In this document: positions 1-64,000 of the stretch, in pieces
How the letters are laid out: each line of letters opens with the position of its first letter
How positions within the stretch are numbered: the stretch's first letter is position 1
Assembly: GCF_001624705.1 (NCBI RefSeq)
Contig: NZ_JSEO01000001.1
Location: forward strand, 408,307 to 472,306
From: Marinomonas sp. SBI8L
Lineage (GTDB): Bacteria; Pseudomonadota; Gammaproteobacteria; Pseudomonadales; Marinomonadaceae
Direction: 5' to 3'
Length of the DNA stretch: 64,000 nt
Position numbers and translations under genes: made by a program
The notes under the pieces: generated by a model
What the model saw: the letters and a program-made list of their open reading frames with translations, nothing else
The model's database searches: none
What the model was told of the DNA's origin: nothing

Positions 1-786
1 ATAGCAAGATTAAGAAAGCGTATGAATGACGAGCTTTTCGTACGGGTAAATAACCAAATGCAGCCCACTCCAAGAGCCGAAGAGATCGCCCAACATCTAC
101 ATCAGGCCCTGCCATTTATTCATAATGCGATTAACGACAGCGATCACTTTGATGCCAGCATGGATAAGAGTGAGTTTAAAATCTCAGCAACAGATTATAC
201 CGAGTTCAGTTTGCTTCCTAAGTTGGTTGGCCAAGTCAGTCGCCAAGCGCCAAATATCAAGCTCACCGTGGTGGGTGCCAAAGCGCCACAGCCTTTGACT
301 CACTTAGAAAATAACGAGGTAGATTTTGCCTTAGGTTTTAGCCATGAAATAGAAACATCTAGCCTGATAGAGCACCATACTTGGTTGACTGATAACTATT
401 GCACAGTGGCTCGAAAAAACCATCCTGCATTAGCCCAAGGGTTAGATTTAGACTCTTTCTTGGCATTAAAGCATGTAAGAGTGTCACCTTGGGGCGAGAA
501 GCAAGGCATAGTCGATCAGGTGTTAGCTCAGCATAAATTGAAGCGCCATGTGAGTCTGCAACTGCCCAGTGTCTTGGTTGCACCCCACACCATCATTCAC
601 TCAGACATGATACTCACCATGCCACGTATCGTGGCCGAACAAGTCGCAAAACAGGTTGAAATAGAAATCTTCACGCCTCCTATTCCTATCCCTGATTACC
701 ATTTAAATATCTACTGGCACAAAATCAATGCCGATAAAGCCAGCTTCAAATGGATGAAGCAGCTGTTTCAAAACTTAAGCTTTTAG
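1..786 (+). CDS. LysR-family transcriptional regulator, 5' truncated by the window edge
   Basis: The reading frame is open from the first base, so the gene begins to the left of the window; the ATG at 22 is internal. The first codons (LRKRMNDELFVRV) match the end of a LysR winged helix-turn-helix, where the recognition helix leads into the wing. The rest is the periplasmic-binding-protein-like effector domain, starting near FKISATDYTEF, a segment typical of NodD/NagR-type members. About 261 residues are visible against a usual 300, so roughly 40 N-terminal residues are missing. It converges on the XRE regulator with a 15-base gap, so its target probably lies to the left. The effector cannot be read from sequence. 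Confidence 0.85.
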   Translation: MARLRKRMNDELFVRVNNQMQPTPRAEEIAQHLHQALPFIHNAINDSDHFDASMDKSEFKISATDYTEFSLLPKLVGQVSRQAPNIKLTVVGAKAPQPLTHLENNEVDFALGFSHEIETSSLIEHHTWLTDNYCTVARKNHPALAQGLDLDSFLALKHVRVSPWGEKQGIVDQVLAQHKLKRHVSLQLPSVLVAPHTIIHSDMILTMPRIVAEQVAKQVEIEIFTPPIPIPDYHLNIYWHKINADKASFKWMKQLFQNLSF

Positions 787-801
787 CCTTTTCTATCAAG
801 C

Positions 802-1557
802 TTAGCGCTCCAGTTCGGGCAACTCCCATTCCCCACAAATATTAAAAGGCGAGACCAGTGTGGTCCATTTCACCGGAATAAGTTTGTCCTTGGGTAAAAA
901 GCTTTCATCTTGATAAGCCTGTTTACGATATTGGCGCGATAAGTTAGCTAAATCTTGATTTAACGCCATCAAGGTATGCTCACTCATAAAGCGAAAGGCA
1001 CTGCTAAACTGTGTTCCTTTCTCGCCATCATGTTGCACTACATAGTTAAGAAACTGCTCGTTCTTTTGCAAAATATTATGATGCACAGGCCCATGTAACT
1101 GCATCAATAACTTGCCTTGAATACGCAGTTTATAGCTATTATTTGGGCCTAATTCGATCAAACCTTCTCTGTCTAAATCCCTTAAATAACGAAACACACT
1201 CACATCACTTAAGCCATAGGTGGTTTGTATTTGTTCAATTGGGTGGTCAGTGGTCAGCAGAATCAAAAAGTTAAAATGGTATGGGTTTTCTCCCAAATAC
1301 ACCTGTTGTTGGTAGCTTAATTTAGCCAAAGGCTCATTGTAGTTTTTGGCAAAATCTAACAAGTCGAATATAGATAAATCGATCAAATCACAAATGTCAT
1401 TCAATCTGGTTAAAGAACAATCTTTATCTCGAAATAAGCGTTTTATCGTCTTCTCTGAAAGGTCTAGTTTTTCGGCCACTTCTCGATACGTCATCCCTTT
1501 GGATTTCAGTGCGCCTTTCAAAGCATTGGTAATTTCAGCATTTGCCGCGGTTCGCAT
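802..1557 (-). CDS. XRE-type HTH regulator with winged-helix middle domain
   Basis: A 251-residue cytoplasmic DNA-binding protein. Residues about 8-65 form a Cro/C1-type helix-turn-helix (MTYREVAEKLDLSEKTIKRL). Residues about 85-150 look like a winged helix (YGLSDVSVFRYLRDLDREG), and the C-terminal 100 residues have no domain I recognise. Two-HTH proteins of this build are conserved hypothetical regulators in marine gammaproteobacteria. It is divergent from the SMP-30-like gene at 1712, with about 150 bases between them holding two dyads, so autoregulation and control of that neighbour are plausible. No membrane segment or signal peptide is seen. Confidence 0.75.
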   Translation of the reverse strand: MRTAANAEITNALKGALKSKGMTYREVAEKLDLSEKTIKRLFRDKDCSLTRLNDICDLIDLSIFDLLDFAKNYNEPLAKLSYQQQVYLGENPYHFNFLILLTTDHPIEQIQTTYGLSDVSVFRYLRDLDREGLIELGPNNSYKLRIQGKLLMQLHGPVHHNILQKNEQFLNYVVQHDGEKGTQFSSAFRFMSEHTLMALNQDLANLSRQYRKQAYQDESFLPKDKLIPVKWTTLVSPFNICGEWELPELER

Positions 1558-1582
1558 ATGTCACCTTAAAGTCAGAAATAGA

Positions 1583-1621
1583 GACATATATTGTCCCTTA
1601 TTTTTACAAGCTTGAAGCTTG
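1583..1621. promoter_or_regulatory. Two dyads in the XRE/SMP-30 divergent promoter region
   Basis: GACA-TATAT-TGTC lies at 1583-1595, and CAAGCTT-G-AAGCTTG, a perfect 7-bp inverted repeat, at 1607-1621. Both sit between divergent start codons, where an operator for the XRE regulator would be expected. Binding is inferred only. Confidence 0.35.
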
Positions 1622-1711
1622 GTGTCGTTAAAGGCACCTTAGCACAAGCTTTAGAGCAGACACAATTGCTCAAATCTAAATTAACTAATTCTTAAAGACA
1701 GGATGACATTC

Positions 1712-2665
1712 ATGAAAAATACAAGACTAAAAGCACTTACCAACTCACTAACAAGTGCCTTAACACTTTCTACTATCACACTCACGGCTTTCTCTTTTGC
1801 ATCTCACTCCCTAGCATCTCAATCAGTAGAAAGCACACAGTTAAAACCCGTGTGGGAAGTTTCAGGTTTTAAAACCCCAGAGTCAGTCGTATATGACAGC
1901 CAAAGGCAGCAATATTATGTGGCCAACATTAACGACAACCCAATGTCAGCAGATGGTAATGGCTCAATTGGCTTAATCAAACAAGACGGGAAATCGTCTG
2001 TGATCGAATGGGTAAAAGGTCTTAGCTCACCAAAAGGGTTAGAGGTAAAAGGGAATAAATTGTATGTGGCAGACGTACACGAACTTGTGGTGATTAATCT
2101 TGATGACGCCAATATTATTGCCCGCTATCCAGCCCCAAAAGCCAAGGTATTAAATGGCATTGCCATTAGCGATTCGGGCCAGGTTTTTGTTTCCGATTGG
2201 GCAGGTAACGCCTTGTATCAATTACAAGATGGCGAGCTAGTTAACTGGCTAGACAGTGCCAAGCTTGAAAGCCCAAATGGGCTATTCGTCAATCAAGATT
2301 ACCTTTACATCGCCGCTTGGGGTGCCGATATTCAAGCCGATTTCACTACCCTAACCTCAGGTAACTTAAAGCGTGTTGCCATTACTAAAGGAGCTCAAAT
2401 ACCTCAAACAAGTAAGGTAGAAAGTCTAGGTGATAAAGCTAGTTGGCAGAACCTTGATGGTCTTCATGCTTATCAAGAGAGTAACTGGTTAACCACTGAC
2501 TTTCTCAAAGGCCAGTTGCTTAACATGAACTCTCAAGGTGACATTGAAACCATCTATAAACTAGAGCCAGGTTCTGCTGACTTCTATTACCGTAAAGATA
2601 AAGACTTGGTGATAGTGCCTTACTTTATGTCTAATAAAGTCGTAGCTTACAAGCTAAATAAATAA
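1712..2665 (+). CDS. Secreted SMP-30/gluconolactonase-like beta-propeller protein
   Basis: I prefer the ATG at 1712 to the in-frame ATG at 1703: the purine-rich AGACAGGA just upstream gives a normal spacing of about 9 bases for the later start but none for the earlier one. The first 35 residues are a signal peptide (basic start, hydrophobic core, SLA before Ser), so the protein is periplasmic or secreted. The mature part repeats short strand motifs (VYDSQRQQYYVANI, LYVADVHELVVIN, VFVSDWAGNALYQL, LYIAAWG), as in six-bladed SMP-30/NHL propellers. Such proteins are often lactonases or esterases, but the substrate is unknown and I see no definitive metal-site motif. It is divergent from an XRE regulator. 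Confidence 0.7.
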   Translation: MKNTRLKALTNSLTSALTLSTITLTAFSFASHSLASQSVESTQLKPVWEVSGFKTPESVVYDSQRQQYYVANINDNPMSADGNGSIGLIKQDGKSSVIEWVKGLSSPKGLEVKGNKLYVADVHELVVINLDDANIIARYPAPKAKVLNGIAISDSGQVFVSDWAGNALYQLQDGELVNWLDSAKLESPNGLFVNQDYLYIAAWGADIQADFTTLTSGNLKRVAITKGAQIPQTSKVESLGDKASWQNLDGLHAYQESNWLTTDFLKGQLLNMNSQGDIETIYKLEPGSADFYYRKDKDLVIVPYFMSNKVVAYKLNK

Positions 2666-2676
2666 GCTATTAAAAG

Positions 2677-2720
2677 GTAAAAACTTACTTTTGAGCCGCT
2701 AGTCCAGCTCAAAAGTAAGT
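2677..2720 (-). terminator. Strong hairpin overlapping the GST stop codon
   Basis: ACTTACTTTTGAGC (2683-2696) and GCTCAAAAGTAAGT (2707-2720) form a 14-bp perfect stem around a 10-base loop. On the minus strand a TTTTT run follows. The stem includes the last codons of the GST gene, so it is a compact intrinsic terminator between two convergent genes. Confidence 0.75.
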
Positions 2721-3367
2721 GACTCCTGTGCCATCATGCTTTGAATAGAGGGCAAGGCTAACATAGCCTGCATGTGCTGTTTTAAATGAGGAAAGTCCTG
2801 TGCTCTAGAACCATAACGTCGACTCCAATAGGCGATCATGAAAAGGTGATAATCTACCCCAGAAACACTATCACCTAATAACCAAGGCCCTTGTTTTGCA
2901 AGATCATTTTCTAAAATCTGCCAACATCTTGCGAGTTCTTGAGTCGCTTTATCTACCACATAACTAAGGCTCTTTGCCCTATCTTCAGACACGTTAAACT
3001 CAAGATAATGTTCAGGGTGAGCCCAACGATTTGCCGCTTCTTGTAAGGTACTCGCCATCCAAAATAAGTACTGATAATAAGACCCTCGTTTGGACGAATT
3101 TAACCTTGGAGCCAAGCTAGATTCAGGATGTTGATCCAACACATAAGCCAAAATTGCAGCCGACTCATACACAAGGTGATCACCCTCACTTTTATGATGA
3201 ATAAGGCTAGGAACCTTGCCATTTGGGTTAATGGCCAAATACTCAGGAGACTTTTGCTCACCTTTTGAAAGGTCAATTTCTACCAATTTATAGTCCACAC
3301 CTAGCGCTTCAAAAAGTGCATGAGTGGCCATATTAGCGCCACCTTTGTCCCAGTATAATGTATAGAT
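2699..3367 (-). CDS. Glutathione S-transferase, probable start-codon lesion (ATC)
   Basis: GST with an N-terminal thioredoxin-like domain (NPNGKVPSLIHH, then YESAAILAYV, the glutathione-binding ES motif) and an alpha-helical C-terminal domain. The first ATG (3331) would remove beta-strand 1. Reading upstream in frame gives I-Y-T-L-Y-W-D-K-G-G-A-N before that Met, the normal start of this family, and the codon where Met is expected is ATC (3365-3367). GAGGGGAG lies just upstream at translation-start spacing. So either an ATG has mutated to ATC or a rare AUC start is used. Length from ATC is 222 residues, normal for a GST. It follows the LLM monooxygenase gene by about 30 bases, so the two are probably co-transcribed. 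Confidence 0.75.
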   Translation of the reverse strand: MYTLYWDKGGANMATHALFEALGVDYKLVEIDLSKGEQKSPEYLAINPNGKVPSLIHHKSEGDHLVYESAAILAYVLDQHPESSLAPRLNSSKRGSYYQYLFWMASTLQEAANRWAHPEHYLEFNVSEDRAKSLSYVVDKATQELARCWQILENDLAKQGPWLLGDSVSGVDYHLFMIAYWSRRYGSRAQDFPHLKQHMQAMLALPSIQSMMAQESLTFELD

Positions 3368-3395
3368 ATGACTCCCCTCTTCTTTCTATTTAACG

Positions 3396-4397
3396 TTAAG
3401 ATTGTGTGTTCAGCGTTAGAATTGCTTGTGAAGCTAAACTAAAGGATTTATGCCGCGCTTCTTGATCAAAAATAGGGCCGTTTATCATAACTTCATCTGG
3501 CTGGTATTGATCAATCAAGCCTGCAAGTTGTGCTCTCACCTTGTCTGGCGTACCTGAAGCGGTGCAGCTTAATGCTGAATTCACTCTCGCTAAGGTTAAC
3601 CCGTCCACATGCTGCTCGATATTTTCAACTGGCTTAGGTAATAAGCCAGGCTTACCCAAAATCAAGTTGGCAAACGCCTGTTGATGAGATGACATAAGAT
3701 AATCTGCTTCGGCCTGAGTGTCTGCTGCAAATACATTCACGGCAAACATAAAGTAGGGTTTATCTAACACCTTCGAAGGCTTGAATTTTTGACGATACAC
3801 TTTAGCTGCTTGCCCTAAAGCATCAGGGGCAAAATGGGAGGCGAACACATAAGGCAAGCCAAGTTCTGCCGCTAAATTCGCACCATAAAGGCTAGAGCCT
3901 AATATCCAAATCGGCACATTCGTCCCTTCACCGGGTATAGCACGTACATGCTTTTGCAAAGGGTCGTAGTCGCTTAAATAGGCTTGTAACTCAGCAAGGT
4001 CTTCTGGGAATCTATCTTGGTTTGCTAAGTCTCGTCTTAGGGCTTTAGCCGTTATCCCATCAGACCCTGGCGCTCGGCCAACACCTAAATCAATCCGATT
4101 TGGGTACAAACTGTCTAAGGTGCCATATTGCTCCGCAATCACAAGAGGTGAATGGTTAGGCAACATAACACCACCCGCCCCTACTCGTATTTTTTGTGTG
4201 CCAGAGGCGATATGCCCCACCACGATCGACGTGGCCGCACTGGCAATGCCCGGCATACTGTGATGCTCAGCCACCCAAAAGCGCTCAAAGCCTAGTTGCT
4301 CTGTATGTTGTGCTAATTTTAATGAGTTATGCAGCGACACGGCCGCGTTAGAGCCTTCCACGATAGGAGAAAGGTCCAATACTGAATAAGGAATCAT
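3396..4397 (-). CDS. LLM-class flavin-dependent oxidoreductase (luciferase-like monooxygenase)
   Basis: A 333-residue bacterial luciferase-like TIM-barrel protein of the single-subunit MsnO8/YhbW type. Family hallmarks are the SVLDLSPI start, [11 protein letters not shown], the [14 protein letters not shown] strand, [25 protein letters not shown] around residues 90-110, and a C-terminal SGTPDKV. These enzymes oxidise organic substrates with reduced FMN and oxygen; the substrate is not readable. The start fits the family exactly. It is the likely first gene of a two-gene unit with the GST downstream. It should be cytoplasmic, as no signal peptide is present. Confidence 0.88.
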
Positions 4398-4561
4398 AAG
4401 CGCCTTCTTTGATGTCAGCCATGATCTTAAATCAGGCTAAAAGAATAATGTTTGAATAGGAGAGATATGGTGCTGGCCGATTAGGATTAAAAGGGTGAAG
4501 GCGTTAAACAATTAAGAAAAGAATGAGGATGGGGGCACATAAAAGAGCTTAATTATCTACC

Positions 4562-4948
4562 CTACCCAACTACCGCTGAAACAAACTCAAAACTCGCACA
4601 AGGCGTACCTTGGTGGTATTGCATTTGCCAGCTTTGCCCTGTGAATACCCAAATAGACGAACACTGAGTAAAGGTACTAATCACACAACTTTCATCAACC
4701 CAAGCTGATTTATATAACAGCAGCTGTGTGTAAGGTTCTAACTCAATACATTCATAGTCTTGAGAGTGTATAAGTCCTGCTGAGTTCGCTTCCCCCTTTA
4801 ACGACGCTAAGGTTTCTTCGTAGTCAAAGCGGTTGCCTGAGCGGCCGACTTCTCTAAAACTTGGGTGTAACAAGCGAGTGACAACATCAGGATTCTGACG
4901 AGTATTATAACTATGCAGCGCTCTTTCCTACTCAATTAAAACATCCAT
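4562..4948 (-). pseudogene. DUF4440/NTF2-like protein interrupted by TAG at codon 7
   Basis: The frame begins at an ATG (4946-4948) with a clear GGGAG ribosome site, then reads M-D-V-L-I-E, a TAG at 4928-4930, and continues ERALHSYNTRQNPDVV into LLHPSFREVGRSG, the hallmark start of small DUF4440 proteins. The remaining 100-odd residues form the cone-shaped NTF2-like fold (WVFTGQSWQMQYHQGTP near the end). The downstream body is intact, so the stop looks recent, probably CAG to TAG. A shorter product from the TTG at 4873 is possible but would lose the first helix and has no convincing ribosome site. Members of this family have diverse, mostly unknown roles. Confidence 0.75.
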
Positions 4949-5080
4949 TGTTTCTCCCATTCTGAAACGAATAAACACTTAAAATTGATTTAAATACAAT
5001 ACATAACTACTTAAAATAATACTAAAGCAGACAGCCACCTAAAGGATAGATGGCAGTCTCGTTCGGTTTGATAAATAATT

Positions 5081-5983
5081 CTAATTTAATTCAACCCGAA
5101 CTTTTTCCCATTGCCCATATTTATTTTTATTAAGTTGATAAAGCAACATTCCATTTTTATCATATACTTCTTTAACCAAACGACGACTAGAGCCTGAACC
5201 TGGCTGACTACTAATCCAAACGCCTGACTTAAAGAGCATTTTATTAGCCTCAATCCTCTCTCCATAAGTTTCATAAGTACATAGTCCAAGAACAAACTGA
5301 CATTTACTATCATAGCCTCTTGCTCGATAAACATTTCCCTCTGATCTAACATGCATCACTCCATTTTTCCACATTACATAATCAACATCTTGATTTTGTA
5401 TAACTCCATTTTCATCAAGAGGAGAAAAGTAAGCTGCATTATCAACAGTCTTACTAAACTTATATCTATGAGGGAGGTCGAGTGTTCCATCGCTATTTGG
5501 TGTAAGGTTTTGAGTTCTATATTCAAAACCTTCCTTAATATCAGACATATCAATTAAATCAATGTCGGATGGGCTAAGAATATCATCATGGTACTTTTCT
5601 AATATGTTTAACAAGACTTGAGAGTGAGGTTCATCACGTATCTCAAAGTTGTAAGTCATCAATGAATTACAAGCACTCAATTTATCAGTATTAGCAGTCA
5701 TGAGACGAACTTGTTCAGAAATTGCTTCATTACCCCCTTTGGAAATTAAAAGCTTTGTTGATTCAGGTGTTATGTCATCCATTACACCTACCCAACAATC
5801 ACAATATTTTTGATTCCCATTATGCCTTCTCGAACAAAGTAAGTTATTAGCATAATTGTACATACCATTCACATCATTAGCTTTAGGTATACTATTATAC
5901 TGAGACTTATGTGTTGAACCACAGGCACTAAGAAGTATGCCTAGTCCAAAGATTATAAATATTCGGCTCATAGTTTTTTTCAT
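5081..5983 (-). CDS. Hypothetical lipoprotein
   Basis: A 300-residue protein with a type II signal peptide; the lipobox LLSAC places the lipidated Cys at residue 21. I do not recognise the mature domain. A cysteine cluster (residues about 50-64, CSRRHNG then YCDCW) and a second Cys pair near residue 228 suggest disulfides or a metal site in the periplasm. The coding region is visibly more AT-rich than its neighbours. It lies 95 bases downstream of the DUF4234 membrane-protein gene on the same strand, so the two may be one transfer unit. Two nearby in-frame starts (residues 1 and 5) are possible. Confidence 0.6.
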   Translation of the reverse strand: MKKTMSRIFIIFGLGILLSACGSTHKSQYNSIPKANDVNGMYNYANNLLCSRRHNGNQKYCDCWVGVMDDITPESTKLLISKGGNEAISEQVRLMTANTDKLSACNSLMTYNFEIRDEPHSQVLLNILEKYHDDILSPSDIDLIDMSDIKEGFEYRTQNLTPNSDGTLDLPHRYKFSKTVDNAAYFSPLDENGVIQNQDVDYVMWKNGVMHVRSEGNVYRARGYDSKCQFVLGLCTYETYGERIEANKMLFKSGVWISSQPGSGSSRRLVKEVYDKNGMLLYQLNKNKYGQWEKVRVELN

Positions 5984-6078
5984 CTCGATATTTGATATAT
6001 TTTTTCAGGGAATAAAAAATGGGCAGGCACGATTTAGCTTTAGAAACTGCCCAGTTACGCTCTTTACTGCTCTGATAC

Positions 6079-6606
6079 TTAAAGATTAATCGCTTCCGGT
6101 TCAACGCTTTCCTCTTCCATAATACAGTTAACATTGTAATTAAAATAATATGGTGTAAATACAATTGACCAGAATATGTTAAACCTACTTAGATCACCTT
6201 TATTTAATTCACAATAGGTATTCATTCTATTTCTTACTTTTACAGCCCAAACTACAATCATGATAAAGATGACTAAACCTGAATATGTATCAATATCTAG
6301 TAATAAAAGGTATATATTAGAAGCAACATCAGAATTAATTAAAAAAGCCACAAAAGAATCTCGAATAGAATCAATTAAGAGCAAAGCTTCAATAAAAACC
6401 ATTGAAAGTGAAAAATAAGATAATACAAATAATACTGATATAAACTCTTTAGAAATTTTTTCTTTATCACTCACTACTGTGTTAATAATTTTAGATTGCC
6501 TTGCTATATAGTGAGCCCAATACACTGTAAGAGTAACAATTGACAGTATAACTAATCTCCATGTCCCCTGATGTTGTAGCTCTTTTATTAGATTTAAATT
6601 TTTCAC
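6079..6606 (-). CDS. DUF4234-like integral membrane protein
   Basis: A 175-residue inner-membrane protein. The N-terminal WRLVILSIVTLTVYWAHY segment (residues 15-33) followed by a basic stretch is characteristic of DUF4234 proteins, whose function is unknown. Two further long hydrophobic segments are seen at about 53-80 and 97-120, plus a weaker aromatic one at 145-160. The gene is strongly AT-rich, like the lipoprotein gene that follows it. The acidic tail (EEESVEPEAIN) is probably cytoplasmic. I place it in DUF4234 by pattern only. Confidence 0.6.
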   Translation of the reverse strand: MKNLNLIKELQHQGTWRLVILSIVTLTVYWAHYIARQSKIINTVVSDKEKISKEFISVLFVLSYFSLSMVFIEALLLIDSIRDSFVAFLINSDVASNIYLLLLDIDTYSGLVIFIMIVVWAVKVRNRMNTYCELNKGDLSRFNIFWSIVFTPYYFNYNVNCIMEEESVEPEAINL

Positions 6607-6943
6607 TGACTCTCCTTAGTATCACAGGGCACTTTTCTCATTAAAAAGCTTATATCCCTATTTTTGCTATTAACTTGTATATTAATAACCAAGTTCTAAT
6701 GAATAGTGAGTGTACAACTCATTGTTTCAAAAGTGAATAAAACTCAACGCCAGCAGAGCTGACAGGTATGCATTCCAATCGTGGAGCATTGGAACGAGTA
6801 GAGAATTTCTTTATCTTTTAGAGAGTTTGATAAGCACTGATCTGGTTTAAGTTTTTTAAACCGCACAAAAAAACGGGGAAGTATTTCTACTCCCCCGTTT
6901 CATACTCAGATTTTATAAAATCCGTATTTATTAAATCGAGTGA
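6607..6943. other. Intergenic region upstream of the DUF4234 gene
   Basis: 337 bases without a gene. It carries the nadN terminator at 6866-6900 and a small dyad GGTTTAA...TTAAACC near 6844-6861. The rest is AT-rich and should hold the promoter of the DUF4234/lipoprotein pair; no other structure is evident. Confidence 0.5.
6866..6900 (-). terminator. Intrinsic terminator of nadN
   Basis: On the minus strand an AAACGGGG-rich left arm and a CCCCGTTT right arm, extended by an AGTA/TACT pairing, form a GC-rich stem around a GAAA loop, followed by a run of seven T. It ends 44 bases after the nadN stop codon. Confidence 0.85.
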
Positions 6944-8782
6944 TTATTGCTGTACACCCTTTTTATTAATATAAACTTGGGTTGAGTACTCATCTAGCGG
7001 CAGTTTTTCGATTGTGCCGACTTTGATTACGTAATCAACAAAGCTTTGAGCATAATCTAGGTAGGTGTCGACTACACGGCCTTCTTTAACGACTTTACCA
7101 AAGGTTTTGTAGCCGTCTTTTCCGCCTGCGATATAGTCATTGGTAGCGACTTTATAAGAAGCGTTTAGATCAAGAGCCGTCCAGCTTTCGCCTTTTCGCA
7201 TTACTTCTAATTCAGAGAAACGCTCGCCTTTAGGATGAGACGCATCGACTTTCCAACGCATACCAGAGGCATAAGGGTAAGCACCTGATGAACCGCCTTC
7301 GCTGATTGCATAATCCAAGGCTTCTTCTAGAACGGTTTTCAGTTCATTACCTGTCATATCCAATTCAACAATGGTGTTTGAGAAAGGCAGTAGTGTGTAA
7401 GCATCACCAATGGTTAGCTCACCTTCAGCGATATCAACACGTACACCACCACCATTTTGAATCGCAATATCAGAGGTTTTACTCATATCACGGAAGGCTT
7501 TAGCAACAATGTTTGAAATATCGGCACCATGGCTTGCTGTCATAGCGCGATCACACAGCTTAGAACGACCTTGACCAGGAATACGCTCTAAACATAGGTT
7601 TGATGCTGATTTACCAATGACTTGGCCTTTCATGGCATCAACTTGTGAAGAGAATGTCGCCAAAGTTGCCGCTGCCGCGGCATCAGCTTCGACAATAGAT
7701 ACGGCGCTATTCGCTTCGATATCTGCGTAAACGGCTTGACGTGCTTGACCTGTTAACTCAACACGCTTGCCGTCAGCGTTTTTACGTTTAAAGCTATCAG
7801 CCAATAACAAATGTGGTGTACCAGAACAACTAGTCACAACGCCGTTCTCATCCCATGCAACGTTTAACTCACCAACGACTGCAGAATATTGCCATGCTTG
7901 AGCAACACATACAGGGTTACCTGCTGCATCGGTTAATTGAGTTGGGTAAGGCCCAGCTGAATCAAGACCAACTGACTTAAAGTCACCTAATAGCGTATGT
8001 GAGTCACCGCCAATAATAACGTCTGCGCCTTTTAATTTAGCCGCTAGTTTTACATCATTTTGATATTGGTAATGGGTCACAAGAACAATTTTATTGATGC
8101 CCATACCTTGCAGTTTATCTATGTACTTCTGAGCTGTTTTTGCTTCATCTAAGAAAATGGTTGTCTCATCTGGGCTAGACGAGTTTTTGGTTTTCTTGGC
8201 AATATCAATACCAATGAAACCCACTTTTTCACCATTATATTCTTTGATTGTATAAGGCGTGAAATAGTCTTCTGCACTATTTAGCGTTAAAGGAGAGACA
8301 CCAACTTCTGGTTGAACATTGGCAGAGATGACATCTGTGCTACAGCCAGGATCAGACTTTAACCAATCTAGGAATTTAACCAAGCCAGCATCGCCCGCAT
8401 CAAACTCGTGGTTACCTAAGGTAAAGATATCAAAACATGCTTCGTTCATTAATGCAGCGTCTGCTTCACCCTTAAACAAGGTATAAAAAAGGTCACCTGT
8501 GATAGCATCACCCGCGTGAACTTTTACGAAAGGCTCGCTGGTGTTTGTTAACTCATTAATCTTGGTGACAACAGAAGGGAATCCACCCACTGCGACACGC
8601 GTTTTCTCACCACCCAATTTCATGTCTACACCTTTATCAGCACTTAGGTGAGAGTGATGGTCGTTTACGTGAACAATTTTGAGTTCTAGAGGTTGTGTTG
8701 CCACAGAAGATGTCGAGATTGATTGACAGCCAGTCAGAAAAATAGACGCAGTGGCCGCTGCTACTAAGGTTTTTCTAAACAT
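6944..8782 (-). CDS. nadN: NadN-type NAD pyrophosphatase/5'-nucleotidase
   Basis: A 612-residue exported bimetal phosphoesterase that hydrolyses NAD and nucleotides to nucleosides outside the cytoplasm. The lipobox LTGC puts the lipidated Cys at residue 19. Metal-binding blocks are in order: HVNDHHSH (about 34-41), GDAITGDLFYT (about 91), GNHEFDAG (about 123), THYQY and GGDSHT (about 258). The C-terminal 5'-nucleotidase domain shows NGGGVRVDI, LLPFSNTIVELD and GGKDGYKTFG, which build the base-stacking site. Overall similarity to Haemophilus NadN is clear, although that protein has a cleaved signal peptide. It is transcribed alone with its own terminator. Likely role: nucleotide salvage and phosphate recovery. 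Confidence 0.85.
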   Translation of the reverse strand: MFRKTLVAAATASIFLTGCQSISTSSVATQPLELKIVHVNDHHSHLSADKGVDMKLGGEKTRVAVGGFPSVVTKINELTNTSEPFVKVHAGDAITGDLFYTLFKGEADAALMNEACFDIFTLGNHEFDAGDAGLVKFLDWLKSDPGCSTDVISANVQPEVGVSPLTLNSAEDYFTPYTIKEYNGEKVGFIGIDIAKKTKNSSSPDETTIFLDEAKTAQKYIDKLQGMGINKIVLVTHYQYQNDVKLAAKLKGADVIIGGDSHTLLGDFKSVGLDSAGPYPTQLTDAAGNPVCVAQAWQYSAVVGELNVAWDENGVVTSCSGTPHLLLADSFKRKNADGKRVELTGQARQAVYADIEANSAVSIVEADAAAAATLATFSSQVDAMKGQVIGKSASNLCLERIPGQGRSKLCDRAMTASHGADISNIVAKAFRDMSKTSDIAIQNGGGVRVDIAEGELTIGDAYTLLPFSNTIVELDMTGNELKTVLEEALDYAISEGGSSGAYPYASGMRWKVDASHPKGERFSELEVMRKGESWTALDLNASYKVATNDYIAGGKDGYKTFGKVVKEGRVVDTYLDYAQSFVDYVIKVGTIEKLPLDEYSTQVYINKKGVQQ

Positions 8783-9207
8783 AGAAATTTCCTTTATGAT
8801 TATTGATGTTTAAAAATTCGTGTTAGTTCCGATTTATAAAAACAGTCATCGGTCCGATCGTCTTTCTACTTTTTATTATTAATCTGTAAATTGTCAGCCT
8901 CATAAAGAGTTTGAGACGGCAGTTAAAGATTTGAAAACTTGAAGGAAATCCCAAAAGAATCAATTATTTAGTAAGCAGTATTTTTACTCTCAGATAAATT
9001 GACCTTATCACTTAATAGAAAGAATTCTTTGTATCCCACACCCTTCAAGCGATAAAACTATGCATTAACTTGTCTAAATGATCAACAATATTGAAAGCTT
9101 ATTCATTTTAATCTTCAGAAGCTGCAATTAAATGACACAGCTTTTAATATATCTTGATGTTAAGCCAGCGATTCAGCCGAACAATAGAATAGGAGACAGA
9201 ACAAGAA
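8783..9207. other. Divergent promoter region between nadN and the 2OG oxygenase-like gene
   Basis: 425 bases, AT-rich. It holds a perfect dyad ATCGG-T-CCGAT at 8848-8858 about 70 bases upstream of the nadN start, which could be an operator. The ribosome site of the rightward gene (AGGAG at 9191-9195) is at the far end. I see no small ORF or RNA structure. Confidence 0.45.
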
Positions 9208-10074
9208 ATGGAACTGAAGATGGATATCCTAACGCTAGATCAAGAACTCAATGATAAAGAGAGAGCCGAGCTTTTATTTGCCGGCAATTTGCTGGTATTT
9301 AAACAACGCCCTGCCATGCTTGAGTTAATCAAGGTTTGTCAGCAACAACTCGAACGCGCCCTATCCGGCTTAGATCCCATGTTTGCACAACAAGCATTAG
9401 GGGAAACTGAGTTCATTAGGATAACAGCCCAAGTACAGGCTAAATTCAAGCAAGATAAAGACGTGAGGCAACTCTTTTTCCAAGTGCTTGAGGAATGCGG
9501 ACTTGATACAGAATCCGCCTATTACGATCATTTCCCTTTAAGAGTGGTACCTGCTAATCATGAAAAGAATGGTACCCACAGATCTTCCATTGCTCACCAT
9601 AGAGATACTTGGGGCAGTAACTTAGATAGCCAACAAAATTGGTGGGCACCTTTATACCCTCTTACTCAAGAAAGAACCATTGCCTTCTTCCCTGAATATT
9701 GGACAACACCTTTGGCAAATAATACGGATACTTGGTCCTTCGAAGACTATCTCGCTAAGCGCAAGCAAACCTTAAAACAAGATGAAGTGGGCTACCCTAT
9801 TGCGCCCATGGCAAAAGAAGCCGTGGATGAAAGCCAGATAATTAAACTGGTAATCGGACCTGGGGATGTTCTCAATTTTGCCAGCGCTCAATTACATGCC
9901 AGCGTCCCTAATACAACAGATGCAGCGCGATATAGTGTGGAAATGCGAACCCTTAGTTTAGAGGATATAAACCATGGCAGAGCGGCCCCCAACGTCGATA
10001 ATGCTGGGACAACCCCTATGTATAATTGGTTTAAACGAATTACAGATGATGAGAGGTTAAGGTTTAAACCCTAA
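9208..10074 (+). CDS. Putative Fe(II)/2-oxoglutarate-dependent oxygenase (phytanoyl-CoA dioxygenase-like)
   Basis: A 288-residue cytoplasmic protein. It has the facial triad layout of this superfamily: His131-x-Asp133 (HRDTWGS), distal His230 (QLHASVPN) on the strand after GPGDVLNF, and Arg241 eleven residues later as the 2-oxoglutarate carboxylate ligand. The tryptophan-rich stretch NWWAPLYPLTQERT and the FFPEYW segment lie between them, where substrate-binding loops are expected. The substrate is unknown. The start at 9208 has AGGAG about 12 bases upstream; an in-frame Met at residue 5 is an alternative. It stands alone, divergent from nadN and convergent with DUF1289. Confidence 0.65.
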   Translation: MELKMDILTLDQELNDKERAELLFAGNLLVFKQRPAMLELIKVCQQQLERALSGLDPMFAQQALGETEFIRITAQVQAKFKQDKDVRQLFFQVLEECGLDTESAYYDHFPLRVVPANHEKNGTHRSSIAHHRDTWGSNLDSQQNWWAPLYPLTQERTIAFFPEYWTTPLANNTDTWSFEDYLAKRKQTLKQDEVGYPIAPMAKEAVDESQIIKLVIGPGDVLNFASAQLHASVPNTTDAARYSVEMRTLSLEDINHGRAAPNVDNAGTTPMYNWFKRITDDERLRFKP

Positions 10075-10097
10075 ACTTTAAACTCTGGTTTTTCGGC

Positions 10098-10298
10098 TTA
10101 TTTATTTGACTCTCTATTCGAGTGGCTCTGTATCTGTGACATTCTCTTCTTAAGCTCTTTCTGAAGAATATTCATGTGATAAGGCTTCATTGACTTCCAT
10201 TTCTGGCATTCAGGTTTTGTTCTACCACAACCTAAACACCATCCCTTAGGGCCTGAAAAATCACATACATCGATACAAGGGCTCTTTTGCATTTTCAT
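10098..10298 (-). CDS. DUF1289 cysteine-rich small protein
   Basis: A 66-residue protein with the DUF1289 signature: SPCIDVCDF, then WCLGCGRT and a further Cys in PEC, six cysteines in total, which may bind a metal or an iron-sulfur cluster. The C-terminus is basic and helical. Family function is unproven. Translation could begin at Met1 or Met3. The gene sits just downstream of the hypothetical gene at 10325 on the same strand, with a 26-base gap, so the two may be co-transcribed. Confidence 0.8.
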   Translation of the reverse strand: MKMQKSPCIDVCDFSGPKGWCLGCGRTKPECQKWKSMKPYHMNILQKELKKRMSQIQSHSNRESNK

Positions 10299-10324
10299 TT
10301 CTTTGATCTCAACGTTTAACGGGC

Positions 10325-10762
10325 TTAAAGCTTAAACAGTACCTTTTCAACACTGGCTTCAAGCACTCGCAGACGGTTAAATTCTTCAAATAACTTTTGC
10401 TCTAAATTTTTAAAGTTTAGCGGCATTGTGCGTCTGCAAATATCATAGTTATTTTCTAAGGTTTTATAGCCTTTCCAGCCCTTTATTCGATCACCTTCAA
10501 GTGCCATAAACTCACGAATGAATTCAGATTGATTGGGACAATCTTCCTCGACATGCATGCACACAGGGAATGACTTTTGTTTGATTTGTGGCGCTTCGAT
10601 AAATGTCTCAAAATGAATGCCACCTTGGTTATGATTAAACCAATTGTTTTTATAAAGTTGCAGGTAGCTCCCTCGATTATAAATTTCCCATTCATCATCG
10701 AACCAGCTTGCCTGTTGCAGCATCTTCTCAAGATTACGGAATACACCTTTTACATCTTTCAT
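10325..10762 (-). CDS. Conserved hypothetical protein
   Basis: A 145-residue soluble protein that I do not recognise. It has an aromatic-rich N-terminal half (SWFDDEWEIYNRGSYLQLYKNNWF), a GGIHFETFIEAP strand, and a helical basic C-terminus. The alternation looks like a mixed alpha/beta fold, and there is no signal peptide or membrane segment. It lies upstream of the DUF1289 gene on the same strand. The opposite strand also carries an open frame here, but without a sensible start or codon pattern. Confidence 0.55.
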   Translation of the reverse strand: MKDVKGVFRNLEKMLQQASWFDDEWEIYNRGSYLQLYKNNWFNHNQGGIHFETFIEAPQIKQKSFPVCMHVEEDCPNQSEFIREFMALEGDRIKGWKGYKTLENNYDICRRTMPLNFKNLEQKLFEEFNRLRVLEASVEKVLFKL

Positions 10763-10848
10763 AAAGTCTTTCCACCTTGTGTTCTTTGTAGGTTATCAAA
10801 CCTAAAAATCACTAATTACAATGGTCTATCTCGTTATAAAGCCGCAGC

Positions 10849-11523
10849 TTATAAAGGTAGCACCATTGAATCACGTCCATCTTCTCGCTTAGCACGGATA
10901 AAGGCAGGCCTTTCTTGAATGCGTTTTAACCAAGCAAGGGTAAGCGGATAATCGTCTGTGATAAAGCCACGTTTATGGGCAGATTCGAGTGGGTAGCTTA
11001 ATAAAATATCGGCTAAGGTGAGGTCTTTCCCACCGAACCACTGGGCGGTCGCAAGATCAACTTCGGCTTGTTCAAGCAGCTTTACCATGCGTGCTTTGGT
11101 AAAGCCTGCTGATGCTTTTGCCAATACAGGTTTTATCACTAGCCTTAAAATACCAGGCACACGTTTTTGAATGATATGGAAGATACTTTCCATCAACATA
11201 AGCGGCATGATGGAGCCTTGCGCTGCATGGAACCAAAACAGGTGTCTTGCTCTATCTGGAGAGCCAACTTCTGGCCTTAAAAACTCATCTGGATGCAAGT
11301 CAATTATGTAGTCCATGATGGCTGCGGTTTCGGATATGGCTCTATCACCATGGGTAATCACAGGCGCTGTGCCCATAGGAGAAATCGCTTTATATTTTTC
11401 TGGCGCAAGGTGTGTCACTGGGTCTCTATTATACTTTTCTAGACCATATTCAACTTTCAGCTCTTCTAGCAACCAGAGGATACGAAACGATTGAGAGTAT
11501 TCTAAGTGATGTAAAATAATCAT
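10849..11523 (-). CDS. Glutathione S-transferase
   Basis: A 224-residue two-domain GST. The N-terminal thioredoxin-like domain runs from MIILHHLEYSQSFRILWLLEEL, where the Ser in YSQS is the likely catalytic hydroxyl, through the cis-Pro segment GTAPVITHGDRAISETAAI with the glutathione-binding ET pair. The helical C-terminal domain includes WFGGKDLTLADILLSYPLE, carrying the conserved N-capping Asp. It resembles the stress-related or beta-like GSTs common in proteobacteria. It is a different subgroup from the GST at 2699, so the pair is not a recent duplication. It is monocistronic as far as can be seen. Confidence 0.85.
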   Translation of the reverse strand: MIILHHLEYSQSFRILWLLEELKVEYGLEKYNRDPVTHLAPEKYKAISPMGTAPVITHGDRAISETAAIMDYIIDLHPDEFLRPEVGSPDRARHLFWFHAAQGSIMPLMLMESIFHIIQKRVPGILRLVIKPVLAKASAGFTKARMVKLLEQAEVDLATAQWFGGKDLTLADILLSYPLESAHKRGFITDDYPLTLAWLKRIQERPAFIRAKREDGRDSMVLPL

Positions 11524-11614
11524 TTTTTACCTTTCCTTTGGTTTATCTTATAACGCATCTTAACATCGCATATTTTAAACGTTTAGGACAAAACCTAATA
11601 CCATTAATTACTTA

Positions 11615-11652
11615 TAAAAAAGCCCACCTCTTATTTAAGAGATGGGCTTTTT
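11615..11652 (-). terminator. Intrinsic terminator downstream of the first chemoreceptor gene
   Basis: AAAAGCCCA-CTCTT and AAGAGATGGGCTTTTT pair around an ATTT loop and carry T runs in both directions. On the minus strand it follows the chemoreceptor stop codon by about 50 bases. Confidence 0.85.
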
Positions 11653-11704
11653 ATCGCTAGCGAGTTCTTAGGTTTGCAGCTAAAGCATGCAGTTAGTAAA
11701 AATC

Positions 11705-13699
11705 CTAGGCAATTTCGAACTCGTCACTCAAGGCTTTCAACTTCTTACTTTGAGAGCTAATGTGTGAGCTAGATTCAGAGATCTCACCCATGCCCATAGA
11801 ATTTTGCTTCGCGGCTTCATTAATGGTGACAAGCGCCTGATTAATCTCTTCAGAAGCAGCAGACTGCTGCATGGCAGCGGTTGCAATTTGGCTAGCATCT
11901 AGGCTAATCACTTCAGCTTCTTTGAAAGAAAGATTAATCGACGCTTCTGTTTCTTGTGTTTCAGCCACAGATCTTTCAGCAATATCATTACTGCGATTAA
12001 TCACATTAACCACCTGTTTCACATCTTCTTGAAGCAGGTTAATCATGTTTTCAATGTCAGAAGTAGAGAGCTGTGTTTTTTGGGCAAGCTGTCTTACTTC
12101 ATCTGCAACAACTGAGAAACCGCGACCTTGATCGCCTGCTCGTGCTGCTTCAATCGCAGCATTTAAGGCGAGTAAGTTAGTCTGATCTGCAATACCACGT
12201 ATTACTTCCAGAATCGCACCAATCTCTTGGGATTTACTGTCTACCGTTTGAATCGAGGCTTTTGCATTACCTAGCTCACTAGATAGGCTAGCGATGGTAT
12301 CGATTGTTTTTGTTACTTGATTCTTAGCTTGAGCAGAAGCATTTTTCGCTGACAAGCTAGATTCAGCCACATGCTGTGCATTTGATGAAACATCTTGAAT
12401 AGTGACAGACATTTCGTTCATGGCAGTCGAGACACTTTCGATACTTGCTTGCTGCTCTAACAAAGACACATTCACCTGCTCTGAAGCCACACTACTCTGG
12501 CTCGCACCGGACGCCAAAGAGTGAGACATCTGATTAATGTTGCCTATCATCATGTTGAGCTGTTTATTCATTTTTTGCATTGAGCCATAAATACCCGAAT
12601 GCTGTGTAGCCTGATCGAATTTCGATGTCAGATTACCCTCAGAAATAAGATGCGCTATCTTGCTTATTTTATCTGGTTCACCACCGATAGGACGTGTAAT
12701 TGAGCGAGCCATGCTCATGGCAATAAAGACGACAATCAATACAGTGATAGCAATCACAATCAACATGATATTTCTTAGTTCAATCACAGGAATCAAAGCT
12801 TCAGCTTCATCAATTTCAGCTAATAACACCCACTTTAAATCATTTAGCTTTAAAGGAGCATAGGCTGATAAAACTGGATTACCATTGTAATCAATTACGA
12901 TTTGGCTATTTGTTTCACCAGCTAAAGCAGCATTTACTGCAACTGAGTTGATTCCGTTCTTAGCCACTGTCCCTGCAAAGCTTGCTTCTACCGTATGGTT
13001 AATCGGATCTAGGAAAGAGTCAGAGCGCATCTTGTGGTCCGAACCAACTAGATAGCTTTCACCGGTTTCGCCCATGCCGTCTCTTTGTTGCATCAACTCA
13101 TTAATATGATCAATAGAAAGTTTTAACACTAAAACACTATCAAGTTTGCCATGTACCAAGATAGGCGCAGAAATAAAGGCTTCTGGCTTGTTGTTATTGG
13201 CAGGGTATGGCGAAAAGTCCTCAACATGAGTCACGTTATGCTTAGTTTCTGGCAAGGTTTTACTAAAAATACGACCAAGACCAGTACGGCTAAATGGCCC
13301 AGTAATTAGGTTAGTCTGATAGTCACCCAGCTTTTCAACACTGTAAAAAACATCACCATCAGGCTTAATTAGAAGCAAATCATCATAACCATAGGCTTTA
13401 ATAAAGTGATCAAAATACCCTTGGTTTGCTTCAGCCGCTTTGATTTCATCCGCTTTTGAATGAGTATCTTTAAAGATTAGACTTTCAACCGCATGCTCAA
13501 GCATGACAATGTCAGCTTCTCTTTGCTCAAAGTATTCTTCTATTTGAGTTTCTTTAATCTCACGCACTGCCTCTAGTTTTTTAAAGGCTTCTTCTTCTAA
13601 CGACACAGTTGCTAAGTGGAGTGACAGGTAACCAAAAAAAGCCAGTGGAAGCAGTCCAATTGCTAGAAACGCGAGCATAATTTTGTTTTTCAATTTCAT
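11705..13699 (-). CDS. Methyl-accepting chemotaxis protein with dCache-like sensor
   Basis: A 664-residue inner-membrane chemoreceptor. TM1 is at about residues 8-30 and TM2 at about 308-330, enclosing a 275-residue periplasmic double-Cache-type domain ([40 protein letters not shown]). A HAMP segment follows ([16 protein letters not shown]), then the cytoplasmic signalling coiled coil with the invariant hairpin tip [21 protein letters not shown] near 500-520, which binds CheA and CheW. There is no C-terminal CheR-binding pentapeptide. Such sensors usually bind amino acids or small organic acids; the ligand cannot be read. It is transcribed alone with its own terminator. Confidence 0.92.
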
Positions 13700-14029
13700 C
13701 GTACACTTAACCCTATTTTAATATCGATAAAGCAGATGCAAGGAAAATGCATCGCTTAATTTTTTTAAAAATGACATCAGACCCATGTATAAAAAGCCTT
13801 CCTTAAAAAACAATACACTTGATATATGTCAGTTTTCATAAAAAATCAGCAACCAGAATACTCATATAAAATGAATTATCAATGAATTTCACAAACAAAA
13901 GTTAACAAGCTGGCACAAAACTGACACTCTTGATATACAAACTATATAAAAACGTAATGAGATCAATATCAAAATTACATAAGTACACATTGCTTCTTGA
14001 TTTAAAATAATGTGTACCAAATAATGAAA
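13700..14029. other. Intergenic region between chemoreceptor and LysR gene
   Basis: 330 bases, very AT-rich, containing the chemoreceptor promoter region at its left end. No RNA structure, ORF or strong dyad is evident. Confidence 0.4.
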
Positions 14030-14929
14030 TTAACCTATTTTTTCTAGCCTAGATCTAACATGCGCCTTAAACGCTGTTTGCTTCAGCGTGGATTGTTGAT
14101 CTTTTTTAAATATGAGATACAAGTTTTTTTGTGGTAGTTCTGGCTTTAACTCAGGAAAAATAGGCACAAGCTCACCGGCATCTAAATCCGCCTGTATGGA
14201 AAGATCGAGTAACAAACCTATCCCTAAATTGGCCTTTACACTTTGGTAGATACCTTCAATATCATCACTTCTGTGAAGAGGTAAAAGGTCTGGTTTGATA
14301 TTCTTCTTCTGGAAAAACAACTTTAAAGCTTGTGATCCATGAAGAGGTGACATGAGAATTAAACGGTGATTAGCTAAATTAGAAAGGCTTTCAGGTTTAC
14401 CAAACTGGTCTAAGTAACTGGGTGTCACACAGGCAAGCAATTGGGTTTTAATTAATGGCGTCGCAATGACACTGCTACTATCAGTAAGCTCTCCCAGTCG
14501 AAATGCAAAATCGATTTTATTCTGATGAAGATCGACTAGATCATCACTGAAACTTAGGTCTAAGGTTAACTTAGGATGCTGCTTAATAAAGTCCGAAATA
14601 ATAGGAATCACTGGGCCTCTAGCCAAAACCTTTGGCAAGCTAATGGCTAACTTTCCTTGAATTTCTTGACTCTCTTGGTAGAGCAAGGATTCTGCCGTCA
14701 GAATGTCCAACATAACCTGTTTACAAGCGGGATAAAAGCGCTCACCAGAAGCGGTAATTTCAAGCTTTTTATGGCTACGGTTAAAGAGTTTAACACCTAT
14801 ATTATGCTCAAAATTAGCGAGCTGTTTACTCACAGCAGCAGGCGTAATATTTAAATGCAAAGCGGCTTTTGCAATACTCCCCAGCTCAACAATGGCAATA
14901 AATACCTGATAATGCATAAGCTTTGACAT
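14030..14929 (-). CDS. LysR-family transcriptional regulator
   Basis: A 299-residue full-length LTTR. The winged helix-turn-helix occupies residues 1-60 (ELGSIAKAALHLNITPAAVSKQLANFEHNIGVKLF), and the effector domain starts near residue 90 (GKLAISLPKVLARG) and includes the KIDFAFRLGELTDSS strand of the CrgA-like group. It is divergent from the SRPBCC gene at 15091 across 161 bases, the classic arrangement for an LTTR and its target. The effector is unknown. Confidence 0.88.
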   Translation of the reverse strand: MSKLMHYQVFIAIVELGSIAKAALHLNITPAAVSKQLANFEHNIGVKLFNRSHKKLEITASGERFYPACKQVMLDILTAESLLYQESQEIQGKLAISLPKVLARGPVIPIISDFIKQHPKLTLDLSFSDDLVDLHQNKIDFAFRLGELTDSSSVIATPLIKTQLLACVTPSYLDQFGKPESLSNLANHRLILMSPLHGSQALKLFFQKKNIKPDLLPLHRSDDIEGIYQSVKANLGIGLLLDLSIQADLDAGELVPIFPELKPELPQKNLYLIFKKDQQSTLKQTAFKAHVRSRLEKIG

Positions 14930-15090
14930 TCTACTTCTCCCTAAGATTTAGCTAATTTTAACCCTATTAGTCCTCAAGCTGCATTCCAAAAAGTTAATCA
15001 AGTCTTAACCTTTAGTTCCTTTAAGTATTTTTATGCTTCTTTAAACTCACTCAGACCTAAACGTTCCACGTCCAATTTAGAGGAAATACC

Positions 15091-15540
15091 ATGATTCCAT
15101 TAACTAACGTGTCCTTATCCATAGAACAAGACATTGATACTGTATTTGCTTATGCAACAAATCTAGAGAATTATGCAAATTGGTTTGAAGGTGTGATTGA
15201 TATTAAATCAGCTAATAATTTAGGCCAATTCGAACTAGGTAAAACCTATCAAGAAACACTGCTAATTAATGGCCAAGAAGCCATGCTTACCATTAAAGTT
15301 CATGAATGCTCTCAACCTAATTTATTCGTCACTCAGGGGGATCTAGCCGGTTTTTTGCCACAAATGACCATGTCATTCGAACGGTTAGCAGAACAAGAAA
15401 CCCTCTTCCATCTTACTTATGCCAGTCGAGAAACTTCAATTGCAAAAGACGATGCTTTTTTGACTTCATTAAAAGCTGACTTAACAGTAAGAGCACAAAA
15501 AGCAGTACTTAATTTGAAGAGTATTTTAGAAAGTCACTAA
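15091..15540 (+). CDS. SRPBCC-family (polyketide cyclase/START-like) protein
   Basis: A 149-residue single-domain protein with the helix-grip pattern: an opening strand ending in IEQDIDTVFAYATNLENYANWFEG, strands LGKTYQETLL and AMLTIKVHE, and a long C-terminal helix (DLTVRAQKAVLNLKSIL). The YATNLENYANWF motif is the usual START/Bet v1 N-terminal helix. These proteins bind hydrophobic ligands in a large cavity; no catalytic residue is recognisable. AGAGG lies 9 bases before the ATG. The gene is probably controlled by the divergent LysR regulator at 14030. Confidence 0.75.
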   Translation: MIPLTNVSLSIEQDIDTVFAYATNLENYANWFEGVIDIKSANNLGQFELGKTYQETLLINGQEAMLTIKVHECSQPNLFVTQGDLAGFLPQMTMSFERLAEQETLFHLTYASRETSIAKDDAFLTSLKADLTVRAQKAVLNLKSILESH

Positions 15541-15543
15541 GCA

Positions 15544-15589
15544 AAAAGCGGATAGGTTTTCGATTAGAAAAATACACCCTATCCGCTTT
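15544..15589. terminator. Shared terminator between convergent SRPBCC and SnoaL genes
   Basis: AAAGCGGATAGG and CCTATCCGCTTT form a perfect 12-bp stem with a 22-base loop, flanked by A and T runs, so it can serve both strands. Confidence 0.7.
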
Positions 15590-15632
15590 CTATTGTTGGT
15601 TTGATAGTGACATCAAAACCACTTAAACTCTC

Positions 15633-16484
15633 TTAGAATTTACCGTTCGCGTTTTGTCTTTTAGCTTCTGGTAAAATGGTTTCGATAACATCCCAATGCT
15701 CTACAATCTTGCCGTTTTCAACACGAAAAAGATCATAAAAGGCGGTGTCTTTACCTGCAAAAGTCCCTTCACTTACTGACAATACAAAGTTACCTTGTCC
15801 CAATACTAGGTGATTTTTGTTATATACCATTTCAATGCCTTGAGATGCCATATAAGCCAATGCTTTGCTTAAACCTGACAGGCCATCTGCAACCTGAGTA
15901 TTATGTTGTAAGTAGTAATCTCCTTCGAAGAAGTTACCGACTTTATCAAACTCACCCTTCATCAAGATAGTCTCAACAAAATCAGCCACTAGAGCTTTGT
16001 TGACTTCAGTTTTATCTAGATCAACTGCTTTAGTTGCACCATCTAGCTGTGTGCGGCCACTTGGATTAGGTGAGGTTGCTGTTGGCTGCAAGTTATCCCA
16101 ATGCTCAACCATTTTGCCATCTTCAAAACGGAAAATATCAAAACCAATCTCTGGCTCAAATAGATTGTAATCTGTGTGAGTAAAGACATAATCACCATCG
16201 CTGTAAGCTCTTACCACATCTGCTTTCACACCCGTTTTAGGCAAGATAGATAAGAAGTGTTTTAAGCCTTCAATACCATCTGCAGCCATTAGGTTATGCT
16301 GCACATATTTATCAGAATCGATATAGGCTAAAGCAGCTTTGTCTTTTGTTTCAAAGCTAGTAATTAAAGCTACAGCTTTTTCTTGGTTGGTAAGCTGCAC
16401 TTCTGCATTATCTTTAGTATTACCGCCACAAGCGGTTAATAAAACACTGGCAGATATCGCTGCGATAGGAAGTAATTTGTTCAT
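15633..16484 (-). CDS. Lipoprotein with two SnoaL/NTF2-like domains
   Basis: A 283-residue exported protein; the lipobox LLTACGG gives a lipidated Cys at about residue 19. Two copies of an NTF2-like domain follow, at about 35-135 and 165-283. Each has the VQHNLMAADGIEGLKHF / LQHNTQVADGLSGLSKAL segment, then FDIFRFEDGKMVEHWD / YDLFRVENGKIVEHWD. The repeats align closely, so this is an internal duplication. Single-domain relatives are called SnoaL-like aldol-condensation proteins, but catalysis is unproven. It lies downstream of an AraC regulator on the same strand with a 119-base gap, which may drive it. Confidence 0.78.
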   Translation of the reverse strand: MNKLLPIAAISASVLLTACGGNTKDNAEVQLTNQEKAVALITSFETKDKAALAYIDSDKYVQHNLMAADGIEGLKHFLSILPKTGVKADVVRAYSDGDYVFTHTDYNLFEPEIGFDIFRFEDGKMVEHWDNLQPTATSPNPSGRTQLDGATKAVDLDKTEVNKALVADFVETILMKGEFDKVGNFFEGDYYLQHNTQVADGLSGLSKALAYMASQGIEMVYNKNHLVLGQGNFVLSVSEGTFAGKDTAFYDLFRVENGKIVEHWDVIETILPEAKRQNANGKF

Positions 16485-16603
16485 AATGACCTCTGAGTTA
16501 AGTTTCGGTCATAGTATGTTTAAGGAGGAATAAGAGGCAGGTTAAAGACGACTTAAAAAAGGTAAATATCGTACCTCTTTTATCAGATCAAAGTGAAAGT
16601 GTT

Positions 16604-17500
16604 TTAACTTGATAAGCTATTTCTAAATTTTGCCGGAGTGAACCCAGTGTGCTTCTTAAAGTACTTCACAAAGTTACTAAGCTCATCAAAGCCTAATTCA
16701 AACGCCAATATTTGGATTTGGCACTGGCTAATAGCAAGCTCTCTTTTAGCTTGTAGTATCACCTCTTCATCTATCAGGTGTTTAGTGGTTTTATTTGCCA
16801 CCAGCTTACATAATAAATTTAACGATTTATAACTCATGCTCATCATATTGGCGTATTCTGCAGCGCTTTTGATGGTGCGACAATGGCGAGTCAATAACCC
16901 CATAAATTCACTAAACTGTTCCACTTGCCTTGCACTGAGTAAGTTCGAAACCCCATGATCTCTGTGTTTATCAAGTTTTAATAAGATACTAGAGAATAAA
17001 AGCTGTAACATGAGAGGGTCACACTTATCCTCTTTATGCTCCTTTAATAACTCCCCCAATAGCACTTCAAAACTTTGCTTCACATCTGCATCTAGCTTTA
17101 TCACAGGAGATGAGCCCTGAAAGTAATGCATTGGGGCAAACAAATGGGTACGAATATTCGTTCTCGCCTTTTCAATAAAGTCTTCTGTAATGAGCAAGAG
17201 CTTACCTTCAGGACGGCTATTTAAGTCAAAGGCATGTACCTGATGACGATTAATAAAAACACAGGTATCCGCATCTAGAGGGTAATGATTAAAGTCGATA
17301 AAATGTTGGCAATGACCCTTTTCAATATAAAGAAGACAGTGAAAATCGACCCTATGGGGTAAAAAAGGAGAATGGTCCAAGCTCTCTTTTTGATAAAGAG
17401 AACTTAGCTCAACAATATCTAACCCTATATCAACTTGATCGGCATTATTAAAATGCACATCTGGAATAGCAGCGTGTTTGTTTGCTTGAGTTCGAGACAT
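16604..17500 (-). CDS. AraC-family transcriptional regulator with N-terminal cupin
   Basis: A 298-residue regulator. Residues about 45-110 form the AraC ligand-binding cupin (LPHRVDFHCLLYIEKGHCQHFIDFNHY, then FINRHQVHAFDL). Residues 200-295 form the double helix-turn-helix (YANMMSMSYKSLNLLCKLVANKT; LAFELGFDELSNFVKYFKKHTGFTPAKFR). The two HTH spacings are normal. It is followed on the same strand by the duplicated SnoaL lipoprotein gene, its most likely target. The inducer is unknown. Confidence 0.88.
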   Translation of the reverse strand: MSRTQANKHAAIPDVHFNNADQVDIGLDIVELSSLYQKESLDHSPFLPHRVDFHCLLYIEKGHCQHFIDFNHYPLDADTCVFINRHQVHAFDLNSRPEGKLLLITEDFIEKARTNIRTHLFAPMHYFQGSSPVIKLDADVKQSFEVLLGELLKEHKEDKCDPLMLQLLFSSILLKLDKHRDHGVSNLLSARQVEQFSEFMGLLTRHCRTIKSAAEYANMMSMSYKSLNLLCKLVANKTTKHLIDEEVILQAKRELAISQCQIQILAFELGFDELSNFVKYFKKHTGFTPAKFRNSLSS

Positions 17501-17609
17501 GCTATAAGCCTAGGTTCCCTAGTAAAATCATATTACTGAATATGCTATCTCAAGAGTTAGCCAAATCACAGAATTGAATTGGCTAAATCAAGCTATCTAT
17601 ATTAGTAAA

Positions 17610-18467
17610 TTAAGCTGACTTCCTCTGTACTGGGATATGTAAATACAGCTCGCTTTTAGGGTCTGCAATATTAAAGCCTTGGCCATAGAGCTCAAAGTCT
17701 GGCTTTTCTACATAATCATAATCAGACTTAGGTAACCAGCTTCCCCAAATATACTTTAGAGTTCGCTCTAAGTTTGCCACCGATCCCCTATGCACAAATT
17801 TCGCATACATTTGCTCAGGGAGTTCTCTGCTTATCATTCCTTCTGGAATATTATCAAAGTTTTCAACTGCGACTGTGCAAATATAACTAAAAGACACATC
17901 ATCTTCTTGTTCTTGATACGACTCATAAATACCAAAACTATCCGTACCTAATCGGTTTGGAATACTGTCTCTATAAGGTGCGAACGCAGACCATAATTTT
18001 GGCAAGCTTAAATCAGCACTGTCGTATTGTCGTGCGACACCCACCAGTTTTATTGCAAGGCGAATGATAATTTCTGGCTCCATGCTGATTTCATTTTGTA
18101 AGAAACTCAGCATGTGCGGGCTAAATTGATCCTTATAAAGCAAACGAAATGGCTCATTTTGTTTGCGATATTGGGCTGGCGTAATATTAAACAAGCTCTT
18201 AAAGGCACGTGTAAAAGCCTCTTGTGAATCAAACTGACACTCAAGAGCAAGCTCTAAAATACCTGTATCATCCTGCAATAACTTGTTTGCAGCCACTGTT
18301 AACCTGCGCTTGCGCAAGTATTCTTTCGGCGTATCTCCCACCAAGGCTTTAAAGATACGGCTAAAATGGTAAGTCGAATAAAAGGATGCCGCTGCAATTT
18401 CATGTACAGAAATCTTATCGAACAGATGCTGCTCTATATAATCAATACTTTAAAAAAAACGTTGCAC
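17610..18467 (-). pseudogene. AraC/GyrI-like regulator interrupted by TAA at codon 6
   Basis: A GTG (18465-18467) with AAGGA upstream starts a frame reading M-Q-R-F-F, then TAA (18450-18452), then S-I-D-Y-I-E-Q-H-L and the complete AraC double helix-turn-helix (FYSTYHFSRIFKALVGDTPKEYLRKRRL; ALECQFDSQEAFTRAFKSLFNITPAQYRK). A GyrI/SOUL-like effector domain (about residues 150-285) with the EPEIIIRLAIKLVG opening follows. Spacing between the initiator and the IDYIE motif equals that of intact relatives, so one base change explains the stop. A product from the TTG at 18344 would lack the first HTH helices. It lies downstream of the SRPBCC/DUF1330 pair. Confidence 0.72.
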
Positions 18468-18563
18468 CTTATTTCCTTGTAAAAAATGTTTGAAGCTAGG
18501 TTACCTGGCTTGATTTGTAACTCAGAACTTCATTCAGACGCCTATTCATTTGCTATTCGCATA

Positions 18564-18911
18564 TTATAAATGCTCACTACCTATATAAAAGGCGACTTGT
18601 TTAAAGGCTAAATCCCTATCTGGTACCAAGGCCTGATAGGCAGACGCATTAAATAAAGCCAAAATACTCTCTCTATCAGGAAACGAAATGACTGCTATTT
18701 CTCTCGATACGGGTTCGCCCTGTACTTGAGCTGAGTTATTCATCTTGGCTGAACTTAATTGCAAAGCAATATCATAACTTGCAACTGGCACAGCCCCATA
18801 AGTTTGGAACACACTAGGTACTTTTGCTAAATAACAATTAAGCGCCTCAGTTTGCTCTGGATCAGGTACCGCTTCAATCAATAAAAAGACAGGTAAAGGC
18901 ATTTCCATCAC
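18564..18911 (-). CDS. DUF1330 family protein
   Basis: A 115-residue small alpha/beta protein of the dimeric ferredoxin-like class. It has the DUF1330 pattern: LIEAVPDPEQTEALNCYLAKVPSVFQTYGA at the start, REIAVISFPDRESILALFNASAYQAL in the middle, and DLAFKQVAFY near the end. The function is unknown. Only eight bases separate it from the SRPBCC gene upstream, so the two are co-transcribed. The start may be Met1 or Met2. Confidence 0.75.
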   Translation of the reverse strand: MMEMPLPVFLLIEAVPDPEQTEALNCYLAKVPSVFQTYGAVPVASYDIALQLSSAKMNNSAQVQGEPVSREIAVISFPDRESILALFNASAYQALVPDRDLAFKQVAFYIGSEHL

Positions 18912-18919
18912 TGATACCC

Positions 18920-19429
18920 TTACACGCTTTTCAGCTTACTAGCAGCTGAACTCTGAGTTAGGTGATTTTCGGCATAGTTTTTTAAATCTTTTAGTAAGCC
19001 TTTAAACGCCGCACCAGCGCCTAGTTTTAATAAAGGGTATAAAGGATAGACAAAGGCTTTAATTTGAGGACGAGATACCCAAATTACTTGCGATTGATTC
19101 CTACCTAGGGATTTTACCGTCATCGACACTACATTTTTCTTAATAGGTATAATCGCAGGCACATTGGTAGAAGTCACCTCGAATGTCAGACTCTTATTAG
19201 CCTCATCAAAGGCAGTAATGACCTCTTTAACTTTAGCGCCAACAGCTTTATCACTCAGATGACAAATACGCCCTTCCATTGGTGCTCCTTGCTTACTATT
19301 ACCAGTACCAATCGCATAGGAATGCGGGATAGGTCCCATCCATAAATGTGCTTGGTCAAAATCATAAGCAATAAAATTCCACACTAAGTCAGCAGGTTGG
19401 TTAATCACAATCTTCTTAGTAATTTTCAT
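18920..19429 (-). CDS. SRPBCC-family protein
   Basis: A 169-residue helix-grip protein. It opens with a basic strand and VINQPADLVWNFIAYDFDQAHLWM, the usual N-terminal helix of polyketide cyclase/dehydrase proteins, then alternating strands (GRICHLSDKAVGAKVKEVITAFD, KSLTFEVTS, QSQVIWVSRPQ), and a C-terminal helix (LLKLGAGAAFKGLLKDLKNYAE). Ligand and reaction are unknown. It is the first gene of a unit with DUF1330 and the broken AraC/GyrI regulator, which may once have controlled it. Confidence 0.72.
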   Translation of the reverse strand: MKITKKIVINQPADLVWNFIAYDFDQAHLWMGPIPHSYAIGTGNSKQGAPMEGRICHLSDKAVGAKVKEVITAFDEANKSLTFEVTSTNVPAIIPIKKNVVSMTVKSLGRNQSQVIWVSRPQIKAFVYPLYPLLKLGAGAAFKGLLKDLKNYAENHLTQSSAASKLKSV

Positions 19430-19685
19430 AATAATCTTCTCTCTATAATACGTTTCTAAGCCCTTAGGCGATGAAGATAACGATAGGGATTAAACCGCGT
19501 GTTTTTTTGATATTTCTTGCTGTGTTTTATTTTAAGCAGATAGATGAATTTACATAAGCTACTGTCACTTAACGAAAAAAAACGTTGTGTAACGAAAGCC
19601 TATTGACTTAATAAAGTAAAAATATGAAACTCAGTTCCAAATAATAAGCATATAACCATTTCATAACTTTAAATTAGGATAGGCA

Positions 19686-20630
19686 GTGAAAATCACGTCA
19701 TTTGTACTAAAGAATGAGATTGGTGATTGGGTAGAAATACTCAATTTTGGCGCTCGCATCATGAAGTGGAGCACCCTAATTGACCAAGAAAGCCGCAATA
19801 TTATTTTGGGCTACGAGCATTTAGATGACTACCTTGAAGACCCATTCTATATGGGTGCAATTGTGGGCCCTTATGCCAATAGAATTGGCAATGCAGAAAC
19901 CTCGATTCTAGACACTAGGATTAACTTAGATCCAAACCAAGCGCCTCATCATCTTCATGGAGGGAACTTCAATCTGAGTAATCAAATTTGGACCGCAGTC
20001 GAAAAAAGTGGCAACAGCCTCACGTTAAAATGTCAGCTTGAAGACGGGTTAAGTGGCTATCCAGGCAAACGCGTTTTTTCTGTCAATTACCATCTATCAG
20101 ACGATGCTTGCCTCACTATTAAATTACAAGCAACCAGTGATAAAACCAGTATTATTGGCCCTACTAGCCACCCTTATTTTAACTTATCAGGTGCTGGCAA
20201 GAATCACCTCGGACATAAACTTCAAATATTTGCAGAGCAATACACCAAGCTAGATGAAAGCAGCATACCAACAGGGGAAATCACCTCTCTAATCGGCACT
20301 GAGCTTGACTACCGGCAACGAAGGAAACTGCAAACAGCCTTAGACAAAGACAGGTTAGATCACAACTTTATTCATGCCTCTAAACTCAGCCCATTACAAG
20401 CTATCCTTACTAGTCCAGATGAAAAACTGACCTTATCAGTCTCAAGTAATTATCCCGGTTTACAAGTGTATACGGGCAACTACCTAGACCAGCCTTTTCA
20501 AACACAATCCGGTATTTGCCTAGAGCCACAGTTTTACCCTGATAGCCCTAATCGAACAGCGTTTCCGTATCAACATACAAAACCAGATGCTGTGTTTGAA
20601 AAAATAATCCAATATCAGTTAGTGAAATAA
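19686..20630 (+). CDS. Aldose 1-epimerase (galactose mutarotase)
   Basis: A 314-residue cytoplasmic mutarotase that interconverts alpha and beta anomers of hexoses. Conserved blocks are in order: GAIVGPYANRIGNA with the sugar-binding Arg (about residue 64), the HHLHGG motif (about 92-97), SHPYFNLSG with the catalytic His (about 162), LDHNF (about 220), and LEPQFYPDSPN, whose Glu is the general base (about 280). The start is GTG at 19686, with AGGATAGGC just upstream; no upstream ATG fits. It has no sugar-pathway neighbours. Its own terminator follows. Confidence 0.88.
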   Translation: MKITSFVLKNEIGDWVEILNFGARIMKWSTLIDQESRNIILGYEHLDDYLEDPFYMGAIVGPYANRIGNAETSILDTRINLDPNQAPHHLHGGNFNLSNQIWTAVEKSGNSLTLKCQLEDGLSGYPGKRVFSVNYHLSDDACLTIKLQATSDKTSIIGPTSHPYFNLSGAGKNHLGHKLQIFAEQYTKLDESSIPTGEITSLIGTELDYRQRRKLQTALDKDRLDHNFIHASKLSPLQAILTSPDEKLTLSVSSNYPGLQVYTGNYLDQPFQTQSGICLEPQFYPDSPNRTAFPYQHTKPDAVFEKIIQYQLVK

Positions 20631-20643
20631 GTGCTCTAATCGT

Positions 20644-20685
20644 AAAAGCCAGTTGCACCTTTAGTGACAACTGGCTTTTCTTTTT
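20644..20685. terminator. Bidirectional terminator after the mutarotase
   Basis: AAAAGCCAGTTG and CAACTGGCTTTT form a perfect 12-bp stem around a 12-base loop, followed by CTTTTT on the plus strand. It also serves the chemoreceptor gene converging from the right. Confidence 0.88.
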
Positions 20686-20714
20686 AAGTTTTGAGTTTGC
20701 TTCTTTTTAGGCCT

Positions 20715-22859
20715 CTATTTTTGCGAAACTTGGAACTCACCTACCAAAGAGTTTAATTTCATACTGGATAGACCCACACGTGAAGAACGTCTTTGCAAAG
20801 CGGCAATAGAACGTTTCATTTGTTCGGTTGCTGCTCCCATTTCTTGTGCTGTATTGGCATTCTCTTTATTGCTCACGTTAAGCTGAAGAATATCTTGGAA
20901 CATATTATCGACCAGTTCATACAAGCGATTATTCTGATCATTCTCCTGCTCATTGACTAACAGGCTCTTATCAACATTCTCCGCTTCTTTTTCCATAAAG
21001 TTCACAGCAGATTGCGTCTCTTTCTGAATACCTTCAAGCATGGTTTGTATTTCTTCTGCGGCACAGGCTGTACGAGATGCAAGATTTCTCACCTCATCCG
21101 CCACCACTGAAAAGCCACGACCATGCTCACCAGCTCGTGCCGCTTCTATCGCTGCATTTAAAGCCAGTAAGTTAGTTTGATTAGTTATCTCAGTAATAGT
21201 ATCGATTATGCTGGCAACTTCATTGGTTTTTTCATCCAAAGATTTAACCGATTCAGCTGTCGTACGCACCACGTCTCTTATCCCTTGGGTACTTTGTTTA
21301 ACTGCATTGATACGAGATTCAGCCTCTTCAACAACCGTGTCCATCGTTTGCTTTAAGGTTTGAGCTGTATGAGAGGCCTCTTGAACTTCTGTGATCTGTT
21401 TTTCGAATACATTAAGCATGGACTCTACGGTTTTTTCCAGATATTCGGAGGCTTGGCGGGCTTCCTCATTAGTGTGAATCATAAATTCGTTTGAGCACTT
21501 CACATTGCCACTGGCAGAGATAACTTGCCCCATGGTGTTATCCAAATTATCAATAAAGCTATTCATCCAGCGGCCCATATCACCCGTTTCATCTGCTTTC
21601 AGGCCTTCCTCTTCTAGCCTTTGCTTTAAGTTGCCCTCACCTTCTGCAATTGTCTGTATGACATTCGTCATTTGAGTTAAATGCTCACTCACATCTTTGG
21701 GGCCAAATAAATGAAAAACATAACCTGCTAAAATCAAGCTTGAACCCGTTAAACCTGCAATCAAAAGAGTGGAAAGATCGGTAAATGAGGTTAGGCCAAT
21801 TTGCAGGGCAAGTGGAATACTGGCCGCAATTGCGTAGCCTTTCATCAAGCGTAGGTTGAGCGAACGACGACGATACACTTCTTCCAAATCACCTTCACAC
21901 ATCATGCCCCAAATATCAGGGCTACCTTTTAGCTGAAAAGTAACCCCCTTACCTATGACAGGAATATGTCTGTAATCTGAATAACCTGGATAAGTGACAA
22001 AGAGATTCTGCCCATTTTTGATGGTTTCACGAATGCCCGGGTGTAGCTCTTTCGTTGCTGGATCAGTAAAACGTATTTCAAATTCTGTATGTTGATTAAC
22101 CTTTACGACACCCCAATCAGTCGTAACACCCGACTTAAGATTTTCACCATGGCTAAAAGTATTATCTTCAAAACGAGAGCGAGATAAGGCAGTACCGGGT
22201 AAAATGCCAGCATCAAAATTTGCTTCCACCATGAATAAGTAATTATCACCCGATTCTTTATAAATATGCCCTGCTTCCCTTTGGATCAAATCCCCAAGCA
22301 CATCATTAGGTACACGAGCACAAACGGCTCCTAGCACTTGATCTCCACGCTTAATTGGCAAGTAAAACATTAAGGTAACAGCATCATGAAACTTAGAACT
22401 TGTAGGCCCTATTTTCAGGGTATTCTGATCAATATAAGGGCCATGAAGAAATGGTGCAGTAAGCCCTTGAGATAAAGCATTCGCATTCAAATCTTGTTGA
22501 TTTTTATGAGCTTTGTAGGTGGAGTTGATCACCTTGCCTTGATTATCAACCACAAAATACTCTGACACATCGCGGGCAAGTTTTAGCCTTTCTTCTAACA
22601 AGCTTAAATCAATGACTGGGTAGGATTCTGAAAAGATTTCTAATAAAACATCAAGATGGGACCATTGGCTGTTCACCCAAGTATTTAATAACTTTACTCG
22701 AGTATTGGCGATGCCTTCAAAGGTCTGTTCAACGGCTGGATAAATCCCTTTATTCAAATAACAGGACCAAGAAAGTGAAAGTTTGCCATTGTCACCAAAC
22801 CAAGGAAGCCAGCTTTTTTCTGCTTGGGTTAAGGACATGAGTGAACTTTTAAGTGCCAT
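20715..22859 (-). CDS. Methyl-accepting chemotaxis protein with N-terminal sensor before the membrane segments
   Basis: A 714-residue chemoreceptor of unusual order. There is no N-terminal transmembrane helix. Residues 1-330 hold a large Cache/PAS-like sensor ([57 protein letters not shown]). Two adjacent hydrophobic segments follow at about 343-360 and 365-387, then a HAMP-like stretch and the standard signalling domain with [20 protein letters not shown] at about 562-581. The sensor is therefore predicted to lie in the cytoplasm, anchored by a short hairpin. The ligand is unknown; such receptors may sense intracellular state. It is monocistronic. Confidence 0.88.
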
Positions 22860-23150
22860 GTGTGCTCCATTTTGTTTTTATATACAAAACGAAACAAAGC
22901 AATAGACTTGCCAACAGATAAATTAACTCTTATTTAACAATTAGTTAAAACATTCCACTGAATAAAAGATATACGACACTATCTTTAATTATTGGAGTAA
23001 GTAACAAAGTGTATACAAGAAAGGCATAAGTAGATATTTAGCACCAAATCAATGCATTAAAGATCAATAATAGTGCGAATTTATTATTGGTAGGCTTCCT
23101 ATTAAATAATAGTCTTGAATAAGGGCAGCCCCTTATCCAAGGAGTTAGAT

Positions 23151-23360
23151 TCAAATAGCGTCATTTAGCTTCTTAATTAAAGCTTGGTTTTCTGGTGTAT
23201 CTTTACATAAAAGGCTGTCTTCATGTGACGCGACAGGGGAGGTTTTAGTATGAGGAAATGGGTCTTTACTCGCTGAATAAAAGACATCATAAATATCCGG
23301 TGTATAAGCAACCATATAATCTAAACTGCTTCCCTTTGATAAAGCAGCAGTCTGAAACAA
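23151..23360 (-). pseudogene. ORF remnant directly in frame after the YdhR stop
   Basis: Seventy codons stay open in the same frame immediately after the TAG of the YdhR gene, beginning with TTG (LFQTAALSKGSSLDYMVAYTPDIYDVF). No ribosome site precedes it and I recognise no domain. It is either a gene fragment joined to YdhR by deletion, or the distal part of a longer protein cut by the TAG. Independent expression is doubtful. Confidence 0.35.
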
Positions 23361-23663
23361 CTAAATTGGCCCCGAGTTTATTTGGGTAAGACTATCATTA
23401 ATATCAAAAATAACACCTCGAATATCAGTGATGCCCATTTCACTTAATCGAGCAGAATGCATTTCTAGATAGATTTGAGCTGATGTTTCATCTTTAAAAA
23501 GATAAACCCCACCCCCTAGTTTTTCCTTTTCACTCTCTGTCCAAATTTTCCAAATCATGCCGGGTTCATTGTTAATTGAATGTGCAATGTCTTCTAGCGC
23601 TGCGCTCATTTCATCACCAAAAGGACCATTAAATTGAAAGTCTACTTGTAATAATTTTTGCAT
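23361..23663 (-). CDS. ydhR: YdhR-family monooxygenase-like protein
   Basis: A 100-residue dimeric alpha/beta-barrel protein. The YdhR signature is clear: LLQVDFQFNGPFGDEMSAALEDIAHSINNEPGMIWKIWTES, then AGGVYLF-like LGGGVYLFKDETSAQIYLEMHSARL. Relatives are assigned as putative monooxygenases of the ABM superfamily, with the physiological substrate unresolved. The length is complete. It is divergent from the LysR regulator at 23815 across 151 bases, so it is a likely target of that regulator. Confidence 0.85.
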   Translation of the reverse strand: MQKLLQVDFQFNGPFGDEMSAALEDIAHSINNEPGMIWKIWTESEKEKLGGGVYLFKDETSAQIYLEMHSARLSEMGITDIRGVIFDINDSLTQINSGPI

Positions 23664-23814
23664 CTAAATCTCTCCAAAACGAATTATTAATAGGCTTTGA
23701 CACCAACAGACTCGTTAAAAAGTCAGTGGGTTAATGCCAACAAGGTGATAATACCTTTAATAATTAGACTTAAAAGTTCATAATTTAATCACTTATTGTA
23801 GAGAAAATAGACAA

Positions 23815-24735
23815 ATGAGATTGAAAAGCACCTTAGAGCAATGGGTGACACTTCAAGCTGTTGAACGCTGCGGTAGCATTCAATCTGCTGCAGAGTCACT
23901 CAATAAAAGTCACACCACACTGATTTACGCCATCAAAAAATTAGAAGATCAATTAGGTCTCAGCTTAGTTGAGGTTAAAGGTAAAAAGACCCATTTAACC
24001 CAAGAAGGAAAAGCCATTTTAAGACGTGCTGATGCCATGATAGAACAGGCACAGCAATTAGAAATAATCAGCCAACAGCTGCAAGCAGGTACTGAAACAG
24101 AAATAACCTTATCCATAGATCATTTATGTGACCCCAATTGGATCTATCCAGTATTGGCTCGTTTTTATCAGGACAACCCAACAACCTCTATTCAGTTGGT
24201 CGAAACCACCTTATCCGGCACCCAAGAAGCCGTTTTATCCCAAAAAGCCGATATAGCTATCATTAATATTCCAATTACAGACTACCCGGCTGATATATTT
24301 GGAAATACTAAGATGCTGGCGGTAATTGCATCACACCACCCCCTGGCTCAAAAAGAAAAGCTCTCTTTTTCGGACCTTAAAACTATCACTCAAATAGTAA
24401 TTCGTGATGCAGCATTTGAAGCGAATGTCACAGCATTCGAACAAGAAAACAAACAAGAGAATATCAATGTCGGCTGGCTTAAAGCAGAACAGAGACTGAC
24501 GCTTGATAATTTCGAGCAGGCCCTTAGTGCAGTAAAAGCGGGAGTTGGATTTTGCCGCTTGCCAGAGCACCTCATTCAAGCAAATCAAGACAATAAATTA
24601 ATACAGCTTAAGCTAGATAACTCCGCTAGTTATCAGATACCAACACATATCACATTGCCCAAAGGAGAGAAAACAGGCCCAGCAGCTAGACAGCTCTATG
24701 AGCTTCTACTGGCCAGTGCATCTGAGCGTTTATAA
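23815..24735 (+). CDS. LysR-family transcriptional regulator
   Basis: A 306-residue LTTR. The N-terminal helix-turn-helix reads GSIQSAAESLNKSHTTLIYAIKKLEDQLGLSLV; the recognition helix is less typical than in its neighbours. The effector domain (from about residue 95, ITLSIDHLCDPNWIYPVLARF) ends with a normal LTTR tail. It is divergent from the ydhR-like gene. The signal is unknown. Confidence 0.85.
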   Translation: MRLKSTLEQWVTLQAVERCGSIQSAAESLNKSHTTLIYAIKKLEDQLGLSLVEVKGKKTHLTQEGKAILRRADAMIEQAQQLEIISQQLQAGTETEITLSIDHLCDPNWIYPVLARFYQDNPTTSIQLVETTLSGTQEAVLSQKADIAIINIPITDYPADIFGNTKMLAVIASHHPLAQKEKLSFSDLKTITQIVIRDAAFEANVTAFEQENKQENINVGWLKAEQRLTLDNFEQALSAVKAGVGFCRLPEHLIQANQDNKLIQLKLDNSASYQIPTHITLPKGEKTGPAARQLYELLLASASERL

Positions 24736-25002
24736 TAAGAGGTGATAAAAGCTCATGCTGAGCTAATTATCAACAATTTCTATAAAGTCATTCACCCTGA
24801 ATACCTATTATCATAGGCAGTAAGTAAAAATATACTCTATTCCATGGATTTGAGATCAAACACCTTTAGATAAAAGTGGAAAGCTAACCGTTAAAAAAAG
24901 CATACCACTGTGTATTTGATCTCTCCCCAACTCACTAAAAATTGAGCACAAGTCATACTATCTAAAAAGATTGATGATAAAGCTAAGCCTTGGAGAAATG
25001 AG

Positions 25003-25818
25003 ATGAGCAAAACAATACTAATCACAGGTGCTACTGATGGTATCGGCCTAGTGACAGCCCGTAAATTAGTAGAATCAGGCCATAAGGTTCTGCTGCATGG
25101 CCGTAATGCCAGCAAGCTTAATGCTGTTATGGAATCCTTGGCTGAATATAAAAATCAAATCCAAGGCTATATCGCAGACTTGTCTAATCTAGAACAGGTG
25201 ACAAAACTTGCCCAAGAACTGCTTAGAACACAGACTCAAATAGATGTTTTAATTAATAACGCAGGGATTTTAAAAGCACCTAAAACCCAAACCCAAGCAG
25301 GGTTAGATGTACGCTTTGTTGTAAACACGCTAGCGCCTTACCTTTTAAGCCAAAGTTTAATGCCACTTTTTAACAAGGAAAGTCGAGTTGTAAGTCTTTC
25401 TTCAGCAGCGCAAGCACCCATTGATATTCAAGGCTTGTTAGGTAATAAAGGTTACCACAATGACATGGCAGCCTATGCACAGAGCAAACTGGCGCTAACT
25501 ATTTGGTCTAAAGGCTTAGCCGACGAACATGCAGAAACAGGCCCTTCTTTTATCGCGGTCAACCCAGGCTCCTTGCTAGCGAGTAAAATGGTGAAAGAAG
25601 GTTTCGGTGTTGCAGGTAATGATCTAAGCATAGGGGCAAACATCTTAATAAAAGCAGCCTTGTCAGATGAGTTTAGCCAAGCCAGTGGCCAGTATTTTGA
25701 TAATGATATTGGAAGGTTTTCAGACCCACACCCAGACGCTTTGGATAAAGTAAAAATTGAAACTGTCATGAGTGCTATTCACACACTGGTAAAGCCTCAT
25801 ATTAATACCTCTCTTTAA
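25003..25818 (+). CDS. Short-chain dehydrogenase/reductase
   Basis: A 271-residue classical-type SDR. The Rossmann nucleotide site TGATDGIG is at residues 8-15, the HGRN pair after beta-2 suggests NADP(H) preference, NNAG is at about 85-88, and the catalytic Ser (SLSSAAQ, about 131) and YAQSK (about 158-162) complete the triad. The tail carries an NPGSLL segment. It resembles the retinol-dehydrogenase-like group with unknown substrate. GGAGAAATGAG directly precedes the ATG. Upstream (24736-25002) is non-coding without clear structure. Confidence 0.87.
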   Translation: MSKTILITGATDGIGLVTARKLVESGHKVLLHGRNASKLNAVMESLAEYKNQIQGYIADLSNLEQVTKLAQELLRTQTQIDVLINNAGILKAPKTQTQAGLDVRFVVNTLAPYLLSQSLMPLFNKESRVVSLSSAAQAPIDIQGLLGNKGYHNDMAAYAQSKLALTIWSKGLADEHAETGPSFIAVNPGSLLASKMVKEGFGVAGNDLSIGANILIKAALSDEFSQASGQYFDNDIGRFSDPHPDALDKVKIETVMSAIHTLVKPHINTSL

Positions 25819-25894
25819 TGGCTTATCCAGTTAGTAAACTAACCTAAAAAGACAAAAGCATGAGAAACAGGAACGCCCTTAGCTTCACTGTTTC

Positions 25895-26392
25895 TTATGC
25901 TGGTCTGCTAGCGCGCCTTGTCGTCCAAAAGTATGCCGTAATGCTCAACAAAGTTAGCCCAGCCATAACGTAATAAGCTGCTGCTAAACCAAACCATTGC
26001 ACACTTAAACCTGCGATTAAATAAGTGATTAGCCACCAACAATGAGAAAGAGAAAAGTGTGCCGCAAAGTAAGGGGCTGTTTCTTTCCCATGACAGGTTT
26101 TAACTATGATTAAACCAGCGGTAGTTTGAATACAGGACATGCCAATTCCCATTGCCAGACAAAATACAATAAAGCCTAGCCAGTTAGCTGTTATTACAGG
26201 AATAAAAAAAGCCCAAAAGACGGTCAGCATTCCTAACCAATGAAAGCGAGTAAAACTGAAATTTTTAACCCAGTGAGGCAGGCCCAAAGCAATAAACATA
26301 GAGCCTAAGCCAACAGCCATCATAGCCATTGCCGTTTCACTCTCACCTCCTTTTAATATGTCATGAACATAAACCAAGAAGCAAAAAGCCAA
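25895..26392 (-). pseudogene. MFS transporter, C-terminal half only
   Basis: 165 codons that encode only the last five or six transmembrane helices of a major facilitator. The visible part begins mid-loop (VHDILKGGESETAMAMMAVGLGSM), continues through hydrophobic segments, and ends in a basic tail. There is no N-terminal domain, no motif A, and no proper start: the frame merely opens at a TTG after a TAA. Its 5' edge coincides with the 5' edge of the divergent fragment at 26363. A half-transporter of this kind is unlikely to function. Confidence 0.75.
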
Positions 26393-26740
26393 TTAGTTCA
26401 GAGTCAGCCTGCACAAGATAAAACGCTTATGTCAGATACTCTCACTATAGTGTTAGAAAATGGCGAAGCTGCGGAGTTAAAAGTGGCGTTAGCCAAAGGT
26501 TTGTATGTTGATTTTGATTGGCGCGCCGATGCTAAAGTCAATTTTGATAACCACGGTGATTCAAACAAGATACGCTATCACCCTTACTCAAAAGGCAAAG
26601 GCGTTACCGAGGATAAAGGCCGCATTCAAGCTGCATTTGACGGCTACCATGGTTGGTTCTGGCGTAATCGCTCCGGCAAGCAAGTTAGCTTGACCATCAA
26701 TTTCACTGGGGAATACACCAAGGTTAAACGGGTTTTATAA
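26363..26740 (+). pseudogene. Transmembrane-anchor-type protein, C-terminal domain only
   Basis: 125 codons matching the C-terminal domain of the proteins often annotated transmembrane anchor protein: DTLTIVLENGEAAELKVAL, then FDNHGDSNKIRYHPYSKG, and the hallmark GYHGWFWRNRSGKQVSLTI. Intact members carry an N-terminal membrane helix and Ala-rich linker, both missing here; the frame opens at a TAA at 26354 and the ATG at 26363 has no ribosome site. It overlaps the opening of the divergent MFS fragment by 30 bases, marking a deletion junction. Confidence 0.65.
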
Positions 26741-26762
26741 AACTTTTACTTAGCCTTAAACA

Positions 26763-26792
26763 AAATGGCAGATATTTAATTATCTGCCATTT
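26763..26792. terminator. Terminator-like hairpin between convergent genes
   Basis: AAATGGCAGATA and TATCTGCCATTT form a perfect 12-bp stem with a 6-base TTTAAT loop, lying between the anchor-protein fragment and the quinone oxidoreductase gene. T runs are short on the plus strand. Confidence 0.65.
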
Positions 26793-26845
26793 ATACACAC
26801 CTGGTTCAATTTTTAAACGTTAATCACGCGATTAGAAAGCAAAGA

Positions 26846-27835
26846 TTACTCAATTTCAACTACCACTTTACCCATGCCTTCACCACTAGTTAGTCGAGCA
26901 TAAGCATCATTAACTTGATCAAAGCCATAACGATTTTCGTCTAATACAGGTGTTAAGCCACCCTCTTCAACAATTTTTGCTAAAGAAGATAAGACCTCAG
27001 CATGATCCTGACGCTTATAGTTGTGCAACATAGGAATCAGCATAAAAACAACATGTAATGACAAGCCTTTAAAGTGAGCAAGAGTCAGGTCTAAATCCAC
27101 CATAGAAACGGTTGAAGCCACATGGCCATTTAACGCAGCCGCTTCAAAAGAGTTAAGCATATTCATACCACCAACCGAATCATAAACAATGTCAAAACCT
27201 GCTCCTTGAGTATATTGCTCAACATAGTCAGCAACGGATTCAGTTTGGTAGTTAATCGCTTTTGCGCCTAGTTTTTCAATCAAGCCTAACTGGTTATCGC
27301 CGCCACCTGTGGAATAAACATCAGCGCCAAAGTAGTTGGCTAATTGCAAGGCAACATGACCTACACCACCAGAACCACCATGAACTAACACTTTTTGACC
27401 GGCTTGGATTTGAGCACGCATTAGGCCTTCATAAGCGGTAATACCGACTAAAGGCAGGGCTGCAGCTTCACGCATGGATAAGTTGTTAGGTTTAAGCGCA
27501 ACGAGATTTGCATCAACAAGCATGTACTCAGCCAAAGCACCTTGTAAGTCAGCTAAACCACCAGCACAACCGTAAACTTCATCACCCACTTGGAAATTTT
27601 CAACACCTTCACCCACAGCTTCAACGACACCTGCGAAGTCCATTCCTAGTATCGCAGGTAGCGCTGGTGATAAAGGTAAATCAGGGCCCATCAGCTTGAT
27701 CATGGTATCCACAGTATTCACACTGCTTGCAGCCACTTTCACCAGCACACTTCCCGTAGTCACGGTTGGTTTTGCTTGTTCATTGCTTTCAAAAGTGCTG
27801 TTTTCGCCATAAGTATTCAAGATTATTGCTTTCAT
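26846..27835 (-). CDS. Zinc-independent quinone-oxidoreductase-like alcohol dehydrogenase (MDR family)
   Basis: A 329-residue medium-chain dehydrogenase/reductase. The N-terminal GroES-like domain includes ILGMDFAGVVEAVGEGV, and the Rossmann domain has the NADPH-binding HGGSGGVGHVALQLA motif (about 153-168). The catalytic and structural zinc Cys clusters of true alcohol dehydrogenases are absent, which fits the quinone oxidoreductase/enoyl reductase group. It is divergent from the LysR gene at 28006, its likely regulator. The natural substrate is unknown. Confidence 0.87.
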   Translation of the reverse strand: MKAIILNTYGENSTFESNEQAKPTVTTGSVLVKVAASSVNTVDTMIKLMGPDLPLSPALPAILGMDFAGVVEAVGEGVENFQVGDEVYGCAGGLADLQGALAEYMLVDANLVALKPNNLSMREAAALPLVGITAYEGLMRAQIQAGQKVLVHGGSGGVGHVALQLANYFGADVYSTGGGDNQLGLIEKLGAKAINYQTESVADYVEQYTQGAGFDIVYDSVGGMNMLNSFEAAALNGHVASTVSMVDLDLTLAHFKGLSLHVVFMLIPMLHNYKRQDHAEVLSSLAKIVEEGGLTPVLDENRYGFDQVNDAYARLTSGEGMGKVVVEIE

Positions 27836-27861
27836 AGATCCACCTTAGATTGAGCTTTCAT

Positions 27862-27883
27862 CTAGCGATAAGAAAAACGCTAG
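27862..27883. promoter_or_regulatory. Candidate LysR binding site in the 27835/28006 divergent region
   Basis: CTAGCG and CGCTAG pair across 10 bases, a size like the T-N11-A LysR box. A direct repeat TATTGATAAT occurs nearby at 27954 and about 27995. All lie between the divergent oxidoreductase and LysR genes. Binding is inferred. Confidence 0.4.
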
Positions 27884-28005
27884 GATAGTCGTTTATTGGC
27901 TCTGACTCTTGCCAGAAATAATTAATGACACTGAGTATATGAGTTAGCATTTCTATTGATAATTAGGCAAAATATGAAATCACTTTATAGCTTTTATTGA
28001 TAATC

Positions 28006-28896
28006 ATGAATATTGATCACTTAAGACTTTTTGTCCGTATTGCGCAAACCCATAACATTAGCCAAGCAGGACAAGAGCTAGGTTTATCTCCTGCAGTAGC
28101 AAGCTCTCACATCAATAAACTTGAGTCAGGCCTTGGGGTAAGGTTGATTCACCGTACTACGCGTAAAGTCTCATTAACGGAGGAAGGGATTGCTTTTTTC
28201 CCTCACGCTGAAGATGTCATTGCCAGTGTTGAAGCCGCCCAAGCATCCGTTGGTGCAGGAAAAAGCACCCCCAGTGGCACCCTGAGAATCTCAACACCCG
28301 CCTCTTTTGGCCGAATGCATGTTTTACCTGCCTTAGCCGACTTTATGGAACGCTACCCTGAGATTAAGATCGACCTTAAGCTTTCAGATACCATAGTCGA
28401 TCTCGTTGAGGGAGGGTTTGATATTGCCATTCGAATCTCGCAACTCAAAGATTCAAGTTTAATCGCTAAAAAGCTTTCTGATGACAAACGCATACTATGC
28501 GCTTCGCCTGGTTATATTAAAAAGTATGGTGTACCGAGTAACCCAGAAGAACTTCATCAGCACCAATGCATTTCTCTCATTGGCCTTGAAGATTGGAGTT
28601 TTGAAACAGCAAAAGGTCCAGTCAATTTTAAAGTAAAAGGTAAGTTTCGTACGGACAATGGCGAAGCGGTGAGAGATGCAAGCATAAGCGGTATCGGCAT
28701 TACGATTGGCTCTAAATGGAGCGTCTACAAACAGATTCAATCCGGTGAACTGGTACATATCATGCCAGAGCACCCTCTCATATCAGAAACAGCCATCTGG
28801 GCGGTTTACCCAAGCTCACGATTATTAGCCCCTAAAGTCAGGGCCTTTATCGATTACTTCAGTGATTATTTTGGTGATAAACCTTACTGGGAATAA
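28006..28896 (+). CDS. LysR-family transcriptional regulator
   Basis: The ATG at 28006 gives the standard LTTR opening MNIDHLRLFVRIAQTHN; an earlier in-frame TTG (27997) adds three residues and is unlikely. The helix-turn-helix is NISQAGQELGLSPAVASSHINKLESGLGVRLIHRTTRKVSLTEEG, the strongly conserved CrgA-like form, and the effector domain carries VDLVEGGFDIAIRISQLKDSS. Length is 296 residues. It is divergent from the quinone oxidoreductase gene. Confidence 0.9.
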   Translation: MNIDHLRLFVRIAQTHNISQAGQELGLSPAVASSHINKLESGLGVRLIHRTTRKVSLTEEGIAFFPHAEDVIASVEAAQASVGAGKSTPSGTLRISTPASFGRMHVLPALADFMERYPEIKIDLKLSDTIVDLVEGGFDIAIRISQLKDSSLIAKKLSDDKRILCASPGYIKKYGVPSNPEELHQHQCISLIGLEDWSFETAKGPVNFKVKGKFRTDNGEAVRDASISGIGITIGSKWSVYKQIQSGELVHIMPEHPLISETAIWAVYPSSRLLAPKVRAFIDYFSDYFGDKPYWE

Positions 28897-28923
28897 AAAC
28901 TTCTAAGGCTTTAAATGAGTATA

Positions 28924-29511
28924 TTATGTACGCTTGAGCCTTTGTCTTATGCGGCTTAACGCCACTGGGGTGATACTCAAATAAGAGGCAATTTGTTGTT
29001 GGGGGATCTTGTCTTTTAGCTCAGGATAATCAACACAAAAATCAAGGTAGCGCTTTTCTGCTGAATCTTTCACAAAGCTGCTTTCTTTCTCTTCTTTGAG
29101 AATAAAGATCTGCTCCATAAAATGGCAATAGCACTCTAAAAAGCCCTTATCTTGTCGCATCTCATCAAAGAAACTGTGCCAAGGGTAAGAAATGATCATG
29201 CAGTCCTCAAGAGCTTGGATACCAAATAAGGCCTTTGTGCCTTTTATTGTCGCCCTTGTAGAACCTATGATTCGAGGTGATTTAGCAAAAGACTGGGTAT
29301 ATTCTTTGCCGGTTTCAGACACACTGACATAACGGACTTGTCCTGTGTGTAAGAAATATAAACGATCAACTTTTTCCCCTTGCTGAAATAAGAATTCGCC
29401 TTTGCGTACAGGCTGTATTTGCATGGATTGAGTAAAATACTGCCAATCTATGCCATAACCCATTTGATCAAAGTAGTGTTTAAAGCTTGCTTCTAACAGT
29501 GCCTTATCCAT
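28924..29511 (-). CDS. Crp/Fnr-family transcriptional regulator
   Basis: A 195-residue regulator. The N-terminal cyclic-nucleotide-binding-like barrel shows VRKGEFLFQQGEKVDRLYFLHTGQVRYV. A dimer helix (HFMEQIFILKEEKESSFV) and a short winged helix-turn-helix (IPQQQIASYLSITPVALSRIRQRL) follow. The Cys cluster of Fnr and the cAMP-specific residues of Crp are absent, so it probably senses something else. It is the last gene of a three-gene unit with arylamine N-acetyltransferase and an EamA transporter, and may regulate them. Confidence 0.87.
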   Translation of the reverse strand: MDKALLEASFKHYFDQMGYGIDWQYFTQSMQIQPVRKGEFLFQQGEKVDRLYFLHTGQVRYVSVSETGKEYTQSFAKSPRIIGSTRATIKGTKALFGIQALEDCMIISYPWHSFFDEMRQDKGFLECYCHFMEQIFILKEEKESSFVKDSAEKRYLDFCVDYPELKDKIPQQQIASYLSITPVALSRIRQRLKRT

Positions 29512-29544
29512 TCGGCTTCCTTTTTCTAAATACGCTTTAGCTAA

Positions 29545-30528
29545 TTACGCTTTTTCTGGTACTTGTTTATTCATGTTTTCTTTATTTCGGCTTTCCTGTG
29601 AAGGTTCTACCTCAATCAAAACAAATGCCAGCCATAATAAACCCAAACCTAACATAAAGCCGAGGTTAAATAGCTTATCCAATACGTTATTCGCAAAAGC
29701 GCTATAGAGTGCCACCCAAACAGGGATACTGTAAGAGAAGGCTAATAACCGATTCGCTCCAACACTTGCTACCAAATGCTGCTGTAAAATGAAGGTAAAC
29801 AAGGTCGCAAACACGGTGAGATAAAGGCCGTTAAGCCAAAAACCTTTTGCTAGCCAACGAAGCTTATCAAGCTCTCCCCAGATAAGGGCGATGGGAATAA
29901 GCCAAAGCGTACCAAACAGCATTATCATAAAAGCACCTGATAAGGGTGCGAGCTTGCGCCCCCACTTTTGTACACTTACCACATGTATGGCTAATAGCAC
30001 ACAGGCAGCAAGAAAGATGAGATCCCCCCTATTCCAATTCAGTAAACCGAGTTCAGCAACGTCTGAATTTATGTCATTTTGACTATTAAACAACACCAAA
30101 CAAGCCGCAATCGACCCTAATATAAAACCTAATAATTTGATGCCGTTTAACCTTTCACCAAGCCATAGTTTTGCAATAAAAACGCCCATTAAAGGCACCA
30201 GAGTATAAAGTACTGAGGTTTTAAGAGGAGTCGTGTATTTAAGCGCCACAAACAGACCAATAAAGAAGCCGACTAAGGCGCCACTTATCAGCACATACTG
30301 CAGGCACAATATTCTTGATACAAACAAATCAGATAATGCTTGGGTCCGATTTATTCCCGCCCGCTGCCAGTTAGCAAGCAACAAACCAGAAATCAGTACA
30401 AGGGCCAAAACAAAGCGAAAAGCGGTGGTTGCGATTGGGCTAGCAAAGGCTTCCATATTGCCTGATACAACAAAAGAAGATGCCATCAACCAAGCCCAAA
30501 CCAATAAGCTAGAAACCCCTTTCATCAT
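29545..30528 (-). CDS. EamA/DMT-superfamily transporter
   Basis: A 327-residue inner-membrane protein with about ten hydrophobic segments arranged as two five-helix EamA repeats, each opening with a WAWL-like or IFLAACVLL segment and containing a polar proline or glycine break (FVALKYTTPLKTSVLYTLVPLMGVFIAKLWLGERL is a canonical end-of-repeat motif). Members export or import small metabolites; the substrate is unknown. It starts 3 bases after the NAT stop codon, so translation is likely coupled, and is followed 33 bases later by the Crp/Fnr gene. Confidence 0.87.
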   Translation of the reverse strand: MMKGVSSLLVWAWLMASSFVVSGNMEAFASPIATTAFRFVLALVLISGLLLANWQRAGINRTQALSDLFVSRILCLQYVLISGALVGFFIGLFVALKYTTPLKTSVLYTLVPLMGVFIAKLWLGERLNGIKLLGFILGSIAACLVLFNSQNDINSDVAELGLLNWNRGDLIFLAACVLLAIHVVSVQKWGRKLAPLSGAFMIMLFGTLWLIPIALIWGELDKLRWLAKGFWLNGLYLTVFATLFTFILQQHLVASVGANRLLAFSYSIPVWVALYSAFANNVLDKLFNLGFMLGLGLLWLAFVLIEVEPSQESRNKENMNKQVPEKA

Positions 30529-30530
30529 TT

Positions 30531-31385
30531 TTAATGGCCTAGCTTAGGCACAAGAAAGCGGTCAAACAAATGCGCCGTAATCGCCTGATCCAGAGCTAAA
30601 CCAAAGCTCTCTGTTAAAATATTGTGCAATGCATCTGCCGAGTTAACCTGTTCAGTAAGCTCAGTACGTTGACCTGATTCATCGGTAAAACGGGTTAACA
30701 ATTCATGGTTTTTTAAGGCGATAATCACCTCATCATTTTTTAGACTCACCACCAAATTATTAACAAATCCCGCCTCTGGATACTTATGAGAGAAGAAGTG
30801 ACTTAACTGGCAATCTGCATCTGAGTAATCGGCTAAATCAAAACGGTATAAAGTGAAGAACTCACCGCCTTTAAAGATTTGCACGTCATATTCTAGTGTC
30901 TCCAACTGCTTTTGCTCAGACAGTGAGATGATACGATAAGTTTCTCCCCCTATGTCTTGCTCTTTATCTAACTCAAGAGTAAGCGGTAAACTTGGGCCAT
31001 ACGCGCCAAATCCAGTATCAATCAGATAAGTTTCGCCCTGAAGTTTAACTAAGCTAACCCTGTGGGTTCTAGGTGCTTTTTTCTCTTGGTTATAAAGGAC
31101 ACGAGCTAGCTTTAATTGCACTTCATAACCTAATGCACTTAATAATTCATAAGTAAGCTTATTATGCTCAAAGCAATAGCCACCCAAACCTTGAGTCACT
31201 ATCTTATGGCTTAAGCTATCTGTGTCCAAAGGTAGCTCTTCACCCAGTACAACTGCCAAGCTATTAAAGCTGTATTTAGCAATATGCTTATTTTGCAAAG
31301 CTGCAACAAATTCTAAAGAAGGCTCGCCCTCGTGGGTTAGCACTAAGTCGTCTAGGTAGTTTTGTAAACTGCTTGATAAAGTCAT
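30531..31385 (-). CDS. Arylamine N-acetyltransferase
   Basis: A 284-residue cytoplasmic enzyme that transfers acetyl groups from acetyl-CoA to arylamines and hydrazines. The Cys-His-Asp triad is visible: Cys in GLGGYCFEHNKLTYELLSALGY (about residue 72), His in RTHRVSLVKL (about 110), and Asp in TYLIDTGFGAYGP (about 125). The N-terminal helical domain, the beta barrel and the lid match family length. It is the first gene of a three-gene unit with an EamA transporter and a Crp/Fnr regulator, a plausible detoxification set. Confidence 0.9.
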   Translation of the reverse strand: MTLSSSLQNYLDDLVLTHEGEPSLEFVAALQNKHIAKYSFNSLAVVLGEELPLDTDSLSHKIVTQGLGGYCFEHNKLTYELLSALGYEVQLKLARVLYNQEKKAPRTHRVSLVKLQGETYLIDTGFGAYGPSLPLTLELDKEQDIGGETYRIISLSEQKQLETLEYDVQIFKGGEFFTLYRFDLADYSDADCQLSHFFSHKYPEAGFVNNLVVSLKNDEVIIALKNHELLTRFTDESGQRTELTEQVNSADALHNILTESFGLALDQAITAHLFDRFLVPKLGH

Positions 31386-31600
31386 GTTCTACTCCTGTAA
31401 TGTCATTCAATGAATGTCAGAATATGGGAGTCAAAGAGAGAAGGAATTAACCCAGGTTAATTTTGAGAAAGTTTTTTAAAACACGCCATTCTTTAAATCT
31501 ATTTCACCAAAAGCTAATTAAGACTGTTTCAGTTTTTGCACTTTTTCATGCATGAGTATTTCGCTAGCATAAATTGAGCGCCGTTCAGAAAAATCAATTT

Positions 31601-31954
31601 ATGTTTATCTTTATTAGCGCCTTTATTGCTGGTGCACTTTTACCTCTCATCATCTCTGCGCTGACGTGGAAGTCTGAACCAAAATTAAGCCGTAACCTGT
31701 TTATTCTAAGCTGCTTTTTGTACCTGCAAATTTTGGGGGAGATGCTCTTCAAAGTGAATGATTTAGGGGCTTACATTAAATACTTATCTGCATTTTTTGT
31801 TGTCTTTAGGTTAGTTCACCTCGCTTACATCACTCAATTAGGCATCAGGCTAATTAAAAGAGCAAACCCCTTACCTAAGCTACTTCCAATCACCTTAATT
31901 CTAAATACTCTTGTCTGGCCCATGGTATTGATTAGTCTTGTCAGTAAGTTCTAA
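31601..31954 (+). CDS. Small hypothetical membrane protein
   Basis: A 117-residue protein from the ATG at 31601; an upstream TTG at 31574 in the same frame is weaker. Four hydrophobic segments are visible, at about 1-20, 32-52, 60-80 and 95-117, separated by short basic loops. I do not recognise the family. It is flanked by divergent NAT and convergent arsR genes and seems monocistronic. Confidence 0.55.
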   Translation: MFIFISAFIAGALLPLIISALTWKSEPKLSRNLFILSCFLYLQILGEMLFKVNDLGAYIKYLSAFFVVFRLVHLAYITQLGIRLIKRANPLPKLLPITLILNTLVWPMVLISLVSKF

Positions 31955-31997
31955 AGGCACTCTCTTCACATAAACTTACTGACATGACTATCTAAAT

Positions 31998-32315
31998 TCA
32001 AAGATTAGAGAGTAAACCCATTAGCCCAGGAAACTCTTCTTCCAACTCTTCCCGCCTTAACTTAGCAAGAGAATGGTTTCCACGGTCGATATGAGAAATT
32101 AAACCCACATCCTTCAATAATTTAAAATGATGAGAGCGTGTTGCCTTAGCCACAGTTAAGCCAAAAGAAGTACAGTGTCTTTCTGCCCCATTTTCATCAT
32201 TAATGAGATCCACAATGATTTGCAAACGTATTGGATGAGCTAATGCTTTCAGTATTCCCAGCATAGCCCCTTGCCTATTGCTCTTATCAGCGCTCTTTTC
32301 TATCTCGCTAGCCAT
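31998..32315 (-). CDS. ArsR-family HTH regulator
   Basis: A 105-residue winged helix protein. The core reads ALAHPIRLQIIVDLI (helix 1), then FGLTVAKATRSHHFKLLKDVGLIS as the recognition helix region, and an IDRGNHSLAKLR wing. The metal-binding CxC motif of classical ArsR/SmtB proteins is absent; a single Cys occurs near residue 48, so it may sense a redox or organic ligand. It is divergent from a DHA2 efflux gene across 263 bases rich in dyads, its likely target. Confidence 0.85.
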   Translation of the reverse strand: MASEIEKSADKSNRQGAMLGILKALAHPIRLQIIVDLINDENGAERHCTSFGLTVAKATRSHHFKLLKDVGLISHIDRGNHSLAKLRREELEEEFPGLMGLLSNL

Positions 32316-32410
32316 CTCTTCTCCTTTCTTATCCTTTAGATCGGCCTTAACTTTTTATTATACCCTTTGTGACACAACAGCTAACTAACACCTTAAAACA
32401 TGCACAGCTA

Positions 32411-32525
32411 TTGACATAAAAATCATGTCACTATAAGGTTCGATAAAATTCGAACGTATATAAAATAAAGGACGTACCACGTTTTCTATACGTATAGAAT
32501 ATTTCTTACCATTCTAGTAAGAAAT
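32411..32525. promoter_or_regulatory. Dyad-rich promoter/operator region between arsR and the DHA2 transporter
   Basis: Four inverted repeats lie in about 115 bases. TGACAT and ATGTCA (32412-32430) overlap a TTGACA -35-like box. GTTCGA and TCGAAC lie at 32438-32455, and a perfect 16-bp palindrome TTCTATACGTATAGAA at 32484-32499. ATTTCTTAC and GTAAGAAAT lie at 32501-32525. Together with the divergent ArsR gene they form a credible operator cluster for repression of the transporter. Confidence 0.6.
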
Positions 32526-32578
32526 GAAATAACTGTCATGGATTATCGACACAACAAATTTAATGGAAGATTTTAGCA

Positions 32579-34132
32579 ATGCAGAAAGCAAAACAAACCA
32601 GTCAAAGACTCACCCTCTTCACAGTGTTATTAGCTGTATTTGTCGTACCAAGTTCTATCTCAGGCACAGCGATCGCACTACCTTATATCAATGCAGATAT
32701 TCAAACAGATCTTGCCAGCTTACAATGGGTGGTTAATGCCTTTAATCTAACATTCGCGTGTTTTACCCTAATTTGGGGCAAAATATCCGATATTTGGGGT
32801 AAAAAGCGATCTTTCTTTATTGGTGCTTTTATTTATACCTTAGCGTCCGCAGGCTCAGCACTTTCAACGAATGCGCTAGCGCTTGATATATTTAGAGCGT
32901 TTGCAGGTGTCGGTGGTGCTGCCATTTTTGCATGTGGTAGTGCGATATTTATTCATACGTTTGAAGGTGATGCAAGAACCAAAGCCTTTGCCCTATTTGG
33001 TACAACAGCAGGCCTAGGGATTACCTTAGGCCCGACTATTTCAGGTATTCTTCTTGATTCGATTGGTTGGCAAGCAATCTTTTTCATGCATGCTGCCGCT
33101 CTCTTCTTGGTTTTAATTGTCAGTGTCAAAATACCAGCAGGTCAGGCTCAAGGTGGCTCTATTGCTCACATAGACCTTGAGGGATCTTTTATCTTTATCT
33201 CTAGTATGTTTATGCTAATGCTAGCCCTTTCTAAAGGTTATGACTGGGGCTGGAAAAGTGAGGCTATCTTGCTCAGCTTTGCTGGTAGTGTCATCTGCTT
33301 CCTTGGGTTTATGTTGCATATTAAGGTTGCATCATTCCCACTTCTTAAGATTGAGTTAATTAAAAACCATACATTCTTAGGCTTGATCTTGGTACCTGTT
33401 GTAGCAAGTTTCACCTTTGTGACTCTGTTAACTTACTTCCCAACATTTTTAACCGGCTCAATGCAATTTACTGCATCTAAAGCAGGCTTAATCATGCTGT
33501 TTCTAACCGCACCCGTTTTGGTTTTCCCCTTGCTTGCGGGCAAATTATCAGCGAAAGGCGTCAGCACAAACCTACTCATGTACTTAAGCATTATCAGTAT
33601 GCTAATCGGTGCGATCGCGCTTATTTTTGCAGTGCAAAACCATATTTCTATCATCACAATAGCCTTTGCTTTGATACTCATTGGTATAGGTATGGGGATG
33701 TCAGCAGGTCTTGTGGATGGCCAAGCTCTAAGCAGTGTCAATGAAAGCGATGTAGGCATGGCTGCTGGTTTGCTAAATACCTTCAGACTCGGTAGTGAAG
33801 CAATTGGCGTTGCTATTTATGGGTCATTATTAAGCTCTCTTGTTAGCAATATGGTGCCTATACAACTTAAAGAGCACATCGTTTTGAACACAGACAGTTG
33901 GGTTAATGCGATTTCCTCAGGCAACTTTATGAGTATGTTACCCCAAGGGAAAGCTGATCAAGCGGGCATATTTGAAACCATGTCTAGCATCTATAACAGC
34001 GCTTTTGTTACGACGAATATCGCACTAACAGGGATGGCGCTTATTGCCTCTATCTTGGTTGTTTTTCTTCTTAGTAAAGAAAGGAGAGAAAAGAAGAAAC
34101 AAGCAATCCAAGAGAAAGCTTACAACCTTTAG
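32579..34132 (+). CDS. MFS transporter, DHA2 (14-TMS) type
   Basis: A 517-residue drug/H+ antiporter-type major facilitator. Fourteen hydrophobic segments can be counted. Motif A is in the loop after TM2 (WGKISDIWGKKRSF), and motif C is near TM5 (TAGLGITLGPTISG). The central pair of extra helices is the DHA2 hallmark. Substrates are unknown. It is regulated very probably by the divergent ArsR-type gene. The basic C-terminal tail is cytoplasmic. A terminator hairpin follows. Confidence 0.88.
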   Translation: MQKAKQTSQRLTLFTVLLAVFVVPSSISGTAIALPYINADIQTDLASLQWVVNAFNLTFACFTLIWGKISDIWGKKRSFFIGAFIYTLASAGSALSTNALALDIFRAFAGVGGAAIFACGSAIFIHTFEGDARTKAFALFGTTAGLGITLGPTISGILLDSIGWQAIFFMHAAALFLVLIVSVKIPAGQAQGGSIAHIDLEGSFIFISSMFMLMLALSKGYDWGWKSEAILLSFAGSVICFLGFMLHIKVASFPLLKIELIKNHTFLGLILVPVVASFTFVTLLTYFPTFLTGSMQFTASKAGLIMLFLTAPVLVFPLLAGKLSAKGVSTNLLMYLSIISMLIGAIALIFAVQNHISIITIAFALILIGIGMGMSAGLVDGQALSSVNESDVGMAAGLLNTFRLGSEAIGVAIYGSLLSSLVSNMVPIQLKEHIVLNTDSWVNAISSGNFMSMLPQGKADQAGIFETMSSIYNSAFVTTNIALTGMALIASILVVFLLSKERREKKKQAIQEKAYNL

Positions 34133-34160
34133 TAAAGTACATTTATAAAGGCTAAAGGCA

Positions 34161-34196
34161 AAAAAGAGAGGCCTAGATGCTAAGCCTCTCTTTTTG
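34161..34196. terminator. Bidirectional terminator between the DHA2 and Kelch genes
   Basis: AAAAAGAGAGGC and GCCTCTCTTTTT pair around a short central stretch, with A and T tracts that serve both converging genes. Confidence 0.85.
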
Positions 34197-34218
34197 TTTG
34201 TTATACCCTATCTAAGGT

Positions 34219-35232
34219 TTATTCATTCGTATCAGGTGTAAAGGCTTGATTCAAATTAACCGCATTCAAAGAAGGCGCAGTACTGCCACCAAATACATAG
34301 ATCTCCTTTCCAACACTGGCTGCGGCTAATCCATGTCTGGCTGTAGGCATAGCTTCAACTTCCCCCCAAACATCTGTTTTTGGGTCATACACCCAAGTAC
34401 GATTAAAAATCACTTCATTTGGAAACCACTGCTCACCACCAAAGGCATACAGTTTGTCATCCATGACAGCCACTGCAAGGCCAGCCTGAGCCAGAGGCAT
34501 TGCGGCTTTAATCTGCCATTTATCTGTTTCTGGATCATATACTTCTAGAGTATTAAGGTTGTTAAGCCTGAGTTTACCCTCTGGATCATGTTGATTTTGA
34601 CGACCACCCACAACATAAATTTTGCCATTAATCACCCCAGCTGCCGCACTGTTTCTTGGTGTCGGTGCATCAGCTAAACGAGTCCAAGTATTCGTCTTTG
34701 GGTCATAAACTTGTGTCAGCTTTGTTTCCACATAATCATCTAGATGTTTGGTATTAGGCGTTTCAGCTAATCGTCCACCTATAATATAAATTTTATCCTT
34801 AACAACCGCACCAACATGTTCACCACGAGGTGTTGGCATATCACCTGCAGATGCCCATACATCAAGCTTAGGGTCATATACAAAGATAGAAGACTGCACC
34901 TGCCAATCTGGTACAGCACCATAAAAGCCACCCATGGCATACACCTTTCCCTGCACACTAGACAAAGTAATATGATGACGCTTTGCTGGCAGTGGTGATA
35001 ACAGCTGCCAAACATCATTTTTAGCATCGTAAGCACTAAATTGGTCAGTAAACGTATTCTTGTTGCCAACAAAACCACCTGCCACATAAACTTTGCCATC
35101 CAAGGTATCCGTATAGATTTCTTGGACCGCTGTTGGCATAGGCGCCACATTACGCCAATCAGCAAAAGATGGTGTTGCCAAACTAATCGCAGCACTCGTA
35201 CAAAGGGTTAAAGCCAAGGTATGTAAGCGCAT
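34219..35232 (-). CDS. Secreted Kelch-repeat protein
   Basis: A 337-residue exported protein: the N-terminal signal peptide ends at SFA before DW (about residue 24). Six Kelch motifs follow, each with a GG doublet after a hydrophobic strand (VYVAGG, VYAMGG, IYIIGG, IYVVGG, LYAFGG, IYVFGG) and a YDPKTDVW-type loop, forming a complete six-bladed beta-propeller. Periplasmic bacterial Kelch proteins include sialate mutarotase-like (NanM) and uncharacterised members; no sialic acid genes are nearby, so the role is open. Confidence 0.85.
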   Translation of the reverse strand: MRLHTLALTLCTSAAISLATPSFADWRNVAPMPTAVQEIYTDTLDGKVYVAGGFVGNKNTFTDQFSAYDAKNDVWQLLSPLPAKRHHITLSSVQGKVYAMGGFYGAVPDWQVQSSIFVYDPKLDVWASAGDMPTPRGEHVGAVVKDKIYIIGGRLAETPNTKHLDDYVETKLTQVYDPKTNTWTRLADAPTPRNSAAAGVINGKIYVVGGRQNQHDPEGKLRLNNLNTLEVYDPETDKWQIKAAMPLAQAGLAVAVMDDKLYAFGGEQWFPNEVIFNRTWVYDPKTDVWGEVEAMPTARHGLAAASVGKEIYVFGGSTAPSLNAVNLNQAFTPDTNE

Positions 35233-35342
35233 CGCCTATATCCTCTAAATGTAATTTCTATTGAGATAATTGTTCGTTAAGCGTATGAGTGGCTAATAAC
35301 ACTTAGCCACTCGCAAAAGCGTTAAGACAGACTACGTAATGG

Positions 35343-36284
35343 CTAAAGCGTGACTATCACTTTACCAACACTACGACCAGCTTCGATTGATGTATGCGCT
35401 TCACCCAGTTTTTCAAATGCAAAGGTTTGAGACACATGAGGCTTAATGGCACCGCTTTCTAACCAGCTACTTAAAAGTTTCATATCCTCGCCATTAGATT
35501 GAACCAACAATTTATCGATAGAAACCTCTAGCGCATCAGCTTTTGCCTGCAAATCAGCTGGAATCTCCATCAGCGTGATAGAAACCAATCGACCGCCTTT
35601 ACCAAGAACCGTTAGCGATTTTTCTGCCGTGTCTGCAGAGACAGTATCAAAAACAAGATTCATATCTGATACGGCCTCTTCAAATGCTTGAGTACGGTAA
35701 TCAATATGCTCATCTGCACCTAAAGACATAACAAAATCGAGATTTTTGCTTGAACTCGTTGATACGACATAAGCACCCATTTTTTTAGCGATCTGAACAG
35801 CAAAGTGTCCAACTCCACCAGAACCTGCATGTATGAGTACCTTATCTCCTGGAGAAACACGGCCCTTAAGTGCTTGCAATGCCGTTAGTGCTGCCAAGGT
35901 TGTTGCTGCTGCTTGAGTGAAACTGGTGCCTTTTGGAATTGCAGCAAGGTGAGACTCTGGTGCAGCCACGTATTCGGCATAAGCTTTACCATGGCCAGGA
36001 AAATTAACCATACCAAATACCTTGTCACCAATTTGATACTGGCTCACTTTATCGCCAACCGCGACAACAGTCCCTGCGATATCCCAACCCAAAACAATAG
36101 GACGCTCTGGGCTAATCAACATATTTAGACCTTCATTTGAGTATTTCACCTTGGTATCAGCAGGGTTAATACTGATTGCCTGGTTTTCAACTAGGACTTC
36201 ATTATCTTTCAATTCAGGTTTAGCGATATCTTTAAGGATAAGGTTTTCAACGCCACCAGCTTGTTCAAGTAAAATTGCTTTCAT
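35343..36284 (-). CDS. NADPH:quinone oxidoreductase-like MDR protein
   Basis: A 313-residue medium-chain dehydrogenase/reductase without zinc ligands. The N-terminal segment has INPADTKVKYS and VLGWDIAGTVVAVGDKV. The Rossmann motif is HAGSGGVGHFAVQIAKKMGAYVV (about 150-172). The C-terminal segment is HTSIEAGRSVGKVIV. It is similar in type to the protein at 26846 but clearly a different subgroup. It lies 15 bases after the tandem ABM gene on the same strand, forming a two-gene redox unit that is probably controlled by the divergent LysR at 37108. Confidence 0.87.
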   Translation of the reverse strand: MKAILLEQAGGVENLILKDIAKPELKDNEVLVENQAISINPADTKVKYSNEGLNMLISPERPIVLGWDIAGTVVAVGDKVSQYQIGDKVFGMVNFPGHGKAYAEYVAAPESHLAAIPKGTSFTQAAATTLAALTALQALKGRVSPGDKVLIHAGSGGVGHFAVQIAKKMGAYVVSTSSSKNLDFVMSLGADEHIDYRTQAFEEAVSDMNLVFDTVSADTAEKSLTVLGKGGRLVSITLMEIPADLQAKADALEVSIDKLLVQSNGEDMKLLSSWLESGAIKPHVSQTFAFEKLGEAHTSIEAGRSVGKVIVTL

Positions 36285-36299
36285 TTTGGATGCTCCTTT

Positions 36300-36926
36300 T
36301 TAAGCTAATTGAGTTACAAAGTTCATGTATTGCTGCATATCACCTATCACGCTCTGTTCCATTAATTGGCCGGTGGTGACTGCATAAGGTTGATGGAAGT
36401 GAATGTCCCAAACATCTGACTCTTGACGCCAGTGCTCATAAACCACCAAGGTGTCTTCTTGGCCTTGCACTTCATAAAGGTCAAACAACAAACAGCCAGC
36501 TTCATGACGAGTCTGTTTAATGTGCTCTTCAAACTGAGTTAATAACGCCGCTCTGTTTTCCAACGAAATTTTGAAAATGAAAAAGATATTAAATTTAGGA
36601 TCAGAGTCATTCGCTTTAATTGGAGCAACAGGAAATGGTTGAGTATCCGTTAAGTGAAAACTCTCTGCTGGTATCTCCAAGGCTTCTCGCTCTAATTCAT
36701 TTAATACTTTGCGGTGAATAAGTGTTTGGTGATGATCAAGTGCGACGTCATCTTCCCAACGGGTATATATGAAAAAAATATTAGGGTCAGTATTATCTTG
36801 ATAAAGACGTGCAGCTAGATTGCCAGCTTCCTTTAAGGTTAAGGCTTGCACCTCTAATAAAGCTTGTGAAACAGCATCTTTAAACTCTGGTTTAGCAGTA
36901 AATTTTTCAACTTGGGTAGCAGGCAT
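36300..36926 (-). CDS. Tandem antibiotic-biosynthesis-monooxygenase (ABM) domain protein
   Basis: I place the start at the ATG with AGGAG eight bases upstream (36926), not the earlier in-frame start at 36956. The 208-residue protein holds two ABM domains of about 95 residues: the first with EVQALTLKEAGNLAARLYQDNTDPNIFFIYTRWEDD, the second with HIKQTRHEAGCLLFDLYEVQGQEDTLVVYEHWRQ. Single ABM domains form dimeric ferredoxin-like barrels, so a tandem repeat could make the barrel within one chain. Such proteins act on quinones or aromatic substrates, or are heme-degrading; none is proven here. It is first in an operon with the quinone oxidoreductase. Confidence 0.82.
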   Translation of the reverse strand: MPATQVEKFTAKPEFKDAVSQALLEVQALTLKEAGNLAARLYQDNTDPNIFFIYTRWEDDVALDHHQTLIHRKVLNELEREALEIPAESFHLTDTQPFPVAPIKANDSDPKFNIFFIFKISLENRAALLTQFEEHIKQTRHEAGCLLFDLYEVQGQEDTLVVYEHWRQESDVWDIHFHQPYAVTTGQLMEQSVIGDMQQYMNFVTQLA

Positions 36927-37107
36927 GATACTTACTCCTAGTAAATGTCTGTGCATTGATTAAGTAAGATGCATATTAATAAGTTTGAATTTTGGTATCA
37001 TCTAGCTAAATTAGGAATTATATTCCTTAATTTTGGGATAATATTTTCATTTAGCTGTCATATCAGGCTAAATTCGACTCATGCTCTCTCTTCAAGCTGG
37101 AAACAAG

Positions 37108-38025
37108 ATGAACTTAGATCTGAAAAATTTAGCCCTTTTTTTAAGGGTGGCTGAGCTAGGTAAGATTGGGCGTGCTGGTGAAGAATTCGAGCTTTCTAGT
37201 ACTAACGCTAGTCAGCGAATTCAACAACTGGAAACCCAGGTAGGAGTAAAACTGTTTCATCGCACCACGCGTACTGTCACACTGACTTATGATGGCGAGG
37301 TATTTCGCGAGCATGCTAAACGTATTTTAGATGATGTAGAAGAAGTCTCTAACGTCTTTAAAACAGATAAAAATAAGGTAAAGGGGAAAATTAAAATCAG
37401 TGTTTCTTCGTCATATGGTCGAATTTACATCGTGCCCTTTATTCCTGCATTACTAAAACGCTACCCTGATTTAGAGATCGATTTAGATCTCAGCGATAAA
37501 AATATCGACCTTGTTGAGCAAGGTTATGATCTTGCCATACGTATTGGAGACCTCACCTCTAACAGTCTATTAGCCAGAAAGCTTGCTGATAACCCAACAC
37601 TTTTGGTTGCCTCACCTGACTATGTAAAACAGCACGGCATGCCAAAAGCACCAGAAGAGTTAAAACAACACATCTGCCTACCCTTTGCGAACCTAAACAA
37701 TTGGACTTTTAAAGATACACATGGAGAGCTGATAGATGTCACGGTAAAAGGCCCGTTAACCATAAATCTTGGTGATGCAATAGGTGATCTTGTAGAAGCA
37801 GGTATGGGCATAGGTATGGCTTCATACTGGCACGCTGCTCCTGCAATAAAAGCAGGTAAGCTAGTTCAAATATTGCCAGACTTTCCTATCTGGCCAGAAA
37901 CCAAAATATGGGCGGTCAGACCAGCAGGTCGCATTATGCCTACTAGAGTAAAAGCCTTTTTAGACTTCATTGAGAAAGTCATTTTTGAAACCAATCAAAA
38001 GCGCTATGGCAGTCTAATTAAGTAG
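37108..38025 (+). CDS. LysR-family transcriptional regulator
   Basis: The second in-frame ATG (37108) starts the typical LTTR sequence MNLDLKNLALFLRVAELGK; the ATG at 37081 would add nine non-homologous residues. The HTH includes IGRAGEEFELSSTNASQRIQQLETQVGVKLFHRTTRTVTLTYDGE. The effector domain has NIDLVEQGYDLAIRIGDLTSNS. Length is 305 residues. It is divergent from the ABM/oxidoreductase unit, its most likely target; an imperfect GGAA...TTCC dyad lies in between near 37013-37026. Confidence 0.9.
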   Translation: MNLDLKNLALFLRVAELGKIGRAGEEFELSSTNASQRIQQLETQVGVKLFHRTTRTVTLTYDGEVFREHAKRILDDVEEVSNVFKTDKNKVKGKIKISVSSSYGRIYIVPFIPALLKRYPDLEIDLDLSDKNIDLVEQGYDLAIRIGDLTSNSLLARKLADNPTLLVASPDYVKQHGMPKAPEELKQHICLPFANLNNWTFKDTHGELIDVTVKGPLTINLGDAIGDLVEAGMGIGMASYWHAAPAIKAGKLVQILPDFPIWPETKIWAVRPAGRIMPTRVKAFLDFIEKVIFETNQKRYGSLIK

Positions 38026-38040
38026 TGAGTGATTAAATCA

Positions 38041-38070
38041 ACACAGAGGCCAGAAGCCTCTGTGTTTTTT
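38041..38070 (+). terminator. Terminator of the LysR gene
   Basis: ACACAGAGGC and GCCTCTGTGT form a perfect 10-bp stem with a CAGAA loop, followed by six T. Confidence 0.9.
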
Positions 38071-38077
38071 ACAAATA

Positions 38078-39217
38078 CTAGTTTGCTTGATAAGAGAATC
38101 GGTACAAGGTGTAAGGGGCTTTCGCATTCCCTAACCCTTGGCTAAAAACAGGATGCTGATGCAACTGATCTTGTGTCACATAAACATAACCATTACTTAG
38201 GGCAAAACTATCTGGCCAAGACAAACGCTTATCTTGTACTAGAACTTGATACTTGCCTTTGGTGGTTAAGCCAACTGCACTGTTTTCAAGGTCTGACACT
38301 ATGATGCCCTGCTTAGAGTAAGCGATACCATCACTTGGGTTCTTCGGCCCAAAGACTTCGATCTTGCTTTCGATTTGAGAATCAGACAGTGCATTATTCA
38401 CTAGTGCCATAGCTGGTACACGATAAATTTTAGTACCAGTAAAAGCACCAAAATAGATCCACTCACTCTCTTCATCCATAGCAATTGGGTTTAAACCAAA
38501 ACGCAGTTTAGTCGTTTTACCCTCTGCTGATTTTGATGCTAAAAGAGACGCTTCTATCACGATGTCTCTGTCTTCTGGCATCAAGGTATCCGCATTTTCA
38601 AGGGCACGTTTAGCTTGACCAGAGGCAATATCGACTACAACAAAGGCAGGTTTAGTTGCTCCAGCAAAGTTTCCAAATGTCATATCAGCAATGATGATTT
38701 TCCCGTGTTTTTCATCTATCACAAAATCTTGCAAGAAAGAATTTGCGGCAAGTGCAGAAGCTGGCAGTTCAATATTATGGGATAGTTTATTGAGCACAGT
38801 ATCCCAAGCGATCAATTTAGCAGGAGACGCTTCACTGCCCATGTCTAGCATCCATACCACCCCTTTGCTATCTGAATGCACACCAATAACCGCAGACAAA
38901 CCTACCTTGCCTATCTCTGGACCATCCGCCCAATCTTGAGTAGGAAATGGACGCTTAACCCCATTTGCCATCACTTCGACAACTGTTACCTTAGGACCAT
39001 CAAGTGGGTGCATACTGATAATGATGCGACCTTCTGGCGTAATTGTAATACCGCCACCACGATAATCTTCAAACTGAGTTACCGCTTCTAACGCACCTAT
39101 TTTAAGATTATGTGCTGTATGCGCTTGATTGTTTGAAGCCGCAGACACTCCCATCGATAAAGTGGCTCCCATAATAGATAGGCTCAATAAAGTTGCAGAT
39201 AACTTAACGTTTTTCAT
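38078..39217 (-). CDS. Yellow/major royal jelly protein-family secreted protein
   Basis: A 379-residue exported beta-propeller protein. The signal peptide ends near GVSA-AS (about residue 26). The sequence has MRJP/yellow features: ITPEGRIIISMHPL, VIGVHSDSKGVVWMLDMG, LQDFVIDEKHGKIIIADM, LNPIAMDEESEWIYFGAFTGTKIYRVP, and SDGIAYSKQGIIVSDLEN. The family, rare in bacteria, includes insect pigmentation proteins and prokaryotic members of unknown role. It lies downstream of a GcvA-like LysR gene on the same strand after 226 bases. Confidence 0.8.
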   Translation of the reverse strand: MKNVKLSATLLSLSIMGATLSMGVSAASNNQAHTAHNLKIGALEAVTQFEDYRGGGITITPEGRIIISMHPLDGPKVTVVEVMANGVKRPFPTQDWADGPEIGKVGLSAVIGVHSDSKGVVWMLDMGSEASPAKLIAWDTVLNKLSHNIELPASALAANSFLQDFVIDEKHGKIIIADMTFGNFAGATKPAFVVVDIASGQAKRALENADTLMPEDRDIVIEASLLASKSAEGKTTKLRFGLNPIAMDEESEWIYFGAFTGTKIYRVPAMALVNNALSDSQIESKIEVFGPKNPSDGIAYSKQGIIVSDLENSAVGLTTKGKYQVLVQDKRLSWPDSFALSNGYVYVTQDQLHQHPVFSQGLGNAKAPYTLYRFSYQAN

Positions 39218-39442
39218 GTGAACTCCCGTTTAAATAATTTAATCAAAATAGAAGAAAGCAGTGTCTGCCCCTTCGATAAAAGCCATATTAATGGCGGATT
39301 AAATCTCTTTAAACAGGATAATAAATGAATCTTTATCTAATATTTTTGGATAATAGTGTAATTTAATCCCTACTTACTAAATACTATTGAGGACATAGAT
39401 AAGTAAATTTAACAATTTTTGAGTAATATTTTGATCTAGCAA

Positions 39443-40333
39443 TCAGCTTTCTACCCCATGAGAGACAATCCAATTTTGTAATTGAACCTCGGCCGATTTT
39501 TCTGAAAGACTTTTATCAATCGCCACCACATACCAGGTACATCGAATCACTCGGTCATCTAACTTTATCAACTCACCCGATTTTAATTCCTTTTTGCAAA
39601 TCCGCTCATCAGCCAAAATAATGCCCTCCCCATCCACTGCGGCATCAATAGCTAAAGACAAATCGGAATAAACTCTTCCGTCCTTCCAATGAGAACTTTT
39701 TGGCTGAAACTTTTCGTACCATTTACGCCATATTTCTCTACCGTTATCGTGAATTAAAGGGAAATCATGAAAGTTATCAAGATTCTTACTTCGCTTTAAT
39801 TGCTCGTAAAGCACAGGGGAACAAGCAGGAAAGCCATCAATAGGAAGTAGCTTTTGATAATAGTTTTGACCTAAATGTGAGATTCTTTCTTCAAAGTGAA
39901 TAATCATACCTACATGATTTTCACCTAACTTTGGAGGAGTCCAGGCAGGCTTTAAATCGACTTGAATATTAGGATGTAGTTCACAGAATTGAGTGATTTT
40001 TTTACGTAACCATCTAGAAGATATAGCAGGCTCAACACTGACAGTTATGGACTTTTGCGACCCAATTCCCAGCACGCTATCACAAGCGTCTCGTAAAGTT
40101 TGAAACGCATTAGCGACTTGCGGTAACAGCATCGCACCTTCTACTGACAGCTCAATTCTATTGCCATAACGAATAAATAAAGATGTCTCTAAACGCTCTT
40201 CTAATTTTTTAACATGCTGACTAACCACACTGTGACTGACGTTCAGTTCAGCCGCCGCTTTCGCGAAACTGCAATGACGAGCAGCAGATTCAAAGGCTCT
40301 TAACGCATTTAAGCTTCTTAATAAATCAGCCAT
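39443..40333 (-). CDS. LysR-family transcriptional regulator, GcvA-like
   Basis: A 296-residue LTTR opening with LRSLNALRAFESAARHCSFAKAAAELNVSHSVVSQHVKKLEERL, the characteristic GcvA/AmpR-group HTH. The effector domain has ITVSVEPAISSRWL. It is divergent from the isochorismatase gene at 40484 across 150 bases and is the likely regulator of the isochorismatase, NhaC and EamA run. Confidence 0.88.
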   Translation of the reverse strand: MADLLRSLNALRAFESAARHCSFAKAAAELNVSHSVVSQHVKKLEERLETSLFIRYGNRIELSVEGAMLLPQVANAFQTLRDACDSVLGIGSQKSITVSVEPAISSRWLRKKITQFCELHPNIQVDLKPAWTPPKLGENHVGMIIHFEERISHLGQNYYQKLLPIDGFPACSPVLYEQLKRSKNLDNFHDFPLIHDNGREIWRKWYEKFQPKSSHWKDGRVYSDLSLAIDAAVDGEGIILADERICKKELKSGELIKLDDRVIRCTWYVVAIDKSLSEKSAEVQLQNWIVSHGVES

Positions 40334-40483
40334 AACACCCTACTTTAGATTCGGTTTGAGTTTTCAGCGTATAAAAAAGCTTCGCTGAACGCAATTTAAA
40401 TCTAATTTTCGGATCAGTGTGATGCTCCTAATATAACGCTAGACAAACGCAGGCTATTAAAAATCGTCATTAGAGGCATCATA

Positions 40484-41101
40484 GTGAAAAATATAAAACG
40501 AGATCTGATCGAAGGAAAAGCAGCATTATTAGTTATCGACATACAAGCAAGTACATTTATTGATGATAGTGAAGTTCGCTCTATCGCCAATATGGAAGGC
40601 TTTAAGCAGAGAATGCTTAATTCACGTATTGCGATAGATAAAGCTCGCGAAGTAGAAATTCCAATTATTTATGTTCAAGAAATACATAGAGCAAACCTGA
40701 TTGACTTTGGGCGAGAGCTAGACGGAGATGAATCAATCCACTGCTTAGACAATCAGCCAGAAACAGAACTAGCCAAAGAAGAAATGGGCTACCAAGAAGG
40801 TGATTACGTTATACAAAAACGGCGTTATTCATGTTTTTTTGGGACAGACCTCGAAATCCTATTAAAGGGATTAAAAGTCGACACCCTTATATTAGTTGGC
40901 GCTTTAACAGATGTATGTGTGCATTACACATTTGTTGATGCTCACCAATCCGATTATTTCTGCCGTGTCATTGAAGAATGCGTAGCTGGCTCCTCTCTTG
41001 AGGCTCATCACGCGTCTTTAAATGCGATGGAATATCTGCAAACAGGCGCCATCAGAAGCTTAACGCAAACAATCGAAGCCATGTCCAAAACTCAGATTTA
41101 A
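40484..41101 (+). CDS. Isochorismatase-like cysteine hydrolase
   Basis: A 205-residue alpha/beta hydrolase of the isochorismatase superfamily, starting with GTG (40484) eight bases after AGAGG. The catalytic residues are all visible: Asp in LLVIDIQAS (about 19), Lys in VIQKRRYSCFFGTDLE (about 110), and Cys in LVGALTDVCVHYT (about 148). Members hydrolyse amides such as nicotinamide, N-carbamoyl compounds or biuret. Substrate is unknown here. It opens a cluster with an NhaC antiporter and EamA transporter. Confidence 0.87.
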   Translation: MKNIKRDLIEGKAALLVIDIQASTFIDDSEVRSIANMEGFKQRMLNSRIAIDKAREVEIPIIYVQEIHRANLIDFGRELDGDESIHCLDNQPETELAKEEMGYQEGDYVIQKRRYSCFFGTDLEILLKGLKVDTLILVGALTDVCVHYTFVDAHQSDYFCRVIEECVAGSSLEAHHASLNAMEYLQTGAIRSLTQTIEAMSKTQI

Positions 41102-41246
41102 CCTTTTTGTGACTGCGTCAACTGCACTTAACGGCTAAATGATTGATAGAAGATACACGCCCGACAATCAGCAAATATCTTAAGGTACTCAGTCAATCTT
41201 AGCGACGCGACACATCATTCTAAAAATAAAATAATAGGCTAGAAAG

Positions 41247-42719
41247 ATGAATACAAATATACCCACTTACGCTCGAAAGCCCTTCCTATGGGAAGCGTTA
41301 ATCTCATTGTTATCCCTTATCTCTGGGGTGACTTTTTCTATTGTAAAATATGGACTAGATCCTCAAATTCCGATGATTCTAGGAGTTATTGTTGCTTCTT
41401 TAATTGCATTAAGATGCGGTTTTAAATGGAAAAGCATTCAAAACGGAATGGTTAAAGGTATCTCTTCAGCAATACCAGCCGTCATCATTTTAATTGTTGT
41501 CGGTATCATGGTGGGAATCTGGATTTTAGCCGGTGTTGTCCCTGCGATTATTTATTATGGTTTAGAGCTTATTTCGCCAACCTTCTTCCTACCTGCCACC
41601 CTAGTTATCTGTGCCATTACATCCGTAGCAACTGGTACCAGTTGGGGGACAACCGCAACCGTCGGTGTCGCTTTAATCGGCATTGGAGGCGGACTAGGTT
41701 TTCCTTTACCCCTTGTAGCAGGTGCAGTTTTATCTGGTGCCTATTTTGGCGACAAGATGTCACCTTTATCCGATACCACAAATATCGCCTCAGCAATGGT
41801 GGGCATCGATGTATTTAAACATGTAAAGCACATGTCCTACACAACCAGCTTTACCTTTGTACTAACCTTTATCATAGAACTGATTATTGGATTAACCTAT
41901 GACGCAGGTGCGGGAAATTTAGCCCGTATCAAGCATATCCAGTCAATTTTAGCTGCCAACTTTAACCTTAATCCTATTGTTTTTGCCCCCATACTCATTG
42001 TTATTGCTGTTTCTTATAAGAAGGTACCTGCAATTCCTGGGATCACTATTGGTGCTTTAGTCGGCGTCTTATGTGCTGCGCTATTCCAAGGAGCAAATTA
42101 TGAGTCGTTAGTACAAGTAGCCTCCAGTGGTTTTGAATCAATTACAGGAGATCCTGATGTAGATACCTTATTGACTCGCGGTGGTATGGATTCAATGATG
42201 TTTGCTATCTCTTTAATTTTCACCGGTATGATGTTTGGTGGTGTCATGGAGAGGACTAGTCAACTACGTGTCGTGGCTGAAAAGATTTTGACCTATGCAC
42301 GTTCAACGGGCTCTTTAGTCGCGACAACAGCATCAACATGTGTCGCAGCGAATATCATTTTATGTGATCAATACATGGCAATTATCATGGGGGCTAGATC
42401 ATTTTCTACTGCCTATGAAGAGCAAGGTCTTGCACCAGAAAACCTTTCAAGAGCGGTTGAAGACTCTGCAACAGTTACTGCAAACCTAGTCCCTTGGAAT
42501 GCTGGTGGGGCCTATCAAGCCGCCACACTTGGTGTACCAACCTTTTTATATTTACCCTTTAACTTCTACTGCTGGCTATCGCCTTTAGTCACTATCTTGT
42601 TTGCTTACATGGGATGGACCATGACTCGACTAGAAGATAGGGAACCAAAAAACCAACAAGTCGTTAATGGTCAAGCCCCCGAAGATGAATCCAAACTAGC
42701 AAATAACCTCAAAGTTTAA
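41247..42719 (+). CDS. NhaC-family Na+/H+ antiporter-like transporter
   Basis: A 490-residue inner-membrane protein with about twelve hydrophobic segments. The NhaC-type motif GTSWGTTATVGVALIGIGGGLGFPLPLVAGAVLSGAYFGDKMSPLSDTTNIASAM (about 129-185) is well conserved and includes the acidic residues of the ion site. Some NhaC members exchange organic anions (as in malate/lactate antiport), and the isochorismatase upstream hints at a small organic substrate, but this is inference. The C-terminal tail is hydrophilic. An intrinsic terminator follows. Confidence 0.87.
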   Translation: MNTNIPTYARKPFLWEALISLLSLISGVTFSIVKYGLDPQIPMILGVIVASLIALRCGFKWKSIQNGMVKGISSAIPAVIILIVVGIMVGIWILAGVVPAIIYYGLELISPTFFLPATLVICAITSVATGTSWGTTATVGVALIGIGGGLGFPLPLVAGAVLSGAYFGDKMSPLSDTTNIASAMVGIDVFKHVKHMSYTTSFTFVLTFIIELIIGLTYDAGAGNLARIKHIQSILAANFNLNPIVFAPILIVIAVSYKKVPAIPGITIGALVGVLCAALFQGANYESLVQVASSGFESITGDPDVDTLLTRGGMDSMMFAISLIFTGMMFGGVMERTSQLRVVAEKILTYARSTGSLVATTASTCVAANIILCDQYMAIIMGARSFSTAYEEQGLAPENLSRAVEDSATVTANLVPWNAGGAYQAATLGVPTFLYLPFNFYCWLSPLVTILFAYMGWTMTRLEDREPKNQQVVNGQAPEDESKLANNLKV

Positions 42720-42739
42720 ATTTGTACCCTTAACCCTTT

Positions 42740-42772
42740 GCGAAGTTGGCTCACCACTGGCTTCGCTTTTTT
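42740..42772 (+). terminator. Intrinsic terminator after the NhaC gene
   Basis: GCGAAG (42740-42745) and CTTCGC (42761-42766) form the stem base around a GC-containing loop, followed by TTTTTT (42767-42772). Confidence 0.7.
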
Positions 42773-42817
42773 AATGCTACTTCTTCGCATAAATCTAAAC
42801 CAGATTAAGGATTCAAC

Positions 42818-43738
42818 ATGGGTTTAAACAAAAGCATGCAAGCAGCAACGTTAGCCATATTGGCTTCTGCTATTTTAAGCTTTACAGATAACTTTGTCGG
42901 CCTTGTGTCCCAAGAAGCAGGCCTATGGCAATTTCAGTTATTTCGTACACTCTTCGCCCTACCTATTTTATTTTTTGGACTTTATCTATTCAAAATACCT
43001 TATAAAATTAAGAGCTTAAAATTAGTCTCTATTAGAAGCTTTATTATTGCCTCGGGGCTTTTAGTCTACTTTGCTGCCTTAGGTTTTTTACCTGTAGCCC
43101 AAGCAGGCGCTGGCCTTTTTAGCGCCCCTATTTGGGTGTTAATCTTCTCCATTATTGTCTTTAAAAACAAAGCAAAATCATCCCAAATAGTTGCCATTAC
43201 ACTGGGCTTTATTGGCGTGCTTATGCTGTTACAACCAAGCACTGAGTCCTTATCCTTTATGTCACTTTTTCCTCTCATTGCTGGGGCTTTTTATGGGTTT
43301 GGCATGCTTATCACGCGCTACTGGTGCGCTAATGAGTCCGCTTCAACATTAACTATTGGCGTCTTCATTACTATGGGGTTAGTGAGTGCAGTAATGCTCA
43401 TTATTTTATCGATTTGGCCAGTAACGTCTAAAGAGTTTCTTTGGCAAGAGTGGAAAACAATTACACCTACATTCATTACCCTTACCTTAGGCCAGGCTTT
43501 AGGTGGCGTCATTTCTGTCGTCCTCATCACTCAAGCATATAAAATTGGAGAGCCCTCTTTCACCGCTGTCTTTGAATACACTTTTTTAATCTTTGCCGCG
43601 CTATGGAGCTATCTCCTATGGGAGCATACAACCAATACACTGGCGATAATTGGGATAATGATAATTCTAATTTCGGGTACAAGCTTATCTATTTTGTCTA
43701 GCAGTAACAAAACAGCCAGATCACTTAAACCTAGCTAA
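42818..43738 (+). CDS. EamA/DMT-superfamily transporter
   Basis: A 306-residue protein with ten predicted membrane helices in two EamA repeats. The SFTDNFVGLVSQEAGLWQFQLFRTLFALPILFFGL opening, AALGFLPVAQAGAGLFSAPIWVLIFSIIVF, and SFTAVFEYTFLIFAALWSYLLW are typical. It exports or imports an unknown small molecule. It is the third gene after isochorismatase and NhaC, separated from NhaC by a terminator, so partial co-regulation is possible. The tail is basic, which fits a cytoplasmic C-terminus. Confidence 0.87.
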   Translation: MGLNKSMQAATLAILASAILSFTDNFVGLVSQEAGLWQFQLFRTLFALPILFFGLYLFKIPYKIKSLKLVSIRSFIIASGLLVYFAALGFLPVAQAGAGLFSAPIWVLIFSIIVFKNKAKSSQIVAITLGFIGVLMLLQPSTESLSFMSLFPLIAGAFYGFGMLITRYWCANESASTLTIGVFITMGLVSAVMLIILSIWPVTSKEFLWQEWKTITPTFITLTLGQALGGVISVVLITQAYKIGEPSFTAVFEYTFLIFAALWSYLLWEHTTNTLAIIGIMIILISGTSLSILSSSNKTARSLKPS

Positions 43739-43911
43739 AAAGCCTTGATACCATCATCAATTCAAACTAACAGCCATACACACCAAATCATTACTAGTTT
43801 AAATAAAAGAGGTTTTTAATTACAAACGATACAAATGCATTTGATAACCATTTGCATTTAAACCTTAATTCCATTTAAATAGCCGTAACGTTTAACTAAA
43901 GGTGTGTTTAG

Positions 43912-44406
43912 ATGAGCTTACAAGATTGCTGGACTAACTATTTAACGGCGGAGCAATTACTTGAAGATGGGCACTGGTCTGCTGCTCATCAGATGTTTGA
44001 TAAGGTGCTTCAACACCTCCCCCAACATATTCAGGATGCCTTAACTGATGAGGATACAAGACCTTGTCAGTTTGCTTGTCTATTAAGGGGCTTAAAGGAT
44101 GCGAGTGTTTCCCAATCTGAAATCCTGAATCATATGGGTGAGTACGATGCCGCCTTTGATCTGCTTAATCAGTCTTACGCGCTTTTGCAGTTTATCTACC
44201 TTGAGCCAAATCTATTGGTAAAACACTCTACTCAATCACTAGAGTCGAATAGTGATGATTTACTCAAACATATGACGGCGTTTTGTGCTGCCCATGATGA
44301 ATCTCATTGGGCTCGTGAGCTTCAGCAAGTACAAGAAAGCCACCATCATTTTAGGAGCCTCACCCAACACAGAGTAATGAGCGCGCAATCAGTCGCGCTT
44401 AATTGA
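43912..44406 (+). CDS. Conserved hypothetical protein, probably TPR-like helical
   Basis: A 164-residue soluble helical protein without a signal peptide. The pattern WTNYLTAEQLLEDGHWSAAHQMFDKVLQHLP and the later NHMGEYDAAFDLLNQSYALLQF look like two tetratricopeptide-type helix pairs. A His-rich stretch (ESHHHFRSLTQHR) is near the end. I know no defined function. It is 12 bases upstream of the dual ABC ATPase gene, so the two are co-transcribed. Confidence 0.6.
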   Translation: MSLQDCWTNYLTAEQLLEDGHWSAAHQMFDKVLQHLPQHIQDALTDEDTRPCQFACLLRGLKDASVSQSEILNHMGEYDAAFDLLNQSYALLQFIYLEPNLLVKHSTQSLESNSDDLLKHMTAFCAAHDESHWARELQQVQESHHHFRSLTQHRVMSAQSVALN

Positions 44407-44418
44407 TAAGGAAATCTC

Positions 44419-46050
44419 ATGTCACACGCCCCTATTCTTGAGGTCAAAAGCCTCTCTATTAGTTTTGCCTTAACCCAAGGCACATTGGATGCTGTTAAAA
44501 ATTTAAGCTTTGAACTTTACAAGGGAGAAACCCTAGCGATTGTTGGCGAATCCGGTAGTGGTAAATCGGTTTCAAGTAATGCCCTGATGCAACTTTTACC
44601 TAAGAACGCCAGCATCAAGGCAGAGTCTAGTATTGTCTTTGAAGGTGAAGAGATCTTATCCAAATCCGAAAAAGACATGCGTCAGATTCGTGGGGATAAA
44701 ATTGGCATGATCTTCCAAGAGCCCATGACCTCACTTAACCCTTATTTGAAGGTTGGCACTCAAGTCGCTGAGGCCATGTTATGCCATCGCTCTGTTTCTA
44801 AAAAAGTGGCAAAAGCTAAAGTATTAGAACTCTTTAACCTAGTACATCTCCCCTTTCCTGAACAAGCTTATGGTAAATACCCACATGAGTTTTCCGGCGG
44901 GCAATTACAACGCATCATGATCGCTATGGCGCTTATCAACGAGCCAGACATCTTGATAGCAGACGAACCTACCACAGCTTTGGATGTGACAGTACAGGCA
45001 GAAGTATTAAACCTGATTAAAGAAGTTCAGACTAAAATGGGTATGGCTGTGCTCTTTATCACCCATGATTTAGGTGTGGTCAAGCACCTTGCCGATAGAG
45101 TCTTAGTCATGTGTAAGGGCGAACTAGTGGAGCAAGGGGAAACAACAAGCCTGTTTGAAAATCCGCAGCTTCCCTATACTAAGATGCTAATCGACTCGAC
45201 ACCAAGAGGCCAAAAGGATGAGCCACCTAAAAATGCAACCGAGTTACTTAAAGCCAACGACATTAAGGTGAAATACCATATCGGCACTCAGCTCATTAGC
45301 CGTAAGAAGGAATACTTTGAAGCCGTTAAAGGCCTCTCATTAAATTTAAAACAAGGTGAAACCCTAGGCATAGTGGGCGAATCTGGTTCAGGTAAATCCA
45401 CCCTAGGCAGAGCCTTAATTGGCTTATTACCATCAAGTGGCCAAATAGAATTTAAAGGCCAAGATGTTAGCAAACTCAGCAAAAAAGACAGATTTGATCT
45501 TAAAAAAGATATTCAAGTCGTCTTCCAAGACCCTTATGGTTCCCTTTCACCACGTATGACTGTAGGCGAAATTATCACCGAAGGGCTTACGGTTCATCGT
45601 CCTGAATTATCTAAAGCAGAACGCATGCAAAAAGCCCGTAAAGCGTTAGAGGAAGTTCGTTTAGAAGCTCACTCCATCAATCGTTATCCCCATGAGTTTT
45701 CGGGTGGGCAAAGGCAACGTATCGCTATTGCCCGCGCTTTGATTCTAGAGCCTTCTTTTATCTTGTTAGATGAACCCACCTCAGCCCTTGACCGCTCAGT
45801 CCAGCTAACAGTCATCGACTTACTGAAGAATATTCAAAAGCAGCACAATATTGGCTTCTTGTTTATCAGCCACGACTTAAGCGTGGTGAAAGCTTTGTCT
45901 GACCGAGTAATGGTGATGCAAAAAGGGGAAGTGATGGAAGAAGGCTCAGCTGAAGAGGTTTTCAAGAATCCAAAAAGTAGCTATACCCAAAAACTCATTG
46001 CCGCATCTTTTGACCTTGAGCCTGAGATTAATGAAGGCAAGGTTGCTTAA
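44419..46050 (+). CDS. Duplicated ABC transporter ATPase of the peptide/nickel (YejF/DppDF) type
   Basis: A 543-residue protein with two complete ATPase domains in one chain. Each has Walker A GESGSGKS (about residues 45 and 323), a signature (SGGQLQR and SGGQRQR), and Walker B ([12 protein letters not shown] and [11 protein letters not shown]), plus the oligopeptide-type C-terminal region. Such fused DppD-DppF-like subunits energise importers of peptides or microcin-like compounds. No permease or binding protein gene is adjacent, so it must work with components elsewhere. Confidence 0.9.
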
Positions 46051-46184
46051 GTTTCAGATATTAAAGAACTTATAAGCAACCGATTAGTTCTACTTAAACA
46101 AATACCGCCCAAGCTAATCAGTTGAAGGATTCGCAGCTATACTAAAACCTTAACTAGGCAAGCGAATCCTTTAGCTTTGGAGTC

Positions 46185-46496
46185 ATGATGAAACTTAGTC
46201 AATTAGAGCAATACTCAGAGATAGAAAAGCTTATTTTTAATAGCTTGGACCCTGCTTTATATACGGTTAGCGCCCTTATTTCAGGGGGAGATGATGCTGA
46301 AGAGCACATGATTACAGATGAATCTGAGATAAATTTAAAGGGTAACAATGTGCTCAGCTTACAAAAACAGCTCCGTAAGGTTAAAGCGGCTAAGCATGTA
46401 ATAAGACACACCAGTGCTTATGATGAGATGATTGGCGGCCCACTTAACGCCACCAACGAAATGGAAGTGCCCGTTGGAGACAGTAAGCTGTATTAA
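46185..46496 (+). CDS. DUF6482-like small protein
   Basis: A 103-residue protein. The C-terminal stretch VIRHTSAYDEMIGGPLNATNEMEVPVGD resembles DUF6482 proteins, which carry a V(H/R)xxxxDEM motif near the end; the family role is unknown. There is no signal peptide or membrane segment. The start could be Met1 or Met2. It stands alone between the dual ATPase gene and the guanidine riboswitch. Confidence 0.6.
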   Translation: MMKLSQLEQYSEIEKLIFNSLDPALYTVSALISGGDDAEEHMITDESEINLKGNNVLSLQKQLRKVKAAKHVIRHTSAYDEMIGGPLNATNEMEVPVGDSKLY

Positions 46497-46756
46497 CCAG
46501 CCTTAACTAAGGCTTAGCAACGGGTTTTATATGCCTAAAAACGCCTATAAAACTTGCACTATAACAGCACACACCGACACACTCACGCCCAAAATAAAGT
46601 CAAAAAAGTAAGCTTTTTATTCGAAAAACACGCTAAAACCCCGCATTTACGACTTTTAAAAACTTGGCATCTAACTTGCTAAATCTAAGAACAGGTAATC
46701 TTGGCGATGGCTAAAATAGCCTATCAAACGCCTGAACATACAATTTGCAATAGTAT
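46497..46756. other. Region upstream of the guanidine operon
   Basis: 260 non-coding bases, followed by the riboswitch leader. GTTTTATA and TATAAAAC near 46523-46552 form a weak stem. TACAAT at 46739-46744 is a possible -10 box just before the aptamer; a matching -35 is not obvious. Confidence 0.4.
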
Positions 46757-46757
46757 A

Positions 46758-46857
46758 GCTAGGGTTCCGATTTTGAAAAAAGTGTCTGGTCCGAGAGCTA
46801 TCGACCTCACCTGATATTCTCAGTGAAGGTTACACGGAGGGATAAAAGCCCGGGAGA
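46758..46857 (+). ncRNA. Guanidine-I riboswitch (ykkC aptamer)
   Basis: The conserved ykkC primary motifs occur in order and spacing: CTAGGGTTCCG (46759-46769), CTGGTCCGAGAGC (46786-46798), TACACGGAGGGATAAAAGCCCGGGAGA (46831-46857, split here in description: ACACGGAGGGATAAAAGCCC is its core). This aptamer class binds guanidinium and commonly precedes urea carboxylase-type operons. The first gene starts 60 bases downstream with GGGAG at 46906-46910. I see no strong intrinsic terminator between aptamer and ATG, so control of initiation of translation is as likely as attenuation. Confidence 0.95.
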
Positions 46858-46916
46858 ATCAGTTGGCATTAGCCAAGATTGCTCTTACGTAACCATTAAT
46901 CACTTGGGAGTTCCAA

Positions 46917-47966
46917 ATGAAAAAACTTACCACCAGCTTATTATTAAGTGCATCTCTTGTTGTTGGGGCGTTAAACGCGCCGATTGTCCATGCCAAAGAA
47001 GACTTTAAGGTGTGTTGGTCTATCTATGTCGGTTGGATGCCTTGGGAATATGGTAGCCAATCCGGCATAGTGCAAAAATGGGCGGACAAGTACGACATCA
47101 ATATCGATGTTGTGCAGTTCAATGATTATGTCGAATCTATGAATCAATACACAGCCGGTGAATTTGATGCTTGCACCATGGCTAACATAGATGCTCTGAC
47201 AATTCCTGCTGCTGGCGGCGTTGATTCTACCGCCCTAATCGTCGGCGACTTCTCCAATGGCAACGATGCCGTCATCTTAAAAGACGGTGAATCTCTTAGC
47301 GATGCTAAAGGGCAAAACATTAACCTTGTTGAATTAAGTGTTTCCCATTACTTATTGGCACGTGGTTTAAACAGTGTTGGCCTTTCAGAACGCGATGTCA
47401 GAGTGGTAAATACCTCAGATGCCGACCTTGTCGCAGCATTTACTACCAGTGATGTCACCGCTGTTTCCACTTGGAATCCATTAGTGAGTGAAATTCTTGA
47501 TATGCCGAATAGCAACAAGGTATTTGATAGCTCTCAGATCCCAGGAGAAATCATAGACACCTTGATTGTGAATACAGAGGTTTTAAACCAGCACCCTAAA
47601 TTAGGTAAAGCCCTAGTCGGTGCTTGGTACGAAATCATGGACAAAATGAAGCAAGAAGAATCCGTTCGCGAACATATGGGTAAAGCCTCTGGTACTGACT
47701 TGTCTGGATTCGAAAGCCAACTTGCCTCAACCAAAATGTTCTACCAAGCAAAAGACGCTGTCGAATTTGTCAAAAGTCCGGCGCTAAAGGACACAATGCA
47801 ATACGTTGCTGAGTTCTCTTTCGACCATGGACTATTGGGTGATGGTGCAGCAGACGCTGGCTTTATAGGAATAGAAACACCAAGTGGTGTCTTCGGGGAT
47901 AAGCACAATATCAAATTACGTTTTGATCCTAGCTACATGGAAATGGCAGCCAAAGGCGATCTCTAA
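46917..47966 (+). CDS. Guanidine/urea-carboxylase-associated ABC transporter substrate-binding protein
   Basis: A 349-residue periplasmic binding protein of the NMT1/TauA/NrtA type. The signal peptide ends at VHA-KED (about residue 26). The mature protein has KVCWSIYVGWMPWEYGSQSG, DACTMANIDALTIPAAGGVDSTA, and a type II PBP fold, and matches the family found only beside urea carboxylase genes. The substrate is most likely guanidine or guanidinium, given the riboswitch and enzymes, but urea is not excluded. It is the first gene of the operon. Confidence 0.9.
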   Translation: MKKLTTSLLLSASLVVGALNAPIVHAKEDFKVCWSIYVGWMPWEYGSQSGIVQKWADKYDINIDVVQFNDYVESMNQYTAGEFDACTMANIDALTIPAAGGVDSTALIVGDFSNGNDAVILKDGESLSDAKGQNINLVELSVSHYLLARGLNSVGLSERDVRVVNTSDADLVAAFTTSDVTAVSTWNPLVSEILDMPNSNKVFDSSQIPGEIIDTLIVNTEVLNQHPKLGKALVGAWYEIMDKMKQEESVREHMGKASGTDLSGFESQLASTKMFYQAKDAVEFVKSPALKDTMQYVAEFSFDHGLLGDGAADAGFIGIETPSGVFGDKHNIKLRFDPSYMEMAAKGDL

Positions 47967-48035
47967 TCCAATCTTTTTTTAAACACGCAGAGTAAGCCAT
48001 GAGCTTACTCTCACCCTTAAATTAGAGAGAAAGAT

Positions 48036-48851
48036 ATGAAACGCTGGATAAACAAAACACCCTCTAAAACCTTGGCATTTGTATTAGGTGTGATCCCATT
48101 TATTCTTGTCATGGCCTTGTATCAATGGGGTTCTGATGCGCGTAAAGCTGAAAACTCTAACGATAAACTTTTACCGAGTGTCGGCCAATTTTATAGCGCG
48201 ATAGATAGACTTGCCTTTACTCCTAGTAAGCGCACTGGCGAATACATATTCTGGAAAGACACAGTAAGCAGCTTAAAACGCTTATTGATGGGGGTCGCGT
48301 GTGCGGCGGCAATTGCCTTGGTATTAGGCTTGATAACAGGGGCGATTCCTTTAATGGCGGCTAATCTCAGCCCTATTATCACCACCCTCTCACTGATTCC
48401 TCCTATGGCGGTATTACCTTTACTCTTCATTGTGTTTGGGCTTGGAGAGCTATCTAAAGTCATGCTTATCATAGTGGGAATTACGCCATTCTTGATCCGT
48501 GACCTTTATCAGAAAACAAAGGAAATCCCTCAAGAGCAGCTCGTTAAAGCGCAAACGTTAGGTGCCAACTCAGTACAGCTGATTAACCGTGTTTTATTAC
48601 CGCAAATTTTGCCCAGATTACTTGATGCACTGCGCTTAAGTTTAGGTACAGCGTGGTTATTTTTGATTGCAGCTGAAGCTATTGCCGCCACAGAAGGTCT
48701 GGGTTATCGCATATTTTTAGTACGTCGATACCTCTCGATGGACATCATTCTTCCCTACGTCATGTGGATTACCTTTTTAGCTTTCTTATTAGATTGGCTA
48801 TTGGTACATGCCAGTAAAAAGGCGTTCCCCTGGTATCACAGCGCTAAGTAG
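48036..48851 (+). CDS. ABC transporter permease (TauC-like) of the guanidine operon
   Basis: A 271-residue inner-membrane permease with six hydrophobic segments and the EAA loop typical of BPD permeases (EQLVKAQTLGANSVQLINRVLLPQILPRLLDALR, about 168-202) for ATPase coupling. It lies between the binding protein and ATPase genes and shares their orientation; spacing to the ATPase is 8 bases. It should carry the solute, probably guanidine, across the inner membrane. Confidence 0.9.
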   Translation: MKRWINKTPSKTLAFVLGVIPFILVMALYQWGSDARKAENSNDKLLPSVGQFYSAIDRLAFTPSKRTGEYIFWKDTVSSLKRLLMGVACAAAIALVLGLITGAIPLMAANLSPIITTLSLIPPMAVLPLLFIVFGLGELSKVMLIIVGITPFLIRDLYQKTKEIPQEQLVKAQTLGANSVQLINRVLLPQILPRLLDALRLSLGTAWLFLIAAEAIAATEGLGYRIFLVRRYLSMDIILPYVMWITFLAFLLDWLLVHASKKAFPWYHSAK

Positions 48852-48859
48852 AGGTAATT

Positions 48860-49690
48860 ATGACTAAACAAAATAACGCGCAACCAGCCAATAAAACAGA
48901 TGAATCTGCCCAAACTCAGATTGAATTTAATCATGTGGCTAAGTCCTACGGTGAAAATCTAGTACTAGATAATATTAATTGCGAAGTAAAACGAGGGGAA
49001 TTCATCACCATGGTCGGCACATCTGGCTGTGGTAAGAGCACCTTTTTAAACATGCTACTCGGCACAGTGGCCCATTCTAAAGGGGATATCTTATTAGAAG
49101 GTAAACCTATAGTTGCGGAACCGAGTCCAGATCGAGGCATTGTTTTTCAAAAGTACTCTGTCTTCCCTCACTTGAGCGTGCGTGAAAATGTTGCCATTTC
49201 AAAAGAGTTTGAAGCGAGTCCAGTATTAGGTCGGCTATTTGGCGAGAGACGTAAACAAGCCTTAACTGAAACAGATGAATGGCTCGAAGCCGTTGGGCTA
49301 CTCGCCGCAAAAGACAAGTACCCACACGAACTTTCTGGTGGCATGCAACAAAGGCTAGCCATTGCTCAAGCGCTAATTAAACACCCCAAAGTGTTGCTAC
49401 TAGACGAACCATTCGGCGCCCTTGATCCGGGCATCCGAAAAGACATGCATAAGTTGGTGTTAGAGCTTTGGAAGAAGTATCAACTCACCATTTTTATGGT
49501 GACCCATGATCTAAACGAAGGCTTCTATTTAGGTACTCGCTTATGGGTATTTGATAAAACGCGGCACGATCCACATGCCCCACATCGTTATGGCAGTACG
49601 ATTACCTTTGATCTGCCTATTGGTAAAACGGATGAAGCAAGCTTTGTAAAAATCGAAAAGTCCTTAGAGTCAAATCGACTCTCAGCTTAA
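48860..49690 (+). CDS. ABC transporter ATPase (TauB/SsuB-like) of the guanidine operon
   Basis: A 276-residue ATPase. Walker A is GTSGCGKS (about 53-60), the Q-loop is FQKYSVFPHL, the signature LSGGMQQR (about 157), Walker B is VLLLDEPFGALD (about 176), and the switch His is in VTHDLNEG. It energises the permease upstream. A C-terminal extension with RHDPHAPHRYGSTITFDLP is specific to this subfamily. Co-transcription with its neighbours is clear from tight spacing. Confidence 0.92.
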   Translation: MTKQNNAQPANKTDESAQTQIEFNHVAKSYGENLVLDNINCEVKRGEFITMVGTSGCGKSTFLNMLLGTVAHSKGDILLEGKPIVAEPSPDRGIVFQKYSVFPHLSVRENVAISKEFEASPVLGRLFGERRKQALTETDEWLEAVGLLAAKDKYPHELSGGMQQRLAIAQALIKHPKVLLLDEPFGALDPGIRKDMHKLVLELWKKYQLTIFMVTHDLNEGFYLGTRLWVFDKTRHDPHAPHRYGSTITFDLPIGKTDEASFVKIEKSLESNRLSA

Positions 49691-49749
49691 AGCTCAACCT
49701 TAACCTTTAACCTAACCCAATACTTCAACTTAAAGAGTAAATTGATAAA

Positions 49750-50487
49750 ATGAAAAATAGTTTGCAAAGTTTACTTAAAGATAAGCACTATCAAACTCAC
49801 ATCCCTGGTGCGAGCCACTGGTCTACCATTATTCGAAAAGGCACTGAACTGCGCCTAAAAGACATAGAAGGTGGCGCAAATGTTGGTATGTTGTTTTATA
49901 ACCCAAGTATCTTAAGTGAAAAATACAACGCACCAGATACTCTAAAATGCCAACACACATTCAAACTCACCCAAGGCCACTGTCTATACAGCGAAATGGG
50001 CCGCATCTTTTGTTCTATCACATCTGATAGTTTTGGCTGGCATGAAACCGTTTGCGGTACTTCACATGCAAAGCACATAGAAGAAAGCTGGGGCAAACGT
50101 GACTATCAAGGGGACCACAACCTTTGGCGTCAAAATGGCTTCGATAGCTTTTTAGTGGAACTCGCTAAATACAACCTCAGCAAACAAGACCTTTGTGCCA
50201 ATGTAAATTGGTTTAGCCAAGTCAGTGCCGACGAAGCGGGCAAACTCGCTCTAACAAGACATAGCCAAGCTGGGGACGAAGTCGTATTAAGATTCGAAAT
50301 GGACACACTGGTCGTATTGCATACCTGCCCTCACCCACTTAACCAAGCAAAAGAATACCCAAACAAACCTGTTGCTATCAGCTTGAGTCAAGCCGAAACA
50401 ATGCATGATGACGATGAGTGCCTGAACCACTGCCCAGAAAATCGTCGCGGTTTTGAAAACAACGCGTTATACCACTTTGGTTTATAG
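49750..50487 (+). CDS. Urea amidolyase-associated protein 1 (carboxyguanidine deiminase subunit, DUF1989)
   Basis: A 245-residue cytoplasmic DUF1989 protein. Conserved patches are [58 protein letters not shown], and [18 protein letters not shown], with Cys and His residues that can bind metal. In characterised systems this and the next protein form carboxyguanidine deiminase (CgdAB), which converts N-carboxyguanidine to allophanate and ammonia. Here the assignment follows family and operon position. Confidence 0.9.
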
Positions 50488-50495
50488 GAGCCACC

Positions 50496-51134
50496 ATGAT
50501 TAAAGCAAGCTTATTAAACGTAGAAGACGCTAAATTCTCACAATCTATCGATGCTGGTGATTACTTTTTTCACTGTATCAAGGCAGGCGAAACCATACGC
50601 CTTGTTGACCTTAAAGGTAATCAAGCAGCCGATACCCTATTTTATAATGCCAATGATGTCAGCGAACGCTACAGCGCCATGGACACAGTACGTGAACAAA
50701 GTGCGTTATATCTAACAACACACTCTGTTTTAAAAACCAATTTAAACAGAGACATGCTCGAAATCGTCGCAGATACCTGTGGTCGTCATGACACTGTTGG
50801 CGGCGCCTGTGCCACTGAATCAAATACAGTGAGGTATGACTTGGAAAAACGTTGCATGCATGCCTGTCGTGATAGCTGGATGTTAGCCATTCAAGAAAAT
50901 GAAGAGTATGGATTGAGCAAAGCGGATATCACTCACAACATCAACTTTTTCATGAATGTGCCAGTCACTCAAGAGGGTAAATTAACCTTTGAAGATGGTA
51001 TCTCAGCACCGGGTAAGTACGTTGAATTAAAGGCAAAAATGGATACCTTGGTATTAATTTCAAATTGTCCGCAATTAAACAACCCATGTAATGGTTATGA
51101 CCCCACCCCGATTCAGGTCTTGGTCTGGTCTTAG
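50496..51134 (+). CDS. Urea amidolyase-associated protein 2 (carboxyguanidine deiminase subunit, DUF1989)
   Basis: A 212-residue paralogue of the preceding gene product. It shares [52 protein letters not shown], and [14 protein letters not shown]. The two genes are separated by 8 bases with GGAG before the ATG, so they should be translated together. It is expected to be the partner subunit of carboxyguanidine deiminase. A second riboswitch-like element lies between its stop and the carboxylase gene. Confidence 0.9.
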
Positions 51135-51197
51135 GATAAACCGTATTTCTATAAACCCATTAGCCCATTTGCATTAACGCTATTTTTTGCATTTTTT

Positions 51198-51241
51198 AGT
51201 CAGGACGACCTGATTAATGTATTTATTCTCGGGACGACCCG
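51198..51241 (+). ncRNA. Guanidine-II riboswitch (mini-ykkC)
   Basis: Two short hairpins, each with an ACGA tetraloop, lie just before the carboxylase gene. The first has AGTCAGG paired with CCTGATT (51198-51215, one G-T wobble). The second has CGGG paired with CCCG (51230-51241). The 14-base linker is in the normal range. This is the mini-ykkC consensus (two stem-loops with ACGR loops). The ribosome site GGAG (51249-51252) follows the second hairpin by 7 bases, and the ATG is at 51258, so guanidine would probably act on translation of the carboxylase. Confidence 0.88.
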
Positions 51242-51257
51242 CAAGTTTGGAGCCGTT

Positions 51258-54200
51258 ATGTTTAACACGGTAATGATTGCAAATCGAGGTGCAATAGCCA
51301 CTCGCATTATTCGCACACTTAAAAAATTAGGTATTCAATCCCTTGCTGTTTATCACCAAGAAGATAAAGACTCATTACATGTTCAGCAAGCTGATATTGC
51401 TGTATGTCTGGGTGATAACAGTGTCGCAGACACCTACCTTAATATTGAAAAACTCATTCAGATTGCCAAACAACACCAAGTAGATGCCATTCATCCAGGC
51501 TATGGCTTTTTAAGTGAAAATACTGAGTTCGTGAGTCAATGTGAACAAGCAAACATCGTTTTCATTGGCCCGACAAGCACACAAATGAACCTATTTGGTT
51601 TGAAACACCTAGCACGGGATGCAGCAGAACAAGCCGGCGTACCGCTTGTACCAGGCTCACCATTACTAACCGAACGAAACGACGCCATACATTGGGCTAA
51701 TAAGATTGGCTACCCTATCATGCTAAAAAGCACCGCTGGCGGTGGTGGTATTGGAATGCAAGCCTGCCTCAATCAAGATGAAATGCTTATTGCCTGGGAA
51801 AGCGTTAAAAGGTTAGGTGAAAACTACTTCTCTAACGATGGCGTCTTCTTAGAAAAACTCATAAAAAATGCACGACATATCGAAGTACAAATTTTTGCCA
51901 ATGGACAAGGACAAGCCATTAGCCTTGGAGAACGCGATTGCTCAGCCCAGCGCCGTAATCAAAAAGTTGTCGAAGAAACGCCAGCACACAATTTAACTCA
52001 TGACGTCCGTGAACAGCTCCATAACACCGCAGAGCGCTTAATGGCATCGGTTAATTATCGTAATGCCGGTACCGTTGAGTTTATCTTTGATCATGATGCT
52101 AATGCATTTTACTTTTTAGAAGTAAATACGCGATTACAGGTTGAGCATGGCGTAACGGAAGCCGTTTGGGGAGTCGATCTGGTTGATTGCATGATCAAGC
52201 AAGCAGCAGGAGAAATGGAAGATTTACAGGCGTTTAAAGCACAGCTCACACCCTCAGGCCATAGTATTCAAGCCCGTATTTATGCTGAAAACCCAGCACA
52301 AGACTTCCTACCCAGTAGCGGTTTATTGTCAGAGGTAAACTGGCCACAAAAAGATAACTTACGTATTGATACTTGGATTGAGTCAGGTATCCAAGTACCC
52401 GCTCTATTTGACCCTATGTTGGCAAAAGTCATCACCACAGCGGATGATAGACAAACCGCAATCAGCGAATTAGAACAGGCCCTTGATCACAGCACCCTCT
52501 ATGGCATACAAACTAACAAGGCTTATGTTCAAGCTATTCTAAATGGCCCTATGCATCAAGGTGGCCAACTATTTACCAAGGATCTGGCTGATTTTAAAAT
52601 CCAGACACCTAGTTTTTCTGTATTAAGTGGCGGCACCCAGACAAGTATTCAAGACTATCCCGGCAGGCAAGCACACTGGCATGTTGGCGTACCACCTTCT
52701 GGCCCAATGGACTCACTTAGCTTTCGCTTAGCCAATGAATTATTGGGGAATAACCTTGATGCTGCCGCCTTAGAAATAACCTTAAATGGCCCTAGACTTA
52801 AGTTTCATACATCTTGTGATGTTGCTCTAATTGGTGCCGAATTTGATGTGAGTTTGGATGGCAGCCCAGTTGCAATGAACCAAGTCATTCACCTAGATGC
52901 AAACCAAACCCTAAGCATAGGAAAAGTCAAAGGAACTGGCGCGCGTTGTTATCTTGCCGTTAAAAATGGCATCCAATGTCCTGACTATTTAGGCTCAAAA
53001 TCTACCTTTACCTTAGGCCAGTTTGGTGGCCATGTGGGCCGAGCACTGCGTACTGGAGACGTGATAGAACTCGCTAATATAATATCTAATAAAAAGACGA
53101 ATAAAGAGACTAATCAAAAAACGAATACACAGAGCAGTCTGAAAACTCAGCCCGTTTTATCCGCAAACTTTCAGCAGCAAGCCAAGCAAACCTTTAATCC
53201 AGAAATCTCGCAATTAAGGGTTATCTACGGGCCCCATGGCGCACCAGATTTCTTTACCGAAACAGATATAAAGACCTTCTTTGAGCATACTTGGGAAGTG
53301 CATTACAACTCCTCTCGTACAGGTGTTCGTCTTATCGGGCCCAAGCCTGAATGGGCACGAGAAAGCGGCGGCGAAGCTGGCATGCACCCTTCGAACATTC
53401 ATGATAATGCCTATGCTTTTGGTACCGTGGATTTTACGGGTGACATGCCCGTTATTCTTGGTCCAGATGGCCCATCATTGGGTGGATTTGTTTGCCCTGC
53501 TACTGTCATTAGTGCCGACCTTTGGAAGCTAGGCCAATTAAAAGCCGGTAGTAAAATTCAATTTATTCCCGTGACACACGCTCAGGCTATTTCCCTCGAA
53601 AAAGCGCAAATAAGCGACATACGTGAGTTAAGCTTGGTGGCTGAATCAGTATCCTTATCTAAGTCAGAGTCAGAGCAAGTAACTAGTCGCGGCATTAACC
53701 CAGCCGCTTTAGCTTCCCCCAAAGTACATCAAGGGAAAATTGGGAATGACGAGGTAATTTGCCGTTTAGCGGGAGATCATTTCTTACTTGTCGAATTAGG
53801 TCCATTAGCGCTTGATATTCCACGTCGTTTTAAAGTTCACGCCCTCATGTTATGGCTAGAAAACTATAAAAAAACGCATCCAGAATCTGGTCTAAGAGAA
53901 TTAACACCTGGCATTCGCTCTCTTCAAATTCACTTTGACTCTCAAGTGATGAGTCTAGACAAGCTCACTCGTTTAATTGATCAGGCTTGTCATTATGTGG
54001 CCACTACCGAAAACCTCACCTTACCTTCTCGCACAGTGTATTTGCCACTAAGTTGGAATGATGAAGCCTGCCAATTAGCCATAGAAAAATACATGCAATC
54101 GGTACGTAAAGACGCGCCTTGGTGTCCAAGTAACCTAGAGTTTATCCGCCGTATTAATGGCCTAAAAGATATTCAAGCGGTGAAAGACACTGTCTTTAGC

Positions 54201-55004
54201 GCGGATTATCTGGTGATGGGATTAGGAGATGTTTATTTAGGTGCACCCGTTGCAACGCCATTGGACCCACGCCATCGACTGGTCACAACAAAGTACAACC
54301 CTGCTCGTACTTGGACCGCTGAAAACTCAGTTGGTATTGGTGGGGCTTATATGTGTGTTTACGGGATGGAAGGCCCAGGTGGGTATCAATTTGTGGGTCG
54401 TACGTCACAAATGTGGAATCGCTACCGTAAAACCAAAGAGTTTACCCAACCTTGGCTGCTACGCTTTTTTGATCAAATAAAATTCTATGAAGTAAGCCCA
54501 GAAGAGCTAGCACACATTCGAGAAGCATTACCAAAAGGCCAAGTATCCCTAAGGATAGAAGAAACACAGTTTAGCCTAAATGATTACCAAAATTTCTTGG
54601 ACGCTAATCAAACTCAAATGACGGAATTTGTTAAAGCCAGAGATGAGGCCTTCGATGAAGAACTCGCCCGTTGGAAGGAGAATGGTCAACTTACCTATGA
54701 GGTGGTTGAACCAGAGACTAGCCAAGATGATGAGCAGGCCTTAGCAGAACTTATCTCAGCCGAAAACATTAATGCTATCGATAGCCCTGTATCGGGCAAT
54801 GTTTGGCAGTGCAAAGTAGAAGAAGGCCAAACCGTAAAAGCAGGCGACGTATTAATGGTTTTGGAGTCCATGAAAATGGAAATAGAAATCTATGCCAGCT
54901 GTGATGGCCAAGTAAGAAGCTTATTAAAGCAGCAAGGACAATCGGTTCAGTCAGGACAAGCCCTCGCCTTAATAGAACTCGCGCCAGTCACTGAACTTGC
55001 CTAA
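51258..55004 (+). CDS. Guanidine carboxylase / urea carboxylase (biotin-dependent)
   Basis: A 1248-residue multidomain enzyme. In order: biotin carboxylase with ATP-grasp (residues 1-450; TAGGGGIGMQ, FLEVNTRLQVEHGVTE), a KipA/AHS2 domain (about 460-610), an Asn/Lys/Thr-rich linker (about 612-640), further carboxyltransferase parts with YNSSRTGVRLIGP and TKYNPARTW, the AHS1 domain, and a C-terminal biotinyl domain with MVLESMKMEIEI, whose biotin-bearing Lys is residue 1206. It carboxylates guanidine (or urea) with ATP and bicarbonate. Operon proteins and both riboswitches favour guanidine. GGAG at 51249 is its ribosome site. Confidence 0.92.
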   Translation: MFNTVMIANRGAIATRIIRTLKKLGIQSLAVYHQEDKDSLHVQQADIAVCLGDNSVADTYLNIEKLIQIAKQHQVDAIHPGYGFLSENTEFVSQCEQANIVFIGPTSTQMNLFGLKHLARDAAEQAGVPLVPGSPLLTERNDAIHWANKIGYPIMLKSTAGGGGIGMQACLNQDEMLIAWESVKRLGENYFSNDGVFLEKLIKNARHIEVQIFANGQGQAISLGERDCSAQRRNQKVVEETPAHNLTHDVREQLHNTAERLMASVNYRNAGTVEFIFDHDANAFYFLEVNTRLQVEHGVTEAVWGVDLVDCMIKQAAGEMEDLQAFKAQLTPSGHSIQARIYAENPAQDFLPSSGLLSEVNWPQKDNLRIDTWIESGIQVPALFDPMLAKVITTADDRQTAISELEQALDHSTLYGIQTNKAYVQAILNGPMHQGGQLFTKDLADFKIQTPSFSVLSGGTQTSIQDYPGRQAHWHVGVPPSGPMDSLSFRLANELLGNNLDAAALEITLNGPRLKFHTSCDVALIGAEFDVSLDGSPVAMNQVIHLDANQTLSIGKVKGTGARCYLAVKNGIQCPDYLGSKSTFTLGQFGGHVGRALRTGDVIELANIISNKKTNKETNQKTNTQSSLKTQPVLSANFQQQAKQTFNPEISQLRVIYGPHGAPDFFTETDIKTFFEHTWEVHYNSSRTGVRLIGPKPEWARESGGEAGMHPSNIHDNAYAFGTVDFTGDMPVILGPDGPSLGGFVCPATVISADLWKLGQLKAGSKIQFIPVTHAQAISLEKAQISDIRELSLVAESVSLSKSESEQVTSRGINPAALASPKVHQGKIGNDEVICRLAGDHFLLVELGPLALDIPRRFKVHALMLWLENYKKTHPESGLRELTPGIRSLQIHFDSQVMSLDKLTRLIDQACHYVATTENLTLPSRTVYLPLSWNDEACQLAIEKYMQSVRKDAPWCPSNLEFIRRINGLKDIQAVKDTVFSADYLVMGLGDVYLGAPVATPLDPRHRLVTTKYNPARTWTAENSVGIGGAYMCVYGMEGPGGYQFVGRTSQMWNRYRKTKEFTQPWLLRFFDQIKFYEVSPEELAHIREALPKGQVSLRIEETQFSLNDYQNFLDANQTQMTEFVKARDEAFDEELARWKENGQLTYEVVEPETSQDDEQALAELISAENINAIDSPVSGNVWQCKVEEGQTVKAGDVLMVLESMKMEIEIYASCDGQVRSLLKQQGQSVQSGQALALIELAPVTELA

Positions 55005-55031
55005 CTTATACACGTTTAAAGGACATATCCC

Positions 55032-56819
55032 ATGTTTAACTTAAATATTATTGCACTTAAAAATGCCTATAAAAATAATGACACCACAGCCAAAGAACTT
55101 ATTTTTTCGCTCCGACAACAAGCCCTAGAGCAGGCCGAATATAATGCCTGGATTACCTTATTGGATGAGACAAAATTAACTGAATACCTAAGCTATTTAG
55201 AAGGTAAAACCATAGATGAACTCCCTTTATATGGCGTACCATTTGCCATCAAAGACAACATAGACCTAGCCGGCGTACCAACCACAGCGGCCTGTCCAGA
55301 CTTTGAATACACACCAAGCAAAAGCGCCTTTGTGGTAGAGCAATTAATGAAAGCTGGCGCGATTCCACTAGGTAAAACGAACCTAGACCAATTCGCCACA
55401 GGTCTAGTCGGTATGCGAAGCCCCTATGGTGAAGGTGTAAACGCCTTTAATACTGATTATGTGTCAGGTGGTTCAAGCGCAGGCTCGGCCATAAGCACCG
55501 CCTTAGGCCAAGTAAGTTTTGCACTTGGCACAGACACAGCCGGCAGTGGCCGTGTACCAGCCGCATTAAATAACCTCATCGGTCACAAACCAACAAAAGG
55601 CTTATTCAGTAACTCTGGCTTGGTACCTGCTTGCTTAAGCTTGGATTGCATCACAGTATTCGCGCTAAATACACAAGATGCGGCTTTGGTCACCAGCATT
55701 GCAGGCCAATATGACGAAGCAGATAGCTATGCAAGACCTAACAAACCAGAAAACCACTTACGTTACTTTGAACCTAAGCTACCTCAAAACTTCACTTTTG
55801 GTGTACCCGCTGAATTAGATTTTTATCAAAACCCAGAAACGAAAGCCTTGTTTGAACAAACCGTAGAGCGTTTAGAAAACCTTGGTGGCACTAAAGTCAC
55901 CATAGATTTTGTGCCTTTTACCACAGCAGCAAAACTCCTGTACGAAGGCCCTTGGGTGGCAGAACGTTGGTTAGCAACCCATGATGTAAAACGTGAATCC
56001 ATGTTACCTGTGATTCAAACCATTATAGGTTCAGCAGAAGGTAAAACCGCAGCCGATGCCTTCAGCGCACAATATGCCTTACAAAGCTTTAAGAAAGTGT
56101 GCGATGCCCAAGTAGATGCCGTTGATTTTATGCTCACACCCACTTGCCCAACTCAATTCACCCGTGAAGCCTTGCGACAGGAGCCAATCAAATACAACTC
56201 GGTTTTAGGCACTTATACCAACTTTATGAATTTATTGGATTACGCTGCAACCAGTATTCCTGTTGGCTTTACCACAAATAAAGTAAGTTGGGGTGTAACT
56301 TTCTTTAGCCATGCATTTAGAGATATCGAACTCTTAAGTTATGCTGGAGCCTTACATCAAGCCCTAGATTTACCCCAAGGTGCGAGTGAATTTCCCTTAC
56401 AAACTTATGAGTCTACCGCCATTGCAGCCCCACAAAAAAATATCGATGTGGTCGTCTGCGGCGCTCATTTAGAAGGTTTTCCCCTTAATTGGCAGCTCAC
56501 TGAACGCAACGCCACACTCGTTAGCAAAACACTCAGTGCTGCCAAGTATCAACTCTATGCGTTACCAGATGGTAAACGCCCAGCGATGATACGTGATGAT
56601 GAAGCGGGTCAAGCCATTAAAGTCGAAGTCTGGTCTATGCCGATAGAGCACTTTGGCTCTTTTGTTGCTGGCATCCCTGCACCGCTTGGTATCGGTAAGG
56701 TAGAGCTTGCAGATGGTAACTGGTATTGCGGTTTTATGAGTGAGGGGAATGCAACATTAGATGCTACCAAGATTACAGAGTTTGGTGGTTGGGCAAATTA
56801 TATTCAATCTAAGAAATAG
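55032..56819 (+). CDS. atzF: Allophanate hydrolase
   Basis: A 595-residue amidase-signature enzyme that cleaves allophanate, releasing ammonia; the resulting N-carboxycarbamate decomposes to carbon dioxide and ammonia. The Ser-cisSer-Lys triad is visible: Lys in PFAIKDNIDLAG (about 74), cis-Ser in SGGSSAGSAIS (about 148), and nucleophile Ser in GTDTAGSGRVPAAL (about 172). The C-terminal domain (from about 480) is the extra domain needed for the second step, with VVCGAHLEGFPLNWQLTER. It ends the operon. Confidence 0.92.
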   Translation: MFNLNIIALKNAYKNNDTTAKELIFSLRQQALEQAEYNAWITLLDETKLTEYLSYLEGKTIDELPLYGVPFAIKDNIDLAGVPTTAACPDFEYTPSKSAFVVEQLMKAGAIPLGKTNLDQFATGLVGMRSPYGEGVNAFNTDYVSGGSSAGSAISTALGQVSFALGTDTAGSGRVPAALNNLIGHKPTKGLFSNSGLVPACLSLDCITVFALNTQDAALVTSIAGQYDEADSYARPNKPENHLRYFEPKLPQNFTFGVPAELDFYQNPETKALFEQTVERLENLGGTKVTIDFVPFTTAAKLLYEGPWVAERWLATHDVKRESMLPVIQTIIGSAEGKTAADAFSAQYALQSFKKVCDAQVDAVDFMLTPTCPTQFTREALRQEPIKYNSVLGTYTNFMNLLDYAATSIPVGFTTNKVSWGVTFFSHAFRDIELLSYAGALHQALDLPQGASEFPLQTYESTAIAAPQKNIDVVVCGAHLEGFPLNWQLTERNATLVSKTLSAAKYQLYALPDGKRPAMIRDDEAGQAIKVEVWSMPIEHFGSFVAGIPAPLGIGKVELADGNWYCGFMSEGNATLDATKITEFGGWANYIQSKK

Positions 56820-56841
56820 CGCTGTTTTACTAATAAACAAG

Positions 56842-56879
56842 AGTAGCAAAGCCACCCCGAACCTGCTGGTTTTGCTACT
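56842..56879 (+). terminator. Terminator of the guanidine operon
   Basis: AGTAGCAAAGCCA and TGGTTTTGCTACT form a 13-bp stem (one G-T pair) around a 12-base loop, 23 bases after the allophanate hydrolase stop. The T tract after it is weak. Confidence 0.75.
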
Positions 56880-57132
56880 AGCTGTTTATCAAACCTAACA
56901 TTTCTTATCTCTCTTTTTACCTTAACCTCTTTTCTTTAATCAATTGATAACACGAAAAAGTGTGCTCGTAACGACTAAATAGATAACATTCAAGGTGTCA
57001 TTTACTTTATAAACAACTAAAAAAGTAAGTAATAAATTAAAAGCTATTAGAAAGCGCTCAATGTCACAAAAGCGATAGCATCACTTAATTTCTACTCTGT
57101 TTGGTTAGATAGCTGTTAGACAAGCCATCCGT
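56880..57132. other. Intergenic region between converging genes
   Basis: The 253 bases after the operon terminator are AT-rich and hold no ORF or clear structure. Confidence 0.4.
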
Positions 57133-58029
57133 TTATTTGAAGTTTTTTAAAAGTTCTGAGAGCTCGTCATATATAAGTCTCATCCTTTTATTCGACTTTA
57201 ACTCTCTGTGAGCGGTGATCCAAATCGGGAAAGAAGCAATGAATTCATCTTTAAATAATCTAACCATGTTTTCTTTTTCACGAGCAGCAATATCTAAACA
57301 AAAGCCGCACCCTAAACCTTCTTCGATTAATTCATAAATTAAGACATAACTATCAGTTCTAAGAGCAAAATCTTCATCATTAATGTCGAACCCACTTTTG
57401 TTTAAGCCATCTTTTATATCTGTAAAATTATCTTGCCCTATTAAATCAAAGCCCAACACAGCATCAAAGTCCTTTGCATTTACAGATGCCATAAGCTCTT
57501 TATATCGTGGATATTTTTTCGACACATAAAAGCCAATTTCTAGATTTAATATTCTCTTGGTAATTAAATCGTTTTGAGTGGGCCTCACCATTCTTAAAGC
57601 GATATCAGCCTTTCTTTCTAGTAGGTTTTCAACCTTATCCGAAGGGCTAATGATCAATTGAATTTGAGGGTATTTTTCGCGTAGCTTCCCCATTAACTGA
57701 GGCAAAATTTTTAAAGCGATAGTATTGCTTGCTGAAATCCTAACCGGGCCACTAACCACATTAGAACGCATGTCAGCAAGGCTAGAAATTGCCATTGCAT
57801 GAGAGTTCATCTGCTTTACTTCTTGTGCAAGCTCTAAACCGAATTCAGTTGCAATGTAACCTCTAGCGGTTCTATCAAATAATAAATTACCTAAATCTTT
57901 TTCTAATTGTTCAATATGTCTACCAACCGTTGGCTGTGATATTTTTAACTCTTGGGCGGCTTTAGACAAACTCTTTAATTCAATAACAGCAAGGAATGTC
58001 TTTAGTAACCCCCAATCTACATGATTCAT
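57133..58029 (-). CDS. LysR-family transcriptional regulator
   Basis: A 298-residue LTTR. The HTH is LKSLSKAAQELKISQPTVGRHIEQLEKDLGNLLFDRTARGY, and the effector domain opens with GPVRISASNTIALKILPQLM. It converges on the guanidine operon, so operon regulation is not implied; a broken Crp/Fnr gene lies divergent to the right. The signal is unknown. Confidence 0.88.
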   Translation of the reverse strand: MNHVDWGLLKTFLAVIELKSLSKAAQELKISQPTVGRHIEQLEKDLGNLLFDRTARGYIATEFGLELAQEVKQMNSHAMAISSLADMRSNVVSGPVRISASNTIALKILPQLMGKLREKYPQIQLIISPSDKVENLLERKADIALRMVRPTQNDLITKRILNLEIGFYVSKKYPRYKELMASVNAKDFDAVLGFDLIGQDNFTDIKDGLNKSGFDINDEDFALRTDSYVLIYELIEEGLGCGFCLDIAAREKENMVRLFKDEFIASFPIWITAHRELKSNKRMRLIYDELSELLKNFK

Positions 58030-58344
58030 TTTTGCGTACTTCTTATTTGTTTTTATATCTATAGGCCCAGTAATATCCTTTATATTAGATCCATATTTTT
58101 TCTAATGCCATGGGGGAATAAGTGAGACTGGTTTAACCTGTTAATTTAAATGGCTTTCATGTTTAAGTAGACTATAAAACTACCTATTCGGTAATTAGGG
58201 AAGCTGCGAATAAGTCTTCCCACCTCAGCGAGTGGACAAAAGTTGACAAGCCATAAGCTGAGCATTTCAGTTAAAGATAATAAATAGTCATAAAACGTGT
58301 AAGATAAAACCTGACTTAGCATCCAGATTTTAAGGAGTAATTTC
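58030..58344. other. Divergent promoter region between LysR and Crp/Fnr genes
   Basis: 315 bases, AT-rich with no gene. It should contain both promoters. An AAGGAG ribosome site for the Crp/Fnr gene is at 58332-58337. I saw no clear operator. Confidence 0.4.
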
Positions 58345-58896
58345 TTGGCTCTTGAACCCCTTCCTCATGTTTCTATGAATACCCTTAACAGATTAAATAC
58401 GTTGGGCAAAGAAATTGATGCCGTTGCAGGAAGTTGCTTACTTGATGCTTCTCATATTTGGAACAAGGTTACGCTGATTGAATCAGGCGTTGTGAGAATG
58501 TTCTATTTAGCCATTGATGGAAAGGAGCATAACAAAAACTTCTTTTTTGAAGGCGATATATTCTGGCCTGTCACGCCAAGCCTACAAGAAAAAGCAGCAG
58601 GCTTTACGATCGAAGCACTCTCTAATGTTAAAGCAGTTCAATGGCATATAGATGACTTTAAATCTGCTTTTGAGAGCGAGCTGGAATGGCTTAAATTCAC
58701 CCTATTTTGGTCTGATAAATTGCTTGATAGTAAAATGCAAAGAGAGCAAGAATGGCTACAGCTTCCAGCCAAAGCACGCTATGAAAACTTGCTTAAATAA
58801 CATCCTGACATAGTTCAGAGAGTTCCTGCTCATCATATAGCGAGCTTTTTAGGCATCACCTCTGTCACCCTTTCTCGTCTAAAACACGCTAGCTAA
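58345..58896 (+). pseudogene. Crp/Fnr-family regulator interrupted by TAA at codon 152
   Basis: The TTG at 58345 has AAGGAG seven bases upstream. The nucleotide-binding-like domain is complete (LIESGVVRMFYLAIDGKEHNKNFFFEGDIFWPVTPS) and reads through the linker YENLLK. A TAA at 58798-58800 then stops it, yet the same frame continues HPDIVQRVPAHHIASFLGITSVTLSRLKHAS to 58896, which is the recognition helix and wing of the Crp/Fnr DNA-binding domain. So the DNA-binding module is lost to one stop, probably CAA to TAA. The truncated product could not bind DNA in the normal way. Confidence 0.82.
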
Positions 58897-58962
58897 TTAA
58901 CATTTGTTAATGCACACCATTTTAAACCCTAGATAATGAGTGTTTTTAAGGAGTGCAAACAG

Positions 58963-59448
58963 ATGCTAACAATAAAACAGCTTAGTGGATTAACGGCTAC
59001 CGCTTTATTTGGATTAATGGCGGGCTTTTTTGCGACCTATTCGTTTAATGTTAATTACGCAATGTTAGCTGTTGATGCGAGTACCTACGCTGAAGTTCAG
59101 TCTCTCTTCAACATCAATGTACGTCATACAGGTTTCTTTTTATGCTTCTTCGGTGCAGGAGCGCTTCCCTATTTTTGTGCTGTTTTGAATATCAAAAATA
59201 AGAGTATTTTCTATTTTTGATTGCTGCTCGGAACGCTCTACTTAACAGGAATAATTCTTTTCACCAAGTTCGTTAATTTGCCGCTTAATTATTATACCGA
59301 ATCTTGGACTTCTTCAACTTTGCCTTCTGATTGGAGAAACACCCGAGATGCTTGGAATCAGGCGAACCTATTCCGATCTCTACTTAGTTTTATTCTCTTC
59401 GTTAGCGCCTTATTTCTTCTCATCAAACAAGATAAAACGAATAGCTAA
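58963..59448 (+). pseudogene. DUF1772 (anthrone-oxygenase-like) membrane protein interrupted by TGA
   Basis: I take the ATG at 58963, which has AAGGAG nine bases upstream. The frame encodes a four-helix membrane protein with DUF1772 features (LTATALFGLMAGFFATYSFNVNYAML near the start; NTRDAWNQANLFRSLLSFILFVSALFLL near the end). A TGA at 59218-59220 (after SIFYF) splits it; the frame resumes immediately with LLLGTLYLTGI and runs to 59448. TGG to TGA is the simplest explanation. It lies 66 bases after the broken Crp/Fnr gene on the same strand, its likely former regulator. Confidence 0.78.
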
Positions 59449-59597
59449 TGTCTCTGTATGAGCTATTTTCACGCCTTGATAAGCCACAAAGCACGGGGGC
59501 TGAAGACTATTTTCGAGCAAGTTTACACCCATGATAAATAAGATACTTATCATGGGAGTTTCTCTAAAATGCGCCAAAAAGAACTATTTAAAATGAG

Positions 59598-60077
59598 CTA
59601 TTTGATAGAAGTACTCAAGGATGTACCTTTTTCACCTATCGAAAGAACGAGTATCTTAGCGACCTCATTGTGACTAAGGTTTTCAGTTAACTCATGAACA
59701 GAACCTAAAGGTTCTACCCATACATCTCCTTGTTTATAATCCTTGGCTTCACTGCCTTTTAATTTTGATCTCACCCTTCCTTGCAGCACATAAACATAGA
59801 GCATGCCCTCATGTGTATGTGAGCCAACACGCACCTCGGGCTGTAATTCAACTGTTAAGGTCGTGAGATAGGCTTTTTCAAACTCAGGCAGTGCTAAAAT
59901 ATTAAGCATTTGTCGCTTAACATCATGGGCATCACCTTCGTGTGTTAACCCATGATTAGATAAGCTTAACAACGCAATGAGACTAAAGAGCTGCGCGGCT
60001 TTTCTCCAAGCCTTCACAGCTCTCATTTCTTTTATATAAGCCTTAATAACTCTCTTATCATTAATAAGCAGACCCAT
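59598..60077 (-). CDS. Exported cupin-domain protein
   Basis: A 159-residue protein. The N-terminal segment has a basic stretch, then hydrophobic AQLFSLIALLSLSNHGL (about 28-44), suggesting a signal peptide or anchor. The cupin shows VGSHTHEGMLYVYVLQGRVRSKLKG (metal-binding His and Glu) and DVWVEPLGSVHELTEN, so one metal site is likely. Translation from the first Met has AGGAG upstream with good spacing; Met18 would shorten the leader. It follows the AhpD-like gene by 14 bases. Confidence 0.78.
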   Translation of the reverse strand: MGLLINDKRVIKAYIKEMRAVKAWRKAAQLFSLIALLSLSNHGLTHEGDAHDVKRQMLNILALPEFEKAYLTTLTVELQPEVRVGSHTHEGMLYVYVLQGRVRSKLKGSEAKDYKQGDVWVEPLGSVHELTENLSHNEVAKILVLSIGEKGTSLSTSIK

Positions 60078-60091
60078 AACTTTCTCCTAAT

Positions 60092-60520
60092 TTAGGCCAT
60101 AGCCGTTGCCACACCAATGCGATTCCAAGCATTAATCGTCACTATCAGCATAATGAGCTGGGCAATTTCCGAGTTTGAAAGGTATTGCTTTAAAGGTTCA
60201 TAAATATCATCAGGGACATGTCTACTCGATAACTCAGTGACATGATCTGTCATGGCTAAAATGGCTTTTTCTTTTCCATTAAACAATGCACTTTCTGGCC
60301 AAGCCTTCAGCGCTTCAAGCTTCCCCTTTTCAATGCCGAGTTTTTCTGCAGCAGAAGTATGCATCCCGATACAAAAGTGACATTGATTAATCAAAGAGGC
60401 TCTAAGCCTTACCAGCTCTTGAGTCTCTTTAGAGAGTGAGGATTGGTCAATAAACTGCTCTAGTTCAAACATGGCTTTATATGCATTTGGTTCAATAGAT
60501 TGAATATCTACACGAGTCAT
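60092..60520 (-). CDS. AhpD-like carboxymuconolactone decarboxylase family protein
   Basis: A 142-residue helical protein of the AhpD/CMD family. The core reads VRLRASLINQCHFCIGMHTSAAEKLG with the CxxC redox pair (CHFC, about 50-53) and a nearby His. Members act as thiol peroxidase-type antioxidants. It is the first gene of a two-gene unit with the cupin, and divergent from the LysR gene at 60651, its likely regulator. Confidence 0.88.
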   Translation of the reverse strand: MTRVDIQSIEPNAYKAMFELEQFIDQSSLSKETQELVRLRASLINQCHFCIGMHTSAAEKLGIEKGKLEALKAWPESALFNGKEKAILAMTDHVTELSSRHVPDDIYEPLKQYLSNSEIAQLIMLIVTINAWNRIGVATAMA

Positions 60521-60650
60521 AGTGTTACCTCAAAAGTGAATGGACAAATTGTTAACTTGTGCTCACTTTAACCAAAGTCGATTAATGCTAGAATAGCCTC
60601 AAAAGAACAAGAGTTATTCGTAAATTGCATAAATAGAATGGAACATCTAA

Positions 60651-61544
60651 ATGCTTAAGATTCAGATTGAAGAATTAGAAATGTTGGTAGCAACAGTCAA
60701 TTGCGGCAACTTTAGTAAGGCTGCCGAAGAGCTTGGGGTAACCGCCTCAGTAGTCAGCCGCACAATCAAGAAGCTGGAAAACAAGCTCAATACGACCCTC
60801 TTCAATCGAACTACTCGCAAGACACAATTAACACAAGAAGGCCAATGGCTGTTTAATGAAGCAAGTGCCATGATTGCCCAAGGTCAGAGAGTCGAGTCCC
60901 AACTTGGCGAACGTACAGCTGCACCAGCAGGACGATTAGTGGTTGATGCTGCCACACCTTTTTCGCTGCATGCTATTGCTCCACTTATCGCAGGCTTTAA
61001 TCAGGAATACCCAGATGTCACTGTGATCATGACTTCGACCGAATCCAATATTGATCTAATTGAACGTAAAGTGGATATTGCTATTCGCATTGGCCATTTA
61101 ACAGACTCAACCCTTAAAGCACGCAAGCTAGGAGAAACCAGCAGACAACTTTATGCCTCTCCTAGTTATATTGATAAATACGGATTGCCTAAGTCCCCAA
61201 GCGACTTAAAACAGCATAATTGTTTAGGCTTTGTTAAACCCGATAGGCTTAATGTATGGCCGCTTCAGGATAAAAACAAAAATGCGATACACATAGTGCC
61301 TAAAACGTATGCGGACAATGGAGAAACCCTGCGTCAGTTAGCAATACAAGGCTGTGGAATCGCCTGTTTATCAAGATTTACGGTAAACGCAGATGTTCAG
61401 ACGGGGCACTTACGCCCTATTTTAGAAAGTGACATTCAACCTGAATCCATTCCAATATATGCTGTTTTTTACTCTGATAACGAGGTTAACCCAAGAATGC
61501 GTTGTTTCTTGGATTACATCAGTGAGCATATTACTCTTAAATAA
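60651..61544 (+). CDS. LysR-family transcriptional regulator
   Basis: A 297-residue LTTR. The HTH is NFSKAAEELGVTASVVSRTIKKLENKLNTTLFNRTTRKTQLTQEG. The effector domain carries NIDLIERKVDIAIRIGHLTDST, as in the CrgA-like LTTRs at 14030, 28006 and 37108. It is divergent from the AhpD/cupin pair across 130 bases and probably controls it. Confidence 0.9.
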   Translation: MLKIQIEELEMLVATVNCGNFSKAAEELGVTASVVSRTIKKLENKLNTTLFNRTTRKTQLTQEGQWLFNEASAMIAQGQRVESQLGERTAAPAGRLVVDAATPFSLHAIAPLIAGFNQEYPDVTVIMTSTESNIDLIERKVDIAIRIGHLTDSTLKARKLGETSRQLYASPSYIDKYGLPKSPSDLKQHNCLGFVKPDRLNVWPLQDKNKNAIHIVPKTYADNGETLRQLAIQGCGIACLSRFTVNADVQTGHLRPILESDIQPESIPIYAVFYSDNEVNPRMRCFLDYISEHITLK

Positions 61545-61613
61545 CAGATGGAAATAAACACTAACCAGAAAGAGTCTGACTTGAAGAAGAGCCAAAATAT
61601 TGGATCAGGATAA

Positions 61614-62561
61614 TTAATCCTTCAAACCCAGCATTTCTTGGATTTTCTTTTGCTTGATATTACTCACATCCACAAAGATAACCTCTGCTTCTACAGATGC
61701 ATCTATGGTTTTACCTAACCTCGCGGCATGGGCTGTTTTAACACCTTGATAGCCCATCAAAAAGGGATTTTGAATGATAAAGCCTTGCATACTCTTTTCT
61801 TGAACCGCTTTGATCATAAGGGCATGGCTATCAAAGCCAATAAACTTAACATCCTGTTCTAAACCTAATTGTTTTAAACTCGCCAACACACTGACACTAG
61901 TCGATTCATTTGGTGTAAACACCCCTTCAAATTCGTCTAACCCTTTAAGAAATCTGATTGAATTAACTCTTGCTTGGCCTATGGTTGTGCCTAAATAGCC
62001 TTCAAAGATGAGATTCAAACCTTTCTCTTTAGCCGCTTTGATAAAGCCCTCTTCACGTAATCGCGTACTGATAACCTTTTGATCCATCCTCAGTAAAACC
62101 ACGCGCTTCTTATTAGAGCCCGCAAGCGCATTCGCCATTTCAAGGCCTGCAAGATAGCCCGCTTTAAAGTTATCCGTTTTAATCACACTCACCCGCTCTC
62201 CCCCTGTGTCTCTATCAATAAACACAGTGGAAATGCCTTTTTCTTTTAGAGATTTAACATCTTTATTTCGTTTACTGTTGTTAGGCGCTAGCACCAAAGC
62301 CTCACAACCAATAGACATCATAGAATGAATAATTTTAGCTTGAGATTTACTATCCACTTCATCCGCTGCGCCTCTTACCAAAACCTTCACTGAAAGTTCC
62401 CTCCCCGCGGTTTCAGCTCCTTTTTTTACCTCTCCCCAAAAACCATCGCCACCCCCTGCGGTAACCACCCCAATACACTGAGACATAAGTGGGAAAGACA
62501 TAACCAGAGACACTGAAAATACAGCCGATTTAACAGTACCCAGCAGAGAGAAAGCTCTCAT
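61614..62561 (-). CDS. Periplasmic sugar-binding protein (ribose/xylose type)
   Basis: I place the start at the ATG at 62561, which has AAGGA at good spacing, giving 315 residues; an upstream TTG (62582) is less likely. An N-terminal signal peptide precedes CIGVVTAGGGDGFWGEVKKGAETAG, the start of a type I (Peripla_BP_4) sugar-binding fold. VLAPNNS, STVFIDRDTGG, and FTPNESTSVSVLASLKQLGL are the hinge and ligand segments. No permease or ATPase gene is adjacent, so it is an orphan that may serve a remote transporter or chemoreceptor. Confidence 0.85.
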   Translation of the reverse strand: MRAFSLLGTVKSAVFSVSLVMSFPLMSQCIGVVTAGGGDGFWGEVKKGAETAGRELSVKVLVRGAADEVDSKSQAKIIHSMMSIGCEALVLAPNNSKRNKDVKSLKEKGISTVFIDRDTGGERVSVIKTDNFKAGYLAGLEMANALAGSNKKRVVLLRMDQKVISTRLREEGFIKAAKEKGLNLIFEGYLGTTIGQARVNSIRFLKGLDEFEGVFTPNESTSVSVLASLKQLGLEQDVKFIGFDSHALMIKAVQEKSMQGFIIQNPFLMGYQGVKTAHAARLGKTIDASVEAEVIFVDVSNIKQKKIQEMLGLKD

Positions 62562-62846
62562 TGACGACATCCTTAAATACAAATCACTCTTTAAACTATA
62601 GGCCTATTCACCCTCATAAACTGGGGTATTAGGAATAAAAAAGTAATGCATTGTAAATGAGGCAAAGTGACAGCTAGGTGAACAAGAAAAACTCTCCAAT
62701 TGCTTCTAAAAACACTTATCTCCAAGTATTTACCGTTGTTATGGCGGCGTATTAGTGAGTGAGGCTTATTAAAGTGAGCTATGGGTGAAGTTAAGAAGCA
62801 CATTTGCTTTTTACACAGTATTGACTTTATAAGAGAGGCCTCAACA
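62562..62846. other. Intergenic region before the ART-like gene
   Basis: 285 bases separating divergent genes, without ORF or strong structure. It should include promoters for the sugar-binding protein and for the gene at 62847. Confidence 0.4.
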
Positions 62847-63725
62847 ATGCATAAACTACTGGATAAAAAAGTTAAAACCATTAAAAGAAAAGAACGATTA
62901 AATACAAAGAGAAATTTATCTCAAGAGCTTCTAATACAAAGAAAAATACTGGTTGGTAATGAATGGTTTAAGCATACTGAAGACAGTTTTTTAGAAGATA
63001 TTGAAGCAGGTGTAAAGCCTCGGCTTAATCACTGGCGAGAATTAAAAGATAAAGTTTTCAAAAAGAACACAAATGCAGCCACGAATTCTGCTATTAAAGA
63101 TTATTACGAGTTAAAGTTACCAGATGTGGAAGTAACACAATTTGAATCAGATATTCTAGCCTCTCTCCGCAAGCATAACAGCCAGAACAGCTTCGCTGAC
63201 AAGAATGATCTTTATAGGCAGATAGCTCAGGATATAAAGCTCAAGCTATTAAAATTTAATAATATTGCAGGCATTCCGCACCATGACGGTCAATTTAAAA
63301 AAACTGACGATAACTTCGGTGGCTCGGCGAGTGGTCGTAACAAAAATTTAGTCATATACCGCACTATGCCCAAGGCAGATTGGGTTAATTATAAAGAAAG
63401 TGGAGATCTAAAAGATATTTTGTATGGTCATGGAGGCTCTCTTGGCCAGGCAATGCACTATTTTTATAAATCCAAAAAAGACAACAAAGATGATGTTCTT
63501 GTCGAGTTTAGGTTCTCTAAAAGCGCATTAGAGCTAATAGATTACTCTAAGGTTAACGGAGGAGGTGAAGGAGGGGCTCCAAAAAATGGAAAATTAACAG
63601 GAAAATCTGAACAAAATGATTTAATGAATGTTGATGATAATGTTTTTAGTATCCACCTACATAAGAGCAAAGACTTGATAAAAGAGTTAAAACCCAAAGC
63701 TCGCCTTATTGCACAAGTGCAGTGA
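62847..63725 (+). CDS. Unrecognised protein with ADP-ribosyltransferase-like pattern
   Basis: I prefer the ATG at 62847, eight bases after AGAGAGG, giving 292 residues; the ATG at 62781 has no ribosome site. There is no signal peptide. The first 60 residues are basic and helical, the next 100 are mixed, and the last 130 form a compact alpha/beta block. That block has LVIYRTMPKADW with Arg172, then YGHGGSLGQAMHYF (197-202 GSLGQA), a VLVEFRFSK strand, and GKSEQND (254-258). Arg, Ser-x-x-x and Glu in this order resemble the R-S-E layout of ADP-ribosyltransferase toxins, but the match is my own pattern reading. Codon use is AT-rich. No immunity gene is evident. Confidence 0.55.
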   Translation: MHKLLDKKVKTIKRKERLNTKRNLSQELLIQRKILVGNEWFKHTEDSFLEDIEAGVKPRLNHWRELKDKVFKKNTNAATNSAIKDYYELKLPDVEVTQFESDILASLRKHNSQNSFADKNDLYRQIAQDIKLKLLKFNNIAGIPHHDGQFKKTDDNFGGSASGRNKNLVIYRTMPKADWVNYKESGDLKDILYGHGGSLGQAMHYFYKSKKDNKDDVLVEFRFSKSALELIDYSKVNGGGEGGAPKNGKLTGKSEQNDLMNVDDNVFSIHLHKSKDLIKELKPKARLIAQVQ

Positions 63726-63761
63726 TCATTAATATTTCTATTTACTAAAGATATCTATAAA

Positions 63762-63800
63762 AGACATCCATTCTTTGCTTAAAAAGCACTATGGATGTCT
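63762..63800 (-). terminator. Terminator-like hairpin for the right-edge minus-strand gene
   Basis: AGACATCCAT (63762-63771) and ATGGATGTCT (63791-63800) pair around a 19-base loop; on the minus strand a TTTTATA tract follows. It is 15 bases after the stop of the partial gene at the edge. Confidence 0.6.
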
Positions 63801-63814
63801 AACCTTATCTCCCC

Positions 63815-64000
63815 CTACTTCGACCGCTTTTGCCAAAACTCACTGTCAGGCCAGCGTTGCTCTAGCTGGTAAATATGGGCTCTATTCCTCAAGTATTGTC
63901 GGTAATCCTGCTTAATCATGTCACCATAATTCATTTGAGGTGCAATACCTTTTAGTTTGGCTAGCACGACTTCGGCGGCGAATATGCCGTGTTTGATGCC
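63815..64000 (-). CDS. C-terminal fragment of a probable FAD-dependent oxidoreductase
   Basis: The minus-strand frame is open from the window edge to a TAG at 63815-63817, giving the last 61 residues. GIKHGIFAAEVVLAKLKG resembles the C-terminal FAD-site helix of flavoprotein dehydrogenases and halogenases, and LEQRWPDSEFWQKR is a common tail in such proteins. The start lies beyond the window, so the identity is tentative. Confidence 0.4.
   Translation of the reverse strand, partial: GIKHGIFAAEVVLAKLKGIAPQMNYGDMIKQDYRQYLRNRAHIYQLEQRWPDSEFWQKRSK

What the first reader, a model, noticed from the sequence alone, without database searches (positions are those of the whole stretch)
46758..51257. 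Two unrelated guanidine riboswitch classes in one operon
Seen: a complete ykkC (guanidine-I) aptamer before the first gene, and two ACGA-loop hairpins of mini-ykkC (guanidine-II) form in the 123-base gap before the carboxylase. Established: both classes bind guanidinium, and each usually occurs singly before guanidine genes. Inference: the leader sets import and deiminase levels, while the internal switch independently gates the large ATP- and biotin-consuming carboxylase, so the costly enzyme is made only when guanidine persists. This two-checkpoint layout is unusual, though I cannot say it is undescribed.
Basis: partly seen in the sequence, partly recalled or inferred. Interest (0 to 1): 0.85.

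Follow-up and report, generated by a model that had tools for sequence, protein, structure and literature searches.

The report
Guanidine-eating operon with two riboswitches
A marine bacterium carries a set of genes for eating guanidine that is probably switched on by guanidine through two different RNA sensors, an arrangement already described in other bacteria; what may be new is how the first sensor is wired to its gene.

Summary
Rfam models find a guanidine-I aptamer at 46748-46858 (83.4 bits, cut-off 63) and a guanidine-II aptamer at 51197-51241 (41.3 bits, cut-off 32), each the only one found in the genome, in a complete guanidine carboxylase operon. "Unusual" is wrong: a review describes this layout in enterobacteria, Sinn et al. 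2025 probed both RNAs of the same layout in Vreelandella boliviensis, and 66 of 73 related operons examined carry both (pattern or Rfam). The "costly enzyme only when guanidine persists" logic is untested. Two additions: (1) a conserved sigma-54-type site with NtrC-type half-sites upstream suggests nitrogen starvation as a third input; sigma-54 control of this gene family is already predicted in print. (2) In this genus and in about half of the 75 leaders tested, a covarying long-range helix encloses the guanidine-I aptamer; its 3' strand can instead pair with the aptamer's end. Folding suggests a translational switch. The papers I could search did not show this helix; one says guanidine-I lacks a helix between its ends.

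The parts
46555..46561 (+). NtrC-type half-site TGCACTA, 109 nt upstream of the sigma-54 site (motif recalled)
   Evidence: 14 of 17 Marinomonas operon leaders have a half-site within 200 nt upstream versus 1.8 in mononucleotide shuffles
46664..46679 (+). sigma-54 (-24/-12) promoter-like site TTGGCATCTAACTTGC
   Evidence: only match of TTGGCAY-N5-TTGC in the window, 0.10 expected; a site of this type in 17 of 17 Marinomonas operon leaders
46694..46705 (+). 5' strand of the long-range closing helix P0 (GGTAATCTTGGC)
46748..46858 (+). guanidine-I (ykkC) aptamer, RF00442
46817..46821 (+). part of the aptamer's P2 arm that pairs with the Shine-Dalgarno GGGAG in the ligand-free minimum-energy fold
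46854..46860 (+). 5' arm of the alternative hairpin P4 (GAGAATC, aptamer 3' end)
46872..46883 (+). strand X (GCCAAGATTGCT): 3' strand of P0; overlaps the 3' arm of P4 (46877-46884)
46906..46910 (+). Shine-Dalgarno GGGAG of the substrate-binding protein gene
46917..47966 (+). importer substrate-binding protein (TIGR03427; guanidine as cargo is inferred from the operon)
48036..48851 (+). ABC permease
48860..49690 (+). ABC ATPase
49750..50487 (+). CgdA, carboxyguanidine deiminase subunit (UAAP1, TIGR03425)
50496..51134 (+). CgdB, carboxyguanidine deiminase subunit (UAAP2, TIGR03424)
51197..51241 (+). guanidine-II (mini-ykkC) aptamer, RF01068, two ACGA-loop hairpins
51247..51252 (+). Shine-Dalgarno-like TTGGAG before the carboxylase
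51258..55004 (+). guanidine carboxylase (TIGR02712; Asp725 at the specificity position)
55032..56819 (+). allophanate hydrolase AtzF (TIGR02713)

Best explanation
This is a guanidine-assimilation operon of the known dual-riboswitch type, in Marinomonas. Shown by sequence: gene content, both aptamers, the sigma-54-type site, the carboxylase specificity residue. Inferred: NtrC with sigma-54 starts transcription near 46690 when nitrogen is short. Without guanidine the leader folds so that part of the aptamer's P2 arm covers the Shine-Dalgarno of the importer gene and the aptamer's 3' end pairs with strand X (hairpin P4). Guanidine stabilises the aptamer; strand X then pairs with the transcript's 5' end (helix P0) and the Shine-Dalgarno is partly freed, so importer (and, by coupling or polarity, CgdAB) is made. 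In the same message the guanidine-II switch separately raises translation of the carboxylase and perhaps of the allophanate hydrolase 27 nt downstream. Guanidine is carboxylated, deiminated to allophanate and hydrolysed to ammonia and CO2.
For: Aptamers and genes. Same layout elsewhere and in print. Sigma-54 and NtrC-type sites; RpoN and NtrC encoded in the genome. No + strand sigma-70-like site and no TTGGCAY-N5-TTGC site in the 51135-51257 gap. P0: 170 of 170 cells paired in 17 leaders, 3 of 10 pairs changed on both sides; P4: 102 of 102, 2 of 6 pairs changed on both sides, sharing strand X columns. Enforcing the aptamer in 17 leaders moves mean P0 probability from 0.20 to 0.76, mean Shine-Dalgarno openness from 0.28 to 0.55 and P4 from 0.79 to 0.22.
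Against: No experiment on this RNA. Folding is at 37 C without a ligand energy, and enforcing the aptamer frees its competitors by construction. In the window's leader GGGAG opens only in part: two of its G stay paired in both states, and the mean goes from 0.05 to 0.40. In 3 of 17 leaders (L038, L042, L045) P0 forms in both states and Shine-Dalgarno openness barely changes. Double changes in P0 and P4 come from three sequences, two of them close kin. The terminator scan lists a weak hairpin at 46863-46876 followed by GATTGCTCTT, in a list no longer than chance (15 versus 10.8 in shuffles), so attenuation or Rho-dependent termination is not excluded; class I is presumed transcriptional in V. 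boliviensis. The strand complementary to GGTTACAC is only weakly enriched over the 75 leaders: 22 versus 13.8 in shuffles, maximum 19. Full NtrC dyads occur in 1 of 17 Marinomonas leaders.
Confidence: 0.55

Rival explanations
1. Same operon, but the guanidine-I leader acts by transcription termination (intrinsic without a good U-run, or Rho-dependent), as presumed for V. boliviensis; P0 is then an antiterminator.
For: Class I is described as usually transcriptional and presumed so in V. boliviensis; four leaders in the class sample end in a GC stem plus U-run (L060, L062, L069, L085); L100, L104 and L127 have a U-run just after strand X; weak terminator-like hairpin in the window.
Against: Five T in a row lie between aptamer and gene in 9 of 75 leaders, in 3 of these 9 just after strand X; the window has none there.
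Confidence: 0.35
2. The two switches form a true two-threshold gate: the carboxylase is held back until guanidine is high.
For: Separate switch directly before the carboxylase; reported apparent KD for class II about twice that of class I in V. boliviensis.
Against: A two-fold KD difference is a small gap; the V. boliviensis paper reports the entire operon up on guanidine; class II may instead widen the ligand range to methylguanidine.
Confidence: 0.25
3. The internal guanidine-II copy is a leftover from a time when the carboxylase gene had its own promoter, with no separate role now.
For: Operons without a detected class II exist (7 of 73).
Against: Detected in 66 of 73 operons and in 17 of 17 Marinomonas operons (14 by search, 3 by eye), although the carboxylases of most other Marinomonas are only 58-60% identical to the window's.
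Confidence: 0.1

Closest known systems
Guanidine carboxylase operon of Vreelandella boliviensis (Sinn et al. 2025, PMC12508155)
   Same: Guanidine-I before the operon, guanidine-II between cgdB and gca, and ABC importer, CgdAB, carboxylase and allophanate hydrolase genes (passages; one section).
   Different: V. boliviensis has mgdH and mgdL between gca and atzF; here only 27 nt lie between those genes.
Enterobacterial guanidine operons (Raoultella, Erwinia, Klebsiella; review PMC12186494)
   Same: Importer and deiminase under class I, carboxylase and allophanate hydrolase under class II (passages).
   Different: Their sequences were not compared here.
PRPP riboswitch (ykkC subtype 2; PMC6031431)
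   Same: A helix P0 joins the two ends of a ykkC-fold aptamer; [quoted passage not shown]
   Different: There P0 is short, stacks on P3 and helps bind the ligand; here 42 nt separate the 5' strand and 13 nt the 3' strand from the aptamer match, and the paper says P0 is not present in guanidine-I.
Sigma-54 regulon predictions for COG3665, PMC12316311
   Same: Lists 102 sigma-54-regulated genes of this family in proteobacteria, 59% named urea carboxylase (two passages); that COG3665 is the CgdAB family is recalled.
   Different: 'guanidin' does not occur in the paper's main text, and 'riboswitch' occurs once, in the reference list.

Membership tests
Guanidine-I riboswitch (RF00442) | Covariance score above the family's cut-off | tested here: met
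   83.4 bits versus 63
Guanidine-I riboswitch (RF00442) | Binds guanidine, not a subtype-2 ligand | not testable with these tools
   needs in-line probing; gene context fits
Guanidine-II riboswitch (RF01068) | Two hairpins with ACGR loops, score above cut-off | tested here: met
   41.3 bits versus 32, both loops ACGA
Guanidine-II riboswitch (RF01068) | Loops bind guanidine and the Shine-Dalgarno is opened | not testable with these tools
   experiment needed
Guanidine carboxylase | TIGR02712 match plus Asp at K. lactis position 1330 | tested here: met
   1753.5 bits, cut-off 1303.85; Asp725 aligned with Asn1330
Guanidine carboxylase | Asp at K. lactis position 1584 | not tested
   the printed alignment was cut before this position
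Dual-riboswitch guanidine carboxylase operon | Class I before importer, class II between cgdB and gca, one strand | tested here: met
Sigma-54 / NtrC-controlled operon | -24/-12 site at a plausible start, upstream activator sites, RpoN and NtrC in the genome | tested here: inconclusive
   site, one half-site and both proteins found, no full NtrC dyad; dependence needs an experiment
Intrinsic-terminator guanidine-I expression platform | GC stem followed by a U-run between aptamer and gene | tested here: not met
   no run of five T between aptamer and start codon; only a weak 5-bp stem followed by GATTGCTCTT is listed

The most novel reading that the evidence does not exclude
Guanidine-I riboswitches of gammaproteobacterial guanidine operons share an undescribed expression platform: the first bases of the sigma-54 transcript pair across the whole aptamer with a strand just after it, in competition with a hairpin made from the aptamer's own end, gating translation instead of an intrinsic terminator.
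Probability: 0.4. Interest if true: 0.5.

Novelty: new member of a known kind. Interest (0 to 1): 0.33.

Why it matters
The dual layout itself is known, so this mainly extends it to Marinomonas and shows it to be common in the related operons sampled. The useful part is a testable picture of three inputs on one nitrogen-scavenging operon (nitrogen starvation plus two guanidine sensors) and a specific RNA helix that could explain how the first sensor works where no terminator is seen.

Tried and rejected
Rejected: chance match of either riboswitch (double ACGR hairpins in 0 of 3376 control chunks). Rejected: rarity of the layout. Rejected: a separate + strand sigma-70-like or sigma-54-like promoter in the 51135-51257 gap, by simple scans. 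Rejected: a conserved hairpin CACATGG/CCATGTG after the aptamer; by eye it does not hold in the window or in L044. Rejected: a short leader ORF ATG-TGT-AAC-TAA; by eye its start and stop are not conserved. Weak and not used as general: a strand complementary to GGTTACAC (22 of 75 versus 13.8). One search gave no result for minus-strand loci, which were not oriented; it was redone. RNAduplex energies allow very long loose duplexes and mix in base composition; they were replaced by a local helix score with shuffles and a shifted-segment control.

Results against the helix P0: in 14 of 75 leaders it has no support (p above 0.2) and in 37 of 75 p is above 0.05; only 8 of 75 exceed the 99th percentile of cross-species pairs. 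In the class sample, with a stricter ungapped score, only 7 of 28 scored leaders have 5 or fewer of 100 shuffles reaching the observed score (recounted); the 28 include four terminator-type leaders and several before other genes; a 29th locus (L082) was not scored.

Rows left out: 6 of 80 named loci (L134, L148, L149, L156, L162, L164) were not fully placed by my aptamer pattern and are missing from the 75-leader tests; Rfam finds guanidine-I in L134, L156 and L148 and not in L164; L149 and L162 were not checked with Rfam. Of 11 pattern-positive loci checked with Rfam, 7 passed the guanidine-II cut-off and 4 did not (L102, L109, L117, L158). Of 9 pattern-negative loci, 2 passed. In the tree, 69 of 90 carboxylase rows were used; rows under 900 aa and the Marinomonas duplicates L133 and L139 were left out.

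Full report
OBSERVATION. A scan of the whole window against Rfam 15 gives two hits at gathering thresholds: guanidine-I (RF00442) at 46748-46858 and guanidine-II (RF01068) at 51197-51241, both on the + strand. A more permissive scan of 45000-57000 adds six matches, all far below their families' cut-offs. In the genome, 5.19 Mb in 69 contigs, one copy of each is found. The genes after and between them are a TIGR03427 substrate-binding protein, an ABC permease and ATPase, UAAP1 and UAAP2 (CgdA, CgdB), a TIGR02712 carboxylase and an allophanate hydrolase. The carboxylase carries Asp725 where K. lactis urea amidolyase has Asn1330. A review (passages seen) and the methods of a Nature paper (passages seen) use this residue to separate guanidine from urea carboxylases. 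I conclude that this is a guanidine carboxylase operon.

IS THE LAYOUT UNUSUAL? No. [quoted passage not shown] PMC12508155 (passages; the section on genomic context) shows class I before the operon and class II before the carboxylase in Vreelandella boliviensis, with apparent KDs of 44 uM (I) and 93 uM (II); class II also bound methylguanidine. In the window's genus, 18 of 49 genomes have guanidine-I and 18 of 49 guanidine-II. Seventeen operons (window included) were read: 17 of 17 have guanidine-I; 14 of 17 have a guanidine-II match, two of these 14 (G021, G026) below the family's cut-off; the other 3 (G006, G016, G035) show two ACGG-loop hairpins by eye. In 369 genomes drawn from the class, 29 have guanidine-I, 27 guanidine-II, and by my reading of the coordinates 11 have both on one strand 3.4-5.2 kb apart, one of them (G242) with guanidine-II below the cut-off.

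Eighty loci (the best 80 of 574, the candidate list itself being cut short) encoding a relative of the importer's binding protein were fetched. The carboxylase gene is visible in 73. My patterns find guanidine-I in 70 of 73 (two of these, L148 and L149, by its core only), a double ACGR hairpin before the carboxylase in 64 of 73, and both in 62 of 73; the hairpin pattern occurs in 0 of 3376 control chunks of the same loci. Rfam adds guanidine-I in two loci (L134, L156) and guanidine-II in two (L145, L163), so both are found in 66 of 73 by pattern or Rfam. Of 11 pattern-positive loci rechecked, 7 passed Rfam's guanidine-II cut-off and 4 did not. The sample is chosen by similarity of the binding protein, so it speaks for operons of this kind, nearly all gammaproteobacterial, and not for all guanidine-I RNAs.

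GENUS.

PROMOTER. TTGGCATCTAACTTGC at 46664-46679 is the only match of TTGGCAY-N5-TTGC in the window, with 0.10 expected. A site of this type ends 60-83 nt before the CTAGGGTTCCG of the aptamer in 17 of 17 Marinomonas leaders. In 75 leaders (74 named plus the window) a strict form occurs in 34 versus 0.25 in shuffles and a relaxed form in 56 versus 2.45; 28 of the 34 strict hits start 60-120 nt before that point. NtrC-type half-sites (motif recalled) lie within 200 nt upstream in 14 of 17 Marinomonas leaders versus 1.8 in mononucleotide shuffles; in 48 other leaders with a relaxed sigma-54 site, dyads with up to 2 mismatches occur in 24 versus 1.85; such dyads are rare in Marinomonas (1 of 17). 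The genome encodes RpoN (503 bits) and an NtrC above the family's cut-off (758 bits). A PLoS One paper on sigma-54 regulons (two passages seen) already lists 102 sigma-54-regulated genes of COG3665, 59% of them named urea carboxylase; that COG3665 is the CgdAB family is recalled. The sigma-54 link is therefore not new as a prediction.

LEADER FOLD. In the Marinomonas alignment the predicted 5' end of the transcript (window 46694-46705) is complementary to a strand 13 nt beyond the aptamer match (46872-46883). Over 17 leaders all 170 cells of a 10-pair helix pair, and 3 of 10 pairs show changes on both sides; sliding the partner by 1-3 columns drops pairing to 38-59%. The same 3' strand also pairs with the aptamer's own 3' end (P4): 102 of 102 cells, 2 of 6 pairs changed on both sides, at two strand-X columns that also covary in P0. 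The double changes come from three sequences (the window with its close relative G036, and G034), so they are one or two evolutionary events. The wider test is stronger: over 75 leaders the helix score exceeds that of other species' partners (median 34.4 versus 23.6; 39 of 75 above the 95th percentile, 8 above the 99th), that of dinucleotide-shuffled partners (38 of 75 at p up to 0.05; 28 of 48 after removing similar leaders), and that of the segment further downstream (43 of 48). Fourteen of 75 give no support. In the class sample, with an ungapped score, 7 of 28 scored leaders stand out from shuffles (5 or fewer of 100), and four leaders with a classical terminator (L060, L062, L069, L085) do not. 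So P0 is well supported in this genus and in about half of the related leaders, and is not universal.

HOW IT MAY SWITCH. Unconstrained, the window leader (46690-46940) folds with 46817-46821 of the aptamer's P2 arm paired to the Shine-Dalgarno 46906-46910 and with P4 formed. With aptamer pairs enforced, P0 forms, and the last three bases of GGGAG open while its first two stay paired. Over 17 leaders, enforcing the aptamer moves mean P0 from 0.20 to 0.76, P4 from 0.79 to 0.22 and Shine-Dalgarno openness from 0.28 to 0.55 (window 0.05 to 0.40); 3 leaders keep P0 in both states. Five T in a row occur between aptamer and gene in 9 of 75 leaders and not in the window. I therefore favour translational control for this leader, with termination as the main rival; class I of V. 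boliviensis is presumed transcriptional. How the guanidine-II element opens the carboxylase's start was not modelled; its first hairpin is itself listed as terminator-like with a poor tail (51196-51217).

IS THE HELIX KNOWN? PMC6031431 (passages seen) says the PRPP aptamer's ends form a helix P0 that is not present in guanidine-I. Searches combining guanidine riboswitch terms with expression platform and terminator, Shine-Dalgarno and NtrC, RpoN, urea amidolyase and nitrogen limitation, operon and carboxylase, same operon, Marinomonas (no paper) and carboxyguanidine gave titles and abstract starts that do not describe such a helix. A further review, PMC7266159 (passages), did not describe it either in the passages shown. 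The library lacks most subscription papers, including two I tried, so this is not proof of novelty.

ORIGIN. In a quick tree of 69 carboxylases (of 90 rows) the 17 Marinomonas copies need two origins: the window and G036 group with two uncultured gammaproteobacterial loci (L086, L089; support 100), apart from the other 15. Separate acquisition of the operon is likely; deep paralogy is not excluded.

VERDICT. Observation confirmed; the layout is known and common among the operons sampled. The remaining interest lies in the leader helix and the combined nitrogen-plus-guanidine control.

Noticed in passing
window 51258-55004 and whole operon: The carboxylase groups with uncultured gammaproteobacterial loci L086 and L089 and with G036, not with the other 15 Marinomonas copies, which suggests a separate acquisition.
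   Followed up: partly
L052 (G025 contig 6), 787-894: A guanidine-I match with none of the operon's genes found by tblastn in the 12.9 kb examined and a changed core (GCCAGGGAG); looks like a leftover leader.
   Followed up: no
L145, L163, L124 (Pseudomonas), about 1.4 kb before the operon's aptamer: A second guanidine-I aptamer lies upstream of the operon's own copy.
   Followed up: no
L054, L055, L056 (G023, G039, G043): Guanidine-II copies in same-genus genomes with none of this operon's genes found nearby; the genes they control were not identified.
   Followed up: no
L100, L104, L127: In these leaders the strand after the aptamer is followed by a U-run, so the same layout may work as a terminator in some species.
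   Followed up: no
window 51196-51217: The first hairpin of the guanidine-II aptamer, with its T-rich tail, is itself listed as terminator-like by the simple scan; such hits are about as many as in shuffles.
   Followed up: no
window 57133-58029 (-): A LysR-type regulator gene faces the end of the operon; any link to guanidine is unknown.
   Followed up: no
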